Positions 1-64,000 of a DNA stretch of 64,000 nucleotides are shown here, one piece after another. Source of the stretch: an uncultured Tolumonas sp. (GTDB taxonomy: Bacteria > Pseudomonadota > Gammaproteobacteria > Enterobacterales > Aeromonadaceae). The position numbers and the translations under genes are program-made. The stretch is from NCBI RefSeq assembly GCF_963556105.2, contig NZ_OY829944.1, positions 874,501-938,500 of the forward strand, written 5' to 3'. Every line of letters starts with the position of its first letter. Position 1 is the stretch's first letter. The notes under the pieces are model-generated. The model saw only the letters and a program-made list of their open reading frames with translations. It ran no database searches and was not told the DNA's origin.

Positions 1-148
1 GCCGACCTGAAAAAGGGGCGCTATATTACCCGAAGCTTCACCTAGGGTCATCCGCTATCAAGTAAAGTTTTTATGAGGGGATGAATGAGAGAATAGTCTA
101 AAAATCGTTCAACCATTTGATCATATTGTCAGAAGTTGTCAGTAGTCG

Positions 149-177
149 TTGCCAAAAAAGATTGGTTTGGTTACTCT
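149..177 (+). promoter_or_regulatory. Putative sigma-70 promoter of tRNA-Gly(CCC)
   Basis: A TTGCCA box at 149-154 and a TACTCT box at 172-177 are separated by exactly 17 bases. They end 15 bases before the mature tRNA start. The spacing is ideal for the housekeeping sigma factor and no other gene lies upstream in the window. The assignment is by eye. The rest of bases 1-192 shows nothing else that I recognise. Confidence 0.45.
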
Positions 178-192
178 GCACATCCAGCCAGA

Positions 193-266
193 GCGGGCGT
201 AGTTCAATGGCAGAACTTCTGCTTCCCAAGCAGATAGCGTGGGTTCGATTCCCATCGCCCGCTCCA
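193..266 (+). tRNA. glyU: tRNA-Gly, anticodon CCC
   Basis: This is a complete 74-base cloverleaf including an encoded CCA end. The acceptor strand GCGGGCG pairs with CGCCCGC, the T arm contains GGTTCGATTCC, and the anticodon loop TTCCCAA sits between TCTGC and GCAGA. The anticodon CCC reads GGG glycine codons. The sequence closely resembles the enterobacterial glyU gene. A second, different glycine tRNA lies about 4 kb downstream, on the far side of siaABCD. Confidence 0.97.
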
Positions 267-419
267 AATTTCTTAAATCCCCTGATTCATCTCTGCCATT
301 CCTTTTTAATGATCCCGATGTATCTTGTTGCTGAAATGGTAAATATTATTTCTGTATTAACAAAACGTTGCTAATCTGTTGCAGATAAAAATGACTAACT
401 ACTAATTGGCGAGGAAAGG

Positions 420-2441
420 ATGCCATTACTGCTGGGTAGTTTACGCGGCAAGTTTGTGTTGCTGATGGCGATGGCTTACATCGTCACAATCGCATTGACC
501 TTGCTGGCGTTTAATAGCGTCAGTAGCAGTATCACGCGCACGCTGGGTGTACGTTTTGCTGAGAAACAGGTGCTGTATGAAAAAGCTCGGATCCGGGCGC
601 CGATCCTTAAAGAGATTGCGTTATCGCGGAAATTATCCGATTCGCCGATGTTGCAGACATGGGCAGAAAATGAATCAAACTCAACCTTGAAAGCACAAGC
701 TTTGCAAGAGCTGGAAAGTTTCCGTCAATCTTTTCAGGATGGTAGTTTTTTCTATGTTATTGATAGCTCCCGTCATTATTACTACAACGATCATCAAAAA
801 CAATATAGTGGTCATGAGCTGAGATTCACTCTGGATCCACAAATTCCGCAAGATAAGTGGTATTTCGTTTCCCGTACGTATGATGAACCGTACTCACTGA
901 ATGTCGATCACGATGTGGCGCTGGATGAGACTAAAGTCTGGATCAATACGCAAATTCGCACCAAGGATGGCCGCTATCTGGGTATGGCCGGCACGGGCAT
1001 GGATCTCACGGCGTTTGTGCGTGAATTTATTAAGAACGGGCATGATGGTGTTACCAATATTCTGATCGATGACAGTGCAGCTATTCAGGCACACCCCAAC
1101 CGGGATTACATTGATTTAAATAGTCAGGCGAAAGATGCCAAGGTGCGCTTTACCTTATTCAATCTGCTTGCTGTGCCGCAAGATCGTGTGGCGTTGCAAA
1201 CCGCGATTACTGAACTGCAGGCGGCGCCTGAGCATGTTAAAACTCTGTTTCTGACGTTAGACGGGCATGTGCAACTGGTCGGGCTGGCTTATTTGCCGGA
1301 AATGCACTGGCTGAATGTCACGGTGATGGATCTGGATAAACTGATTGGTGGCCAGATTTTCTCTTCATTAATACTGGTTTTGGTATTAGCGCTGTTTGTC
1401 TGTTTGTTGATTGTTACTTGGATCTTGCAGGCACTGGTATTGAAACGGTTGGATCCGTTGGATGGTGCGGCGCGTCAGGTTGCTGCCGGTAACTATTCTG
1501 CGCGCTTAACAGATAAGCGGAATGATGAAATCGGCCGGTTAGCTGTCGGGTTTAACCGCATGGCGGAGACGATTCGTGACAACACTAGCTTGCTGGAAGA
1601 GCGGGTGCAGCAACGAACTGAAGAGTTACACAGCGCGAATTTGCAGCTGGAACAGAAAAACAAACAGATCCTGGATTCGATCCGTTATGCCCGCATGATC
1701 CAAAGCGCCATTTTGCCGCGTTATGACTTGCTGAGTCGTTATCTGGCCGAACACATGGTGATCTGGCTGCCGCGTGATGTGGTGGGTGGCGACTTTTATT
1801 TTCTGCAACCCGATGAGGATGGTTGTTATATCGGTGTCGTTGATTGCACCGGCCATGGTATTCCAGGTGCTTTCATGAGCATGACGGCGAATGCCGTGAT
1901 CCGCCAGGTGTTGACCGGTTCACGCGATAAACCATTATCAGATTTACTGCTGTCGATCGATGAACAACTCCGGCTGACGTTACAGCATAGCCCTGATTCG
2001 GTGGGGCTCGATTATGGTCTTGATATCGGCTTGTGTCGTCTGTCAGCTGCGGAAGTTGAATATGCCGGTTGTGGCGTTGACCTCTATCTGTCGGGTGCCG
2101 GCGAAGTGCAGCGGCTGTCTTCCGCCCGTAGGGGGTTGGGTTATAAACGCCGTGCTCGTCGCGATAAACCGATCACCACTTATCGGTTGCCATTGACCGC
2201 AGACAGCCGTTGTTATCTGGTTAGTGACGGCTTGTTAGATCAATCTGGTGAGCCGAATGGTTATGGTTTTGGCCGTCAGCGTTTCCAGCAACTCTTGTTG
2301 CAGTGGCAGTCATTATCGTTGACTGAACAACAAGTTAAGTTAGTCGAAGAGTTGGCTCGTTATCAGGGAGACTTCTCACAACGAGATGATATTACTGTAT
2401 TTGGTTTCGCTATTTCACCGTTATTGCGAGGGAGCGTTTAG
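420..2441 (+). CDS. siaA: SiaA: membrane sensor with HAMP and PP2C/SpoIIE-type phosphatase domain
   Basis: This 673-residue inner-membrane protein phosphatase has a first membrane helix near residues 10-31, a large periplasmic sensor region to about 310, a second helix near 313-340, a HAMP linker, a short coiled coil, and a SpoIIE/PP2C phosphatase domain from about 430. The metal-binding signatures DVVGGDFYF and DCTGHGIPGAF are intact. In Pseudomonas aeruginosa SiaA dephosphorylates SiaC so that SiaC can activate the diguanylate cyclase SiaD. The gene order siaA-siaB-siaC-siaD here is the same. The start follows a good GAGGAAAGG ribosome site, and the stop codon abuts the siaB ATG. The ligand of the sensor domain cannot be told from sequence. 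Confidence 0.9.
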   Translation: MPLLLGSLRGKFVLLMAMAYIVTIALTLLAFNSVSSSITRTLGVRFAEKQVLYEKARIRAPILKEIALSRKLSDSPMLQTWAENESNSTLKAQALQELESFRQSFQDGSFFYVIDSSRHYYYNDHQKQYSGHELRFTLDPQIPQDKWYFVSRTYDEPYSLNVDHDVALDETKVWINTQIRTKDGRYLGMAGTGMDLTAFVREFIKNGHDGVTNILIDDSAAIQAHPNRDYIDLNSQAKDAKVRFTLFNLLAVPQDRVALQTAITELQAAPEHVKTLFLTLDGHVQLVGLAYLPEMHWLNVTVMDLDKLIGGQIFSSLILVLVLALFVCLLIVTWILQALVLKRLDPLDGAARQVAAGNYSARLTDKRNDEIGRLAVGFNRMAETIRDNTSLLEERVQQRTEELHSANLQLEQKNKQILDSIRYARMIQSAILPRYDLLSRYLAEHMVIWLPRDVVGGDFYFLQPDEDGCYIGVVDCTGHGIPGAFMSMTANAVIRQVLTGSRDKPLSDLLLSIDEQLRLTLQHSPDSVGLDYGLDIGLCRLSAAEVEYAGCGVDLYLSGAGEVQRLSSARRGLGYKRRARRDKPITTYRLPLTADSRCYLVSDGLLDQSGEPNGYGFGRQRFQQLLLQWQSLSLTEQQVKLVEELARYQGDFSQRDDITVFGFAISPLLRGSV

Positions 2442-2987
2442 ATGCAGCTGATTAATCTATGGTCGTTACATCGTCAGTTTGAAGAAGCGAATATTCAGAT
2501 CTGTTTTAATGGCCCATTGACGCACAGTATCATTGAAGAGCTGGGTATGGCGGTGCGTCGTTATCTGGAAAATGAAACACCGGGCACCGAAAAAATGATG
2601 GATATCTTTTCGGTTTACATCGAACAGACACAAAACGTGCGTAATTATGCGCGCAAGAAGCAATCGGCGGAAACGCCGGCGCTGTACAATACCATCACGC
2701 TGACCATTGGTCGGCAGGGTGAACAATACGTCGTAGTGTCGGGCAACGTGATCGATCTGGCGGATGTATCGCCGTTGGTTGCCAAAATTGAGCAACTGCG
2801 AACATTAGATGCTGCCGGACTCAAAGCGCTGTATAAAGAGCAACGCCGCAAACCACTGACTGATGAGGCCAGTGGTGCAGGGTTAGGGCTCATTGATATG
2901 GCAAGGAAGACCAGCCAGCCGCTGGAGTATCAGGTTCAACCTATCAATGATAAGACTGCGTTTTTCACTTTACAGGCAGTAGTGTGA
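2442..2987 (+). CDS. siaB: SiaB-family protein kinase
   Basis: This 181-residue soluble protein starts immediately after the siaA stop codon, so the two are probably translationally coupled. A glycine-rich segment GAGLGLIDMARK near residues 145-156 resembles the ATP lid of GHKL-type kinases. The known P. aeruginosa SiaB phosphorylates SiaC on a threonine and opposes SiaA. I assign it mainly from position between siaA and siaC, its size and this glycine-rich motif. No alternative function is suggested by its surroundings. Confidence 0.82.
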   Translation: MQLINLWSLHRQFEEANIQICFNGPLTHSIIEELGMAVRRYLENETPGTEKMMDIFSVYIEQTQNVRNYARKKQSAETPALYNTITLTIGRQGEQYVVVSGNVIDLADVSPLVAKIEQLRTLDAAGLKALYKEQRRKPLTDEASGAGLGLIDMARKTSQPLEYQVQPINDKTAFFTLQAVV

Positions 2988-2997
2988 GGCTTTTTTG

Positions 2998-3381
2998 ATG
3001 GATCATTTATTTATTTCGGCAACCACGTCATCGCCTGCTGTCAGTTTTAATGCAGAGACGGGCGTGTTGCAAATGACGGGTGAAAGTTACCCGGAAAACA
3101 CCTTTGAGTTTTATCATCCGATCATCCATTGGGTAAAAGAATATCTGAAAACGGCAGTAGGCAAAGTGACGTTGCAGTTAGAAATGCCTTATCTCAACAC
3201 CGGCAGTATTAAATGTTTAATGGATATCTTCGATCTGCTGGAAGATGCGCATGAGAACGGCCAGACTGTAGAAGTGATTTGGCGTTATCATCAGGGTAAC
3301 CCGAGAGCACAGGACACTGCGGAAGAATTCAGTGAAGATCTGACTTTCCCATTTTTGATTGAGGCGGTTGCTTGTGAGTAA
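2998..3381 (+). CDS. siaC: SiaC: phospho-switch partner of the diguanylate cyclase (DUF1987)
   Basis: This 127-residue protein is of the DUF1987 family. The ATG at 2998 follows GAGG with 8 bases of spacing and is preferred over an in-frame TTG one codon earlier. With this start, the threonine in the motif YLNTGSIK is residue 68. That is the position I recall as the phosphorylated threonine of P. aeruginosa SiaC. In that system SiaB phosphorylates this site, SiaA removes the phosphate, and unphosphorylated SiaC binds and activates SiaD. The 3' end overlaps the siaD start by 8 bases. Confidence 0.88.
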   Translation: MDHLFISATTSSPAVSFNAETGVLQMTGESYPENTFEFYHPIIHWVKEYLKTAVGKVTLQLEMPYLNTGSIKCLMDIFDLLEDAHENGQTVEVIWRYHQGNPRAQDTAEEFSEDLTFPFLIEAVACE

Positions 3382-4093
3382 TCATACCGACGAACATGAA
3401 ATGCAGATGCGTTTGTCTGCATTGGCAGAGCAGTATGGTGAACACCCGTTATTTGCGGAATTACAGCATTTAACGCAACAATACCATCGTCTTGAGCGGC
3501 GCTTGAATAAGGTTGCCCGCATTGGCGATATGATGCAGTCGCAGATCATGGAACTAAATCAAAAACTGGAACAGAAAGCGAGCAGCGATGCACTGACCGG
3601 CTTGTTAAATCGGGCCGGCGCTTATCAACGCATTAATGCGGTAGCCTCTTATTTGTTGCGGGAACAGCAACCCTTTGCTTTGCTGCTGTTAGATCTCGAC
3701 TATTTCAAACAGATCAATGACAGTTTTGGTCATCAAACCGGCGATCGGATCTTGATGGAACTGGCTGCTGAGCTGCAACGTAATTTACGCGGTTATGATT
3801 GCTGTGCCCGCTGGGGTGGTGAAGAATTTTTAGTGGTGTTGCCGGATTCATCTAAAGAGTCGATGTTATCGGTTGCCCAAAAAATATTGCAAGGCATTCG
3901 CCAATTACCGATGCCAGCGGAATGGACTCAGAGTTTAACCGCCAGTATTGGGTGTTACCTCTGTTTAGAGCCGGAAGCGATCGACGACAGTATTCGTAAG
4001 GCGGATTTAGCAATGTATCAGGCTAAGGCGCAAGGTCGAAATCAATTGGTTGTTTATGAACCCACCTTAGAAAAAACAAGAGTTGTTCTTTAA
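3374..4093 (+). CDS. siaD: SiaD: GGDEF diguanylate cyclase
   Basis: This protein of about 239 residues makes cyclic di-GMP from two GTP. An N-terminal helical region (about 1-75) carries heptad-like leucines, consistent with a SiaC-binding stalk. The GGDEF domain that follows has DALTGLLNRAG and the catalytic motif GGEEF. An RGYD sequence five residues before GGEEF matches the product-inhibition I-site RxxD. The GTG at 3374 follows GAGG and overlaps the end of siaC, so I take it as the start instead of a TTG at 3359. It is the output gene of the siaABCD operon, which in Pseudomonas controls aggregation and biofilm formation. Confidence 0.9.
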   Translation: MSNHTDEHEMQMRLSALAEQYGEHPLFAELQHLTQQYHRLERRLNKVARIGDMMQSQIMELNQKLEQKASSDALTGLLNRAGAYQRINAVASYLLREQQPFALLLLDLDYFKQINDSFGHQTGDRILMELAAELQRNLRGYDCCARWGGEEFLVVLPDSSKESMLSVAQKILQGIRQLPMPAEWTQSLTASIGCYLCLEPEAIDDSIRKADLAMYQAKAQGRNQLVVYEPTLEKTRVVL

Positions 4094-4133
4094 AGCTTAC
4101 TCTGATAGATTAGCGGCCGTCTTATCAGCCGGT

Positions 4134-4170
4134 CTGTAACATTCTGATGTTACAGTGTTTTAATTTTGAC
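4134..4170 (+). terminator. Hairpin after siaD, possible terminator
   Basis: CTGTAAC at 4134-4140 pairs perfectly with GTTACAG at 4149-4155 across an 8-base loop. A T-rich tail, broken by two A residues, follows. It lies between siaD and the second glycine tRNA and would separate their transcription. Confidence 0.5.
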
Positions 4171-4181
4171 CGGTATGCCTT

Positions 4182-4256
<75 letters not shown>

Positions 4257-4291
4257 ATTTCCTTCTCTTATTCTTCCTGTTTATCTCTGGA

Positions 4292-5303
4292 TTATTTTGT
4301 TTTTGGCTCATCGTTTGTTTCTGGCCAGCGTTCTTTTATTTCAATAATTTCGGGCAGATGCTCCAAAAACAAAGGGATCAGGGCTGGGTCAAAATGCTGT
4401 CCGGCTTCTTGTTTCAGATAGCTCACGGCGTCGCTGACTGTCCAGGCTTTCTTATAGGGGCGAGCGGTGGTTAGCGCATCGAAAACATCGGCAATGGCCA
4501 CAATTCGCCCTTCAATAGGAATATCTTCGCCTTCCAGTTGATAGGGGTAACCGGTGCCGTTCCATTTTTCATGATGTGTTAAGGCCATCAGATGTGCCAT
4601 GCGCAGTAATCCGGAAGAGTGATGGCCGATAATTTCGGCACCGATTTCGGGGTGCTTACGCATGATCACCCATTCCTCTTCGGTAAATTTACCTGGTTTT
4701 TTTCAACACACTGTCTGGGACACCAATTTTTCCAATGTCATGCATCGGTGCTGCGTTCAGTACATCATCGGCGTAGACTTGCGAAAAACCAGCAGCCAGC
4801 GCAATGATGCGTGAATAGTGGCTCATACGTATGACATGGCGACCGGTTTCATTATCTTTGTATTCTGCGGCCATCCCCAGACGCTGCACAATCTGCAGGC
4901 GGGTTTCTTTCAATTCGTTGATGCTGACTAATGCCAGATGCGTTCTGATCCGCGCGCGGACGACTAACGGGCTGACCGGTTTGGTGATGTAATCGACAGC
5001 ACCGGCGTCAAAGCCCTGCGCCTCATCAACATCTTCCGCCAGTGCGGTGACAAAAATGACCGGAATATTCATGGTGAGCGGGTTTTGTTTTAACCGCCGA
5101 CAGACATCGTGGCCGCTGAGGTAGGGCATCATCACATCGAGCAAGATCAACGCGGGTTGTTCTTTGGTCGCTAATTCCAGCGCTTTGATTCCATCTTTAG
5201 CAAACAATAAACGGTATTCCTCCTGCAAAATTTGCCGTAACACTTGCAGGTTTAACGGTTCATCATCTACCAGTAATAAAACCGGCCGGGTATCGATCAT
5301 CAT
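4292..5303 (-). pseudogene. REC-HD-GYP response regulator, frameshifted
   Basis: A receiver domain (phosphoacceptor in LILLDVMMP) is joined to an HD-GYP domain, the type that hydrolyses cyclic di-GMP. The frame breaks in a run of seven T (4697-4703 on the plus strand; seven A in the coding strand). The first part, 4689-5303, ends after HDIGKIGVPDSVLKKTR. The second part continues in another frame with PGKFTEEEWVIMRKHPEIG and holds HHEKWNGTGYP. With six A the two parts join into one 336-residue protein with the full HD and GYP motifs. The ATG at 5303 overlaps the stop of the upstream histidine kinase as ATGA, so the two are a coupled pair. It may be a true mutation, a phase-variable tract, programmed slippage or a sequencing error. 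Confidence 0.85.
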
Positions 5304-8300
5304 GCGTTGGCCCCTTTGGTTTGGTAAGGCTGATATAGCCGTTCCAATGCCTGTAATGCCTCATCAAATTCGAAACTATCTAATGCGTTACGCAAGGTTA
5401 TCCACTCGGGATGTAACTCTTTTTGCGGTAGCTGTTTGGCCAATAACTGCAGAGCCTCATCGTTTAACTCACCATGCTTCAGCGCTTGTTTTAACTCTAG
5501 TGCAGCTTTTAATAATGCGCCGATATCTAATGGAGATTCGTTGCTGTCTTCGTTATCAGTCACAGCAATCGGTTTATTTTGTCCCCAGATTTGTAAGGCT
5601 TGTGAGGTTTTATTAAGCCCTTCGGCGAGCCGCTCTAACAGTGCAGGTGCTATTTCTTCACGTAATAAACAGTAACTTTCCAATTTTTGCGCTAAAGCGG
5701 CTAATTGTTTTAAGGCCAGATTATTACAAACGCCTTTCAGTTTATGTGCGTAATAGCGTCCTTGTTCCGCATTGGCGAAGGTTTGTTGTAATTGATTCAG
5801 CGATGGTTGGTACTCATTGGCAAATCGCAATAACGCCTGTCGATAGGCTTGTGGTTGCCCCCAGAGTTTTAAGCCTTGCCGATAGTGTAAACCGGGGATC
5901 AACGGTGTTTCATCCAAGGCTTGTGATGAAACGGATGAGCTTGATGGCAGCGGTAATGGGCTCAATTCCAGTTTTAATACGCGGGCTATTTCCAGCAGTA
6001 ATTTTTCGATTTCGATGGGTTTGGAAGCAAAACCATCCATCCCCGCATCTCGGGCTGCAAAACGATCATCTTGGAACACACTGGCTGTCAGAGCGATAAC
6101 CGGAATGGGCGGCTGATGTTTTTCCTGTTCATATTGGCGGATCTGACGTGTTGCGGTGAGCCCATCCATGCCTGGCATTTGTACATCCATCAAGATCAGA
6201 TCGAACTGCCGTTCCTGTGCCAGAGCGACTGCTTCGTGACCGTCGTGTGCCAGAGTGATTTTATGCCCTCGTTCCCGCAATATTAACGCCAGCAGATCCA
6301 GATTTTGTTGTACATCATCGGCCACCAAAATATTGAGTGCTGGCAAGCTGACGGCTGTTTGCGGTGTTAATGCCGCAGGGGCTTCCCCGATGACAATCGG
6401 CAGCAGCACATGGAAGTGAGTGCCCACACCAACCAGACTATCCAACCAGATCTTGCCGCCCATTAGTTCAACTAATTGTTTGCAGATGGTTGTACCAAGC
6501 CCGGTGCCGCCATAACGCCGGGTGACAGACGCATCCGCTTGGGTGAACGGCTCGAATATCCGTTCCAGCCGTTCGCTGGCGATCCCGATCCCGGTATCCT
6601 GAATATTAAAATGCAGCTGCTCTTGTTCCCGAGTTACGGATAACACTACTTGTCCGTGTTCGGTGAATTTGATGGCATTACCGATCAGATTGGTGAGCAC
6701 TTGCCGTAAACGCAGCGGATCGCCTTTCAGATAAGTCGGTAAGTCGGGAGCTTGTTGTAAGATGAGTTGCAGCCCTTTGTTACGTGCCCCGATCTCCAGT
6801 GCCTGCATTAACTCTTGCAGCAGATCAGGCAGCGAAAAATCGATCTCTTCCAGTTCGATATTGCCACGTTCCATTTTGGCCGTATCGAGTATGTCATTTA
6901 GCAGACGCAGCAGGGATTTTGCCGATTGACGGATCGTTTCTAAGTGCTGCCGCTGCTCTGGTTGCAGATTAGAGGCCAGCACGACATCGGTGAAGCCGAT
7001 GATGGCATTCATTGGTGTGCGGATCTCATGGCTCATGTTGGCTAGGAAGGCAGTTTTGGCGGCCGCTGCTTGTTCAGCGCGGTTTTTGGCTTCCACCAGC
7101 GCTTGCTCCATGGCGTGGCGTTCGGAAATATCAAAGATCACCCCGTCTAACCACACCAGCTGACCGCGATCATCAAACACGCTGCTGCCGTGTTCCCATA
7201 CCCAGTGGTATTCACCGTCGCGGTTGCGTAGGCGATATTCCACGGTGTAAGGCTGACGAGCCCACACACCGTCGGCGATGGCTTCCTGTACCCGATCCCA
7301 GTCATCGGGGTGGATCAAGGAATTAAAATTGAGTTCTTGGCGTTTATTGATGAAATCAAAAGACGGGTAACCGGTCAATTCAATAACAGCATCGCTGACA
7401 AACACTAACGGGCGGTTGTCTTCCGGCAGGGCACGATAAGAAACGCCGGGCATATTTGAGATCAGTGAACGAAATTGCTGTTCGTTATCCCGCAGCGCAA
7501 TTTCCACCTGATGGCGTTTACTGATGTCTTCGACAAAACCGACAAATAACTCTTCACCCGGAATGTGCATGTGCCCGACCGACAGCTGCAGGGGAAAGGT
7601 TTGGCCGGATTTACGAATACCCTGTATGACCCAAGTGCGGTCAGCCCGCAGTGGTTCATCATGATGTAGCATATAAACCATCCGGCTGAGCTGCACTGGC
7701 ATCAGTGTTAAGCGGTTGACATTCTTACCGAGAATTTCATCGGCCGACCAACCGAAGATCTCTTCAGCGGCGCGGTTAAATTGCTGGATATGTCCACGCA
7801 TATCGGTGATCACAATGCCGGTAACGGCAGTATCGATCACGGAACGAAAGCGGGTTTCATTGATACGCAGATGATCCAACATATCGCGATAACGCATTAA
7901 ACCGCTGGTGGCCACAATCAGCAGAATAACAATCAAGGTGATCAAGGCGACCATGATACTGAGGTATTCCGGCTGCATATTTTCCAGCGATATGCCCGTA
8001 TGTGGCATAGCGACCAGACGCAATGCGGCCATGTTGCTGTAATGCATACCTGCCGTCGCTACGCCTATCAAGACGCTGCTGAGTAACATATGCGCGGTAT
8101 TCCCAAACGTTTTCCGTAATTGTGTTTGTAGAAAATAAACCCAGAGTGCGAGGGTTGAGAACACGATGCCAATGAGTAAAGAGATGATAAATAAGGTGGC
8201 ATCATAACGAATGGCGGCATCCAGCTGCATCGCACGGATGCCGGTTTGATGCATGATGGCGATGCCGAAGCCTAAAATGATCCCGCTTTCAAATAGCCGG

Positions 8301-8665
8301 AAATAGGAATCTGGATGATTTATTAATAATGATAACGCTAACCAGGATGCAGCGATGCTGGGCGTTAACGAAATCAGCGTCAGAGTGAGGTCGTAACTCA
8401 CATAGGTGTGCAGAGGGCAGGCGAGCATGCCGATAAAATGCATAGCCCAGACGCCACCACCTAAACCGAACCCGCCTGCCAGTACCATGGCTCTTTGGGT
8501 GATGTTTTGATGCGCGCGTTGCGCTTGCCCTGCAATCAAAAAGGCCATGAACGCGGCAAATATCACCACCAGAATAGATAATAAAACCAACCACAGATTG
8601 TACTCGCCCATGATCAGCAGCGCTTGCTCATCAGTCGGGTGCCAGAATTGGAGTGGAAATTCCAT
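5300..8665 (-). CDS. MHYT-PAS-PAS hybrid sensor histidine kinase with REC and Hpt domains
   Basis: This inner-membrane hybrid kinase has about 1121 residues. The N-terminal third is a seven-helix MHYT domain with the repeated motifs MHFIGM, MHQTG and MHYSNM, a proposed copper-linked sensor of oxygen, CO or NO. Two PAS domains follow, then a HisKA domain with phosphoacceptor His546 in MSHEIRTPMN, an HATPase domain (GTGLGTTICKQLVELMGG), a receiver with Asp827 in LILMDVQMPGMDG, and an Hpt domain with His974 in AHKLKG. A full phosphorelay to the coupled HD-GYP regulator (ATGA overlap) is implied. I chose ATG 8665, which has AGAG upstream. ATG 8710 is also possible, and longer forms would run into the gltX start region. 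Confidence 0.9.
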   Translation of the reverse strand: MEFPLQFWHPTDEQALLIMGEYNLWLVLLSILVVIFAAFMAFLIAGQAQRAHQNITQRAMVLAGGFGLGGGVWAMHFIGMLACPLHTYVSYDLTLTLISLTPSIAASWLALSLLINHPDSYFRLFESGIILGFGIAIMHQTGIRAMQLDAAIRYDATLFIISLLIGIVFSTLALWVYFLQTQLRKTFGNTAHMLLSSVLIGVATAGMHYSNMAALRLVAMPHTGISLENMQPEYLSIMVALITLIVILLIVATSGLMRYRDMLDHLRINETRFRSVIDTAVTGIVITDMRGHIQQFNRAAEEIFGWSADEILGKNVNRLTLMPVQLSRMVYMLHHDEPLRADRTWVIQGIRKSGQTFPLQLSVGHMHIPGEELFVGFVEDISKRHQVEIALRDNEQQFRSLISNMPGVSYRALPEDNRPLVFVSDAVIELTGYPSFDFINKRQELNFNSLIHPDDWDRVQEAIADGVWARQPYTVEYRLRNRDGEYHWVWEHGSSVFDDRGQLVWLDGVIFDISERHAMEQALVEAKNRAEQAAAAKTAFLANMSHEIRTPMNAIIGFTDVVLASNLQPEQRQHLETIRQSAKSLLRLLNDILDTAKMERGNIELEEIDFSLPDLLQELMQALEIGARNKGLQLILQQAPDLPTYLKGDPLRLRQVLTNLIGNAIKFTEHGQVVLSVTREQEQLHFNIQDTGIGIASERLERIFEPFTQADASVTRRYGGTGLGTTICKQLVELMGGKIWLDSLVGVGTHFHVLLPIVIGEAPAALTPQTAVSLPALNILVADDVQQNLDLLALILRERGHKITLAHDGHEAVALAQERQFDLILMDVQMPGMDGLTATRQIRQYEQEKHQPPIPVIALTASVFQDDRFAARDAGMDGFASKPIEIEKLLLEIARVLKLELSPLPLPSSSSVSSQALDETPLIPGLHYRQGLKLWGQPQAYRQALLRFANEYQPSLNQLQQTFANAEQGRYYAHKLKGVCNNLALKQLAALAQKLESYCLLREEIAPALLERLAEGLNKTSQALQIWGQNKPIAVTDNEDSNESPLDIGALLKAALELKQALKHGELNDEALQLLAKQLPQKELHPEWITLRNALDSFEFDEALQALERLYQPYQTKGANA

Positions 8666-8864
8666 GTGGTGTTCTCTATTCGTCGATAAGGTTAAATCAT
8701 CGGTGTTCATTAACTCATTGAGATGTCTGCCTTGCTGAGTGTAGCTGTAATTATTCTGCTCGGGTGAGAGTTCAGTTGCGGGTGATGGTTTTTCTCTGCG
8801 CAGGCGAGTGTTAGAATGTGATCTATCCGAAAGTCCTGAAATAATTCCAGTCACAAGGAAGCCC

Positions 8865-10271
8865 ATGAAAGTCAAAACCCGTTTTGCGCCGAGCCCGACC
8901 GGCTTATTGCACATTGGTGGTGCCCGTACAGCACTCTACTCCTGGTTATATGCTAAAAGTCAGGGTGGCGAGTTTGTTCTGCGTATCGAAGATACCGACA
9001 CTGAACGTTCTACTCAGGCAGCCATCGACGCAATTATGGAAGGCATGACATGGTTAGGTTTTGACTGGGATGAAGGCCCTTATTACCAGACCAAACGTTT
9101 TGACCGTTATAACCAATTGATCGACCAATTGCTGGCGGAAGGTAAAGCGTACAAATGCTACTGCTCAAAAGAGCGTCTGGAAGCCCTGCGTGAAACGCAA
9201 ATGGCGAATGGCGAAAAACCGCGTTATGACGGCCGTTGCCGTGATAGCCATGAACAGCATGCCGATGATGAACCTTATGTTGTGCGTTTCCGTAACCCGC
9301 AGGAAGGTGTGGTAGCGTTTGATGACCACGTACGTGGTCGTATTGAATTCGCCAACACCGAGCTGGATGACTTGATCATTCGCCGTTCTGATGGTGTACC
9401 GACGTATAACTTCTGCGTTGTGGTGGACGACTGGGATATGCAGATCACTCAAGTGGTCCGTGGTGAAGACCATATCAACAACACCCCACGCCAGATCAAT
9501 ATCTATCATGCACTGGGTGCACCAGTACCGGAATTCGCCCACGTATCGATGATTCTGGGTGATGACGGCGCCAAACTGTCAAAACGTCATGGTGCGGTGG
9601 GTGTGATGCAATACCGCGATGATGGTTACTTGCCGGAAGCGGTGCTGAACTATCTGGTTCGTCTGGGTTGGTCACATGGCGATCAGGAAATTTTCTCCCG
9701 TGAAGAGATGATCAAGCTGTTCAGCCTCGACAATATCAGCAAATCGGCTTCAGCCTTTAACACTGAAAAACTGAAATGGCTGAACAACCATTACATCCGT
9801 ACCATGGATCCGGTGTATGTCGCTTCACATCTGGAGTGGCAGATGAACGATCTGGGTATCGATTATAAAGATGGCCCGGCACTGACCGCGATCATCGGCA
9901 TGTTGGCAGAACGTTGCCATACCTTGCGTGAACTGGCACAACAGAGCCGTTATTTCTACGAAGAGTATGAAGCCATTGACGAAGCGGCAGCTAAGAAACA
10001 TCTGAAAGCAGCAGCGCGTGAACCACTGGCGTTGATCCGCACGAAACTGGCGGCATTAGACAGTTGGGAAACTGAAGCTTTGCATCAGGTGATTCAAGAC
10101 ACAGCGACCGAATTGAATTTAGGGATGGGCAAAGTTGGTATGCCGCTACGTGTGGCAGTAACCGGTGTTGGCCAATCACCGTCGATTGACGCGGTGATGC
10201 AATTGATTGGCAAAGAGCGCGTCTTAGCGCGTCTGGACAAAGTGCTGGCGCAGTTGCCAGCGGCGGAATAA
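8865..10271 (+). CDS. gltX: Glutamyl-tRNA synthetase
   Basis: This 468-residue class I aminoacyl-tRNA synthetase charges tRNA-Glu in the cytoplasm. The HIGH-type motif is HIGG at residue 16 and the KMSKS-type motif is KLSKR at residue 237. The conserved N-terminus RFAPSPTG fixes the start at ATG 8865, with AAGGA upstream. An in-frame extension to 8808 lacks these family features and is rejected. Length is normal for the family. The gene is divergent from the MHYT kinase. A short paralogue, gluQ, lies near 52 kb. A weak GC-rich hairpin at 10281-10300 follows the gene. Confidence 0.98.
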
Positions 10272-10327
10272 ATTAATATCAGGGGCGGGTAACCGCCTCT
10301 ATTGTTAACAATGATGGGAGCTCCAAC

Positions 10328-10975
10328 ATGAACAAATACAGTATGAGTCTGCTGGCTGCGGCAACGTTGGTTACTGGCGCTGCACAAGCCGATGATTTTA
10401 GCATCGGTGGTGGTCTGGACTATATGTATTCCGGCATGACTGGTACGGCAGAAAGCCAGGGTGATTTTTCAAACAGCAGCCGGTGGTCGACTTTTGTCGA
10501 TTTTCGTCACCCGCTGTTAATGGTGCCGAATGTAAACTTCCAGACATCAGATTTGTCTTCAGAATCTGCAAATTTTGAAAACAAACTGAGAACTTATGAC
10601 TTTGCGTTTTACTATTCTCCAATTGAACTGGAAGAGTTGACGCTGAATGCAGGTCTGAACTTCCGTCGTTATGACGGTACGCTGAACCACAGCCAGGATT
10701 ATTCAAATAATGCAGTAATGCTTTACGGTTCTGCAGAAGCACCGATCCCAGGTAGTGATTTTGGTTTGTTTGCTGATGCACGTGTTTCTCGTTGGGATAG
10801 CGACCACTCACACGACTGGAAAGCCGGGGTAAGCTACAACGTATTTCCAGAAGATACGCTGAAATTTAAAGTACGTGCTGGTTACCGTAATATGCGTGTT
10901 GATTATCATCAGGATAGTATTGATCTTGCTCAACACACTGATAGCTGGTTCTTAGGCGCCGAGCTGCGTTATTAA
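10328..10975 (+). CDS. Outer-membrane beta-barrel protein (TIGR04219-like)
   Basis: This 215-residue protein has a clear signal peptide (residues 1-21, cleavage after AAQA) and then alternating short amphipathic strands rich in aromatic residues. It ends in GAELRY, a C-terminal aromatic residue typical of BAM-assembled barrels. It resembles the small TIGR04219 family of outer-membrane proteins of gamma-proteobacteria, whose role is unknown. It is preceded by GGGAG and sits alone between gltX and the cys operon with its own terminator. The barrel fold is well supported; transport or structural function is not. Confidence 0.78.
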   Translation: MNKYSMSLLAAATLVTGAAQADDFSIGGGLDYMYSGMTGTAESQGDFSNSSRWSTFVDFRHPLLMVPNVNFQTSDLSSESANFENKLRTYDFAFYYSPIELEELTLNAGLNFRRYDGTLNHSQDYSNNAVMLYGSAEAPIPGSDFGLFADARVSRWDSDHSHDWKAGVSYNVFPEDTLKFKVRAGYRNMRVDYHQDSIDLAQHTDSWFLGAELRY

Positions 10976-11015
10976 TTTTTTCGATATAGAAAAAATATAA
11001 TACCGATAAGCGGAT

Positions 11016-11048
11016 GAGGGGATGTCATTTATGGCATCCTCTTTTTTT
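11016..11048 (+). terminator. Rho-independent terminator
   Basis: A GAGGGGATGTCA arm pairs with TGGCATCCTC (one bulged G) and is followed by a run of seven T. It ends the outer-membrane protein gene ahead of the cys operon. The remaining bases to 11244 are AT-rich and should hold the cysJ promoter, but I cannot place a convincing CysB site. Confidence 0.8.
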
Positions 11049-11244
11049 ATGCAGAATTTGGGCGTTTTTTAGCCTTGTTGGGCTTGGTTTCTGAGAAATC
11101 GGCTGATTCCCTCTTTCTTATGTCTTTCATATCCACATTTTAACTATAGATATGACATTTCTATATTAAGAATTTCGATAAATTCTTTGTGAAGTACCGA
11201 TTCTGCTTGTAAGCTGACTGCATTCTTAATGCAGGAATTGGCAT

Positions 11245-13065
11245 ATGAGCGACAAATCTCCATCTTTAGCGGGTCCGATTGCGGGGCCGCAGCTTTCTAA
11301 ACTGGCGGAAGCCGTAGCAACTCTCTCTCCAACGGAACTGATCTGGGCCAGTGGCTTCTTGTTTGGTTTGGCACAAGGGGCGGGTGGCGTTGCGGTTGTC
11401 GGCACTTCATCAGCGACCAGCAATGCAGTGGTCGCACAACCAACTGGTAGTCTGACCATTCTGGTAGGTTCGCAAACCGGCAATGCCAAAGGCGTGGCAG
11501 AAAGTGTGAAAGCACAAGCCGAAGCGCGTGGTATTCCCGTGTCACTGGTAACCATGAATGACTACAAACCAAAACAGCTGAAGAAAGAAACGCATGTTCT
11601 GATCGTCACCAGTACCTATGGTGAAGGTGAGCCACCAGAAGCAGCTGCTGATCTGCATGCGCAACTGAAAGGCGGCAAAATTGGTAAGCTGTTCGGTCTG
11701 CAATTTGCGGTACTGGGTCTGGGCGACTCTTCTTATGAATTCTTCTGCCAGACAGCGAAAGATTTTGATGCGTTTTTTGAAAAAGCCGAAGCAACTCGTC
11801 TGCAAGATGCCGCTATTCTGGATGTCGATTATCGTGCTGCTGCTGATGCCTGGGCTGCGAGCTTTCTGGATAAACTGGCCGCGACATTAACGGCGGCACC
11901 TGCTGCGGCAACAGTTGGTGGTTCTGCGGTAGTTGCTTCAGGCCACAGCGCGTATGACAAATTTAACCCGTTTACTGCGACGCTGAGCACCAACCAGAAA
12001 ATTACGGGTCGTGATTCCACTAAAGATATCCGTCATTTTGAGATCAATCTGGAAGGCTCAGGCATTACCTATCAGCCGGGTGATGCGTTAGGTGTTTGGT
12101 TTGATAACGACGCTGCTGTAGTTGCGGAAATTCTGGCACTGACCGGTTTGACCGGTGATGAACAAGTTACCGTATCAGGTAAAGCCGCAGCATTAAGTGA
12201 TGCGTTGACCAATCAGTTTGAACTGACCCGCCTGCATGCCGCTTTTATTACCGGTTTGGCCGAAATCTCCTCGGATAAAAAACTGAAGAAATTAGCGGCT
12301 GACAAAGATGAAACCCGCAAGCTGGCGGCAAAAGCGCAGATTGTCGATGTATTAAAACGCTACCCAACTAAACTGACGGCTGAACAGCTGATTGGTTTAT
12401 TACGTGCTCTGAGCCCGCGTTTGTACTCTATTGCTTCTGCACAGTCTGAAGTGGAAGAGGAAGTACATTTGACCGTCGGTGTGGTGCGTTATCCACAGGA
12501 AGATGGTGCTGTACGTTCTGGTGGTGCCTCGTCATTCTTGGCTGATCGTGTGCAAGAAGGTGGCGAAGTGCGTGTCTTCATCGAGCACAACGATAATTTC
12601 CGTTTGCCTGCTAATCCTGATACCCCCGTGATCATGGTCGGGCCAGGTACCGGTATTGCGCCATTCCGTTCGTTTATTCAGGAACGTGATGCGCAAGGCG
12701 CAGAAGGTAAAAACTGGTTGTTCTTTGGCAACCCGCATTTCACCCAAGATTTCCTCTATCAGGTGGAATGGCAGAAATACGTGAAGAGCGGCCTGCTGAC
12801 TAAGATCGATCTGGCCTTCAGCCGTGATCAGGAAAAGAAAATCTACGTACAAGATAAATTAAAGGCCAAAGGCGCAGAAGTATGGAAATGGTTGCAAGAC
12901 GGTGCACATTTCTATGTCTGCGGTGATGCCAACCGAATGGCGAAAGATGTTCACGATACACTGGTGAATATCGTGGTGGAACACGGCGGTAAGAACGCTG
13001 AAGAAGCCGAAGAATATGTCAATGAACTGCGTCGTGCCAAGCGTTACCAGAGGGATGTCTACTGA
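11245..13065 (+). CDS. cysJ: Sulfite reductase flavoprotein alpha subunit
   Basis: This 606-residue subunit passes electrons from NADPH through FAD and FMN to CysI in assimilatory sulfite reduction. A flavodoxin-like FMN domain (about 70-210, with [12 protein letters not shown] and [12 protein letters not shown]) is followed by a ferredoxin-reductase-type FAD/NADPH module ([36 protein letters not shown]). It ends in RDVY as in other CysJ proteins. AGGAA precedes the ATG. The TGA stop shares one base with the cysI ATG (TGATG), so the pair is translationally coupled. Confidence 0.97.
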
Positions 13066-14753
13066 TGAGCGATCAAAAATTATCTGACAACGAACGTCTG
13101 AAGGCGGAAAGTAATTTCCTGCGCGGTACAATTGAGCTGGATCTGAAAAATGAACTGACCGGCGGTTTTACCGGCGACAACTTCCAGCTGATCCGCTTGC
13201 ATGGCATGTATCAGCAAGACGACCGTGATATTCGTGCCGAGCGCGCTCAGCAGAAACTGGAACCACTGCACAACGTGATGTTACGTGCCCGTATGCCGGG
13301 CGGTATCATCACGCCGGAACAATGGCTGGGTATTGATAAATTTGCGCTTGACCACACCATGTATGGCAGCATTCGTCTGACCACGCGCCAGACCTTCCAG
13401 TTCCACGGCGTGCTGAAGCCAAACATCAAAATGATGCACCAGACGCTGAACAAATACGGCATTGATTCTATTGCCACCGCCGGTGACGTGAACCGTAACG
13501 TGCTGTGTACGTCGAATCCGGTCGAGTCAGAGCTGCATCAGGAAGCTTACGAATGGGCGAAGAAGATCTCTGAGCATCTGCTGCCGAAAACCCGTGCCTA
13601 TGCCGAAATTTGGTTAGATGGCGAGAAGTTAGGCCCGGACGAAGAACCAATTTTGGGCTCAACTTATCTGCCGCGTAAGTTCAAAACCACGGTGGTTATT
13701 CCGCCGCAAAACGACATTGACGTGCACGCCAATGATCTGAACTTCGTAGCGATTGCGGAAGACGGCAAGCTGGTTGGTTTCAACGTGCTGGTCGGCGGTG
13801 GCTTAGCCATGACGCATGGCAATAAAGAAACCTTCCCACGTAAGGCAGATGATTTCGGTTTTATCAAAAAAGAAGATACGCTGAAATTTGCCGAAGCTGT
13901 TGTGACGACACAACGTGACTGGGGTAACCGTTCAAATCGTCTGAATGCCAAAACCAAATACACGCTGGAACGTGTCGGTGTTGATGCGTTTAAAGCGGAA
14001 GTGGAAAAACGTACCGGTATCAAATTTGAAGCCAGCCGCCCATATGTGTTTACCAACCGTGGCGATCGTATTGGTTGGGTTGATGGTATTGATGGCAAAC
14101 AGCATCTGACGCTGTTTATCGAAAACGGCCGTATTCTGGATTTCCCCGGCAAGCCGCTGAAAACGGGCTTGGCGGAAATTGCGAAAATTCACAAAGGTGA
14201 TTTCCGCATGACTGCGAACCAGAATCTGATCATCGCCGGTGTGGCGAAGAAAGATAAAGCCAAAATTGAAAAAATTGCCCGTGCGCATGGTTTGATTGAT
14301 GACAGCGTTTCTGAGCAGCGTAAGAACTCGATGGCATGTGTGGCGCTGCCAACTTGCCCATTAGCGATGGCAGAAGCCGAGCGTTTCCTGCCGGCGTTTA
14401 CCACGCAAATCGAAGAAGTAATGGCAAAACACGGTTTGGCTGATGATCACGTGATTTTGCGTGTCACTGGTTGCCCGAACGGTTGTGGCCGTGCGATGTT
14501 GGCAGAAATTGGTCTGGTAGGTAAGGCGCTGGATCGTTACAACTTCTACATCGGTGGTAACCGTGAAGGTACGCGTATTCCACGTCAATACCGTGAAAAC
14601 ATCAGCTCTGCGGAGATCTTGAAAGAGATCGATACATTGCTGGGGCGTTGGGCGAAAGAGCGTAACGAGAACGAAGGTTTTGGTGATTTCGTGATCCGCG
14701 CTGGTATCGTGAAACCTGTCGTTGATTCTGCTAAGGATTTCTATGCCGCATAA
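13065..14753 (+). CDS. cysI: Sulfite reductase hemoprotein beta subunit
   Basis: This 562-residue catalytic subunit reduces sulfite to sulfide with six electrons from CysJ. The coupled siroheme and 4Fe-4S ligands are Cys425 and Cys431 (CVALPTC) and Cys470 and Cys474 (CPNGC), the usual spacing. Both ferredoxin-like half domains and the siroheme-binding arginines are present. It starts inside the cysJ stop codon and overlaps the cysH start by 11 bases. The compact cysJIH order matches enterobacteria. Confidence 0.97.
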
Positions 14754-15486
14754 TCTTTTGTCGCTGAGTGCACTGGCTGCACTCTCTAAAGAAGAACAAA
14801 CAGCGCAGCTGGTTGACGTGAATCAGCAGCTGGAGGCGCTCAGCGCACAAGAGCGTGTGCAATGGGCATTTGAACATCTGGAAGGCGAGTTCATTCTCTC
14901 GTCGAGCTTTGGTATTCAGGCAGCCCTCATGTTGCATCTGGTGACGCAAGTGCGCCCAGATGTACCGGTGGTGCTGACCGATACCGGTTATCTGTTCCCG
15001 GAAACCTATCAGTTTATCGATCAACTAACAGATCGTCTGAAACTGAATCTGAAAGTGTATCAAGCACCGATCACCCCAGCCTGGCAGGAAGCCCGTTACG
15101 GCAAACTGTGGGAACAGGGCGTGGAAGGCATTGAAAAATACAATCAGATCAACAAAGTGGAACCGATGGCGCGTGCGTTGAAAGAACTGGATGTCAAAAC
15201 CTGGTTCTCCGGTTTACGTCGCGAACAGTCATCCACCCGTGGCAATCTGCCGGTACTGGCTGTGCAACGTGGGATCTTCAAGTTCCTGCCGGTGATCGAC
15301 TGGACCAACAAAGACGTGTTCTATTACTTCAAGGAGCACGATCTGCCATATCATCCACTGTGGGAGCAAGGCTACCTGTCCGTCGGTGATGTACAGACCA
15401 CCGCAAAATGGGAACCGGGCATGACGGAAGAACAAACCCGTTTCTTCGGCCTGAAACGCGAGTGCGGTTTGCACGAAGAGAAATAA
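14743..15486 (+). CDS. cysH: Phosphoadenylylsulfate (PAPS) reductase
   Basis: This 247-residue enzyme reduces PAPS to sulfite with thioredoxin. The catalytic motif is ECGLH with Cys241 near the C-terminus. The PP-loop region [14 protein letters not shown] and the sulfonucleotide motif [10 protein letters not shown] are intact. The paired cysteines that bind the 4Fe-4S cluster of APS reductases are absent, so this is the PAPS-specific type. ATG 14743 has AAGGAT at the right distance and lies inside the end of cysI. Confidence 0.96.
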
Positions 15487-15494
15487 ACTTAGCA

Positions 15495-15521
15495 AAAGGG
15501 CACATCAAGTGCCCTTTTTTA
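15495..15521 (+). terminator. Rho-independent terminator of cysJIH
   Basis: AAAGGGCAC pairs with GTGCCCTTT around the loop ATCAA and runs into six T. Because the A-rich left arm mirrors the T run, it may also stop the convergent LysR gene. Confidence 0.88.
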
Positions 15522-15527
15522 TGTCTG

Positions 15528-16412
15528 TCAGGTTTTAACCGCTTCTCGCTGTAATACCAGCTGAATAAATGCATCCCGGATCGGATTCTCGTAATGCGGG
15601 TTCCAGGCTATGCCGATATCCCATTGGGTGTAATCACCCGATAAAGGGATGATATCGACCTCTTCCGGCGCAATAAATACCGCACTTTGCGGCACTATCG
15701 CCACGCCCAGCCCGGCTGCCACCAGCGCCAACAAGGTCTGATTATCGCCTGCGTACTGTGCCACCACAGGATAACAATGATGAAAGGCCAGAAACTGATC
15801 AATCTGCCGGTTGAAACGTTGCCCTTGTGTGGGCGTTAAACGCAGCAGTGGTAATTGCTCCAATTGGCGTAAAAAATCCGCTTCGTCATGGCCAGGATAA
15901 TGGTGCCGGTTCACCGCTAATACTAATTGATCGGTTAATAACTTATGCGCGACCAACGGTGGTTCAATCGGTAAACGTAAGAAGCCTAATTGCGATTGAT
16001 CGGACAGCAGCTGGGCTATCAACGGCACCGATGAGGTGTCTTGAAAGGTGATCGTGACATCGGGATACAGCCCGCGGAATTGTGCGGTGAAAGAAGATGC
16101 CAAACGCAGGCTGGAAAGCCCGATCCCGATCGCCAGTTTGCCGGATTGTCCTTTTAACACCCGTTGCGCGTGTCGTTTTAACTGCTCTGCTTGCAAGACC
16201 AGCGTGCGGGTTTGTTCATGCAACTCTTTGCCCAACGGCGTTAATTCCGCGCCGCGCCGGTTACGGGTAAACAATAATCCGCCCAGTGTTTCTTCCAACG
16301 CATGGATCTGCTTGGAAAGCGCCGGCTGGGTAATAAATAGTTTTTGTGCAGCTTCGGTAAAATTCAGGCAATCCGCCAAAGTCACAAAAGCACGTAACTG
16401 ACGCAGTTCCAT
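15528..16412 (-). CDS. LysR-family transcriptional regulator
   Basis: This 294-residue protein has an N-terminal winged helix-turn-helix (residues 1-60, MELRQLRAFVTLADCLNFTEAAQKLF) and a C-terminal periplasmic-binding-like effector domain. It converges on cysH, but nothing ties it to sulfur metabolism. The N-terminus differs from CysB/Cbl. LysR proteins often control a divergent neighbour, which here is the small gene at 16544 followed by hxpA. The intergenic space holds a perfect 14-bp palindrome. The effector and targets are unknown. Confidence 0.88.
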   Translation of the reverse strand: MELRQLRAFVTLADCLNFTEAAQKLFITQPALSKQIHALEETLGGLLFTRNRRGAELTPLGKELHEQTRTLVLQAEQLKRHAQRVLKGQSGKLAIGIGLSSLRLASSFTAQFRGLYPDVTITFQDTSSVPLIAQLLSDQSQLGFLRLPIEPPLVAHKLLTDQLVLAVNRHHYPGHDEADFLRQLEQLPLLRLTPTQGQRFNRQIDQFLAFHHCYPVVAQYAGDNQTLLALVAAGLGVAIVPQSAVFIAPEEVDIIPLSGDYTQWDIGIAWNPHYENPIRDAFIQLVLQREAVKT

Positions 16413-16484
16413 TCCGTTTGGTTATCACTGGTGGATAATTATTCATTTTAAAGAATACCAGAGCTCTGCTGTAATCACTATATC

Positions 16485-16498
16485 GGTTAGGCCTAACC
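16485..16498. promoter_or_regulatory. Perfect 14-bp palindrome, possible operator
   Basis: GGTTAGGCCTAACC reads the same on both strands. It lies between the LysR gene and the divergent small gene, about 45 bases before the latter's ATG. It could be an operator. It does not fit the classical T-N11-A LysR box well, so the binder is uncertain. Confidence 0.35.
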
Positions 16499-16543
16499 TT
16501 GATGATGAATACAAATCACTACAGCGATGTAACCGGAGGTTAT

Positions 16544-16735
16544 ATGACGAAGAAATTTATATTTTTGATCAAGAATCAGGTCGTAACACAAGTTTGCCAA
16601 GAGGAAGAATACAGCGAAGAAATTACCGAACAATTGCTGAGACAGGGGTTTTATATTTCGCACCATCATATCTATGCCGACAATGACAGAAAGGCGATGG
16701 CGAAATATGATGAGCTCCAGTCAGTAGGTCAATAA
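16544..16735 (+). CDS. Small protein of unknown function, 63 residues
   Basis: The ATG at 16544 follows a strong GGAGGT site, which supports a real gene; an in-frame start at 16499 has no such site. The protein begins MTKKFIFLIKNQVVTQVCQ, is acidic in the middle and ends with a short helix (RKAMAKYDELQS). No domain is recognised. It sits 73 bases ahead of hxpA in the same direction and could be cotranscribed with it. Confidence 0.6.
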   Translation: MTKKFIFLIKNQVVTQVCQEEEYSEEITEQLLRQGFYISHHHIYADNDRKAMAKYDELQSVGQ

Positions 16736-16808
16736 CCCAGTATGCTGGATCGGCTTTGATTGTTGGGTCGCGATGAATTTGAAATATAAATAAAACAGGA
16801 TTATCTCA

Positions 16809-17471
16809 ATGAAATGCAAAGGGTTTCTTTTTGATCTCGACGGTACATTAGTTGATTCATTGCCGGTTGTCGAACGAGCGTGGTCGAACTGGGCAAAAAG
16901 CCGGAGTCTTGATCCCGCAGTCGTATTAGATTTTATCCACGGTAAACAAGCGATCACTTCACTGCGTCACTTTATGCCCGGTGAAAGTGAAGAGGCTATT
17001 CAGCAGCAATTTCGTTTGCTGGAACGTACTGAAGCGGAAGATACCGATGGGATTTCCGCATTACCGGGGGCGGTTGCATTACTGCAACGATTGGATCAGT
17101 TGTCGATTCCTTGGGCCATCGTAACCTCTGGTACGGTGCCGGTTGCGCACGCCCGTCATGCGGCTGGTGAGCTGGCGACGCCGGAAATTTTTATCACTGC
17201 GGAGTTGGTGGCGAAAGGTAAACCGAATCCCGATCCGTATCTGTTAGGCGCACAACGATTAGGTCTGAAACCGGAAGAGTGTGTGGTGGTCGAAGACGCG
17301 CCAGCGGGTGTTTTATCTGGTCTGGCTGCCGGTTGTAAGGTGATTGCCGTGAATGCGCCAGATGATACACCGAAGTTAGAGCAAGTGGATTTGGTGTTGA
17401 AATCACTGGCGGTGTTGCAGGTTGAGCCGGTGCAGGGTGGTGAGTTTCTGATTAGCGTGATTGATGCCTAA
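16809..17471 (+). CDS. hxpA: HAD sugar phosphatase (HxpA/YfbT-like)
   Basis: This 220-residue cytoplasmic HAD hydrolase has nucleophile Asp9 and acid Asp11 in FDLDGTLVDS, the helical cap between the first two motifs, Thr/Ser in VTSGT, Lys in KGKPNPDPYLLGA, and VVVEDAPAG. It matches E. coli YfbT (HxpA) closely from memory, including MKCKGFLFDLDGTLVDSLP and the stretch HGKQAITSLRHFM. HxpA dephosphorylates hexitol and sugar phosphates. AGGA precedes the ATG. Substrate preference here is inferred. Confidence 0.85.
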   Translation: MKCKGFLFDLDGTLVDSLPVVERAWSNWAKSRSLDPAVVLDFIHGKQAITSLRHFMPGESEEAIQQQFRLLERTEAEDTDGISALPGAVALLQRLDQLSIPWAIVTSGTVPVAHARHAAGELATPEIFITAELVAKGKPNPDPYLLGAQRLGLKPEECVVVEDAPAGVLSGLAAGCKVIAVNAPDDTPKLEQVDLVLKSLAVLQVEPVQGGEFLISVIDA

Positions 17472-17527
17472 TTTCTCGGAGTAACATGAAACCACAGTCA
17501 GCAATCAGCGCTGTGGTTTTCCACTTA

Positions 17528-18556
17528 TTACTGCTTGTTATTAAAACCACACTTAACCATCGCCAACGTTGTATCCAGCATACGGTTGGCAAAACCCCAT
17601 TCGTTATCGCACCAGACCAGCGTTTTGATCAAGTGTTTGCCACTGACGCGGGTTTGCGTGCCATCAACGATAGCGCTGTGCGGGTCGTGGTTAAAATCGA
17701 TCGAAACCAGCGGTAGTTCAGTGTAATCGACAATGCTGCGGAAACTACCTTTTGCTGCCCGCTGTAGCACATTATTGACGTCCAGCACGCTAACGGCATT
17801 GGTAACCGTGACGCTAAGATCAATGGCGGTGACATTGATGGTCGGCACTCGCACAGAAATCGCTTCAAAGCGATCGCAGAATTTCGGGAAGATACGCGTG
17901 ATACCAGCGGCCAGTTTAGTATCGACCGGAATGATCGACTGGCTGGCAGCACGGGTACGGCGCAGATCAGGATGATAAGCATCGATCACCTGCTGATCAT
18001 TCATCGACGCATGAATGGTGGTCACAGTGCCTGATTCAATATTAAAGGCGTCATCCAGTAACTTGATCACGGGAATAATACAGTTCGTGGTACAAGAACC
18101 ACTGGAGACGATGCGGTGTTCCGGCTGTAACTGCTGATGGTTAACACCATAAATCACGGTTGCGTCGAGATCGCTGCTGCCTGGGTGCGAAAACAACACT
18201 TTCTTGGCGCCGGAAGCTAGATGTTGTTCACCATCCGCGCGTTTGCCATAGATGCCGCTGCAATCGAGCACGATATCGACACCCAAATCTCCCCACGGCA
18301 GTTGGTTGATCTCTTTTTGATGCAACAGACGAATGGCATCATCACCGACATACAGCACGTCGCGCTCCTGACGCACGTCCCAGTCAAAACGGCCGTGTGT
18401 TGAATCATATTTCAGCAGGTGCGCCATACCTTCCGCATCTGCCAGCTCATTAATGGCGACAACTTTGATTTCGGCCCGACGCCCTGATTCATATAATGCG
18501 CGTAAGACACTTCGACCGATGCGGCCGAAACCATTGATGGCGATACGGATGGTCAT
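17528..18556 (-). CDS. epd: D-erythrose-4-phosphate dehydrogenase
   Basis: This 342-residue enzyme of the GAPDH superfamily has the Rossmann motif NGFGRIGR and catalytic Cys155 in SSGSCTTNC. The sequence pattern ([34 protein letters not shown]) is that of Epd rather than GapA. Epd oxidises erythrose-4-phosphate to 4-phosphoerythronate, the first step of the DXP-dependent pyridoxal phosphate route. In E. coli it heads an epd-pgk-fbaA operon; here no glycolytic gene follows, so it appears to stand alone. GGGAG precedes the ATG. Confidence 0.93.
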
Positions 18557-18711
18557 GCTGCTCCCTGATTATTACTCGGATGACAATGTACTAGAGTAAA
18601 TCAATGCGTAGCATGATTGAACCATCTTCGGGCATTTTCATTATGACCATGTTCGCAGACAATGGTCCGCACATCAGTTTCGCCTGCCGAAGCCATTCTT
18701 ACGGCTTTTGA

Positions 18712-19722
18712 TTACAGGTCTTGTATTAAAAATGGGTCAAAAGAAGAGAGCGCCGAAAAGTATTCATTTATACATTCCGTCATAGTGCGGGGCGAAAAAT
18801 TCAGATGCTCACGGGAAAGTGAAATATCGTAAATTTCTTTCTGATTAAAATAAAAATGTACCTGACTCTTCAGCAGTTTAGGTTCAATATTAAAATATTT
18901 ACTCAATTCAGCCAGGGTGGCGATAAAAAGTAAAACATTTTTTCCCACCCGGCGGGGTAATTTTACAGATGAATTATATTGTTGTGCTAACTGGGTGATT
19001 TCTTTGACACTAAGCCCCTGGGGGTTGGCTAATATATAACGGTGTGATGTTTTACCGGCATAACCAGATCGGGCAATGGCATCGCTGACATCATTGATAT
19101 GCACAAGATTAAAATCGAACTCTAAATCGAGCGGCAGCTCACCTTTAAAGATGGATTGCAGGAAACGTGTAGTTGGTGTGCTGTGGGAAAGATCACCGTT
19201 TATCATGGCTGAGGGTAAAACACTCACCATTTCAATATGATATTTTTCTGCTAATGACCAAGCTAACCGTTCCGTTTCTATCTTTGATTGAAAATATGGA
19301 TTGCCATAAGTATTTTCACACCATGAATTCGGGGAAATTATTTCTCCAGTGGTGTTTCTGGCTAATGTGCCAGTTGAGCTGACAAAAATAATTTTTTTTA
19401 CCGAGGCGTCATGTGCAGCATTAAAAATATTTTTTACCATATTGCTATTGGCTTGAATAATCTCTTTCTGCGAATTTTTTGACCAGTGTGAAAAATTAGC
19501 TGCCACTTGAAAAACTGTATCGGTACCATCCATGGCGGCAGACAGTGTATCTGGCTTGAGTAGATCGGCATACGTTATACTACCGGCAATATTATTATCC
19601 AGTTTGGCTTTAGTGATATTTCTGACACCGGCAGTGACTTGATAACCCAGTGCAGACAAACTCCGGGTCAGAGCAGAACCTAAGTGCCCGGAAGCACCTG
19701 TAACAAATACTTTGTTTTGCAT
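18712..19722 (-). CDS. Extended SDR-family NAD(P)-dependent reductase
   Basis: This 336-residue protein has the nucleotide-binding motif GASGHLG at residues 9-15 and the catalytic pair Tyr143/Lys147 (YFQSK). It looks like a dihydroflavonol-4-reductase-type extended SDR acting on a carbonyl group. It is the last gene of an AT-rich operon led by an AfsA-like gene, 10 bases after a HAD gene. In Streptomyces gamma-butyrolactone clusters, an SDR such as BarS1 or ScbB reduces the ketone of the butanolide side chain, so the same role is plausible. That assignment is inferred from context, not from specific residues. Confidence 0.85.
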   Translation of the reverse strand: MQNKVFVTGASGHLGSALTRSLSALGYQVTAGVRNITKAKLDNNIAGSITYADLLKPDTLSAAMDGTDTVFQVAANFSHWSKNSQKEIIQANSNMVKNIFNAAHDASVKKIIFVSSTGTLARNTTGEIISPNSWCENTYGNPYFQSKIETERLAWSLAEKYHIEMVSVLPSAMINGDLSHSTPTTRFLQSIFKGELPLDLEFDFNLVHINDVSDAIARSGYAGKTSHRYILANPQGLSVKEITQLAQQYNSSVKLPRRVGKNVLLFIATLAELSKYFNIEPKLLKSQVHFYFNQKEIYDISLSREHLNFSPRTMTECINEYFSALSSFDPFLIQDL

Positions 19723-19732
19723 GGTTTATATC

Positions 19733-20371
19733 TCAGTGTTTGTTGGCTAATAATAAAGGTGTTAATTGAGAGAGTGTGGTAATACATTGGCAGTTATAAT
19801 TTAACGTTTTGTTGAAATCATTTATTGTATAAACGTTGTTTATTAACATAACAGCATGAATGCCGATGCTTTTTGCAATACAAACAGCCATTGGGCAATC
19901 ATCGACATAGATAATATTTTCCGGTGAGATGCCTAAATCGCTAGCTATGTTTCGGAATGAATTAGAATTGATTTTTGAATTCAAATCCGTTTGTATAAAT
20001 AGATTGTTTGGAAGTTTTGATTTAAATGGAGAACTTCCGTTGCTATAATGGCGTGATGAAGAATATATTTTTATAATAAATCCAAGTTCATTCCACTTAG
20101 TTATTAAAGATTCAAATTCACTGGTGTCATGAGTTATCGTTTTTATTTTAGATAATAATAGTTCTTTCTTGTCTTCTAAACCTATCGATGACATGAAAAA
20201 ATTAATACTTTCAAATAAAGGAAATGGAACTAAAGCCTTAAATAACTCATCGAATAAAATACGATTGATGTCTTTGTATTCAGATATAAACGCGTACGTT
20301 GCATTCATAATGTCAGCAGTACTGTTCCGGCTGATCACGCCATCGAAATCCAGTAAGAGGCATTTTTTCAT
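19733..20371 (-). CDS. HAD-family phosphatase
   Basis: This 212-residue protein has the HAD nucleophile pair Asp8/Asp10 in LLLDFDGV, a Ser motif (IYSSSR) and the acidic pair Asp157/Asp158 in YVDDCP. It is probably a small-molecule phosphatase. The ATG at 20371 overlaps the stop of the preceding HAD gene as ATGA, which I prefer to a start at 20389. Codon use is strikingly AT-rich compared with genes outside 18.7-22.4 kb. In an AfsA-type pathway a phosphatase would remove the phosphate derived from dihydroxyacetone phosphate. The substrate is unproven. Confidence 0.8.
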   Translation of the reverse strand: MKKCLLLDFDGVISRNSTADIMNATYAFISEYKDINRILFDELFKALVPFPLFESINFFMSSIGLEDKKELLLSKIKTITHDTSEFESLITKWNELGFIIKIYSSSRHYSNGSSPFKSKLPNNLFIQTDLNSKINSNSFRNIASDLGISPENIIYVDDCPMAVCIAKSIGIHAVMLINNVYTINDFNKTLNYNCQCITTLSQLTPLLLANKH

Positions 20372-21042
20372 AAGGTATTCCTGAAGCATTTCCCATGGTT
20401 GTCGATAGCATGGATCATCTCAACTGAGATAGATGAAATTGAATCAACCATGTATTCCACACCGAGGTGATGCATTTCTTCTTTTTGGTAGCTAAAAGGG
20501 AAGTGGCTGGGTACACCGATAAACAGAGCATTTTCCTTTTTTGCATTTTCAGCAAAAAAAGCAACATCATCTATGAATAAAACACTCGATGGCCGAACAC
20601 CATACATGTTGGCGATTTCATTGATTCCAGGTCTGAAATCATTGGTGCATACATATTCATTAACATATTGCATGCATGGTTTTATATCGTGATGCAATTC
20701 GGATTCTGATAATCCACCGTAAAACAGAATGTCGGTATCCAGTTTCTGAATGGCTGTTAAAAAATCAATGGCCCCAGTTTCTATGCCACTTTCATGCGTG
20801 GCCATATACCGTTCTCTTTCCTGAAAATATTCACTGATAAGTTGTGTTGGAGTCAGCTTGAGGTTTAAGGCCTTGGCTATGTATGTTGCAGCCTCTTTTC
20901 TGTTTCTTGAAAAGGCATTTCGTTCTAATTCCCTGGTATATATTCCATTGTATTTTTCAATGACTTTCTTCAGCACTGGGCTATAAGTATCTTTTAGTAC
21001 AACCCCGTCAATATCAATAGCTATTAATTTAATTCTGTTCAT
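20368..21042 (-). CDS. Second HAD-family phosphatase
   Basis: This 224-residue protein has Asp10/Asp12 in AIDIDGVVL and a C-terminal FIDDVAFF acidic motif, with a helical cap in between. It differs strongly from the neighbouring HAD protein, so the pair is not a recent duplication. The ATG at 21042 is preferred to a TTG at 21048. The start lies 12 bases after the exported-protein gene and the stop is coupled to the next gene by ATGA. Tight packing suggests that both HAD proteins act in the same pathway as the AfsA-like enzyme. Confidence 0.8.
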   Translation of the reverse strand: MNRIKLIAIDIDGVVLKDTYSPVLKKVIEKYNGIYTRELERNAFSRNRKEAATYIAKALNLKLTPTQLISEYFQERERYMATHESGIETGAIDFLTAIQKLDTDILFYGGLSESELHHDIKPCMQYVNEYVCTNDFRPGINEIANMYGVRPSSVLFIDDVAFFAENAKKENALFIGVPSHFPFSYQKEEMHHLGVEYMVDSISSISVEMIHAIDNHGKCFRNTL

Positions 21043-21054
21043 GGTCAAATAATC

Positions 21055-21594
21055 TCAATGCAATGTCTGATATAACATTGAACCGCCATCTTTGGGGAAG
21101 TAATCCCCCAAATAAGGTGCCCGAGCCAGTTTGACCACATATAACATCAGAAATGTGTTTGGGGAGGTCCAGCGGCATATACCATGCCGGTATTCTTTAT
21201 TATTATCCAGAAAGCCACCGATCAAACGCACAGAACCATGGAACAAGCTTGATTTTTCATGAAACAGTGCTGCTACCTGTCTGAAGTCTTCCTCTGAGGT
21301 GCTTGCCGGAATTAAATCCTGAGCAGTATGCCAAAGAATAACCTCCTGATAGGAATTAATGCTCTTATTGTTTCTCTTTTGATATTCATCAAAATATTTG
21401 ACGATATCATTTTCGCTGAAGTTATATTCCAGCCATAACTTATCTAAATCCTCAACATCATTTGCATCAAAGTTCTCTTTGTCAAATAAAGAAAAAACAA
21501 CTTTCTTGGGGGCTTTCCCATTGAGCTGATCATAAAGTTCCCCAGCAAAAGTATGAAATGAAAACATTAATACGAGGAGGATTAAAATTCTCAT
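21055..21594 (-). CDS. Exported protein of unknown function
   Basis: This 179-residue protein has a typical Sec signal peptide (MRILILLVLMFSFHTFA, cleavage before GEL). The mature part is charged, mostly helical by composition, with a conserved-looking C-terminal stretch (HGICRWTSPNTF). I recognise no domain. The ATG overlaps the stop of the AfsA-like gene as ATGA. It is the only exported product of this otherwise cytoplasmic metabolic operon, so it may act in the periplasm on the product or its precursor. No function should be assigned. Confidence 0.75.
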   Translation of the reverse strand: MRILILLVLMFSFHTFAGELYDQLNGKAPKKVVFSLFDKENFDANDVEDLDKLWLEYNFSENDIVKYFDEYQKRNNKSINSYQEVILWHTAQDLIPASTSEEDFRQVAALFHEKSSLFHGSVRLIGGFLDNNKEYRHGICRWTSPNTFLMLYVVKLARAPYLGDYFPKDGGSMLYQTLH

Positions 21595-22337
21595 GCGGTT
21601 ATCTCCGTGCTCTCTTCAGTATCTGTTATGAAGTTGTTTATTATTTTATTCTGGTTTTTTTCATGTCTAGTCATGAATAAATTAGCCAGCCTCATTTCTT
21701 TTCTGGATAGCTCGTCTTTATCTACAGACGTAAATCTTCCTCCGGTCTTAACTACTAATTTATCTGATTGATAAAAAAATAGTTCGACAACATATTCAGA
21801 CTCTTTTTCAGTATTGGACATTTTTAATGTAATTTTTGTTTCTACAGGAAAAGCAAAAGATTGATAGTCTGCATATATATTACTTATGGCAAAAGATTGC
21901 TTTTCTTTTTTCATATAGAGCTCAGTCACTGCTGATGCCATTTGTCGGGTGGCTTCCAAAAAAATCATTCCCTGAATATGGATGCCCGTTGTGTGATCCA
22001 GTGTTAATTCATTATTATGTTGGATAATTAAATCTGAAATATAAACGTTATCGTGAACTTTGACTGGTTCGGTTATCAATGTGTTAACGTGATTTTGTTT
22101 ATGTGATGACGTCTTTCTCGCCATTGGGAGATTATTTATTAATATTCTTGCATAGTCTTTTTTACAAGTGTCGGTAACCAAGTCTCTTTGTGACTGTGTC
22201 AGCCCTTGTCCGGGTAAAAATATAATATCTTCAATACATTTTTCACCGAATAATTGATGCCAGTTTTTAAAACACACAAAGTTATCAAGCTGCTCGCAGT
22301 TAGAAAACATTTCTCCGACAACATATGTGATTTTCAT
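21591..22337 (-). CDS. AfsA-like (A-factor biosynthesis) hotdog-domain protein
   Basis: This 248-residue protein contains, around residues 108-135, the signature DHTTGIHIQGMIFLEATRQ (Asp114, His115, Gly118, Glu128, Arg131, Gln132). It matches the ExxRQ-containing hotdog domain of AfsA/ScbA/BarX enzymes. Those enzymes condense a beta-ketoacyl thioester with dihydroxyacetone phosphate, the committed step to gamma-butyrolactone signals. Actinobacterial AfsA proteins carry two hotdog repeats in about 300 residues. Here only one is clear, and residues 1-80 are of unknown type. It leads a five-gene operon (exported protein, two HAD, SDR) and is divergent from a TetR regulator. A good GGGAG site precedes the ATG. 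The family call is by motif only. Confidence 0.75.
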   Translation of the reverse strand: MKITYVVGEMFSNCEQLDNFVCFKNWHQLFGEKCIEDIIFLPGQGLTQSQRDLVTDTCKKDYARILINNLPMARKTSSHKQNHVNTLITEPVKVHDNVYISDLIIQHNNELTLDHTTGIHIQGMIFLEATRQMASAVTELYMKKEKQSFAISNIYADYQSFAFPVETKITLKMSNTEKESEYVVELFFYQSDKLVVKTGGRFTSVDKDELSRKEMRLANLFMTRHEKNQNKIINNFITDTEESTEITA

Positions 22338-22358
22338 TACAGCTCCCGTTTATTAATT

Positions 22359-22387
22359 ATTCTGTGCACAGTGCCATTAGATTCCAA
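22359..22387 (-). promoter_or_regulatory. Putative promoter of the AfsA-like operon
   Basis: On the minus strand a TTGGAA box (22382-22387) is separated by 17 bases from CAGAAT (22359-22364), about 22 bases before the start codon. The palindrome CTGTGCACAG (22362-22371) overlaps the -10 box and spacer and could be an operator. Confidence 0.4.
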
Positions 22388-22389
22388 AA

Positions 22390-22412
22390 ATAAGTTACTC
22401 TTGGTATCTTAT
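22390..22412. promoter_or_regulatory. 23-bp inverted repeat, candidate TetR operator
   Basis: ATAAGTTAC (22390-22398) and GTATCTTAT (22404-22412) are inverted copies with one mismatch around a 5-base spacer. Size and layout suit a TetR-family dimer. The site sits immediately upstream of the putative operon promoter, in the space shared with the divergent TetR gene. The rest of 22338-22625 has no other feature that I can support. Confidence 0.5.
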
Positions 22413-22625
22413 TCTGTCAATAGCTCCAAATGAACTATTCGTTACCGCTTCGTTTCAATATAGAGAACTTCAGAAAAATCGCTCTGACAGTGCGGTATTC
22501 CATTTATAGTGGTATTTGATGCGGATTCAGTGTGGAAAATTAGTGTAGTTTTTGACGCGACCAGAAGCGATTGGCTAGTCATTGTTGATACTATGACGTC
22601 AATGTTTAATTTAAGATCGTTACCT

Positions 22626-23240
22626 ATGCGAAAATATCAACGTGCCCGCAGTCACGAAGAAAAAAACGAACGGCTGAGCAGTATCTTGTCGGCAGCCGAA
22701 AGTATGTTTGCAGAAAATGTGTATGAGGCGTGCAATCTGAATGTAATCGCCGCCGCCGTTGGTATCACTAAAACGGCGCTTTACCGTTATTTCAGAAGCA
22801 AAGAATTGATTTTTCTGGAGATCTATAAACACCAGTTAGCGGAGATTGTCCCGTCTCTGCAGATTTGTTTACAGATACAGGATGCGGCTGGCTTGTCTGC
22901 ATTGCTGTCTTCACGCCCATTGTTTTGCAGGCTCAGCGCAATTTTAACGACTGTGCTTGAACGTCCACTCTCAGTGGCAGAGGCGAGATCGTTCAAATTA
23001 ACCGTGTTGCAGTTACTCGAACCTTGTGTGATCACGCTGGTCAGTGAACACGGTTTCACACCGGATGCGGCCGCTATGTGGCTAATGCAACTTTTAGTGG
23101 CGGTGGTGGGATGCTGGCATGTCTGTCACACATCGCCAATGATGAATGAGGCACTGGCAATTCCTGAACTGGCCAGTTTTCAGTTAAATTTTGATGAGAT
23201 GCTGCAGCAGCATATAACCATGATGATGCAGGGGCATTGA
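22626..23240 (+). CDS. TetR-family transcriptional regulator
   Basis: This 204-residue protein has an N-terminal TetR DNA-binding domain; the helix-turn-helix lies near residues 36-57 (LNVIAAAVGITKTALYRYF). The C-terminal half is a hydrophobic helical ligand and dimer domain. I take ATG 22626 because the 39 residues that an upstream start would add do not resemble TetR proteins, although the ribosome site is weak. It is divergent from the AfsA-like operon. In Streptomyces, AfsA-type enzymes are typically paired with a TetR-type butyrolactone receptor (ArpA, ScbR, BarA), so this is a candidate receptor/repressor of the operon. Ligand identity is inference. Confidence 0.88.
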   Translation: MRKYQRARSHEEKNERLSSILSAAESMFAENVYEACNLNVIAAAVGITKTALYRYFRSKELIFLEIYKHQLAEIVPSLQICLQIQDAAGLSALLSSRPLFCRLSAILTTVLERPLSVAEARSFKLTVLQLLEPCVITLVSEHGFTPDAAAMWLMQLLVAVVGCWHVCHTSPMMNEALAIPELASFQLNFDEMLQQHITMMMQGH

Positions 23241-23285
23241 TGCCCCTTTTTCAACTGACTTCCGGGTGGTCTATCTGTGTGGAAT

Positions 23286-24158
23286 TTATCCGCCGAATGC
23301 AACTTCTGGTAAACCAGCAACATCCATCGGAATGGCCAATACCGCACCTTCCAGCGGATGTGCGGCCAGATGTTCTGCCGACATACCTTGGCTGGCACTG
23401 GTGACATACAAGGTTTTCAGATCCGGGCCACCGAAGCAGGGCATGGTTGGATTGGTGACGGGTAAGGCAATATCGCGCAGTAATTCACCTTGTGGGCTAA
23501 TACACAGCACGCGGCTACCGGCATATTGCGCTGACCAGTAATTGCCTTCGCTATCAACAGTGGCGCCATCAGGGCGCCCCATGCCTTCCGGTACATGGAA
23601 AAACAGCTGTTGGTTACTGACTTCACCTGTTTCCGGATCGTAATCGCAGCGGTAGATATTGCGGTTTTGAATCGGGGTATCTGACCAGTAGAGTGTTTTG
23701 CCGTCCGGGCTGAAGGCCATGCCGTTACAAGTCCAGCTTTTGCCGATCAGCGGACGCACACTCAAATCAGGGCATAACTGATAAAACGTACCAAACGATT
23801 CATCTTTACGGGCATTCATGGTGCCGGCAATAAAGCGACCTTTCGGGTCGCAGCGGCCATCATTAAAGCGTTGCCAGGGTTTATCGGCTTCAGGGTCAAC
23901 AATGGGTGTTAAGGTCGGGTTGCTGACGTCATCAATAAAATGAAAGCCCGATTGCAGGGCGACTAATAAGCCCCCTTTTTCACGCCAAATAAAACAGCCT
24001 ATCTCTTCTTGCAGCTGAATGACACTGTGCTGCCCGCTGGCAGGGTGATGACGGTGGATCTGGTGTTTTGTAATATCGACCCACCACAAAGTTTGTGTTT
24101 CCGCATGCCAGCGAGGGCATTCACCTAATTGATCGCGTTGAGCTGATAGTGCCTGCAT
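23286..24158 (-). CDS. SMP-30/gluconolactonase-family lactonase
   Basis: This 290-residue six-bladed beta-propeller has the metal-site regions ECPRW (Glu), FNDGRCDPKGRF (Asn/Asp) and DGATVDSEGNYW (Asp). The family hydrolyses sugar lactones and some other lactones. The ATG at 24158 follows GGAGAGA and fits the family N-terminus; a longer start at 24212 is unlikely. It is convergent with the TetR gene. The usual role would be gluconolactone or pentonolactone hydrolysis. Turnover of a lactone made by the adjacent cassette is a possible but unsupported alternative. Confidence 0.88.
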   Translation of the reverse strand: MQALSAQRDQLGECPRWHAETQTLWWVDITKHQIHRHHPASGQHSVIQLQEEIGCFIWREKGGLLVALQSGFHFIDDVSNPTLTPIVDPEADKPWQRFNDGRCDPKGRFIAGTMNARKDESFGTFYQLCPDLSVRPLIGKSWTCNGMAFSPDGKTLYWSDTPIQNRNIYRCDYDPETGEVSNQQLFFHVPEGMGRPDGATVDSEGNYWSAQYAGSRVLCISPQGELLRDIALPVTNPTMPCFGGPDLKTLYVTSASQGMSAEHLAAHPLEGAVLAIPMDVAGLPEVAFGG

Positions 24159-24461
24159 GATGTTCTCTCCGAGAATGACTAAACGCAGATTAACGGATGT
24201 TTCCGGTAACATAAAATGTAACCGGTTTTATTGTGATCTATGTCTACCTTCGAGTTTGAGTAACACTATGCTCTCTGCTATTTTTTTACATTGCGCGGCA
24301 AAAAATAAATTCGTATAGATTGTAGATAGTTAGATAATAAGCTTAAATCTCAGTTAGATATAATCGGGGTGAGTTTATTCATAGCACGGAGTCCCCACCC
24401 GTCATGGTTCCTGGTGTTGCTAATGGTGGCAAACCTCTGACTATATGAGCGAGTTCTCCTT
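24159..24461. other. Intergenic region without recognised gene
   Basis: This 303-base space between divergent genes should hold both promoters. The part from 24290 to 24370 is very AT-rich. A GGGG/CCCC pairing near 24368-24396 could form a leader hairpin. A GGCAAACC string near 24427 recalls part of the GEMM cyclic-di-GMP riboswitch, but the rest of that motif is absent. I support no specific element. Confidence 0.5.
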
Positions 24462-26552
24462 ATGCCGTATGAGTTGAGTCAAGGCGTTGATCTGTTAAAT
24501 GAAACAGAAACTTTCTTACAAACGCTTTTAGAAACCATCCCAGACATACTATTTGTGTTTGATGAAGAGTGTCGCTATTTGTGCGTGCTGTCGTCGGAAC
24601 ACAACATCAGCCAAATGAAAGCCTCTCACTTTGTCGGTCATCGGATTCATGACCTCTGGCCAACAGAGTTAGCCGATCGTTTCTATCACACTATTCGAGA
24701 AACACTGCGCACAGAGCAACCACAAGCACTGGAATATGAACGTGACACCGCGATGGGGTTGCGTTGGTTTGAAGGGCGCACACAACCCTTACCGCAATCA
24801 TTGTATGGTCGTAAGGCCGTTGTTTTTCTGGCGCGTGATATCACCGAACGCAAATTGGCTGAAATTGCCCGGACTAAATCGGAATCACAGCTTAATTCTC
24901 TGTATGAACTAGGGATTGTCGGCTTTGCGTTCAGTCTGACCGGAAAACAGTGGATCCGCGTTAACAGTTATTTGTGTGACTTGCTGGAGTTTTCAGAAGC
25001 TGAATTATTAGGCATGACTTGGGCAGAATTTACGCATCCTGATGATTTAAAGCATAATGTCTTTGAATACGAGCAAATGCTGGCTAACGAAACTAATGGT
25101 TATACGTTAGAAAAACGGTATATCAGCAAAAGCGGTAAAGAGATCCCTGTTCGCGTCGTGGTGCGTTGTGCCCGTCATCAAGATGGAACGATTGAATATG
25201 TCACCACGATGGTGGAAGACATCAGCGAGCGTCGGAAAAACGAAGCCGAGATCCGCCAGTTGGCATTTTATGATTCGCTAACCGGGTTACCCAATCGACG
25301 TCATTTTAATAATCGTTTACGGCAGGCTTTATCTGCCAGTGCTTTGCATAAACGAATCGGGGCGTTGTTTTTTATTGATCTCGATAACTTTAAAAATCTG
25401 AATGATACCTTGGGGCATGAAAAAGGTGATGGATTACTCACATTAGTGGCGAACCGTTTATCCGGTTGCTTATCACAAAGCGATATGGTGGCTCGGCAAG
25501 GTGGCGATGAATTTGTCGTCATACTGGAAGAGATCGGTAACAACACACGGGAAGCCATAACGCAATGTCAGCACATTGGTGAGCGTTTGCTGGATGTGCT
25601 GTGTCAGCCTTATTTCATCGATGGTTTTGAACATAACACCACGGCCAGTATCGGCATCACACTGTTTGATGGACACCCGGAAAAGAGCGATGAATTATTG
25701 AAACGGGCAGATATTGCGATGTATCAGGCGAAAGCGGCCGGTCGTAATACCTTTTGTTTCTTTGATAAAGAGATGCAGGACAAAGTTTCGCATCGGGCGG
25801 CATTAAGTGCTGATTTATTCGTGGGTATACGTGAAGAGCAGTTTCGTTTGTTTTATCAACCGCAGGTTGAACATTCTGGTCGGGTTATCGGAGTAGAAGC
25901 GCTGATCCGTTGGCAACATCCAGACCGGGGCATGGTTTCGCCAGCCGAGTTTATTCCTATGGCGGAAGAAAGCGGTGCGATCCTGACGCTGGGTCATTGG
26001 GTATTAAAAACCGCCTGTCAGCAATTGGCGGTTTGGGCGACTAAACCGGATTATGCACATCTGACGATTGCCGTGAATGTCAGTGCCCGTCAGTTTTACC
26101 AGTCTGATTTTGTGGAAAAAGTACTGATGGCATTAGAAGAAACGGGTGCAGATCCGCGCTTGTTAAAATTAGAGCTGACAGAAAGTATGTTGCTGCAAGA
26201 TGTTGAAGATATCATCACCAAAATGACATTACTGAAACGCATTGGGGTTGGGTTCTCGCTGGATGATTTTGGTACGGGTTACTCCTCGCTTTCCTACTTA
26301 AAACGTTTACCGTTGGATCAGCTTAAGATCGACCAATCTTTTGTGCGTGATTTGTTAACCGATGCCAACGATGATGCGATTGCCCGGACGATTGTGGCAT
26401 TAGCGGAAAGTATGGGCTTGGCGGTTATTGCCGAAGGGGTGGAAACGCAAGAGCAGCGCGATTGTCTGGCGGGGCATGGTTGTTATACCTATCAAGGTTA
26501 TTTGTTTGGCCGACCGGCTCCAGCTGACGAGCTAAAATTATCCTGTTCGTAA
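24462..26552 (+). CDS. PAS-PAS-GGDEF-EAL cyclic-di-GMP signalling protein
   Basis: This 696-residue soluble protein has two PAS domains (about 15-135 and 140-262), a GGDEF domain (intact GGDEF at AARQGGDEF-like position in VARQGGDEFVV), and a C-terminal EAL domain (about 440-690). The EAL catalytic set appears complete: EALIRWQHP, VNVSARQF, ELTES, DDFGTGYSSL, LKIDQSF, AEGVET. The inhibitory RxxD site before GGDEF is missing (SQSD instead). It may be bifunctional, with phosphodiesterase activity likely. There is no membrane segment, so the PAS domains presumably sense a cytoplasmic cue such as redox or a bound cofactor. It stands alone. Confidence 0.93.
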   Translation: MPYELSQGVDLLNETETFLQTLLETIPDILFVFDEECRYLCVLSSEHNISQMKASHFVGHRIHDLWPTELADRFYHTIRETLRTEQPQALEYERDTAMGLRWFEGRTQPLPQSLYGRKAVVFLARDITERKLAEIARTKSESQLNSLYELGIVGFAFSLTGKQWIRVNSYLCDLLEFSEAELLGMTWAEFTHPDDLKHNVFEYEQMLANETNGYTLEKRYISKSGKEIPVRVVVRCARHQDGTIEYVTTMVEDISERRKNEAEIRQLAFYDSLTGLPNRRHFNNRLRQALSASALHKRIGALFFIDLDNFKNLNDTLGHEKGDGLLTLVANRLSGCLSQSDMVARQGGDEFVVILEEIGNNTREAITQCQHIGERLLDVLCQPYFIDGFEHNTTASIGITLFDGHPEKSDELLKRADIAMYQAKAAGRNTFCFFDKEMQDKVSHRAALSADLFVGIREEQFRLFYQPQVEHSGRVIGVEALIRWQHPDRGMVSPAEFIPMAEESGAILTLGHWVLKTACQQLAVWATKPDYAHLTIAVNVSARQFYQSDFVEKVLMALEETGADPRLLKLELTESMLLQDVEDIITKMTLLKRIGVGFSLDDFGTGYSSLSYLKRLPLDQLKIDQSFVRDLLTDANDDAIARTIVALAESMGLAVIAEGVETQEQRDCLAGHGCYTYQGYLFGRPAPADELKLSCS

Positions 26553-26744
26553 GTTTATCAGCCGATCATTCCGATATTTCTCCGTAAAACTCTTGTTTAA
26601 GTCTGATTTAAAGCAATTATTGCTCATCTCATACTGTCTTGCCTTATTCGATCAGGTTATTCTATCGCCGGTTTTTTTAATGGCAGGAACAGTAGTTCAA
26701 TTTGCTGACTCAACAGTCAGTCTCTATTCGTGACAGAGGTTTTC

Positions 26745-28127
26745 ATGGAAGTTCAAACTGAGGGTGAACTGAAGCGCGGGTTGAAAAACCGGCATATTCA
26801 GTTGATCGCGTTAGGTGGTGCGATTGGCACAGGGCTATTTTTAGGTATTGCTCAGACGATCAAGATTGCTGGCCCTGCGGTATTGCTGGGTTATGCGCTG
26901 GGTGGTTTGATTGCTTTTTTGATCATGCGTCAGTTGGGTGAAATGGTTGCTGAAGAGCCGGTATCAGGTTCATTCAGCCATTTTGCGTATAAATACTGGG
27001 GCGATTTTCCAGGTTTCCTGTCTGGATGGAACTACTGGGTTTTATATGTGCTGGTGGGCATGGCTGAGTTGTCGGCCGTCGGCATTTATGTGCAGTACTG
27101 GTGGCCTGAGTTGCCAACCTGGGTTTCGGCACTGGCCTTTTTCATCATTATCAATGCTATCAACCTGACCAATGTGAAGTTCTTCGGTGAAATGGAGTTC
27201 TGGTTTGCCATCATCAAAGTGGTCGCGATTGTCGGGATGATTTTGTTTGGTGGCTGGTTATTACTGAGTGGTCATGGCGGCGAACAGGCGAAAGTCAGTA
27301 ACTTGTGGGCGCTGGGCGGGTTTATGCCAAACGGCTGGCATGGTGTGCTCATGTCACTGGCGATCATTATGTTTTCGTTTGGTGGTCTCGAGCTGGTGGG
27401 TATTACTGCAGCGGAAGCGGATAACCCACGTAAAAGCATTCCACAGGCTGTAAATCAGGTTATTTACCGGATTCTGATTTTCTATATCGGTGCTTTGGCT
27501 GTGCTGTTGTCGCTGTTTCCTTGGAGCCAACTGGCGGAAGGTGGTAGCCCATTTGTGATGATTTTCTCGGCATTGGGCGAAAGTGGCACCGCGAATATTC
27601 TGAATATTGTCGTATTGACTGCCGCATTGTCGGTTTACAACAGTGGTGTGTATTGCAACAGCCGCATGTTGCATGGTCTGGCACAGCAGGGCAATGCACC
27701 GCGTATTCTGGGTAAAGTCGACAAACGCGGTGTACCGGTGCCAGCGATCATGCTGTCTGCATTGGTGACACTGCTGTGTGTACTGATCAACTACCTGTTA
27801 CCCGGCAAGGCATTTGGCATTCTGATGTCACTGGTGGTTGCTGCTTTGATCATTAACTGGGGCATGATCAGTCTGGCGCATCTGAAATTCCGTGCCGCGA
27901 AAGATCGGGAAGGTGTGACGCCGGTATTCAAGGCATTTTGGAGCCCGTTTACCAATTACGTATGTCTGGCATTTATGGGTTTGCTGCTGGTGCTGCTGTA
28001 TATCAGCGGTGAAACCATTGCAGTGGAGCTGGTGCCAGTCTGGCTCGTGCTGAATTGGTTAGGTTATCGCTATAAATGTCGTACCTTAGGCGATAGCTCA
28101 GGTGATAGCGTCATCATTAATCAGTAA
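26745..28127 (+). CDS. Aromatic amino-acid permease (AroP/PheP-type APC transporter)
   Basis: This 460-residue inner-membrane transporter has about 12 hydrophobic helices. The APC signature (NRHIQLIALGGAIGTGLFLG) and EEPVSGSFSHFAYKYWG are characteristic of the AroP/PheP branch, which imports phenylalanine and other aromatic amino acids by proton symport. ATG 26745 with AGAGG upstream is preferred over 26730. It has its own terminator and is unlinked functionally to the nif genes that follow. Which aromatic amino acid it prefers cannot be decided here. Confidence 0.88.
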   Translation: MEVQTEGELKRGLKNRHIQLIALGGAIGTGLFLGIAQTIKIAGPAVLLGYALGGLIAFLIMRQLGEMVAEEPVSGSFSHFAYKYWGDFPGFLSGWNYWVLYVLVGMAELSAVGIYVQYWWPELPTWVSALAFFIIINAINLTNVKFFGEMEFWFAIIKVVAIVGMILFGGWLLLSGHGGEQAKVSNLWALGGFMPNGWHGVLMSLAIIMFSFGGLELVGITAAEADNPRKSIPQAVNQVIYRILIFYIGALAVLLSLFPWSQLAEGGSPFVMIFSALGESGTANILNIVVLTAALSVYNSGVYCNSRMLHGLAQQGNAPRILGKVDKRGVPVPAIMLSALVTLLCVLINYLLPGKAFGILMSLVVAALIINWGMISLAHLKFRAAKDREGVTPVFKAFWSPFTNYVCLAFMGLLLVLLYISGETIAVELVPVWLVLNWLGYRYKCRTLGDSSGDSVIINQ

Positions 28128-28145
28128 TAGATAAGCGTGATCATG

Positions 28146-28173
28146 AAGGGATGCCAGCTGGCATCCCTTTTTT
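28146..28173 (+). terminator. Rho-independent terminator of the permease gene
   Basis: AAGGGATGCCAG pairs perfectly with CTGGCATCCCTT and ends in a run of six T. It insulates the permease from the nif operon. The last T is also the first base of the NifA site. Confidence 0.9.
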
Positions 28174-28188
28174 GTCGTATCTGCAACA
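28173..28188 (+). promoter_or_regulatory. NifA upstream activator sequence
   Basis: TGT at 28173-28175 and ACA at 28186-28188 are separated by exactly 10 bases, the TGT-N10-ACA consensus of NifA binding sites. It lies 72 bases upstream of the -24 element of the nifV promoter, a usual distance. Confidence 0.75.
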
Positions 28189-28242
28189 AACCCGTCAGTA
28201 TGTTTCAATATTGACGCGGATCGCAATTAAATAACACTTAAA

Positions 28243-28255
28243 AATCAATATCTTA
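28243..28255 (+). promoter_or_regulatory. IHF binding site
   Basis: AATCAATATCTTA matches the consensus WATCAANNNNTTR at every defined position. It lies between the NifA site and the sigma-54 promoter, where IHF bends DNA to bring NifA to the polymerase. Confidence 0.6.
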
Positions 28256-28259
28256 TTTT

Positions 28260-28275
28260 GGGAATGGGAATTGCT
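28260..28275 (+). promoter_or_regulatory. Sigma-54 (-24/-12) promoter of nifV
   Basis: GG at 28261-28262 and GC at 28273-28274 are 10 bases apart within GGGAATGGGAATTGCT, matching the TTGCT half well and the TGGCAC half partly. Nearby are a NifA site and an IHF site upstream and a strong AGGAGGTG ribosome site downstream. Confidence 0.7.
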
Positions 28276-28301
28276 GAATCCTGTTATGCAGGAGGTGCAT
28301 T

Positions 28302-29465
28302 ATGGCCCGAAAAACCACATTTCAGAAACCATCCCTGATCATCAACGACACCACGCTGCGCGATGGTGAACAGTCCGCCGGGGTGGCGTTTACTCAGGAT
28401 GAGAAGATCGCTATCGCCCGTCAGTTGTGGGAGATCGGCGTTAAGGAACTGGAAGTGGGTATTCCGGCGATGGGGCTGGATGAGTGTCGCCGAATTGGCG
28501 CATTACGTCAGGCTTTACCTGATGCCACACTGATGGTTTGGTGCCGGATGCATGCCACTGATATTCGTCAAGCCGCAGCGTTAGGCATGAATTGGGTAGA
28601 TATTTCCATTCCCGTGTCAGCACAGATGATGGAACACAAGCTCGCGCGTTCCCGCGATCAGGTGTTGTTAGAGTTAGCTGAGCATGTATCTCTGGCGAAA
28701 TCTTTAGGGCTGCGAGTCTGTATTGGATGTGAAGATGCCTCGCGCGCCACACTGAGCGATTTGCGCATCGTGGCTGATTTAGCATTACGTACGGGGGCTG
28801 AGCGCCTGCGATATGCTGATACGGTCGGCATTCTTGACCCATTTACCACTTACGATCGCATCCGTGCCCTGCGTCAGTATTGGCCGTTGCAGCTAGAAAT
28901 GCATGCGCATGATGATCTGGGGCTGGCGACTGCTAACACTTTAGCCGCCTTCCGTGCCGGTGCTACCCACGCCAATACCACCGTGATTGGTTTGGGTGAG
29001 CGGGCCGGAAATGCGCCGCTGGAAGAGGTGGTAATGGCGCTTAAGCAGTGTTTTAACATCGAATCCGGCATTCAAAGCCATCGTTTACCGGCACTTTGTT
29101 CGCTGGTGGCCAAAGCGGCCGGCCGTGAAATTGCGCAGCAAAAATCACTGGTCGGTGAATATGCTTTTACGCATGAATCCGGTGTGCATGTCGATGGTTT
29201 ACTGAAAGACAAAAACAACTATCAGGGTGTTGATCCCGCCAGTTTAGGCCGTGAACACAAGCTGGTGCTGGGCAAACATTCTGGCCGCAATTCGGTGCGT
29301 TCGGTGTTTGCAGGCTTAGGTTATCAGCTGGCCAATGACCAGATCGATATGGTGCTAGAGCAGATCCGCCATTTTGCCGAGCGGGCGAAACGAAACCCGA
29401 CTGAATCAGAATTACGCTGGGTTTATCAGCGTTTGTTTAATTCCCCCCAACGTGTTGCCTTGTAA
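28302..29465 (+). CDS. nifV: Homocitrate synthase NifV
   Basis: This 387-residue enzyme of the DRE-TIM metallolyase family condenses acetyl-CoA and 2-oxoglutarate to homocitrate, the organic ligand of the nitrogenase FeMo cofactor. Signatures are INDTTLRDGEQSAGVAF near the N-terminus and HAHDDLGLATANTLAA near residue 200. The downstream nifW-nifZ-nifM order identifies it as NifV rather than the lysine-pathway enzyme. It is the first gene behind a NifA/IHF/sigma-54 promoter. In Klebsiella nifU and nifS precede nifV; here they are absent and an amino-acid permease is upstream. Confidence 0.95.
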   Translation: MARKTTFQKPSLIINDTTLRDGEQSAGVAFTQDEKIAIARQLWEIGVKELEVGIPAMGLDECRRIGALRQALPDATLMVWCRMHATDIRQAAALGMNWVDISIPVSAQMMEHKLARSRDQVLLELAEHVSLAKSLGLRVCIGCEDASRATLSDLRIVADLALRTGAERLRYADTVGILDPFTTYDRIRALRQYWPLQLEMHAHDDLGLATANTLAAFRAGATHANTTVIGLGERAGNAPLEEVVMALKQCFNIESGIQSHRLPALCSLVAKAAGREIAQQKSLVGEYAFTHESGVHVDGLLKDKNNYQGVDPASLGREHKLVLGKHSGRNSVRSVFAGLGYQLANDQIDMVLEQIRHFAERAKRNPTESELRWVYQRLFNSPQRVAL

Positions 29466-29484
29466 TGCAGGCCAAGGAGTCTTT

Positions 29485-29811
29485 ATGGATTGGTTTACCT
29501 CACTGGATGGTATTGAAGAGTTAGAAAGTGCAGAAGCCTTTCTGGATTTTTTCGGTATTCCGTATGAAGCAGCACAGGTGCGCAGTAAACGACTGCATAT
29601 CATGCATCACTTTAATCAGCAGATTAAAAATGCCAACTCAGAACGTTGTATGAATGAACAAGATCGTTTTCTGTTAGCGAAAACCTTGCTGGCAGAAAGC
29701 TACCGGAATTTCCACCATCAGGATGTGAAATCGAATTCCACACTGGGTGTGTATAACCGTTTAACGCCGAGTTTTGTGGCCATGTCTAAATTGCAGGAGG
29801 TGCTGTTATGA
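29485..29811 (+). CDS. nifW: Nitrogenase-stabilizing/protective protein NifW
   Basis: This 108-residue protein begins MDWFTSLDGIEELESAEAF and carries the typical FFGIPYEAAQV region. NifW associates with the MoFe protein and protects or helps mature it, especially against oxygen. ATG 29485 follows AAGGAGT; the in-frame upstream extension overlaps nifV and is rejected. The stop overlaps the nifZ start by four bases (ATGA). Confidence 0.93.
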   Translation: MDWFTSLDGIEELESAEAFLDFFGIPYEAAQVRSKRLHIMHHFNQQIKNANSERCMNEQDRFLLAKTLLAESYRNFHHQDVKSNSTLGVYNRLTPSFVAMSKLQEVLL

Positions 29812-30272
29812 AACCTGAATATGACTATGGTGAAGTCGTGCGCGTGGTACGCACCATTCGTGATGATGGCACTTTTCCGGGTAAACAACGTGGCGATCTG
29901 ATCGTGCGCAAAGGTAGCTGTGGTTATGTCCGCGATGTGGGCGTTTTCCTGCAAGATCAGTTGATTTATCAGGTGCATTTCATCGAAGAAGACATCATTG
30001 TCGGTTGTCGCAGCCAGGAGCTGATTTCAGCCGATGAACCTTGGGTGGAAAGTGAATTCGAATTCGGCGATTGGATCAACGCAGTAAATCATCTGGCCAT
30101 CAAAGGCGAAGTGATTGCTGAAGCCGGCTCCCGCGGGCAGGTGATGTCAGTGCGTCGGGATATGGACCCGATCATGTATGAAGTGCTGTTTCAGGATCGT
30201 ATGTTACTGGTGCCGTTATCGGCCATTTGCTGGCCGCCGGAGGTAGAACCGGCCGAGGAGGCGGCATGCTGA
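29808..30272 (+). CDS. nifZ: Nitrogen fixation protein NifZ
   Basis: This 154-residue protein has the NifZ SH3-like fold pattern, with YDYGEVVRVVRTIRDDGTFPG near the start and a second barrel-like repeat (EFGDWINAVNHLAIKGEV). NifZ helps form the second P-cluster of the MoFe protein. GGAGG lies just before its ATG, which overlaps nifW. The 3' end overlaps nifM by seven bases, so the four nif genes are one translationally coupled unit. Confidence 0.92.
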   Translation: MKPEYDYGEVVRVVRTIRDDGTFPGKQRGDLIVRKGSCGYVRDVGVFLQDQLIYQVHFIEEDIIVGCRSQELISADEPWVESEFEFGDWINAVNHLAIKGEVIAEAGSRGQVMSVRRDMDPIMYEVLFQDRMLLVPLSAICWPPEVEPAEEAAC

Positions 30273-31105
30273 ATTGGCAAGCATATCCCACCTTAAAACT
30301 GGCAACCCAGCATTTTGGAAAAGTGCCCGCAGACTTGTCGGCGGATGAACAAAGCCAGCTGGCAAAAATGCTCGATCACCAATTGGCGATGGAAGCGCGT
30401 ATTCTTGATTATGCGGCACAGGCGGAAATGTCTGTGTCAGCCGCCGATCTGAATGCAGCGCTGGAAGAGGTTAAAAAAGCTTATCCGGATGAAGAGGCCT
30501 GGAAAGCTTCGATGGCCACGGTAAAGCTGGATCTGCCAAGTCTGAAAGAGGCGCTACGGCGTGAACTGTTGGTGTCGCAGGTGATGGACAAGGTGGTTGA
30601 GAATATTAAACCGCTCACGGAAGAAGCGGCTAAATCGTGGTATCTGGATCATCCGCGCCAATTTCTACAACCGGAACGTCGTTTGGTGCGGCATATCTTG
30701 ATCACGATTGACGATACCAACCCGGAGAACTACGAGGAAACATCCTATTCGCGGTTACAGAATATCCGTAGCCAGTTGATCAGTTCGCCGGGGAAATTTG
30801 CCGATTTAGCGATGCGCTATTCGGAATGCCCAACCGCCGTCAATGAAGGCAAAATCGGCTTGGTAAAAGCGGGGCAACTGTATCCGGAATTGGATGCAGT
30901 GTTGTTTCAGTTGCCAGAGCGTGGGTTTAGCCAGATCACGCGTAGCCCGATGGGGTTTCATCTGCTGTGGTGTGAAAAAATCCACGCTGCCGCACCGATG
31001 CCACTCAGCGAAGCGGTGCCAAAAATTATCGAAGCACAGTTACAACAAGCGAAGAAAAAACTGCAAAAACAGTGGCTGACTTGGTTAATGCAACAGGAGG
31101 CATAA
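30266..31105 (+). CDS. nifM: Peptidyl-prolyl isomerase NifM for NifH maturation
   Basis: This 279-residue protein has a helical N-terminal chaperone part and a parvulin-type rotamase domain from about residue 140 (RLVRHILITIDD, FADLAMRYSECPTA, IGLVKAGQLYPELDAVLFQL, GFHLLWCEKI). NifM is needed for folding and activity of the nitrogenase Fe protein NifH. GAGGAGG precedes ATG 30266. It is the last gene of the operon; an ERIC repeat begins eight bases after its stop. Confidence 0.92.
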   Translation: MLNWQAYPTLKLATQHFGKVPADLSADEQSQLAKMLDHQLAMEARILDYAAQAEMSVSAADLNAALEEVKKAYPDEEAWKASMATVKLDLPSLKEALRRELLVSQVMDKVVENIKPLTEEAAKSWYLDHPRQFLQPERRLVRHILITIDDTNPENYEETSYSRLQNIRSQLISSPGKFADLAMRYSECPTAVNEGKIGLVKAGQLYPELDAVLFQLPERGFSQITRSPMGFHLLWCEKIHAAAPMPLSEAVPKIIEAQLQQAKKKLQKQWLTWLMQQEA

Positions 31106-31112
31106 TGCCTCC

Positions 31113-31240
31113 TATATCCTTCGTACTTGAAGTTGCAGCGTCGTTGACGGCGTTCACTCACCCCAATCACATAGCATCTCTATGCTCATGGGGATTCGCT
31201 CACTTGTCGCCTTGCTGCAACTCCAATGACTTTGGGTATA
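31113..31240. repeat. ERIC-type palindromic repeat, copy 1
   Basis: This imperfect palindrome of 128 bases begins TATATCCTTCGTACTTGAAG and ends with CTTTGGGTATA. Its core contains CACCCCAATCACATAG and CTATGCTCATGGGGATTC. It is one of three near-identical copies (also 40442-40568 and 54894-55021) and resembles enterobacterial ERIC elements. It separates nifM from a convergent phosphoesterase gene and supplies the latter's last codons. Confidence 0.9.
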
Positions 31241-32411
31241 TCTTGGAATGCAGCGTAAAGGTCACTATTTCCGGCGGTACACCTAAACGGTAAGGCCAAA
31301 CATGGCCCATACCTACCGAGACAAACAACTGACTTGAAGGCAGCTGATACCAGCCTTTCAGATAGTTAAACCACAATCTGCCGACCGAATAACCCAATGG
31401 TAAGACCTGCCCGCCGTGGGTATGTCCGGCCAAACTCAGGCCAGCATGATTTGCTGCCGCGAGATCAAAAAAGTCCGGATGATGTGTCAGGCATAAAATC
31501 CACTCGCTGGGTTTAACGCCGCGGAATGCTTTATCTGCCGAACGTTGCATGTAATCCAGCTTAGCTGTTTCAGCCATCCGGCGACGGCTGTCCGGCAGAA
31601 TGGGATAATCGACCCCGACGATCTGAAATTCGGCTCCGTGATAATTCAGCGTGATATTTTCATCAACTAACAGACGTAAATTAGTCTGTGTTGCTTCGGT
31701 TTTGTATTTTTGCAAAATAGTTGGCAGACCATGATATTTTTCATGATTTCCCAGAATGGCAACCACACCCATCGGCGCATTGGCGTGGGTGAGGGCGGCA
31801 AAGGCGCTGTCTAACTGGCGTTCGTCATCGAGTAAATCACCGGTCATGACCAGTAAATCAGGGTTGGTAGCATTTAGTCGGCTAACGGCGTTGGCCAATT
31901 CACGACTACCCACAAAATCGCCGACATGGCTATCCGTGATTTGCGCAATTTTAAACCCATCTAACTCAGCGGGAAGTTGTTCCAGATAGACATCATAATG
32001 GCGCAACAGCGGTGCTGACATCGCCTCATAAACACCGAATGCAGATAACATCCAGACCAATGGCAGCAAGATGGCATTTGGCTGATGCCAGAAGTGAGCG
32101 CTTAATTTTCGCCGCGCCACCCGCAGCAATACACGTAATACGGTAAAGCCACCACCGACTGCGACATAAGCCATCGATGCATTGAGCCACAATGCGATGA
32201 TCCAGCGTAGCGGTGTGGAGGTGACCAGCCAGTTTTGCTCAGAAAATTGCGAGATTAGCCAAATACTGAAAATCAGCAGGTTGAGGACCCAGTAGATCCA
32301 CAACGTGCGTTTGTGTAAGCGCAAATGCGGCACCAAGGTCAGCAGCAGGCCACAAATTCCAGCATAAATAATGGAATGGTACACAAACCAAAGCGAGGTA
32401 CTGATTGTCAT
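31200..32411 (-). CDS. Membrane-anchored metallophosphoesterase (YaeI/YkuE-like)
   Basis: This 403-residue protein has several N-terminal membrane helices (within residues 1-140) and a calcineurin-like phosphoesterase domain with the metal motifs DSHVGD, GDLLDD, GNHEKYHG and GHTHGGQ. Relatives include YaeI/YkuE-type phosphodiesterases acting at the membrane, some on lipid phosphates; the substrate is unknown. The last 13 or so residues (IYPKSLELQQGDK) and the stop codon are encoded by the ERIC repeat, so the natural C-terminus was probably replaced when the repeat inserted. Confidence 0.87.
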   Translation of the reverse strand: MTISTSLWFVYHSIIYAGICGLLLTLVPHLRLHKRTLWIYWVLNLLIFSIWLISQFSEQNWLVTSTPLRWIIALWLNASMAYVAVGGGFTVLRVLLRVARRKLSAHFWHQPNAILLPLVWMLSAFGVYEAMSAPLLRHYDVYLEQLPAELDGFKIAQITDSHVGDFVGSRELANAVSRLNATNPDLLVMTGDLLDDERQLDSAFAALTHANAPMGVVAILGNHEKYHGLPTILQKYKTEATQTNLRLLVDENITLNYHGAEFQIVGVDYPILPDSRRRMAETAKLDYMQRSADKAFRGVKPSEWILCLTHHPDFFDLAAANHAGLSLAGHTHGGQVLPLGYSVGRLWFNYLKGWYQLPSSQLFVSVGMGHVWPYRLGVPPEIVTFTLHSKIYPKSLELQQGDK

Positions 32412-32723
32412 GAGTTACTGCAAACTACCGGTAATTTTATTGCGGGCAGCATGTCGTTAGATTGTCTGATTATTGATAATTCCTTATTTATTATTAGATA
32501 GTCAACGTTTTGACTTTTGTAGTTGCAATAAATGCCTGCTTTTGGCAAGTTCTCAAACAAATAATCAATCAAGTTTCATTTCAATTACCAGACTCGCATA
32601 AAATAATCATCCAGTTACGAAAATGGGCAACCGTTTAAATTTTGAATTGCTAAGATGCACATTTTCATTGATATAGTGCTGTTTTATTTTTAACCATAGC
32701 TCTATCTTCAACAAACGACTGGC
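32412..32723. other. AT-rich intergenic region, nothing recognised
   Basis: These 312 bases lie upstream of the phosphoesterase gene and downstream of the ATP-grasp gene. Seven-base inverted arms (AACCATA near 32693 and TATGGTT near 32724) overlap the ATP-grasp stop, without a T run. I see no coding potential or RNA gene. Confidence 0.5.
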
Positions 32724-33698
32724 TTATGGTTGAAATACACCAAAGTTATCCATGGCATATTTCGCCCGTTCGGCAACACTCATCTTTTTGATATCAGTGT
32801 CAGCCATCTTTTCAATTTTACGCAGACGAGGTAATAAACCTGCGCCATTCGCTATTTGAATAGATAAGCCAGGACGTGCATTCAGTTCCAGCAGCAATGG
32901 TCCGCGTTTTTTATCCAATACGATATCGGTACCGATGTAACCAAGACCTGACATTTCAAAGCAAGCGGCTGACAGATTCAGCAGTTTTTCCCAGTGTGGT
33001 ACCTGCAAATCATACAAGTCACGACCGGTATCCGGGTGGTAACGCATCGGGCTGTTATATTGCACGGCACGCAGTGCTTTACCGGTACGCAGGCAAAGAC
33101 CGACCCCGACCGCACCTTGGTGCAAATTCGCTTTACCATCTGATGATGCAGTGGAAAGACGCATCATGGCCATTACCGGAAAACCTTTGAAAATGATAAC
33201 GCGGGTATCAGGAACCCCTTCATAAGAGTAACCATCAAACACATCATCAAATTGGATCAGATCTTCCACCAGCACAAAGTCCGGCTTACCGCCTAAAGAA
33301 AACAGGCCAGCCAGAATATTGGTGATATGGCGTTCCAGATCGGTGGCAGTACAAGAGCTGCCATTCGGTTTGTAATACAAGCCATCTTCATGGCGCATGA
33401 TCACCAGGATGCCTTTACCACCAGAACCACGCGCCGGTTTGATACAAAAGCCTGGCCACTCTTTAACCATTTCTGCGATTTTGGTGACTTCATGCTGATG
33501 TTGCACGGTGCCAATCAGTTTTGGCACCGTAACACCAGCATCAACCGCAATACGCTTGGTTTTCAGCTTGTTATCAACTAACGGGTATAACGAGCGCGGA
33601 TTATAGCGCCCGATATAACTGACGTTACGCTGGTTCATGCCCATAATACCGAGCTGAGCCAGTTTAAAAGGTGAGGTGTACTTCTCTAAAAGCCACAT
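32724..33698 (-). CDS. RimK-related ATP-grasp ligase (alpha-L-glutamate ligase-like)
   Basis: This 324-residue ATP-grasp enzyme has a glycine-rich ATP loop (KPARGSGGKGILVI), a metal-binding C-terminal LLELNARPG, and the general fold of RimK-type ligases that add amino acids to a carboxylate. It belongs to a branch (TIGR02291-like) always seen, as far as I recall, next to a membrane transglutaminase-like protein and a retropepsin-like protein, as here. Its acceptor and amino-acid substrates are unknown. It starts six bases after the upstream gene. Confidence 0.85.
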   Translation of the reverse strand: MWLLEKYTSPFKLAQLGIMGMNQRNVSYIGRYNPRSLYPLVDNKLKTKRIAVDAGVTVPKLIGTVQHQHEVTKIAEMVKEWPGFCIKPARGSGGKGILVIMRHEDGLYYKPNGSSCTATDLERHITNILAGLFSLGGKPDFVLVEDLIQFDDVFDGYSYEGVPDTRVIIFKGFPVMAMMRLSTASSDGKANLHQGAVGVGLCLRTGKALRAVQYNSPMRYHPDTGRDLYDLQVPHWEKLLNLSAACFEMSGLGYIGTDIVLDKKRGPLLLELNARPGLSIQIANGAGLLPRLRKIEKMADTDIKKMSVAERAKYAMDNFGVFQP

Positions 33699-33703
33699 GG
33701 CAT

Positions 33704-35215
33704 TTACTTCTTATGCAATTCGTCAGCTAACGGCTTAAACCGTTTAAGCTCAGACAGACGGTAGCCAGTGTAGTTACCCATCACCAATACAGTTGCCATG
33801 ATGATCAGCTGTAACCCCAGGAAGTTAAAGGTCAGATGCTGGATCAAGCCATTGTTCATGGCCAAATAAGCCAATACAGCAACCAGTAATGAACCACCAC
33901 CTTGTTTGAAGACTTCTTTCGGACCTTCCTCTTCCCACAGGATCGACATACGTTCAATCGTCCAAGAGAGAATAATCATCGGGAAGAAGGTGATCTTCAT
34001 GCCTTGGGTAATACCCAATTTGTATGTCAGCACGGACAAACCACCGATGATGCAGATAACGGTGATGATGATGGCCGATATTCGGGCGACAAGGAGCAAG
34101 TTCAGTTTAGACAGCCAGGAGCGGATGACCAGACCGACACCGACGATACTGAGAAAGCCCAGTAAGCCGGTTAATAGCTGAGTCTGCAAGAAGGCCACGG
34201 CAATCAGTACCGGCATGAATGTACCTGATGTTTTGAGTCCGCAAATAACCCGCAGGAATACCACGACCATTACGCCGATAGGGATCAACAGAATGCCTTT
34301 GAACAGCGCTTGTTCTTCCACTGGTAGGATATCTACTGAAAAGTTCAGCATATCGCTATGTTCAAACTTGGCTTTCAGCGCTTTGTTTACCGGTACCATT
34401 TTCTTAATAATGGAATAGGTGACTTGCGATTTACTAGCACCTGTAACATCCAGTAGCGGAACTGAATTGTATTCCCATAATAACAGATTGTCGGGATGCC
34501 CTTGTACACCAGTTACAGGGTCGAACAGGTCATATTTATCACCATTGAATACCTGAACGTAATCAACTAAATGTTGACGGCGACGTCCATCTTCCAGATT
34601 CAATGCGCGTACTACCCGCGCCGGAATATCTGCTTGATTCAAGATCTCGACCAGTAGATAAGCTGGTTTTTTGGTCTGTTCTAACAAGGCTGCATTCTGA
34701 GCCTGTGTTTGGAACTCTTTGATGATCTCGCGTGTTAAGGTGAAAGAATCTGCAGCCCGTGTTTTTGCCGCGGTTAATATCTGATTGATGGCAAAGGCAA
34801 TCGGCTCTTTTTCCAGCGTTTTATCAATCGCAGGAATGGTTGACGGTAGCGCTTTGGCATACGGGTCGCTCATCATATCTGTACGGTAATACAACTCTTG
34901 ATGACCGGTGGCTGAGCTGATGGACCATTCCGCGCGCGTAATGCCGCCTTTGGTCACAAAAGACAGGCCATACCCTGGGCTGGCTGCATTTTCGCCGACA
35001 TGCGTGAAACCTTCTTGGTTATCAGGCAGTGCCAGTGATGCCATAACAGGGCCACCATTCGCATCAAATTCAACCTTTGCTTCTGCTGACCATATGTTGC
35101 GATATTCCCCTGGCCACAGAGGAACATTAAACGCGATATGACGGTAAACAACCAGAGCGAGCCCTAGGATATAGAGCAACGCAACTACAATATAAAACGG
35201 GCGGCGTGAGACCAT
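33704..35215 (-). CDS. Inactive transglutaminase-like domain fused to seven membrane helices
   Basis: This 503-residue inner-membrane protein has an N-terminal anchor (residues 5-25), a periplasmic region to about 260 related to transglutaminases but without an evident Cys-His-Asp triad, then about seven helices from 300 to 480. It matches the architecture annotated as inactive transglutaminase with 7TM. Position between the ATP-grasp and retropepsin-like genes, with 5-base gaps, argues for a three-protein membrane system. The biochemical role is unknown. Confidence 0.85.
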   Translation of the reverse strand: MVSRRPFYIVVALLYILGLALVVYRHIAFNVPLWPGEYRNIWSAEAKVEFDANGGPVMASLALPDNQEGFTHVGENAASPGYGLSFVTKGGITRAEWSISSATGHQELYYRTDMMSDPYAKALPSTIPAIDKTLEKEPIAFAINQILTAAKTRAADSFTLTREIIKEFQTQAQNAALLEQTKKPAYLLVEILNQADIPARVVRALNLEDGRRRQHLVDYVQVFNGDKYDLFDPVTGVQGHPDNLLLWEYNSVPLLDVTGASKSQVTYSIIKKMVPVNKALKAKFEHSDMLNFSVDILPVEEQALFKGILLIPIGVMVVVFLRVICGLKTSGTFMPVLIAVAFLQTQLLTGLLGFLSIVGVGLVIRSWLSKLNLLLVARISAIIITVICIIGGLSVLTYKLGITQGMKITFFPMIILSWTIERMSILWEEEGPKEVFKQGGGSLLVAVLAYLAMNNGLIQHLTFNFLGLQLIIMATVLVMGNYTGYRLSELKRFKPLADELHKK

Positions 35216-35220
35216 GATAA

Positions 35221-36351
35221 TTACTGCTTATCCTTGTTGTCATCGGAAGTTGCCGCGGCTGCAGAGGTCGCCTTGACTGGCTGAGCGTCTGCTGGGAGGG
35301 CGGTTTTTACAGGTTTTTGTTCTGGTTTTTCTAAATCAGCCGTTGGTTGGACTGCTGGTTTAAAATCAGCGGCTGGTTGTGCGGCTGGTTTGGTTTCATT
35401 CGTCGCAGCGGGAGCTGTTTTTTTCGCTGACAACGCTTCTGCCGGCTGAGCTGCTTTTACTGTTGGATTGCTTTCGTCTTTAACGGGCACTTTTTTGACG
35501 GTGAGCACTTTGTTGCCTTCTTTGACGGTTTCTAACCCTGTTGGCTTCGGTGCTTTCTCTGTTGTTTTAATGTCTTTAACGACTTTGGGCTGTTTTTGTT
35601 TGGCGGATGCCTGTGCAGCACCTGAAACTTCCGGTTTGCCCTGTACGTTTTCACGTGCCACATCAACTACGGCGACATCTTTAATAAACTCGCGCCCCAT
35701 CAGCACTGGGAAATCCATATTCGAACGGTCAGTTAAGCTGAAATCAGCTTTTTCGGTGACAGAACCAATACGGATTGTCATACGAACAATAGGACGATCT
35801 TCTAAACCGTTAGCCTGACGAATACGGATGTATTTTACAAACTGCGCTTCCACTTCGACTGACTTACCGCCATCGACTGGCATAGTGAATTTAACCCAAC
35901 GGCGGCCTTCACGCTCGAATACGGTTACATTTTGTGCACTAATGGATGATGTCGCTGCACCGGTATCGACACGGCTCATGAAGTTACCATTGGCTTCTTC
36001 AACGTAAATCCACTCTGTTTCACCGAGGATCATTTTACCATCAGCTGTGGTTTTGCCCGGTTCGGCAGGAACACAGTTATCATTGGAATCTTTGCGGGAT
36101 GATTTTTTGAAAACAGGAGGCTGTGATGTTGTAGATACTTGTTTACCAATTTGCTGTTGCAAGGCTTTGATTTCATTCAGCTGTTTTGCTGTATGGCCTT
36201 GCTGATCAAGCAACATGCTCAGACGAGTATTTAATTCAGTTTGTTGTTTCAGTAATTGCTGTACGGCAGCATCATTGTTGCCTTCTGCAGCGGAATATCC
36301 TGAAAACAGACTCAAGGTGAGCAAGGCAAAACCCGGTAATACTTTAGTCAT
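35221..36351 (-). CDS. Exported retropepsin-like protease (RimB/Zn-protease family)
   Basis: This 376-residue protein has a signal peptide (MTKVLPGFALLTLSLFSGYS), a short coiled coil (residues 30-70), and a retropepsin-like domain (about 105-235) with the aspartic-protease motif VDTGAATSSI. The family is often labelled ATP-dependent zinc protease, but the DTGA motif points to an aspartic protease fold. A long low-complexity tail rich in Lys, Pro and Ala (about 240-376) follows and may bind the cell wall or polyanions. It is the first gene of the operon. Confidence 0.85.
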   Translation of the reverse strand: MTKVLPGFALLTLSLFSGYSAAEGNNDAAVQQLLKQQTELNTRLSMLLDQQGHTAKQLNEIKALQQQIGKQVSTTSQPPVFKKSSRKDSNDNCVPAEPGKTTADGKMILGETEWIYVEEANGNFMSRVDTGAATSSISAQNVTVFEREGRRWVKFTMPVDGGKSVEVEAQFVKYIRIRQANGLEDRPIVRMTIRIGSVTEKADFSLTDRSNMDFPVLMGREFIKDVAVVDVARENVQGKPEVSGAAQASAKQKQPKVVKDIKTTEKAPKPTGLETVKEGNKVLTVKKVPVKDESNPTVKAAQPAEALSAKKTAPAATNETKPAAQPAADFKPAVQPTADLEKPEQKPVKTALPADAQPVKATSAAAATSDDNKDKQ

Positions 36352-36418
36352 GATGATATCGATTCGATGTGGTTAACAAAAAATTGCTGTAAGTTTATAT
36401 CAGATAACGATTGAGGCA

Positions 36419-38271
<1,853 letters not shown>

Positions 38272-38275
38272 TCAT

Positions 38276-39469
38276 GTGCACAAAACAAACGAAAATCAGG
38301 AAAGAACACAATTTGACATTATCGTCGTTGGTGGTGGCATGGTGGGTTCTGCAGCAGCCTGTTTGTTAGCTCAACAAGGTTGGCAGATCGCGGTGGTAGA
38401 GCAAACAGAACCGGAAGTCTATGCGCCAGAGCAAGCAATGGATCTGCGTGTCTCTGCCATCAGTCCGGCATCGGTGGCGTTATTGCAACAAGCCGGTGTC
38501 TGGGATGCCATTTTAGCGATGCGGGTACGCGCCTATACCGAATTGGCAGCCTGGGAAGTGAACGGGTTGGAAACGCACTTTCATGCGCATGAAGCGGGCG
38601 TCACCGAGCTGGGTTATATCATTGAAAATCGCTTGCTCCAGCTGGCGTTATGGCAACAACTGCAAACATTCCAAAATGTGCGTTTGTATTGCCCGGCGCA
38701 AATTAACGCACTGATACAAACGGATGAACAAGCAACAATAACGTTAAACGATGGTCAGGTGCTATCGGCGAGCTGGTTGCTGGCCGCCGATGGTGCGAAT
38801 TCTAAAATTCGGGCCTTGGCTAAGATTGGCATTACTAGTTGGGATTACCGACAAGACTGCTTGTTGATTAACGTTGATTTGGAAGACGATGCCCCAGCTA
38901 TCACGTGGCAGCAGTTTTATCCGTCTGGTCCGCGTTCATTTTTACCGTTGGCGGGGAAAAAAGCTTCGTTAGTTTGGTATGACACACCGGCTCGGATCGC
39001 ACAGTTAACAGCCATGACGCCCGCGATGCTGGAGCGGGAGGTGAAACGCCATTTTCCCGAACAGTTACCGGCTTGCAAGGTCACTCATTTTGGCTGTTTT
39101 CCTCTGACCCGCCGGCATGCGCAACACTATTACCAAGGGCGAGTGATCTTACTGGGGGATGCGGCGCACACTATTCATCCGCTGGCTGGGCAGGGGGTGA
39201 ATCTGGGATTTAAGGATGTCGCCTGTTTAGTCGAACTTTGGCATTCCGTGCAGCAAAAACAACAAGATTTTGGTCATAAACAATTGCAGCAGTATGAGCG
39301 TAAACGCCTGTGTGATAACACCTTGATGCAATCAACGATGGATCTGTTTTATGCAGGGTTTAGCTCATCACTCATGCCATTGAAAGTGTTACGCAATATC
39401 GCGTTGCTGGCGGCGGAAAATGCCGGTTGGCTGAAACAAAAAGCCCTGCGTTATGCGCTTGGGCTGTAA
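38276..39469 (+). CDS. ubiF: FAD monooxygenase of ubiquinone synthesis (UbiF)
   Basis: This 397-residue flavoprotein hydroxylase has the FAD motif GGGMVG near residue 19 and GDAAHTIHPLAGQGVN near 300. It most resembles UbiF, which hydroxylates C6 of the benzoquinol ring in aerobic ubiquinone synthesis (for example WQQFYPSGPRSFLPL and the C-terminal ALRYALGL). UbiH or UbiI are less likely. The start is a GTG at 38276 with GGAG six bases before; the nearby ATG at 38274 is out of frame. The 3' end overlaps the convergent LysR gene by 19 bases. Confidence 0.92.
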   Translation: MHKTNENQERTQFDIIVVGGGMVGSAAACLLAQQGWQIAVVEQTEPEVYAPEQAMDLRVSAISPASVALLQQAGVWDAILAMRVRAYTELAAWEVNGLETHFHAHEAGVTELGYIIENRLLQLALWQQLQTFQNVRLYCPAQINALIQTDEQATITLNDGQVLSASWLLAADGANSKIRALAKIGITSWDYRQDCLLINVDLEDDAPAITWQQFYPSGPRSFLPLAGKKASLVWYDTPARIAQLTAMTPAMLEREVKRHFPEQLPACKVTHFGCFPLTRRHAQHYYQGRVILLGDAAHTIHPLAGQGVNLGFKDVACLVELWHSVQQKQQDFGHKQLQQYERKRLCDNTLMQSTMDLFYAGFSSSLMPLKVLRNIALLAAENAGWLKQKALRYALGL

Positions 39470-40350
39470 TTGTATTGTTTGACCTGCTGTTCCACATCCA
39501 GAAACACTTTCAGACTGCGCGATAAGTGTTTCTGCTTGTGACGGATTAGATACAACGGGCGCACGATATTGTTCATCCCTTGCAGTTGTAAGGTGGCTAG
39601 GCGGCCACTTTCCAGTTGTTCTGCAATGACGGCTCGGGATAAACAACTGACAGTCTGGCTGTGGCTGACCGCGTGTTTGATGGCTTCCGAGTTACCTAAC
39701 TCCATGACTAAATTAAAGTGGTGAAGTTGCGGTAACAGCAGTTGTTCGACGACTTCACGCGTGCCAGAGCCAGCTTCACGCAAGATCCACTGACATTGGG
39801 CTAGTTGTTCGGCACTGACTGTTTTTCCGGCTAACGGATGTGTAGCCGCACAAAACAGCAACAGCTCATCTTGTCGCCAGAGCTGGCTTTCCAGTTCCAT
39901 GCGATGACAAGGGCCTTCAATAAAACCAATATCCACCTCAAAATTGGCCACCGCTTCGGCAATGTCGGCACTGTTCGCGACTCTTAATTCCAGCTGGATA
40001 CCGGGAAATTTTTCACGATAACGGGAGATCACTGCGGGTAACAGATAATTACCGATCGTGGTGCTGGCACCAATTTTTAATATACTGCGGCCATCAGAAA
40101 ATAGGTTTTCCAGCTCTTGCGCTTGCTCCAGTAATGCCTGTGCACGCGGGAAGAGCAAGCGGGCATTTTCATTGACAATCAAGCGTTTGCCTGCGCGTTC
40201 AAATAGTTGCACACCCAGCTGATTTTCGAGATCAGCCAGCGCACTGCTAACAGCAGATTGAGATAACGAGAGTTTCTCTGCCCCGCGAGTGGTGGACTGA
40301 GTGTCGATAACGGCGAGGAAAACTTCTAATTGGCGCAGTGTGATGTTCAC
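39451..40350 (-). CDS. LysR-family transcriptional regulator (YeiE-like)
   Basis: This 299-residue LysR protein has the winged helix (MNITLRQLEVFLAVIDTQST, SQSAVSSALADLE) and an effector domain whose pattern (IGASTTIGNYLLPAVISRY, REAGSGTREVVEQ) resembles YeiE/CysB-type subgroups. YeiE has been linked to sulfite response in enterobacteria, but that is not shown here. It converges on ubiF with overlapping 3' ends. The divergent downstream gene is gstA, across an ERIC element. Confidence 0.87.
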   Translation of the reverse strand: MNITLRQLEVFLAVIDTQSTTRGAEKLSLSQSAVSSALADLENQLGVQLFERAGKRLIVNENARLLFPRAQALLEQAQELENLFSDGRSILKIGASTTIGNYLLPAVISRYREKFPGIQLELRVANSADIAEAVANFEVDIGFIEGPCHRMELESQLWRQDELLLFCAATHPLAGKTVSAEQLAQCQWILREAGSGTREVVEQLLLPQLHHFNLVMELGNSEAIKHAVSHSQTVSCLSRAVIAEQLESGRLATLQLQGMNNIVRPLYLIRHKQKHLSRSLKVFLDVEQQVKQYNYSPSA

Positions 40351-40441
40351 AGTGATATCATTTTTTTGGATTGATTATCCAAATATAATCATTTTTAGTA
40401 ATTAATGCATCTTTATTCTTTGTTTAGCTATTTTTCGGGTT

Positions 40442-40568
40442 TATACCCTTTGTACTTGAAGTTGCAGCGTCGTTGACGGCATTCACTCACCCCAATCACA
40501 TAGCTATCTGTGCTCATGGGGATTCTCTTACTTGTCGCCTTGCTGCGACTCCAATTACTTTGGGTATA
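40442..40568. repeat. ERIC-type palindromic repeat, copy 2
   Basis: This 127-base copy runs from TATACCCTTTGTACTTGAAG to CTTTGGGTATA, with the same CCCCAATCACATAG core as copies 1 and 3. It lies between the LysR gene and gstA, 94 bases before the gstA ATG. It would therefore be transcribed or would separate regulatory DNA. The other parts of 40351-40662 show no further feature. Confidence 0.9.
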
Positions 40569-40662
40569 GCACGTAATGATATTCGAGGAATGATTGACGG
40601 GAATAGTCAACCATTCCATTATCAACAGCGACGGGTAATCTCGCCTTCATTAAGGAGAAACG

Positions 40663-41265
40663 ATGAAACTGTACTACGCTCCCGGTGCCTGTTCTCAGGC
40701 TTCCCACATTGCATTACGCGAATCAGGTTTAGATTTTCAGCTGGAAAAAGTCGATTTACGCCAGAAAGTGACAGCGTCAGGCGAAGATTATCGCACCATT
40801 AATCCGCTAGGTTATGTACCAGCTCTACAACTGGACACCGGTGATGTGATCACCGAAGGCCCGGCGATCATGCAATTTATTGCTGATCAGGCACCGGCCT
40901 CCGGTTTGTTGCCGGCCGCCGGTGTTGCACGCTATCGCGCGATTGGCTGGTTAAATTTTATCGCGACTGAATTGCATAAAACCTGTTCACCGCTGTTTTC
41001 CCCAACTATCACCGAAGAACAACGTAAACCTATTATTGAGCGTTTATCGTTGCGTCTGGATGCTATCGAGCACAAGTTTGCAGCCGGCGGTTATTTAATG
41101 GGGGCGAATTACTGTGTTGCTGATATTTATCTGTTTGTTGTGACTGGCTGGTTTGGTCGGTTACAAATCCCATTAAAAAAATGGCCACACATCGAGCGTT
41201 TCCGCGAAGTGGTGGCAACACGCCCAGCAGTACAGGCCGCATTAGAAGCCGAAGGGTTGATTTAA
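40663..41265 (+). CDS. gstA: Glutathione S-transferase, beta class
   Basis: This 200-residue cytosolic enzyme has an N-terminal thioredoxin-like domain (MKLYYAPGACSQASHIAL, with Cys10 that forms the mixed disulfide with glutathione in beta-class GSTs) and an all-helical C-terminal domain (GGYLMGANYCVADIYLF). It conjugates glutathione to electrophiles and can bind hydrophobic compounds. AAGGAGAAAC precedes the ATG. It is a single-gene unit. Confidence 0.94.
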   Translation: MKLYYAPGACSQASHIALRESGLDFQLEKVDLRQKVTASGEDYRTINPLGYVPALQLDTGDVITEGPAIMQFIADQAPASGLLPAAGVARYRAIGWLNFIATELHKTCSPLFSPTITEEQRKPIIERLSLRLDAIEHKFAAGGYLMGANYCVADIYLFVVTGWFGRLQIPLKKWPHIERFREVVATRPAVQAALEAEGLI

Positions 41266-41286
41266 CTCATCCCTTATTTTGTATGA

Positions 41287-41305
41287 AAGCCCGCGTTGCG
41301 GGCTT
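41287..41305 (+). terminator. Hairpin after gstA
   Basis: AAGCCCGC pairs perfectly with GCGGGCTT around a 3-base loop. The T tail is short, so termination strength is uncertain. Confidence 0.55.
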
Positions 41306-41330
41306 AATTAGAGGATTCAAGTCATTGGTA

Positions 41331-41522
41331 TCAATTTTTAGGATGTCCAACTCTTCCTCTTGCTGCCAGCAAACGCTTGAGTCGGGCGTTTTCATCAGTC
41401 AGTAGTTGTATCCGTTCGCTGCTGACAAAGTTTATTTTCCCAGTAGTAAAGGAGGTGCTAAACATCGAACTGAGTAGCTGCTTTGGCAAAACCAACCCCA
41501 TCATTGAAGTTTCTTTTTGCAA
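41331..41522 (-). CDS. Short ORF of doubtful status, transposase-like leucine segment
   Basis: This open frame of up to 63 codons lies downstream of ychF in the gstA-ychF gap. Its last third (RIQLLTDENARLKRLLAA) looks like the leucine-zipper end of IS3-type OrfA proteins or another short coiled coil. It has no good ribosome site and no other transposase part nearby. It may be a remnant of a lost element or chance. The remaining bases of 41266-41563 show nothing else. Confidence 0.25.
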   Translation of the reverse strand: MQKETSMMGLVLPKQLLSSMFSTSFTTGKINFVSSERIQLLTDENARLKRLLAARGRVGHPKN

Positions 41523-41563
41523 TAACGGGGCGGGCTGTACATTATTATTTAATGTACTTCAAT

Positions 41564-42655
41564 TTAGACGTTAAACAGGAAGTTCAGTACGTCACCATCT
41601 TTCACGATGTAATCTTTGCCTTCGGCGCGCATTTTACCGGCTTCTTTCGCACCTTGTTCACCCTTGTAGGTGATGAAGTCTTCAAACGCGATAGTTTGTG
41701 CGCGGATAAAGCCTTTTTCAAAGTCGGTGTGAATTTTACCGGCCGCTTGTGGTGCGGTGGCACCAACAGGAATGGTCCAGGCACGCACTTCTTTCACGCC
41801 CGCAGTGAAATAAGTCTGCAGATTCAGCAACTGGTAACCGGCGCGGATCACTCGGTTCAGACCTGGCTCTTCCAACCCCAGTTCCGCCATGAACTCAGCA
41901 CGATCTTCTTCTTCCATTTCAGCTAAGTCAGCTTCGATAGCGGCACACACTGGCACAACCACAGAGCCTTCTTTAGCCGCAATCGCACGAACCTGATCCA
42001 GATAAGGATTATTTTCAAAACCATCTTCATTGACGTTAGCAATGTACATGGTTGGTTTCAGAGTCAGGAAACTTAAATAACGGATCACAGCTTTTTCTTC
42101 TGCACTCAGATCCAATGCGCGCAGCATGCCCGCTTGTTCCAATTGTGGCAGACATTTTTCCAGCACTTCCAGTTCCGCTTTGGCGTCTTTATCGCCGCCT
42201 TTGGCTTTTTTCTGGATACGCTGAATAGCGCGTTCACAGGTTTCCAAATCAGACAGGGCTAATTCGGTATTAATCGTTTCAATATCGTCAGCTGGATCAA
42301 CTTTACCCGCAACGTGGATGATGTTGTCATTTTCAAAACAACGTACCACATGACCAATCGCTTCGGTTTCACGAATGTTGGTCAGGAACTGGTTACCGAG
42401 ACCTTCACCTTTGGACGCGCCTTTTACCAGACCCGCGATGTCTACGAATTCCATGGTAGTTGGCACAATGCGTTGCGGTTTGATGATCTCAGCTAGTTGA
42501 TCCAGACGTGGATCAGGCATAGGAACCACACCGGTATTCGGTTCGATAGTACAGAACGGGAAGTTGGCAGCTTCGATACCAGCCTTAGTCAGCGCGTTGA
42601 ACAGGGTGGACTTGCCTACGTTTGGCAAACCGACGATGCCGCATTTAAAACCCAT
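41564..42655 (-). CDS. ychF: Ribosome-binding ATPase YchF
   Basis: This 363-residue Obg-family P-loop protein prefers ATP to GTP and binds ribosomes; it modulates the oxidative-stress response in E. coli. The P-loop is GLPNVGKST near residue 9. A coiled-coil insertion (residues 130-170) and a C-terminal TGS domain (ending [12 protein letters not shown]) complete the family layout. It sits downstream of pth in the same direction, the common pth-ychF pairing. Confidence 0.97.
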
Positions 42656-42674
42656 AGTGGTTGATTCCTCAATA

Positions 42675-43268
42675 TCAGGCGGTAGCCTTGAAGCTGTGTA
42701 AGCGATTCATGGCTTTGGTCATATCATTAGTGAATAGTATATCAGTTGCGCGCACGGCTTCATCCACTGCGGCATCAATCAATTCTTGTTCGGCTTTTGG
42801 CGCTTTATTTAAGACAAAACCAACCACCAGCTCTTTACTGCCCGGATGGCCAATGCCTAAACGCAGGCGGTGAAACTGGTTGTTATTACCTAATTTGCTG
42901 ATGATGTCTTTTAAGCCATTATGCCCGCCATGGCCGCCGCCTTGTTTAAACTTGGCAACACCCGGCGGTAGATCTAATTCATCATGCGCCACCAGAATAC
43001 TCTCTGGCGGGATCTGGAAAAATTTAGCTAATGCAGCAACTGACTTCCCGCTCAAGTTCATAAACGTGGTTGGGATCAATAAGCGCACATCATGGCCATT
43101 GATTTGAATGCGGCCTGTGATGCCAAAATATTTCGGATCTTCCCGCAGACTGGCATTGTAACGGGCCGCCAGTTCGGCCACATACCAAGCTCCGGCATTA
43201 TGACGGGTTTGCGCATATTCCGGGCCAGGATTGGCTAATCCGACAATCAGCTGTATGGGTTGTGTCAT
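42675..43268 (-). CDS. pth: Peptidyl-tRNA hydrolase
   Basis: This 197-residue enzyme releases tRNA from dropped-off peptidyl-tRNA. The conserved N-terminus [18 protein letters not shown] includes catalytic His23 (the equivalent of E. coli His20), and HDELDLPPG carries the family Asp. ATG 43268 is chosen; a GTG directly before it is also in frame. It is cotranscribed with ychF. Confidence 0.96.
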
Positions 43269-43292
43269 CACTACTACCGTTTCGGCTGGTAT

Positions 43293-43320
43293 AAAGAAAA
43301 CTGGCCTTTATCAGGCCAGT
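43293..43320 (-). terminator. Terminator overlapping the end of panD
   Basis: On the minus strand ACTGGCCT pairs perfectly with AGGCCAGT across a five-base loop and runs into TTTTCTTT. The panD stop codon lies within the hairpin. It separates panD from pth-ychF. Confidence 0.75.
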
Positions 43321-43691
43321 TGCAGCGGAATGTCTTTACTGGTGCGAACAATGTTGTTCTGTGCATCCAGATAAACCAATCGCGGCTTATGCTGGGCGAC
43401 TTCGTCTTCGCTCATCGGCCCGTAAGCACAGATGATGATGCGGTCGCCGACAGCAGCTTTACGTGCAGCAGCACCATTTAAGGAGATCATGCGGGAACCG
43501 CGTTCACCAGAAATAGCGTAAGTGGAAAAACGCTCGCCATTTTCAATGTTGTAGATATCAATCGCTTCATATTCGACGATACCGGCAGCATCCAGAAAGT
43601 CCTGATCGATTCCACAGGAGCCTTCATAATTCAGTACCGCATGGGTAACGCGGGCCTGATGCAGTTTGCCTCGCAGCATGATTCGTTGCAT
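43311..43691 (-). CDS. panD: Aspartate 1-decarboxylase
   Basis: This 126-residue proenzyme cleaves itself between Gly24 and Ser25 (YEGSCGID) to create the pyruvoyl cofactor. It then makes beta-alanine from aspartate for pantothenate synthesis. Length and motif are canonical. It lies 64 bases downstream of panC in the same direction. Confidence 0.97.
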
Positions 43692-43755
43692 TGCTTTTTC
43701 CTTACATTACACGGCTTCGGTGTGGCAGAGATCACACCAGCGGCGCGACTATAAA

Positions 43756-44622
43756 CTATCTGGTGGTTGCGCGCAAATTGACCACTAAATTATCAATCAA
43801 ACGGGCCCGATTACCTAACCAAGCCGCCATGAGCACCACGGCCTGAGTGCTTTGTTCACTCAGTGGTAACAGGCTATCGGCATCAACAATATCAATGGCA
43901 TCGGTACGGAAACCCGCTGCATTCAGTTGCTCAGCGGCTTCGCTGATCAATGCAGGAATGGTATGTTGTCGAGACGGTAATTGTTCGCCGATCCATGACA
44001 TTACCTTTGCCAGTGTTGGCGCAATAACACGTTCTTCCGCCGTCAGATAACCATTGCGGGAACTCAGCGCTAATCCGTCATCGGCACGTACCGTTGGTAC
44101 ACCAATAATGTCGATTGGCATCGCCATATCGCGTACCATTTTACGGATCAGTGCCAGTTGCTGGTAGTCTTTTTGACCAAAACAAGCGACATCAGGCTGC
44201 ACCAGATTAAACAGTTTCGTTACTACGGTGCTGACACCACGGAAATGGCCCGGGCGCATAGCACCTTCCAGCAGTGAAGAGATGCCCGGTACTTCGACGA
44301 AGGTTTGTGTTTCCAGCCCTTGCGGATACATGATGGCGGGGGTCGGTGTAAACACGGCCGCCACACCTTCTTGTGCCAATAATGCGCAATCTTCATCCAG
44401 CGTGCGGGGGTAATTGACCAAGTCTTCTGCCCGATCAAATTGCATCGGGTTGACGAAAATACTGACAATTACCACGTCGGCATGCTGTTTGGCTTCACGG
44501 ACTAACGTGAGATGGCCATTGTGCAGATTGCCCATGGTCGGGACAAACGCGATACGTTTGCCCTGTTGACGAAATTCTCGGATAGCGGCGCGCAGGGCGT
44601 CGATCTGTTCTGTGACTAACAC
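43756..44622 (-). CDS. panC: Pantothenate synthetase
   Basis: This 288-residue enzyme joins pantoate and beta-alanine with ATP. The HIGH-like motif ([14 protein letters not shown]) and KMVRDM-type loop region are present, as are IFVNPMQF and [13 protein letters not shown]. Only 12 bases separate it from panB. The block folK-panB-panC-panD has the enterobacterial order. Confidence 0.97.
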
Positions 44623-44634
44623 GATCGGACTTCC

Positions 44635-45429
44635 TTAATTGAAGGTATGTTCAGCGGCAGGGAACTGGCCGTTTGCTACTTGTTCTACATAAAGCTCGAT
44701 GGCTTTGCGAATATCGCCGGTTTCCGCCAGAAAGTTTTTACTGAATTTAGGGATATAACCAGTGGTAACACCGATGGCATCTTGCATCACTAATACCTGA
44801 CCGTCGGTCTGCGCTCCCGCGCCAATACCGATCACCGGAATGCGCAGTGCTTTGGTAATACGTTCTGCCAGTTGCTCAGGAATACATTCCAGCACTACCA
44901 TTTGCACACCGGCGGCTTGCAGCGCCAGTGCATGATGGTAAATCTCTTCGGCGCGTTGTGCATCACGGCCCTGAATACGGAAGCCGCCAAATAAATGCAC
45001 CGACTGCGGCGTTAAGCCTAAATGGGCGCACACAGGGATACCATTGCGGTTCAGCTGTTTGACGGTGTCACACAACCAGTCGCCACCTTCGATTTTCACC
45101 ATTTTGGCACCAGCCGCCATGAGGCGACCTGCATTGAGGCAAGCCGATTTCACATCGCTGTAGCTCATGAATGGCAGATCTGCGATCAGTAATGCGTTTT
45201 GTACACCACGGGCAACATTGGCAGTGTGATACACCATGTCATCCATGGTCACTGGCAGCGTATCACTATGACCTTGCACTACCATGCCCAGTGAGTCACC
45301 GACCAGAATGGAATGAACACCGGCATCGTCAAACAGACGTGCAAAGGTGGCATCATAAGCGGTCATCATCGCGATTTTTTCACCGCTTTGTTTCATTTTC
45401 TGAATATGGGTCAGGCTTATTTTGCTCAT
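44635..45429 (-). CDS. panB: 3-methyl-2-oxobutanoate hydroxymethyltransferase
   Basis: This 264-residue TIM-barrel enzyme makes ketopantoate using methylenetetrahydrofolate. Motifs include [30 protein letters not shown] and [18 protein letters not shown] 45429 ([11 protein letters not shown]) is the family start, with GGAGTCACT upstream; the extension to 45486 is rejected. Confidence 0.97.
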
Positions 45430-45451
45430 AGTGACTCCTGTGAAACTAAAA

Positions 45452-45937
45452 TTATTCTGGTAAGCGGAACAGCGCAGTGCGATCACAGGCTGCAGCCAGT
45501 TCGGCTAATTGACTTCCATCCGGCAGTGTCAGGTGTGGTGCTAAATCGAATAGCGGCACCAACACAAACGCGCGTTGTTTCATTCCGTAATGAGGAATGG
45601 TCAGGCGTTCATCATCGATCACCTGTTGACCAAATAACAGGATATCCAGATCCAGTGTGCGTGGCCCCCAACGTTCATCCTTACGCACTCGACCTTGTTC
45701 CAACTCAATACGTTGTAATTCGTCTAATAACGCATGTGGTGGCAGCGATGTTTGCAACCTGGCAACGGCATTAATGTAATCAGGTTGATCCTGTGGACCC
45801 ATCGGTGATGAGCTATACAGCGGAGAACAGGCCAGCAGTTCCGTCGCAGGTATGTTTTGTAAAGCAGCGATAGCACGCAAGATCTGCGCTTGTGGTTCAG
45901 CCAGATTTGCGCCCAGCGCGACAAAAACCTCAGTCAT
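45452..45937 (-). CDS. folK: HPPK (6-hydroxymethyldihydropterin pyrophosphokinase)
   Basis: This 161-residue enzyme transfers pyrophosphate from ATP to the pterin in folate synthesis. The signature [15 protein letters not shown] and N-terminal FVALGANL are intact. ATG 45937 lies just inside the end of pcnB, overlapping by eight bases, as expected for the conserved pcnB-folK pair. The folate pathway feeds the cofactor used by PanB downstream. Confidence 0.96.
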
Positions 45938-47459
45938 GGTTACGTTGGCCAGCTTGCTGCGGATAACGGCGACGACGGCGCGGACGTTTCCGGGCGTTAT
46001 GTTCTTCACTTTGCGGACGTTCACGGTTTACAGCGGCGGTTGCTGTTGGAGCGGCCGGGCGCGGAGTATGTGTGTGTTCCGGACGAATGAATTCGTGTGT
46101 TTGTTGGTAATCTTGCCACCATGCCACGACATCGCGGAAGCGTGGTTCTACCTGTGTGCGCAACTCTAGAAAATCGAATGCGGCGCGGAATTTAGGCTGG
46201 GCAAACAGTTTTTCTGCCCGTTTACCGGAGTAACGTGGCAGACGTTCTTGTAGCATCCAGATTTCACGAACATCACTGGTAAAACGACGTGGGATCGCTA
46301 CGGTGTGGATCTGCTGTTCAATCGCTTCGTTCATTGCCATCTGCATGGCATCTTGGAATGGCAGATTACTTTCGTTACTGATTTCACGCTGACGCAGGGC
46401 GACTACACCCCATAATAAAGTGGCGTAGAAGAACGTTGGTGTCACCGGTTGATCGGCTGCCACACGTTTATCAGAACCAGCGAGCGCTTTTTCCAGAAAG
46501 CGTTCATACGCAGAATTACCTTCCGGTGTCAGCAGTTTTCCAGCTTGTGGGAACAATTGCTGGAACAGGCCAAATTTGCGTAATAAGTGATAGGTGCTTA
46601 ATGCATGGCCAGCGAGGAATAGCTTGATGGTTTCTTCAAACAGCCGCGCCGACGGAATATCTTGCAGCAGCGGCGCCAGTCGCGGAATGGGCTCAGCACT
46701 ACGTTCGCTGATGGTCAGACCTAATTTGGCGGCAAAGCGGATTGCACGCAACATGCGTACCGGATCTTCGCGATAGCGGGTTTCCGGATCACCAATCAGC
46801 TCCAATTTACCGGCAGCCAGATCGTTCAGGCCACCATGAAAATCGTGCAGGGAAAAATCTTTGATGTTGTAATACAAGGCGTTAACGGTAAAGTCGCGGC
46901 GTTCAGCATCTTCTTCGATGGTGCCGTACACGTTATCGCGCAACAACATGCCTTCTTCTGATTGTTCTGCAATGTTTTTGCTGGTATTCACCTGATGGTG
47001 GTGCCCGCGGAAGGTGGCCACTTCGATAATATCGCGGCCAAACACAATGTGAGCAAGACGGAACCGGCGCCCAATCAAGCGACAGTTATTAAATAATTTA
47101 CGGATCTGCTCTGGGTGGGCATCGGTCACCACATCAAAGTCTTTGGGTATTTTTCCCAGCAAAATATCGCGTACACCGCCGCCAACCAGATAGCCCTGAT
47201 AGCCTGCTTTGTGCAAGCGATAGAGTACCTTCAGTGCATTTTCACTGATCATGCTGCGTGAGATGCTGTGCTGGTCGCGGGTTAAAATGCGGCGAGGTGA
47301 ATCTGCCGCAGGGGCAACCTTGTTAACCTGTGGCGCAGTAGCGCGAGGCTGACGTTTTGGTTTTTCTGCTGGCGGATTGGTTTGCGTCGTTTGTGGCTTG
47401 GCTGGTGTCTCTTCTTTACCAAGCACTTTGCGATACAAATTGGCGATATGGGAAAAAAT
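45930..47459 (-). CDS. pcnB: Poly(A) polymerase I, initiating at an AUU codon
   Basis: This 509-residue enzyme adds poly(A) tails to RNA 3' ends, promoting decay. The catalytic nucleotidyltransferase motif is GGGVRDILLGKIPKDFDVVTDA, followed by RRDFTVNALYYN and RYREDPVRMLRAIRFAAKLG. The C-terminus is very basic (KRPRRRRRYP), as in the family. The family N-terminus (F-S-H-I-A-N-L-Y-R-K-V-L) begins at an ATT (47459-47457) placed six bases after GAGG. E. coli pcnB is known to start with AUU followed by the same kind of sequence. The upstream ATG at 47516 has no such support. It is the first gene of the pcnB-folK-pan block. Confidence 0.93.
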   Translation of the reverse strand: MFSHIANLYRKVLGKEETPAKPQTTQTNPPAEKPKRQPRATAPQVNKVAPAADSPRRILTRDQHSISRSMISENALKVLYRLHKAGYQGYLVGGGVRDILLGKIPKDFDVVTDAHPEQIRKLFNNCRLIGRRFRLAHIVFGRDIIEVATFRGHHHQVNTSKNIAEQSEEGMLLRDNVYGTIEEDAERRDFTVNALYYNIKDFSLHDFHGGLNDLAAGKLELIGDPETRYREDPVRMLRAIRFAAKLGLTISERSAEPIPRLAPLLQDIPSARLFEETIKLFLAGHALSTYHLLRKFGLFQQLFPQAGKLLTPEGNSAYERFLEKALAGSDKRVAADQPVTPTFFYATLLWGVVALRQREISNESNLPFQDAMQMAMNEAIEQQIHTVAIPRRFTSDVREIWMLQERLPRYSGKRAEKLFAQPKFRAAFDFLELRTQVEPRFRDVVAWWQDYQQTHEFIRPEHTHTPRPAAPTATAAVNRERPQSEEHNARKRPRRRRRYPQQAGQRNHD

Positions 47460-47684
47460 AGTACACCTCGGGATTTCTGACACAAAAAAAGAGCGGGCGG
47501 TATGATAGCGCACCACAGCGTAAATGCGAACATCAGGGCGGGCAGATCACATTATTTTAAGAGAGAACAGCAAACTATGGCGCTGATTCTTCTGTTTGAC
47601 ACACTTTTACCATCATTAACGGGCAGACTTATCTGCGGTTCAGGTCGGGGACTGTTCAACTTGTGATGAATGAATGGAGAATAC

Positions 47685-48827
47685 ATGAAAATCTGGCATT
47701 GGATAGCACTGAGCGCAGTTATTGGCGTCGTCGGTTATCGCATCTCTTTAACTCAGCAAGCACAAACCGCCCCGTCGGTTCAGCGCGCGACTCAAGTGGT
47801 GGTTGCACCGGTTAAAAGAGAGGATTTTAAAGCGGGTTGGCAAGCGGTCGGACGTGTTGTTGCAAAATCATCCGTTGACTTAAAACCGCGTGTTGAAGGG
47901 CAAATCGCTAAAATTTTATTTAAAGAAGGTGCCTTGGTCACCGCTGGACAAGTTTTAATTGAATTAGATGACAGCGATTACCGTAACAAATGGCAACAGG
48001 CCAAAGCTGTACTGGCGCATGATCAGGCTTTATTGAAAAAAGCACAGGCTGATCTGGCCCGGGCTACCGTTTTACTACAGAAAAAATTTATTTCTGATGC
48101 TGACATGAATAGTGCGCAGGCGACGGAACAATCGGCGGCGGCATTGGTTCAGCAAGATAATGCCAGTTTAGATATTGCCGCACGCAATCTTGAGTATACG
48201 CATATTAAAGCCCCATTCAGTGGCCGGGTGGGTGCGCATTTAGTTTCTGTAGGAGCCACTGTACAGGCATATAGCACAGTACTGACATCGTTAAATCAGC
48301 TTGATCCTATCGCCGTGAGTTTTACATTGCCGGAGAAAAATCTGGGTGATCTGCAGCTGGCGTTGCGTAAAGGCGTGCTGGATGTTACCGCACAGGTTAA
48401 TTCGGGTTCACTCACCGAACAGCGGCATGGGCAGGTTTCATTTCTCGACAATAATGTCGACAGCAGCAGTGGTAGTGTGGCGCTGAAAGCTGATTTTGCT
48501 AATCCGCATGGTGAATGGCTGCCAGGGCAATATGTCACGGTGAAATTAGCTCCACGGACTTTGCCGCAGGTGTTAGTTGTACCAAGCCAGGCATTACAGC
48601 AAGGGCCTGATGGTTTACAACTTTTTGTCGTGATCAAAGGGATTGCGCAAAAAGTCGCAGTGGAAGAATTAGCCGCCAATGACGGTTGGAGCGCCATTCA
48701 AGGCGACTTGCAGCAAGGTGACCAAGTTGTCACAGAAGGACAATTCCGTCTGAACGATGGCTCACCAGTCACCCTTGCACATAAAGGTGGCAGCAGCAAA
48801 GCGGTTAAACCAGCTGGCAAGGAGTAA
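47685..48827 (+). CDS. RND efflux periplasmic adaptor (membrane fusion protein)
   Basis: This 380-residue protein has an N-terminal anchor (IWHWIALSAVIGVVGYRI), then biotinyl-lipoyl halves (KPRVEGQIAKILFKEGALVTAGQVLIELDD-type region near 65-100 and IKAPFSGRVGAHLVSVGATV near 175), a helical hairpin between them and beta-barrel domains. It would link the inner-membrane RND pump to an outer-membrane channel. ATG 47685 has GGAGA five bases before it. The pump gene follows after five bases. Confidence 0.93.
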   Translation: MKIWHWIALSAVIGVVGYRISLTQQAQTAPSVQRATQVVVAPVKREDFKAGWQAVGRVVAKSSVDLKPRVEGQIAKILFKEGALVTAGQVLIELDDSDYRNKWQQAKAVLAHDQALLKKAQADLARATVLLQKKFISDADMNSAQATEQSAAALVQQDNASLDIAARNLEYTHIKAPFSGRVGAHLVSVGATVQAYSTVLTSLNQLDPIAVSFTLPEKNLGDLQLALRKGVLDVTAQVNSGSLTEQRHGQVSFLDNNVDSSSGSVALKADFANPHGEWLPGQYVTVKLAPRTLPQVLVVPSQALQQGPDGLQLFVVIKGIAQKVAVEELAANDGWSAIQGDLQQGDQVVTEGQFRLNDGSPVTLAHKGGSSKAVKPAGKE

Positions 48828-48832
48828 ACATC

Positions 48833-51800
48833 ATGCAAATGTCCATGTTGTCTATTCGCCGGCCGGTGATGACTTGTCTGCTGATGGGCTTTTTTACCCT
48901 GTTTGGGGTGATGGCCTATCAGGCATTACCGGTCAGCGAATTACCGCAAGTTGATTTTCCGACTATCAATATATCCGCCAGTCTATCAGGCGCTTCGCCG
49001 GAGACGATGGCGTCGGCAGTCGCTACGCCCCTGGAAGGGCAATTGGCGACGATTTCCGGTATCGACAATATCAGCTCAACCAGTTCACAGGGCACCACCA
49101 AAATTACGGTTCAGTTCAATTTAGACCGTAATATTGATGGTGCCGCCTTGGATGTGCAGAGTGCCATCAGTGCGGCTCAGCGTAAATTGCCGAAAAACAT
49201 GACTCAAACACCATCAATGCGGAAGTCGAATCCGGCAGATGCACCGATTTTCTTTATCGCCTTGCATTCGGATACCTTGCCGATTTCCACGGTAACTGAA
49301 TATGCCGAAAGTAAGCTGGCACAATCGCTGTCAATGTTGCCGGGTGTGGCGCAAGTGGGTGTGTATGGTTCTAAACCGTATGCAGTGCGTATCCAGGCTG
49401 ATCCAGACAAGCTGGTGGCGCACAATCTGGGGTTAGATGAACTGGCAACGGTTGTTGCCAATAACAATGTCAACAATCCGATTGGGGATCTGGATGGCGA
49501 GCATCGCAGTTTAAGTTTGCAAAGCAATGGTCAGCTGGAAAATGCAGCGGCTTATCGCAAGCTGGCGGTCGCCTATCGTAACGGCGCACCACTTTATCTG
49601 TCAGAAGTAGCTAACGTATTAGATAGTGAAGAAAATACACGGGTCGCCAGTTGGTTTGTCGATAAGCCTGGTGTCATTCTGGCAGTACAACGCCAGCCGG
49701 GTGCGAATACTATCAGCACGGTTGATGCAGTACGCCATGCCCTACCACAATTTGAGACCGTACTGCCTGACTCCATAAAGATGGATATTCTTTATGATCG
49801 CAGCGAATCTATTCGGGCATCTATCCATGACGTGCAGTTCACGTTATTACTATCGTGTGCGCTGGTGGTGTTGGTGATATGGCTATTCCTGCGCAATTTA
49901 TCCGCCACCGTGATCCCTGCGCTGGCGGTGCCTTTATCGGTGCTGGGTGCCGTACCGGTAATGTATTTACTGGACTACAGTCTGGATAATCTCTCGTTAC
50001 TGGCATTGACGCTGGCCGTCGGTTTTGTGGTCGATGACGCGATCGTGATGATGGAAAATATTGTCCGTCACATGGAAGAGGGCATGAGTGCCATGCAAGC
50101 GGCGCGCAAAGGCGCACGTGAAATTGGTTTTACCATTCTCTCGATGACCTTATCGTTGATCGCCGTATTTATTCCCTTACTGTTTATGAGCGGCCTGATG
50201 GGGCGGTTGTTGCACGAATTTGCGGTGACTATCAGTGCGGCAATTGCGGTTTCAGGGCTGATCTCACTAACACTGACGCCTATGTTATGCAGTCGGGTAT
50301 TGCGCCCGCAGCACGAGGAAGTCAAAACACCGGGTCGTTTTGCGCAATGGCTGGAAAATGGTTTCAGTGCGCTGACCGAAAGTTACAGCCTTTCTCTTGT
50401 TACGGCATTACGGCACCCGCGCTGGATGTTGTTCAGTTTTGCCGCCAGTATCGGTTTAACGGTGGTGCTTTATCAGCAATTACCGAAAGACTTTTTACCG
50501 AGCACTGACAGTGGACAAATATCACTGACCTCAAAAGCAGCGCCGGATACGTCGTTTGCTACCTTATCGCGAATGCAACAGCAAGTAGCGGCGATCGTCA
50601 GGGAAGATCCTAACGTGGCGGCATTTATGTCATCAGTCGGCAGTACCGGACCAAACGGCAGTGCGAATGGCGGTTCGATGACCATCCGCTTAATTCCGCG
50701 CGAACAACGCGTTTCTGCGGATAAAGTGATTGCCGAGTTACGGCGCAAAGTGAACCGTATTCCCGGTATCAGTGTTTATTTGCGTAACCCGCCGATGATT
50801 AAAATTGGTGGTATGTCGAGTGCATCGGAATATCAGTTTACGCTGCAAAGTAACGATTTCGATGAACTGAAACTGTGGCACGATCGCTTCTTAACGGCAA
50901 TCAAAGCTATTCCCGGCTTGCTGGATGTCACCAGCGATCAGGAGGTAGTTGGCGCCGGATTAGCGATTTCAGTGGATCGCGATAAATTAGCCAGCTACGG
51001 GCTGAGTTATAGCCAGGTTGAAATAGCGTTACAAAGTGCCTTTGCGGCACGGCAGATCTCCACCATTTATGCTGATACCAACCAATATTCGGTAATTTTG
51101 GAAGTATTGCCTGAACGTCAGCGACAGACTACCGATTTAAGCCGGATCCAGGTACGTAGTAGCAATGGCTCTCTGGTGTCGTTAGATGCCGTCGCTAGCT
51201 TCAAACGTCAGCCACAAACTTTGACGGTCAATCATTTAGGAACGCTGCCGGCAGCGACTATCTCCTTTAATATGCGACCCGGTATGGCGCTGAGTGATGC
51301 ATTGAAAGCATTGGATAATGTCAAAGCTGAGCTAGTACCGCCTGTGTCGTTGACAACCAGCTTGCAGGGGAGTGCGGCAGCGTTTGCCAGTTCACAATCC
51401 AACATGATGGTGTTGTTAGTGCTGGCATTGCTGGTGGTGTATGGCGTGTTAGGCATGTTGTATGAAAGCTTCGTACATCCGCTCACTATTCTTTCCGGTT
51501 TACCTTCTGCCGGGTTGGGAGCGTTGCTGACACTTTGGTTGTTCCAGTTCCCGGTTACCCTATATGCCTTCGTGGGGATATTACTGCTGGTTGGGATCGT
51601 GAAGAAAAATGCCATCATGATGATCGACTTTGCGCTGGAGCGGGAGCGGGAAGGGCTGGCACCGGATCAAGCCATCCATCAGGCTTGTTTAGTGCGATTC
51701 CGGCCGATCATGATGACCAGTATTGCGGCGTTGGCTGGTGCCTTGCCGATCGCTTTGGGTTATGGCGCCGGCGCTGAGTTGCGGCAACCGCTCGGTGTGG

Positions 51801-51907
51801 CGATAGTCGGCGGCTTAATGTTGTCGCAGGTGGTGACGCTGTATCTGACACCGGTGATTTACCACTATTTGGCGCCGTGGCACGCTAAGTTAAATTTCCG
51901 CTCTTAA
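48833..51907 (+). CDS. RND-family multidrug efflux transporter
   Basis: This 1024-residue proton-driven pump has twelve predicted membrane helices, two large periplasmic loops and the proton-relay motif [13 protein letters not shown] in helix 4. The sequence resembles the MdtB/MdtC branch of the HAE1 family ([33 protein letters not shown]), usually exporting drugs, bile salts or other amphiphiles. No outer-membrane factor gene is adjacent, so it must borrow one such as TolC. The stop overlaps the convergent gluQ stop by four bases. Confidence 0.94.
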
Positions 51908-52773
51908 ACGTCGGAAACACTGGCAATTGTTGGAATAGATGACAATTGCCAGTGTTCAACTGCCCAACGCAACAAACTTTCCGCACTCATGTCTGCGGTA
52001 TCATCTGGCAGCGTTTGCCCCAAAAATAGCAATGCCTGGCATAAGGTTGCCACCACAGGCAATTCGTCAATCGCCGGAGCATGATTTTGCTTTGACAGTT
52101 TCAGCCCGTTTTGTTGCAGTGCCAGCGGCAGATGCAGCCACGCGGGCACAGGCCAGCCTAATTGCTGATACAGCGTGATTTGACGTACGGTTGGTTCCAA
52201 CAGATCGGCACCTCGCACAACTTCTGTTATTCCACAATCAGCATCATCAATCACCACCGCCAGATTGTAGGCAAACAAGCCATCACGGCGTTTTAAGATG
52301 AAATCTTCACTGGCCAAGCGAGGCTCAACCTCAATTAAGCCCAATAACTGGTCATGGAAGGATAAACAAGGCGCATCTACACGTAGACGCACGGCAGCAT
52401 TCAATGCTGGATATTGTTTATCGCGACAAGTGCCAGGGTAGAAACCGCCAGCGGCCTGAATTTGTGCACGGGTACAATGGCAGTGATAGGTTTTACCTTG
52501 CTGATATAGCTCATCAAGCACAGCTTGGTAACGTTCGTGGCGTTGGCTTTGATAAATGACTTCGTCATCCCAATGCAGGCCAAAGTGTTCCAGTGTACGT
52601 AAAATTTGTGCGGCTGCCCCCGGCTGTTCACGTGGTGGATCGATATCTTCGATCCTAACCAGCCAACGACCTTGCTGTGCGCGAGCGCGTAGATAACTGC
52701 CGACTGCCGCGATGAGCGAACCAAAATGCAACGGGCCGGAAGGTGAGGGAGCGAAACGTCCGATATAGGTCAT
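51904..52773 (-). CDS. gluQ: Glutamyl-Q tRNA(Asp) synthetase
   Basis: This 289-residue paralogue of the GltX catalytic domain lacks the anticodon-binding part. It attaches glutamate to queuosine 34 of tRNA-Asp. Family marks are [28 protein letters not shown], the zinc ligands of HCHCTRAQ and GTCR, and [12 protein letters not shown] 52773 gives the canonical start. It is downstream of dksA as in E. coli, but a terminator lies between them. Confidence 0.95.
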
Positions 52774-52795
52774 AATTAGGTGTCGGTCAAATAAC

Positions 52796-52820
52796 AAAAG
52801 GGAGCCGGAGCTCCCTTTTT
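52796..52820 (-). terminator. Terminator between dksA and gluQ
   Basis: AAAAGGGAGC pairs with GCTCCCTTTT around a short loop, giving T runs on both strands. It should limit read-through from dksA into gluQ and also works on the plus strand. Confidence 0.8.
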
Positions 52821-52860
52821 ATGCACAGACATTAACAGTTCATGCATAGACAGTGGCTGT

Positions 52861-53310
52861 TTAGCCAACCTGCTGCTTTTCTTTAATCTCAGCCAGCGTT
52901 TTGCAGTCCACACACAATTCTGCGGTTGGACGAGCTTCAAGGCGGCGAATACCGATTTCGATCCCACAAGATTCGCAATAACCGAAGTCATCTTCTTCCA
53001 GTTTTTTCAGGGTCTTTTCGATTTTCTTGATCAGTTTACGCTCACGATCACGTGCACGTAATTCCAGAGCAAATTCTTCTTCCTGTGCTGCACGGTCAAC
53101 TGGATCGGGGAAATTGGCCGCTTCATCTTTCATATGATCAACGGTACGGTCAACTTCTTCGCGCAGCTGGGTTTTCCAGGCTTCCAGAATTTTACGGAAG
53201 TGCTCTTTCTGCTGGTCATTCATGTACTCCTCACCAGCGGCTTGCTGATAAGGGGTAACACCCGCGACGGCCAGCGGTCCCAGAGATTTTTTGGTATCTT
53301 CTGCTGACAT
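52861..53310 (-). CDS. dksA: RNA polymerase-binding factor DksA
   Basis: This 149-residue factor binds the secondary channel of RNA polymerase and works with ppGpp in the stringent response. The coiled-coil tip has Asp69 and Asp72 in FPDPVDRA. The zinc finger has Cys112, Cys115, Cys133 and Cys136. Length and sequence are very close to E. coli DksA. AGGAGAT precedes the ATG. The 362-base space upstream should hold its promoter. Confidence 0.98.
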
Positions 53311-53532
53311 GCCTATCTCCTACCTTTACATGACACAGCACGTCACTGTGTGCTGGCACTGAATTTTGAGGCCGGTATCTATACCAGAACCCGCCTCACC
53401 TCGCAAATCCGTTGGCCAAAAATGTTAGCCAAGCCTGAAACTTCTTCACAATCGTTTAGATGAAATACCAAATTCCTGATTGTGATTTTAAACAGGCACC
53501 ACTTTATGGGGACTCGGCTCGGCCATTTCAAT

Positions 53533-53635
53533 ACTAAGACTAAAATAAATTGCAGTTATATCCTGCAACGCCCATTATTTTGAGTCTCTATAACCGGATT
53601 GCACGGTTTGATTTTCTTATTATTTTAGTCTTAGT
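53533..53635. repeat. 103-bp element with perfect 16-bp inverted ends
   Basis: ACTAAGACTAAAATAA at 53533-53548 is exactly inverted at 53620-53635. Inside are 71 bases with a small hairpin (TTGCAG/CTGCAA, 53550-53568). The region is AT-rich and noncoding. It lies just after thpR and about 220 bases before dksA. It could be a miniature transposable element or a long RNA hairpin. No target-site duplication is visible. The rest of 53311-53672 shows no gene. Confidence 0.6.
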
Positions 53636-53672
53636 TGTTTGTTAGCGTTTGGTTATATACCAGAAATATGAC

Positions 53673-54209
53673 TTATTGGCGTTTTTTGCCGGTTAACTGA
53701 TTAAGTAATGACCAATGTAGTAATGGTCGGTATTGCACGCCGTTATTGCCAGAGACTGATTCATATAAAACGAACTCGGAAACAGGCAGTTGTAAGCTTG
53801 GAGCTGGTTGATTTGGCAACGTTATGGCATTACGAAACAACGTGATGTGTGGGCGATAATCAGTGCTGACTGGTAGGCCGAGTTGAGTTAATACTGAGCT
53901 TAATTGCTCGACCAGCATCGCAAGTTCTGGTACCGGATGCTGTGGGCCCAGCCATAAACAGTGGGCATGACGAAATAGGCCATACTGATCTAACTGCAAT
54001 GTAAAGGCCGGGCTTTGGATCTGTGTGACAGCCTGATCCAGCAAGGGCAGGATGCTGTCATCCTGCAGACCAAGAAAATGCAACGTCAGATGGAAGTTGT
54101 CGACCGGTACGGGTTTTAGATAACCTTCCGGCAGCAACAGCTGTTGGCTGTGCTGTAAAGCATGGCTGAGTTGTTGTGCCGGAATGGCAAAAAACAGACG
54201 ACGTTGCAT
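53673..54209 (-). CDS. thpR: RNA 2',3'-cyclic phosphodiesterase (2'-5' RNA ligase family)
   Basis: This 178-residue protein has the two HxTx catalytic motifs of the 2H phosphoesterase superfamily, HLTL at residue 40 and HITL at residue 121. The N-terminus MQRRLFFAIPAQ is typical of ThpR. In vitro the E. coli enzyme joins or opens 2'-5' RNA linkages; the cellular role is unclear. It lies downstream of the deaminase gene in the same direction, with 22 bases between. Confidence 0.92.
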   Translation of the reverse strand: MQRRLFFAIPAQQLSHALQHSQQLLLPEGYLKPVPVDNFHLTLHFLGLQDDSILPLLDQAVTQIQSPAFTLQLDQYGLFRHAHCLWLGPQHPVPELAMLVEQLSSVLTQLGLPVSTDYRPHITLFRNAITLPNQPAPSLQLPVSEFVLYESVSGNNGVQYRPLLHWSLLNQLTGKKRQ

Positions 54210-54231
54210 ACTCTCTATATTTCACTCATGG

Positions 54232-54846
54232 CTAATCGGCAGCGCCATTATAGAGTTTGCCGCCTTGTTGCAGATACAGCTCAAGTACTGCACGTCCCGC
54301 TGGTTGCTGTAACTGCCGGATCACCTCGATACCTGCATTACGCAGATAATCGTATGACTGCTCAAAGACAGGGCCTTCATCAAAACCGATCGCCCGTGCA
54401 TCGTCACCAGTTGCCGCACAGGCCAGACGTTTAACACCAGACCACAAGATTGCGCCCATACACATGGCGCAAGGTTCGCAGGATGTGAATAGCTCATATT
54501 CGTCAATCTGACTTCCCAGACTAAATTGCTGTAAACGTTGTTCACCGAGCATGATTGCCATTACTTCACCGTGCAGGGTTGAGTTATTTTGTGCGACGAC
54601 CTGATTTACACCCACACTCAGCAGTGAGCCACTTTCACGGTGTACGATAATGCTGGCGAATGGCCCACCGGTGCCACGTAAGACGTTCTGTTTGGCCAGC
54701 TCAATAGCAAGGGCCATTTTTTCGTCGTCAGAATGCAGCGGATGTTGCCAATCGACTAAGTCATTGATCCAGTCTGGCAGATGAATAGCAAGTTGTGTCT
54801 GTGGCGCTTGAATGGCTGTTGTACAGTGGTTTTGACACACGACCAA
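54232..54846 (-). CDS. Zinc-dependent nucleoside/guanine deaminase-like protein
   Basis: This protein of up to 204 residues is of the cytidine-deaminase fold. The zinc site is His92-Gly-Glu94 with Cys126 and Cys129 (PCAMC). The layout, with an extra N-terminal segment and a C-terminal GPVFEQSYDYL region, resembles guanine deaminase and other free-base or nucleoside deaminases more than TadA. The start is TTG 54846 or GTG 54840; AGGA lies 4 or 10 bases upstream respectively. The substrate is uncertain. Confidence 0.85.
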   Translation of the reverse strand: MVVCQNHCTTAIQAPQTQLAIHLPDWINDLVDWQHPLHSDDEKMALAIELAKQNVLRGTGGPFASIIVHRESGSLLSVGVNQVVAQNNSTLHGEVMAIMLGEQRLQQFSLGSQIDEYELFTSCEPCAMCMGAILWSGVKRLACAATGDDARAIGFDEGPVFEQSYDYLRNAGIEVIRQLQQPAGRAVLELYLQQGGKLYNGAAD

Positions 54847-54893
54847 TGATTCCTCATTTCAATAATTAATGCGGTCGTATAGTAGCATCGTTC

Positions 54894-55021
54894 TATACCC
54901 TTCGTACTTGAAGTTGCAGCATCGTTGACTGCGCTCTCTCACCCCAATCACATAGTTTATCTATGCTCATGGGGATTCGTTCACTTGTCGCCTTGCTGCA
55001 ACTCCAATTACTTTGGGTATA
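54894..55021. repeat. ERIC-type palindromic repeat, copy 3
   Basis: This 128-base copy runs from TATACCCTTCGTACTTGAAG to CTTTGGGTATA, nearly identical to copies 1 and 2. It lies between the deaminase gene and the alcohol dehydrogenase gene and differs mainly in the central loop (TAGTTTATCTATG). Confidence 0.9.
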
Positions 55022-55042
55022 GTAATAACAAGTTTTGGCAAT

Positions 55043-55073
55043 AAAAAAGCGGACGATGAAGACACCGTCCGCT
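55043..55073 (-). terminator. Terminator of the alcohol dehydrogenase gene
   Basis: On the minus strand AGCGGACG pairs perfectly with CGTCCGCT and is followed by six T. Confidence 0.88.
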
Positions 55074-55093
55074 GGTAATTTTAACCGGCTGTC

Positions 55094-56245
55094 TTACAGC
55101 GCTGTACCGTAGTAAGCAGCGGTATATAACGCTTTAACATCGGCGACAGTTGGTTTGCCGGGGTTCGTCAGCGTACAAGGGTCAGCATGTGCATTAGCAC
55201 TCATACGGTTGAGCACATCACGGAATTTTGATTCATCAAAATCCACTTCATCACATTGTTTAAAGCAGGCTGGAATGCCTAATTTGGCGTTTAACTGACG
55301 GACTGCTTCGGCTAAATCATTGATCCCCAGTAATTTTTCCACCCGATCATACTTATCAGTGAATTGGCGGTTAAAGGTGATGATATATGGCATCAAAATG
55401 GCGTTGGCCAGACCATGCGTCACACCAAATTCACCGCCAATTTTATGCGCTAAAGAGTGCACTAACCCGAGAGACGCATTGGTGAACGCCATACCCGCCA
55501 AGGCTGAAGCATTGTGCATATTAAAGCGCGCAGCTTTGTTGTGTGGTTCGTGGTAGGCGGTTTCCAGATTTTCCAGTACCAACCGGATCGCTTCAATGGC
55601 GTAAGGATCAGTAAAAGAGGTCGCAGCAATTGACGCTACCGCCTCTGTGGCATGTGCCAGCACGTCCATACCGGTGTTGGCGGTAATGTGTGGTGGCATC
55701 AGCTCTGGAATTGCTGGGTCGAGAATTGCCAGATCGGGTACCATATCAGCGGCCACAATCGGGTATTTGATATGATTTTCTGTATCGGTAATAACCGAAA
55801 ACGCTGTAATTTCTGATGCGGTGCCGCTGGTAGAGGGGATGGCAACAAAGCGGGCTTTATTACGCAGCGGCGGCATAGAACCGACAGCAATAATATCTTC
55901 AAATTTCAGCTGTGGATGCTCGTAGAAACACCACATGACTTTGGCGGCATCTAAAGCCGAACCACCACCAATCGCCACGATCCAATCTGGTTCAAATTCC
56001 AGCATCGCTTTGGCGCCGCGCTGCACGGTGGCGACTGATGGGTTAGGTTCTACACCATCAATGATGATGCAGGCCATACCTGCTTTTTCCAGCAGTGATT
56101 GCGCTTGTTCCAGAAAACCAAATCGTTTCATCGAACTGCCACCCGTGACTAATACGGCGCGTTTACCTTTTAAGGTACTGAGGGTTTGCAGCGCATTTTC
56201 ACCATAGACGATATCGCGGGGAACAGAAAAATGCATGACGCTCAT
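55094..56245 (-). CDS. Iron-containing alcohol dehydrogenase
   Basis: This 383-residue group III alcohol dehydrogenase has the nucleotide motif IVAIGGGSALDAAKVMW and metal-ligand histidines in GMDVLAHATEAV and LGLVHSLAHKIGGEFGVTHGLANA. Such enzymes interconvert alcohols and aldehydes in fermentation or detoxification; YiaY-, AdhE- and butanol-dehydrogenase-like members all fit. Substrate and cofactor cannot be decided. It is a single gene with GGAG upstream and its own terminator. The bases from 56246 to 56492 are AT-rich and probably contain its promoter. Confidence 0.92.
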   Translation of the reverse strand: MSVMHFSVPRDIVYGENALQTLSTLKGKRAVLVTGGSSMKRFGFLEQAQSLLEKAGMACIIIDGVEPNPSVATVQRGAKAMLEFEPDWIVAIGGGSALDAAKVMWCFYEHPQLKFEDIIAVGSMPPLRNKARFVAIPSTSGTASEITAFSVITDTENHIKYPIVAADMVPDLAILDPAIPELMPPHITANTGMDVLAHATEAVASIAATSFTDPYAIEAIRLVLENLETAYHEPHNKAARFNMHNASALAGMAFTNASLGLVHSLAHKIGGEFGVTHGLANAILMPYIITFNRQFTDKYDRVEKLLGINDLAEAVRQLNAKLGIPACFKQCDEVDFDESKFRDVLNRMSANAHADPCTLTNPGKPTVADVKALYTAAYYGTAL

Positions 56246-56492
56246 GGGGGCTCCTGTTGTGAAGTAATGAATGAAAGATGTATTTATAATAAGACTTTAT
56301 TGAGTCTCAAGTTGCAATCATCTTCATTCAGAACAGGCAAGGCGTCTTTGACTGACTTAACAGAATCCCTATTTTTGTTATTTAAGTTCTGTTAAAAATC
56401 AGTCTAATTTGAATCTTATCTATGTTTCGTTACAGCAAGTGAAGCGGATGAGCATGATGAGGTATTTTATAACGCAGAATAACTACAATAGG

Positions 56493-56717
56493 TTACATTC
56501 CAGCAATATTGCGGAATGCGTTCGCTGCATTCTGATCGTTATATTGGCTAGTTAACCAGCTATGCATAGCACTGGCTGACATCAATCCGGTCTGGCGTTT
56601 CCACAGCGGTTTTTTGCGCTGATCATTGCCTTCCAATGGTTCATAACAGATCCAGTTGTTTTGTTGCTGGCCAAGATGTTTGGAAACGCTAATGGTGTTT
56701 GAAATATTAATAAACAT
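56493..56717 (-). CDS. Small protein of unknown function, 74 residues
   Basis: ATG 56717 follows AAGGA by five T, a good ribosome site, and the frame stays open for 74 codons (MFINISNTISVSKHLGQQQN start). It contains NWICYEPLEGNDQRKKPLW and a helical C-terminus (ASAMHSWLTSQYNDQ). I recognise no family. It lies downstream of ssrA, a common insertion spot for foreign DNA. The intact frame and ribosome site favour a real gene. Confidence 0.5.
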   Translation of the reverse strand: MFINISNTISVSKHLGQQQNNWICYEPLEGNDQRKKPLWKRQTGLMSASAMHSWLTSQYNDQNAANAFRNIAGM

Positions 56718-57038
56718 AAAAATCCTTGGATAAATATAGGTGCCCATTACAGGCTGTTTTGATAAATGGAGCCAATAAATGCACATCAAGTGCGAATGCA
56801 AAATGCAGAGATAACATCCATCAAAATGGAATGCAGTGCCGGAACAACGAGACTTTCTATGTGAGATTTAGAAGAGACGGTGTAGCGAGGAACTTGGTTA
56901 TTACTTAATCATTGAGCAGTTTTTATGCTATAGCGTTACGAGCAACTTAGCAAGCTTATTTATAATAACCAAAATACCAGTTTAAGTTTTTCGATTATCT
57001 TGAGCCGGTGCTAAGTGAGAATATAAATTGGGGTAAAA
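56718..57038. other. AT-rich intergenic region downstream of ssrA
   Basis: I see no supported gene in these 321 bases between the small unknown gene and the ssrA terminator. I looked for a second copy of the tmRNA 3' end that would mark an integration site and found none. Confidence 0.5.
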
Positions 57039-57066
57039 TAAAAAGCCCTGATAAATCAGGGCTTTA
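57039..57066 (-). terminator. Terminator of ssrA
   Basis: On the minus strand AAAGCCCTGAT pairs with ATCAGGGCTTT and runs into TTTTTATTTTA. It begins about a dozen bases after the tmRNA CCA end. Confidence 0.88.
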
Positions 57067-57077
57067 AATATTAAGTT

Positions 57078-57437
57078 TGGTGGAGCTGGCGGGATTTGAA
57101 CCCGCGTCCGAAAAACCTACATCCTCAGTACTACATGCTTAGTCGTATCTTTACATTCGCCACCCAGCTGCGGACCGACACGCCACTGAATAACTAGTCT
57201 GATTAGTTTTAACGCTTCCACCCCAGACAAGGCTTCCACGCGATCCTATGAAAGATGACCTTCCAATCCCCTAGGACATAGGCAAGCTAGGGTAGAAGGG
57301 CTCCGAGCAGGTTATTAAGCTGCTAAAGCGTAGGTTTCGTCGTTTGCGACTATTTTTTGCGGTTTATTAACGAGGCCTACCGCACCTCGGCATGCACCTT
57401 GGGTTTCGAGTGTCCCGTCGAATCCAGAATCAGCCCC
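57078..57437 (-). ncRNA. ssrA: Transfer-messenger RNA (tmRNA)
   Basis: This is a one-piece tmRNA of about 360 nucleotides. The 5' end GGGGCTGATTCTGGATTCGA and the 3' end with GGTTCAAATCCCGCCAGCTCCACCA-type sequence form the alanine-tRNA-like domain. The reading frame inside encodes the tag ANDETYALAA followed by TAA TAA. The E. coli tag is ANDENYALAA, so one residue differs. tmRNA with SmpB rescues stalled ribosomes and marks products for ClpXP and ClpAP. It is just downstream of smpB with its own promoter. Confidence 0.97.
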
Positions 57438-57451
57438 AATGTGTTGTTATC

Positions 57452-57480
57452 ACTATACCTTAGAAACCAATGCTATCCAA
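57452..57480 (-). promoter_or_regulatory. Putative sigma-70 promoter of ssrA
   Basis: On the minus strand TTGGAT (57475-57480) and TATAGT (57452-57457) are 17 bases apart. Mature tmRNA begins 14 bases beyond the -10 box. The promoter abuts the smpB stop codon. Confidence 0.6.
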
Positions 57481-57482
57481 GG

Positions 57483-57965
57483 TTATCTGCCTTTGTTTTT
57501 CATCATGCGTTCTTTATCACGCTGCCATTCACGTTCTTTCAGGTCTTCACGTTTATCGTGTTCTTTCTTACCTTTAGCGAGACCAATCTCCACTTTGACC
57601 CATGCATGAGACCAGTACATTGCCAGCGGGATCAAGGTGTAACTCTGACGTTCGACGAGGCCAATCAAACGTTCTAATTCATTTTTTTTCAGTAATAATT
57701 TACGAATGCGGGTCGGGTCACAAATCACATGGGTGGATGCAACATTGAGTGGAGTAATGGTTGCACCAAACAGGAATGCCTCACCGTTTTGGAGTAATAC
57801 ATAGCTGTCAGCTATATTGGCTTTGCCTGCGCGCAGTGATTTGACTTCCCAGCCTTGTAGCGCCAGACCAGCCTCATATTTATCTTCAATGAAATATTCA
57901 TGGCGGGCTTTTTTGTTCAGCGCGATAGTACTGTCACCGCCTTTTTTCGTTTTATCTTTACTCAT
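57483..57965 (-). CDS. smpB: SsrA-binding protein SmpB
   Basis: This 160-residue OB-fold protein binds the tRNA-like part of tmRNA and delivers it to stalled ribosomes. Family marks are [27 protein letters not shown]-like N-terminal pattern, ADSYV, and the basic C-terminal tail ([20 protein letters not shown]) that enters the mRNA channel. ATG 57965 is preferred; the extension to 58031 is not family-like. Confidence 0.97.
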
Positions 57966-58097
57966 GTCGCTGAAACCTTTTATAAACTTAAGCGTTCTAT
58001 TATACGTGTGGAATGAACGCTGTAAAACCAAACGCCACTCAGGTTTAGCGATTAGTCACAGCCCCATGCTAGAATTGGGTCAGCAAGAGGAGTGATT

Positions 58098-58532
58098 ATG
58101 GCGCGTGTAAACCGTAGTGCATTGGTGATGTATAGCGCAGAGCAAATGTTTAAGCTGGTCAATGATGTGGAAGCTTATCCGAAATTTTTACCGGGCTGTG
58201 TTGAAGGCAAGGTTCTGGAGCATTCGTCACAACAGATGGTGGCTGTTGTTGGTGTCTCAAAAGCCGGCATTCACAAGACATTTACTACCTGCAATACTTT
58301 GACACCTTACAATACTATCGATATGGAATTAGTGAAGGGCCCGTTTAAGATGTTGCGTGGCATCTGGCGGTTTGTGTCGCTGGATGAGCAAGCCTGCAAA
58401 ATAGAATTAGATCTGGAGTTTGAATTTATTTCCCCGTTGATTGAACTGGCCTTTGGCAAAATATTCCGAGAGCTGACGGGAGCCATGGTGCAGGCGTTTA
58501 CACAACGGGCGAAGGAGGTTTATGGTGTCTGA
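58098..58532 (+). CDS. ratA: RatA/Coq10-family START-domain protein
   Basis: This 144-residue protein is of the polyketide cyclase/START fold. It matches RatA (MARVNRSALVMYSAEQMFKL; YPKFLPGCVEG; KGPFKMLRGIW). E. coli RatA was reported as a toxin that blocks ribosome subunit joining, while homologues resemble the ubiquinone-binding protein Coq10; which applies is unsettled. ATG 58098 follows GAGGAG. It overlaps rnfH by 11 bases and is divergent from smpB, the standard arrangement. Confidence 0.93.
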   Translation: MARVNRSALVMYSAEQMFKLVNDVEAYPKFLPGCVEGKVLEHSSQQMVAVVGVSKAGIHKTFTTCNTLTPYNTIDMELVKGPFKMLRGIWRFVSLDEQACKIELDLEFEFISPLIELAFGKIFRELTGAMVQAFTQRAKEVYGV

Positions 58533-58824
58533 GCAGATCCAGATAGAAGTCGTGTATGCGTTACCGATGAACCAGACTGCGCTTACATTAAAAGTAAGTG
58601 TTGGTACTAGTGTTGAAGAGGCTATTCGTGAGTCAGGCATTCTGGCTCGGCATCCGGAAATTAATCTGGAAACGAATAAAGTCGGGTTATTTGGTCACAC
58701 TGTGGCATTAAACACTCGGCTGGAACGTGCAACCCGGATTGAGATATATCGTCCACTGATTGCTGATCCGAAAGAGATCCGTCGGCAACGGGCTGAAAAA
58801 GCGAAATTACAGTCGGTGAAATAA
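58522..58824 (+). CDS. rnfH: RnfH-family ubiquitin-like fold protein
   Basis: This 100-residue protein of the RnfH (UPF0125) family has a beta-grasp fold. The pattern IEVVYALPMNQTALTLKVSVG and EINLETNKVGLFGH is typical. Its function is unknown; in E. coli it was proposed as the antitoxin partner of RatA but support is weak. AAGGAGG precedes the ATG, which lies inside ratA, so the two are coupled. Confidence 0.92.
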   Translation: MVSEQIQIEVVYALPMNQTALTLKVSVGTSVEEAIRESGILARHPEINLETNKVGLFGHTVALNTRLERATRIEIYRPLIADPKEIRRQRAEKAKLQSVK

Positions 58825-58826
58825 TT

Positions 58827-58849
58827 TAGCCGTCGAAAGACGACGGCTA
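58827..58849. terminator. Hairpin between convergent rnfH and bamE
   Basis: TAGCCGTCG pairs perfectly with CGACGGCTA around AAAGA. T runs are weak on both sides, so it is a probable bidirectional terminator. Confidence 0.6.
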
Positions 58850-58869
58850 ATATCGAGCGTTAACTGAAA

Positions 58870-59211
58870 CTAAAGCGGTCTGTAGAAATCAGATGGGGTG
58901 TGAAAATCACCTGTGATGGCAGCAAGACGATCATTCTTAAACATGACATGCAAATCTTTGCGCTCTGCTTTATCCCAGCCTGGCTTCAGATAATAAATGT
59001 AATACCAGACATTCGGATCATTCTGATCGGTCACCATTGGGCTCCCCATCACATATTCAACCTGAGCGCGGGTCATGCCAATCCGCAGCTGATTTACTTG
59101 TTTTTGTTCGACATAATTACCCTGTGGAACATCAATACGATAGACGCAACCAGTAGTTGCAGACATCATCACGCCGGCTAACAGTGCCGCTATCCATTTG
59201 CGATTTTGCAT
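58870..59211 (-). CDS. bamE: Outer-membrane assembly lipoprotein BamE
   Basis: This 113-residue lipoprotein has a type II signal peptide ending ATTG with Cys22 as the lipidation site. The mature domain has the SmpA/OmlA fold (QLRIGMTRAQVEYVMGSPMV, WYYIYYLKPG). It is a non-essential part of the BAM complex that inserts barrel proteins into the outer membrane. The ratA-rnfH/bamE convergent layout is conserved in gamma-proteobacteria. Confidence 0.96.
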   Translation of the reverse strand: MQNRKWIAALLAGVMMSATTGCVYRIDVPQGNYVEQKQVNQLRIGMTRAQVEYVMGSPMVTDQNDPNVWYYIYYLKPGWDKAERKDLHVMFKNDRLAAITGDFHTPSDFYRPL

Positions 59212-59282
59212 GTCGATTCTTCTTGTCTGACAGTCAATTGAGCTGGCCTGATAATAACGGGTAAATATGCTCAGGGAAAGCG

Positions 59283-60950
59283 TCAGCCACTAATCAGCAG
59301 TTCACGGGCATTCGCCAGTGTGTTAGATGTGATCTGATCACCACCTAATAAGCGTGCTAACTCATTCAGTCGCATTGATTCATCCAGTAATTGCATGGAT
59401 GTTTCTGTCTGTTGACCATCATTATGTTTAGCCACTAAATATTGCTGATGGCCATGACCAGCTACTTGTGGCAAATGCGTCACGACAAGCACTTGGGTTG
59501 ATTGCCCTAACTGGCGCAGCATTTTTCCGACAATCGATGCGGTGCCACCACTGATCCCGACATCAACTTCATCGAAAATCAATGTTGGCGTCGCAATACG
59601 CTGTGCAGTAATGACCTGGATCGCGAGACTGATGCGTGACAATTCGCCGCCAGATGCGACTTTGGCCAGACTCTGCAATGGTTGCCCCGGATTGGTTGAC
59701 ACCTGAAATTCGGGAAGATCTAAGCCAGATGCGGTCGGTGTTGGTGTTTCTTGTGGGTGAAATACAATTTCCAGACGACCATCCGGCATATTTAACTGAC
59801 GGATCTGTTCGCTGATTTGCTGGCTGAGTTCTTCGGCATAACGCTGCCGACTAGCCGATAATTTCTGTGCTGAACTGAGGTATTCATCGCGAGCTTGTTG
59901 CAAACCGACCGCGAGTTCCTGCAAACGCTCATCAGCGGCGCTCAATTCTTGCAGTTCGCTACGTAATTGCTGATGTTTTTCAACTAACTCTTCGGGTTTG
60001 ACATGATGCTTACGTGCCAGTTCCATCGCTTTTGATAAACGAATTTCAACTTCGCTAAAACGAGCTGGGTCGATCTCTAAATGATCAAGATAGCTGCGCA
60101 ATTCATAATGACTTTCTTCTATCTGAATGCAGGCATCTTGCAGCATCTGCGCGATATTTTTTAATGATGGATCTAATTCGCCGAGTGGTTCCAGCTTATC
60201 CAGAACCTTTTTCATTAACTGGTTGATGGTGACATCGTCGCCATCGTCCAGCAATTGCAAACAGAACTGGCTGTCGTTAAGCAGGGATTCGCTATTCGCC
60301 AAGCGAGTGTGCTCTGCCACAATCGCTGTAAATTCATCAGGCTGTAACGCGAACTCATCGAGTTCCTGCACCTGATATTCCAGCAATTGTAGACGTGCCT
60401 GACGTTGCTCCTGCGCCTGACGCAACCGCTGACGTTCCGCATGCAGACTACGCCATTGTTGGTAATACTGGCGGGTAGAATCCAGCAGACCACGGTGATT
60501 GGCATACGCATCCAGCACCGTCAGCTGATATTCGGGTTTTAGTAATAATTGATGCGCATGCTGCCCATGAATGTTGATGAGGGTATTGCCGACTTGTTTT
60601 AACTGAGTCAGTGGAACCGGAGTACCATTGATATAAGCACGGGAGCGCCCTTCGCTGGTAATGACGCGGCGCAGGATGCATTCATCTTGCATATCAAGCT
60701 CATTTGCTTGTAGCCATTGTTGTGCATTCGGGTTGTTTTCGATATTAAAACGGGCGATCACTTCAGCTTTGTCTGAGCCGTGACGTAGCATTCCAGCATC
60801 AGCACGTTCACCAAGACAAAGCCCTAAAGCATCAATGGCGATTGATTTACCTGCACCCGTTTCACCGGTGACACAAGACATGCCATTGCGCAGGTCGAGC
60901 TCCAGAAATCGAACGATAGCAAAATTATGGATAGTAAGTTGTGTCAGCAT
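59283..60950 (-). CDS. recN: DNA repair protein RecN
   Basis: This 555-residue SMC-like ATPase acts in double-strand break repair. The Walker A motif is GETGAGKS at residues 29-36, a long coiled coil occupies about 150-380, and the C-terminal half has the signature ASGGELSRISLAIQ and Walker B LIFDEVDVGISGG. Two LexA boxes lie upstream, as for E. coli recN, so strong SOS induction is expected. Confidence 0.97.
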   Translation of the reverse strand: MLTQLTIHNFAIVRFLELDLRNGMSCVTGETGAGKSIAIDALGLCLGERADAGMLRHGSDKAEVIARFNIENNPNAQQWLQANELDMQDECILRRVITSEGRSRAYINGTPVPLTQLKQVGNTLINIHGQHAHQLLLKPEYQLTVLDAYANHRGLLDSTRQYYQQWRSLHAERQRLRQAQEQRQARLQLLEYQVQELDEFALQPDEFTAIVAEHTRLANSESLLNDSQFCLQLLDDGDDVTINQLMKKVLDKLEPLGELDPSLKNIAQMLQDACIQIEESHYELRSYLDHLEIDPARFSEVEIRLSKAMELARKHHVKPEELVEKHQQLRSELQELSAADERLQELAVGLQQARDEYLSSAQKLSASRQRYAEELSQQISEQIRQLNMPDGRLEIVFHPQETPTPTASGLDLPEFQVSTNPGQPLQSLAKVASGGELSRISLAIQVITAQRIATPTLIFDEVDVGISGGTASIVGKMLRQLGQSTQVLVVTHLPQVAGHGHQQYLVAKHNDGQQTETSMQLLDESMRLNELARLLGGDQITSNTLANARELLISG

Positions 60951-60990
60951 ACCGGGCAGGCTCCACTGCGGATAACTGACTTAAGTTTAC

Positions 60991-61008
60991 ACTGTATAAA
61001 TACACAGT
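60991..61008 (-). promoter_or_regulatory. LexA box 1 upstream of recN
   Basis: CTGT (60992-60995) and ACAG (61004-61007) are separated by the eight AT-rich bases ATAAATAC, matching the CTGT-N8-ACAG SOS box. It lies 41 bases before the recN start. Confidence 0.85.
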
Positions 61009-61030
61009 AAAGAGGTGTGAATGAAATTTT

Positions 61031-61048
61031 ACTGTATATTAAAACAGT
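61031..61048 (-). promoter_or_regulatory. LexA box 2 upstream of recN
   Basis: CTGT (61032-61035) and ACAG (61044-61047) enclose ATATTAAA. The box overlaps the last codons and stop of nadK and lies 40 bases from box 1, consistent with tandem LexA repression of recN. Confidence 0.8.
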
Positions 61049-61923
61049 TGATTGCTCCAACCTAATTTACTGCGCAACACATTAAAATAGTCGTAATCTT
61101 TCGGATGCAATAAGGTCAGTTGATGCGGTGCCCGACGAATAATAATTTCATCGCCAGGGTGCACTGATAACGTGACATGCCCATCACAGCTGACGTGTAA
61201 TTGTTCATCCGGGTTATCCGGCGCAATCACTAGCTTTACCTGGCGGTGTGCATCGATCACGATAGGGCGACAGCTCAACGTATGTGGAAACATCGGTACC
61301 AGCGTCATGACATTCAGCTGTGGAGTCAGGATCGGCCCGCCAGCCGATAAAGCATAAGCCGTTGAACCGGTTGGGGTAGAGACAATCATACCGTCAGCGC
61401 GCTGGCTAAACACAAAACTATCATCGATATAGACCGAGTATTCGATCATATGTGCAATTTTGCCGGGGTGTAACACCGCCTCATTGAGCGCGGTATTTGA
61501 CGATTTTGGCTCACCGTGGCGGTAGATAGTCGTTTCCAGCAAAAAACGATGTTCTGTCTGATAATCACCAGATAAAACTTGTTGCAGCGAATCTTGAAAA
61601 TCGTGCGGTGATAAATCAGTCAGAAAACCCAAATTGCCGCGATTAACGCCGATAACGGGCACATTGTAACGAGCGAGCACGCGCGCGGCGCCCAGCATAT
61701 GGCCATCACCACCCACCACGATGGCCAGATCGGCCTGTTTCCCCAGCTCAACGACATCCATACAATGGATTTTCGGGCATGAAAGCTGTCGTGAAAGTCG
61801 GCTTTCAACCAGCACTTTATAATGTTGCGCAGTCAGAAAATCATACAGTGCACTGATAGTCTGATTGACGTCATCGCTATTTGCCTTGCCCAGTAATGCC
61901 AGAGTACGAAAAGCCTTAGACAT
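61039..61923 (-). CDS. nadK: NAD kinase
   Basis: This 294-residue enzyme phosphorylates NAD to NADP with ATP. The catalytic motif is [11 protein letters not shown] with Asp73, and [18 protein letters not shown] and the [15 protein letters not shown] region are conserved. ATG 61923 ([12 protein letters not shown]) fits the family; the extension to 61980 runs into the grpE promoter region. It is upstream of recN in the same direction and divergent from grpE. Confidence 0.96.
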
Positions 61924-62008
61924 GGAGATATTCCTGAAAATGCTATGGCCCGAGTATAACTCTTTTACCTGATGAACCAATAAATTACCTGTTAATGAAA
62001 TTTATCCT

Positions 62009-62036
62009 CTTGAAAATGTCGATAGCACCCCCATAT
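62009..62036 (+). promoter_or_regulatory. Sigma-32 heat-shock promoter of grpE
   Basis: CTTGAAA (62009-62015) is followed after 13 bases by CCCCATAT (62029-62036), a near-perfect match to the sigma-32 consensus. grpE starts 33 bases further on. Confidence 0.88.
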
Positions 62037-62069
62037 CGGTGTCATTGCGTAACATTCAGGTAGTGAGAA

Positions 62070-62669
62070 ATGACTAATCAGGAACAAACTCAAGAACCCA
62101 TCGATCAGGAAACTCTGGCAGCAGAACAATCCGAAACCATCGCCATTGAAGGCATGGCTATCGATCCTGCTTATGTCGTTGAGCTTGAACAAAAGCTGGA
62201 ACAGGCTACTAACCAAGCAGTGGAAGAAAAAGATCGTGCACTGCGTACCGTCGCTGAAATGGAAAATCTGCGTCGCCGTACGGCACTGGACGTAGAAAAG
62301 GCGCATAAATTTGCGTTGGAAAAATTCGCCAGCGAATTGTTGCCAGTATTAGACAATCTGGAACGTACGCTGCAGGTTGCGGATAAAACTAACGAAGCAG
62401 TAAAACCGCTGTTGGAAGGCGTTGAGCTGACATTGAAATCCATGGCAAACAGTGTGGCTAAATTTGGTGTGATTGCTATCGACCCACAAGGCCAGTTGTT
62501 TGATCCAAACCAGCATCAAGCGATGAGCATGATCGAGAATCCTGACGTTGCACCGAACACCGTAATTGCTGTGATGCAAAAAGGTTATGAGCTGAATGGT
62601 CGTGTGATCCGCCCGGCGATGGTTATGGTTAGCAAAGCACCCACTGCCAGCGTCAATGTAGAAGTTTAA
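62070..62669 (+). CDS. grpE: Nucleotide exchange factor GrpE
   Basis: This 199-residue homodimeric cochaperone releases ADP from DnaK. It has an acidic unstructured N-terminus, a long dimer helix (about 35-100, [20 protein letters not shown]), a four-helix bundle and a C-terminal beta domain ([27 protein letters not shown]). It is followed by dnaK after 144 bases, with separate heat-shock promoters for each. Confidence 0.97.
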
Positions 62670-62737
62670 TTTAAATTTCCCCTTGAATAGACGAGGGGAT
62701 AACACCATATAACAGTCAACGCCGTTTGGCGGGTTAA

Positions 62738-62765
62738 CTTGAAAATTGCGGTTTAGCCCCCACTT
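62738..62765 (+). promoter_or_regulatory. Sigma-32 heat-shock promoter of dnaK
   Basis: CTTGAAA (62738-62744) and CCCCACTT (62758-62765) are 13 bases apart, again a strong sigma-32 match. A hairpin of CCCCTTG with CGAGGGG at 62678-62698 lies just upstream and may attenuate read-through from grpE. Confidence 0.85.
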
Positions 62766-62813
62766 AATGAATAACGGTTTAAATGTAGTAAGAAATTCTG
62801 GAGACATATCAAA

Positions 62814-64000
62814 ATGGGTAGAATCATCGGTATTGACTTGGGCACCACCAACTCATGCGTGGCTATTCTGGATGGTGACACGGCTCGTGTAATTGAAAAT
62901 GCCGAAGGCGATCGTACCACTCCTTCCATCATTGCTTACACCGATGATGGCGAAATTCTGGTGGGTCAGCCAGCGAAACGTCAGTCAATCACTAACCCTA
63001 AAAACACCCTGTTCGCCATCAAACGTTTGATTGGCCGTCGTTATGAAGACGAAGAAGTTCAGCGTGACATCAAAATTATGCCATTCGATATTGTGCGTGC
63101 AGATAATGGCGACGCATGGGTAGACGTAAAAGGCCGCAAACTGGCTGCGCCACAAATTTCAGCCGAAGTGCTGAAAAAAATGAAGAAAACAGCCGAAGAT
63201 TTCCTGGGTGAACCAGTTACTGAAGCGGTAATTACTGTTCCTGCTTACTTCAACGATGCACAACGTCAGGCAACTAAAGATGCTGGCCGTATCGCGGGTC
63301 TGGATGTAAAACGTATTATTAACGAACCAACTGCAGCTGCTTTCGCGTATGGCGTAAACAAAGTGCAGGGCGAACGTAAAATCGCAGTTTATGACTTGGG
63401 TGGTGGTACATTCGACATCTCTATCATCGAAATTGATGAAATGGATGGCGAAAAAACCTTCGAAGTACTGTCTACCAACGGTGACACCCACTTGGGTGGT
63501 GAAGATTTTGATAACCGTCTGATCAACTATCTGGTAGACGAATTCAAACGCGAACAGGGTATCGATCTGCGTAAAGATCAGCTGGCTCTGCAACGTCTGA
63601 AAGATTCTGCAGAAAAAGCAAAAATTGAACTGTCCTCTGCACAACAGACAGAAGTGAACCTGCCATACATCACTGCTGATGCGACAGGTCCAAAACACAT
63701 GAATATCAAAGTAACCCGTTCTAAACTGGAGTCACTGGTTGAAGATCTGGTTAAGAAAACTATCGAACCACTGAAAACTGCGCTGAAAGATGCTGGTTTG
63801 TCAGTAAGCCAACTGGATGACATCATCCTGGTTGGTGGTCAGACTCGTATGCCAATGGTGCAAAAAGCGGTTGCTGATTTCTTTGGTAAAGAACCACGTA
63901 AAGACGTAAACCCTGATGAAGCAGTAGCTATGGGCGCAGCGATTCAAGGTGCGGTTCTGGCCGGTGAAAAACACGACGTACTGTTGCTGGACGTGACCCC
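62814..64000 (+). CDS. dnaK: Molecular chaperone DnaK (5' part, runs off the window)
   Basis: The first 395 or so codons of the Hsp70 chaperone are present: the complete nucleotide-binding domain and the linker region. Motifs are [12 protein letters not shown] at the start, [12 protein letters not shown] in the middle and [13 protein letters not shown], with VLLLDVTP marking the linker and start of the substrate domain at the window edge. GGAGA precedes the ATG. Together with GrpE upstream it forms the core heat-shock machine; dnaJ would be expected beyond the edge. Confidence 0.98.

Follow-up and report, generated by a model that had tools for sequence, protein, structure and literature searches.

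A six-gene AfsA-family cassette in Tolumonas as a candidate biosynthetic-regulatory unit for a butenolide- or gamma-butyrolactone-type metabolite

Do six adjoining genes of an uncultured Tolumonas sp. encode the synthesis, and also the sensing, of a lactone signal of the butyrolactone or butenolide kind? The original prediction had proposed this for a locus within the window, the whole stretch of 64,000 nucleotides that was analysed, and had described a five-gene operon on the minus strand, divergent from a TetR gene. All six genes were found where it placed them, at 18712-23240 (Table 1): an AfsA-like hotdog protein (AFSA), EXP, two HAD-superfamily hydrolases (HAD1 and HAD2) and an extended SDR, with the TetR gene on the other strand. 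The tight packing that had been described is real at three junctions, with a 4-base overlap between AFSA and EXP and gaps of 6 bases (EXP-HAD1) and 10 bases (HAD2-SDR), while HAD1 and HAD2 overlap by 22 bases when HAD2 is read from its first start and show the 4-base ATGA overlap with the in-frame ATG at 20371. The G+C content of the operon is 0.364 versus 0.475 for the window, and that of the TetR gene is 0.476. Nothing scored above the Rfam gathering scores in 18000-24500, and within 18400-23400 both consensus promoters (14 versus a shuffle mean of 16.7) and terminators (4 versus 3.3) stayed at shuffle level.

Table 1. Features of the Tolumonas cassette, in window coordinates.
Feature	Position	Strand	Description
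Whole cassette	18571..23283	no strand	By blastn of syntenic regions, without counterpart at the same site in genus genomes G343, G346 and G344
SDR	18712..19722	-	Extended short-chain dehydrogenase, NAD-dependent epimerase family; Pfam Epimerase 89.7 bits
HAD2	19733..20389	-	Second HAD-superfamily hydrolase; Pfam HAD_2 22.4 bits, below cut-off 23.8; DFD motif intact
HAD1	20368..21048	-	HAD-superfamily hydrolase; Pfam Hydrolase 27.2 bits, cut-off 26.4; DID motif intact
EXP	21055..21594	-	179 aa; signal-peptide-like N-terminus (by eye); one Pfam match, below cut-off
AFSA	21591..22337	-	N-terminal alpha/beta part (about 1-66) followed by a single hotdog domain (about 70-208); residues 128-132 are EATRQ
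Candidate operator	22389..22413	no strand	Imperfect inverted repeat: 10-base arms, one mismatch, 5-base spacer
TetR-family regulator	22626..23240	+	204 aa; Pfam TetR_N and TetR_C_34; longer reading from GTG 22509

The conserved neighbourhood that the prediction had asked for was found, since the complete six-gene set is present in 3 of 11 genus genomes (the window, G342 and G338). The five operon genes keep the same order in all three copies and the differences between the copies lie mostly at third codon positions, which together argue that the operon is more than a chance arrangement. The cassette is flanked by epd on one side and by a gluconolactonase-like (SGL) gene on the other, and blastn against the window showed that the epd-to-SGL interval measures only about 103-118 bases in the cassette-free genomes G343, G346 and G344. 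We also weighed the SGL gene (23286-24212) as a possible lactonase partner, but it occurs in genomes without the cassette and was dropped for that reason. At 8 of the 9 genus sites read, the TetR gene and the operon are either both there or both missing, the cassette being present or absent as a block; G345 carries an intact TetR gene and an apparent deletion scar, with the operon absent. Across the family, AFSA was found in 4 of 75 genomes, and EXP in exactly these four. In G336, which belongs to another genus of the same family, AFSA adjoins HAD1, with a contig break within AFSA, and the EXP relative is located away from AFSA. Searches with HAD1 returned only the window's own genome, both in the Gammaproteobacteria sample (1/369) and in the phylum sample (1/329); these samples missed G338, G342 and G336, all three of which had been picked up when the family was searched.

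The hotdog protein was expected to be AfsA-like, and this was borne out by Pfam, where AFSA passes the AfsA family (PF03756) with 39.5 bits for a cut-off of 24; neither FabA/FabZ nor a thioesterase family, which had been named as possible better matches, is listed at E values up to 1. The aligned relatives likewise match AfsA in 37 of 37 cases, with 2 also matching FabA weakly. By these profiles AFSA belongs to the AfsA family. A synthase of the ScbA/BarX type is not supported: AFSA reaches 15.4 bits with the equivalog model NF041195, for which the cut-off is 200, and its one-hotdog branch is separate from the 7 ScbA-type rows of the tree (support 100/99), several of which are long-branched. 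The predicted model of AFSA has a single hotdog and its sequence a single E-x-x-R-Q-type motif; counted by a simple spelling, this motif occurs twice in 10, once in 1 and not at all in 2 of 13 ScbA-type proteins. On model score and phylogeny, AFSA is not a ScbA/BarX-type enzyme. Outside the host's family, L019 and L020 form the AfsA branch closest to it (support 98/99). In the fold search, the matches of AFSA were taken up by the hotdog, the N-terminal part being barely covered. The named AfsA relatives were found by the pattern GM..EA.RQ among the matches listed, and the invariance of this stretch among them is therefore partly a product of selection.

HAD1 provides the strongest of the new links to known butyrolactone loci. 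Among 394 genomes of an actinobacterial class, 12 carry its family, at 13 loci in all, and at 12 of these loci an AfsA gene lies 32-2640 bases from the HAD1-family gene. Furthermore, the ScbR cut-off was passed by all four of the TetR neighbours tested, and 10 of the 13 loci hold a member of one gene cluster, the sole member tested being a short-chain dehydrogenase. The copy at L133, which stands beside ScbA- and ScbR-type genes, shares 34% identity with the window HAD1 across 216 aa (E 2.6e-38). Thus the HAD1 family is linked to AfsA and ScbR-type genes across phyla, and this strengthens the butyrolactone-type reading of the cassette. Seen from the ScbA-type loci above cut-off, HAD1 is present at only 2 of 9, both in one genome, which weighs against that reading; 1 of the 8 loci searched has it, the ninth being the AfsA of L160. 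HAD1 is a candidate phosphatase acting on the AfsA product. The window copy has the catalytic Asp, while 11 of the 13 actinobacterial relatives carry Asn (NxD, not DxD), which makes a phosphatase role of the family insecure. Why some members of the family are DxD and others NxD is a separate puzzle. The first start of HAD1 is a TTG at 21048, and translation may begin at the alternative ATG 21042.

The prediction had also described two phosphatases and an exported protein as not known from actinobacterial clusters. This does not apply to HAD1; it does apply to EXP and, with one exception, for HAD2, a relative of which was found only at the actinobacterial locus L154, 3' of HAD1 (phmmer E 1.5e-10). 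At a phmmer E of 1e-8, neither HAD of the Tolumonas locus (L017) joined the HAD cluster present at 20 of 30 loci. The window SDR and EXP have no relative in the actinobacterial loci searched. The nearest NCBIfam models of the SDR are HpnA, SdmB and 2-alkyl-3-oxoalkanoate reductase, all under cut-off, and we consider it a candidate reductase. EXP gave no further match in 369 class genomes, plasmids or phages, a single match at E 0.4 among PDB sequences, and a fold prediction with a pLDDT of 51.5 from a two-row alignment.

The TetR regulator was tested against the ScbR model, with which it scores 33.4 bits for a cut-off of 150, the match being confined to the helix-turn-helix part. Judged by this model it is not a ScbR-type receptor, and a receptor of the known family is not supported. 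Close orthologues, 86-94% identical, occur in 4 of 11 genus genomes, counting the window as one, and the intact gene left without the operon in G345 suggests that the regulator may have other targets. The gene probably starts at ATG 22626 and not at GTG 22509, because in the G342 copy the open frame offers no earlier start than this ATG; the choice stays tentative since the frame extends to 227 aa in G338 and G345. A candidate operator in the intergenic region is almost unchanged in four genus genomes and has no second copy within the window. It is nonetheless weak and non-significant, because shuffling the 288-base region gave an equally good repeat in 34 of 500 trials.

Altogether, we lean towards reading the cassette as a small biosynthetic-regulatory unit for a butenolide- or gamma-butyrolactone-type metabolite. 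Like gamma-butyrolactone signalling clusters, it links a synthase to reductase and regulator genes. AFSA would take a beta-ketoacyl thioester supplied by fatty acid synthesis and join it to dihydroxyacetone phosphate, giving a phosphorylated butenolide from which HAD1, possibly with HAD2, would remove the phosphate, and the SDR would then reduce either a keto group or the double bond of the ring. The resulting neutral lactone could leave the cell by diffusion, and binding of the lactone or a precursor by the divergent TetR would release repression of the operon; EXP may serve as a periplasmic accessory. Within the earlier claim of synthesis and sensing, the synthesis of a butenolide or butyrolactone is well supported, whereas its sensing is something that we only infer.

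Alternatively, the product of these enzymes could be an antimicrobial that diffuses, or a toxic lactone, and no signal, with the TetR governing production or self-protection. We hold this to be unlikely, and there is a precedent in Ruegeria pomeroyi DSS-3, in which genes of the afsA cluster are reported to be required for diffusible killing and immunity (PMC7426152). The AfsA of that cluster (L105) is 35.8% identical to AFSA over 73% of the window protein, the locus likewise has a HAD hydrolase and a Gram-negative host, and the proteins of Ruegeria sp. EL01 and Shimia marina (L021 and L022), given as homologue carriers in the same source (PMC7426152), fall in the one-hotdog group. However, the Tolumonas cassette is without the MFS transporter, the aldo/keto reductase and the LysR regulators of the Ruegeria locus, and its HADs are of another kind than the HAD-IB annotated there; in turn, the 14 features shown for the Ruegeria cluster include no TetR, and the locus gave no EXP or HAD1 match. 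Most of the Ruegeria cluster is reported to depend on afsA for its expression, and the authors suppose that the cluster was acquired horizontally (PMC7426152). Gene content cannot decide between antimicrobial and signal.

A further reading, in which the AFSA product is a lipid of the membrane or envelope, or else a furan-type metabolite, on which EXP would act in the periplasm while the TetR senses a fatty-acid intermediate, appears improbable. The signal-peptide-like start of EXP in three genomes (by eye) is in keeping with such a role, as are the two genes downstream of L019 and L020, whose like-placed counterparts in L009 are a FAD monooxygenase and an MMPL-type exporter; however, the cassette lacks an exporter gene, the EXP relative of G336 has no signal-like start and is separate from AFSA, and HAD1 points rather to a connection with AfsA/ScbR-type loci. 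Hotdog enzymes have a fold in common, and the operon might be an unrelated metabolic one whose hotdog protein is a thioesterase or dehydratase. This we regard as very improbable, given profiles that list AfsA and not FabA and a HAD1-AfsA association that spans phyla.

AfsA clusters in Gram-negative bacteria are already known, and homologues of such a cluster have been traced to 12 phyla (Creamer et al. 2021, as cited in PMC12114271). An AfsA-related hotdog gene stands beside a HAD hydrolase in Chromobacterium subtsugae and is reported to be quorum-sensing regulated, such synthesis being described there as so far unreported in this species (PMC12114271). Unlike the cassette, that operon has a MarR regulator, efflux genes and a HAD-IB by annotation (PMC12114271), and neither HAD1 nor HAD2 of Tolumonas is of the HAD-IB kind that is the partner hydrolase at the Ruegeria and Chromobacterium loci. 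For gladiostatin/gladiofungin of Burkholderia gladioli, an AfsA-like domain is reported to join 3-ketothioesters to DHAP by condensation in vitro (PMC7756379), and the gladiofungin cluster has a HAD family phosphatase gene, glaP (PMC10574677). In that system, unlike the cassette, AfsA is a release domain at the end of the PKS and the product is an antibiotic (PMC7756379, PMC10574677). The Streptomyces butenolides SRB and SAB (SrrX/SrrP, SabA/SabP) resemble the cassette in that an AfsA-family synthase goes together with a dehydrogenase and with a phosphatase of the pathway (PMC12301235, PMC7756379), and JadW2, an enzyme of the NAD-epimerase/dehydratase type, is reported to be essential for the butyrolactones of S. 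venezuelae (PMC5735094). With actinobacterial gamma-butyrolactone clusters in general the cassette shares an AfsA-family synthase, a dehydrogenase and a TetR-family gene, as well as the HAD1 family at a subset of loci; its one-hotdog AFSA and its TetR differ in failing the ScbA/BarX and ScbR models. Our literature search, which lay outside most subscription papers, returned no report of the cassette, none describing the HAD1 family itself, none on Tolumonas together with butyrolactone, and none on AfsA, phosphorylated butenolide and Proteobacteria combined.

These comparisons raise the possibility, rather doubtful at this stage, of a lactone signalling switch assembled independently of that of Streptomyces, with a one-hotdog AfsA, a non-ScbR TetR receptor, a periplasmic partner and HAD1 as a pathway enzyme in both phyla. 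If so, HAD1 would be a candidate for dedicated dephosphorylation, the step in butyrolactone synthesis that has been ascribed to a phosphatase thought to be non-specific (PMC5735094). Its recurrence near AfsA, in actinobacteria and again in Aeromonadaceae, makes the HAD1 family a direct and testable candidate for a pathway enzyme. Should the TetR sense the product, the cassette would be a compact Gram-negative lactone switch outside the acyl-homoserine-lactone systems.

The five operon genes encode an AfsA-like protein (AFSA), a 179-aa protein with a signal-peptide-like start by eye (EXP), two HAD-superfamily hydrolases (HAD1 and HAD2) and an extended short-chain dehydrogenase (SDR). They are tightly packed (spacing of -4, 6, -22 and 10 from AFSA to SDR) and divergent from the TetR gene. 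The window belongs to a 4.0-Mb genome, and G+C content is 36.4% in the operon, 47.5% in the window and 47.6% in TetR. Since the operon proteins are 79-93% identical to their counterparts in two genomes of the genus (G342 and G338), with differences concentrated at third codon positions, the five genes are real and under selection. Tolumonas sp. STCSWMC_31 carries the same locus, with an AFSA 88% identical to that of the window among the matches listed. TetR has a TetR_C_34 domain (Pfam) and reaches 33.4 bits with the ScbR model, against a cut-off of 150. The candidate operator is nearly unchanged in four genomes and occurs once in the window, while 34 of 500 shuffles equalled it.

Features of the cassette
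Feature	Coordinates	Strand	Description
AFSA	21591-22337	minus	operon gene
EXP	21055-21594	minus	operon gene
HAD1	20368-21048	minus	operon gene
HAD2	19733-20389	minus	operon gene
SDR	18712-19722	minus	operon gene
Candidate operator	22389-22413		25-base imperfect palindrome; conservation and shuffle test

Searches of 75 family genomes detected AFSA in four, and EXP in those four as well. In G336, which belongs to a different genus, AFSA is split between two contigs: it reaches the end of one and resumes on a second, where HAD1 comes directly after it; the EXP relative of this genome (43-47% identity) is located elsewhere and lacks the signal-like start. Within the genus, 3 of 11 genomes have AFSA (the window's own G000, G338 and G342) and four have a close TetR orthologue. 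In each of the three full copies the cassette is flanked by epd on one side and the SGL gene on the other. In G343, G346 and G344 only some 103-118 bases are present at this site, with neither TetR nor operon (the G344 contig contains just part of SGL), and in G337 and G339 it is occupied by another gene, coding for 341 and 338 aa respectively (L108:7192-8217 and L109:8582-9598), membrane-protein-like by eye. G345, an 87% complete draft, keeps TetR, followed by the first AFSA codons joined directly to the end of SDR; its operon seems to have been lost through an internal deletion. Of the nine sites read, eight have TetR and operon either both present or both absent, G345 being the exception; G340 and G341, for which no epd locus was obtained, are left out of this count. 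The cassette is present or absent as one block, and the site beside epd is possibly an insertion hotspot. After epd, G342 (L054:12458-18018) and G346 (L107:10921-16481) have a block of five genes that by eye encode a lipoprotein, two permeases and two ATP-binding proteins; the start of this block is also seen in G344 (L110:1940-4390), and the window lacks it at this place. The bordering gluconolactonase/SMP-30-like SGL gene (23286-24212) was ruled out as a cassette member, since it also occurs at cassette-free sites.

HAD1 is rare, the window's own genome being the sole match in samples of 369 class and 329 phylum genomes. A relative (34% identity over 216 aa) adjoins an actinobacterial AfsA gene scoring over the ScbA/BarX cut-off, and a profile including it recovered HAD1 at 13 loci, spread over 12 of the 394 genomes searched in the actinobacterial class. 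At 12 of these 13 an AfsA gene lies 32-2640 bases from HAD1; none was found near HAD1 at L159. Eleven of the twelve score 214-351 bits with a local profile built from 13 NF041195 matches (nine over the curated cut-off), to which two of the eleven loci, L133 and L160, contributed sequences. The AfsA of L161 is of the one-hotdog type, on the same strand as HAD1 and 32 bases away. As ScbA-type matches were found in only 8 of 60 genomes, we judge that a co-occurrence at 12 of 13 loci far exceeds what chance would give. All four TetR neighbours tested pass the ScbR cut-off (195-219 versus 150 bits), a gene of one common cluster is present at 10 of 13 loci (the one member tested is a short-chain dehydrogenase), and a HAD2-like gene follows HAD1 at L154. 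The reverse association is partial: HAD1 was found at one of eight searched AfsA loci over the NF041195 cut-off (L133), the ninth being the AfsA of L160, itself a HAD1 locus; both are in genome G732. Judged from these comparisons, HAD1 links two phyla, accompanied in actinobacteria by AfsA genes and ScbR-type regulators. At L133:4800-6218 (minus strand) an ScbR-type regulator and HAD1 form one open frame of 472 aa, either a real fusion or a frameshift.

We infer the reaction and binding steps of the proposed mechanism from family knowledge and from parts of three papers (PMC7756379, PMC12301235, PMC5735094). AFSA would condense a beta-ketoacyl thioester with DHAP, the phosphate would be removed by HAD1 and perhaps also by HAD2, SDR would carry out a reduction and TetR would sense the product. 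The DxD motif is kept in the Aeromonadaceae HAD1 copies and in the actinobacterial copies L160 and L161; 11 of the 13 actinobacterial copies (L133 and L150-L159), ten of them near AfsA genes, have Asn for the nucleophile Asp (NxD, as NIDG), which counts against a simple phosphatase reading of the family. The main rival to a sensed signal is that the product is an antimicrobial, as suggested by analogy with Ruegeria pomeroyi, where part of one report (PMC7426152) points to such a product of an AfsA cluster.

Among at least 37 named loci with AfsA relatives, a few outside Proteobacteria, gene picking located AfsA in 30, and seven were dropped. A HAD hydrolase of one cluster lies within six genes of AfsA in 20 of the 30, among the matches listed; we call it HAD-IB from the PF12710 match of one member and from like-placed genes annotated HAD-IB in R. 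pomeroyi and, in an excerpt of PMC12114271, C. subtsugae. Tolumonas HAD1 and HAD2 fall outside this cluster. Near AfsA, gene cluster 3 is seen at 13 of the 30 loci and gene cluster 5 at 9, among the matches listed; two proteins without Pfam match at E 0.01 (L010:11263-12090 and L012:7199-7810) resemble them by eye. At L009 the genes after AfsA encode, according to Pfam, an MMPL-type exporter preceded by a FAD monooxygenase; the genes after AfsA at L019 and L020, sharing common clusters, were likened to these by eye. This is another recurring AfsA cluster type. In Moritella, Thalassomonas and Pseudomonas fluvialis (L046, L048, L052), clusters 4, 6, 20 and 11 follow AfsA in a common order.

Going by the portions consulted, AfsA genes or clusters in Gram-negatives (PMC12114271, PMC7756379, PMC7426152) and a phosphatase of the HAD family encoded in a cluster with an AfsA domain (PMC10574677) are already published, and the cassette is therefore a variant of a known theme. 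No report of the cross-phylum link of this particular HAD1 family was found in the literature searched, which mostly excludes subscription papers.
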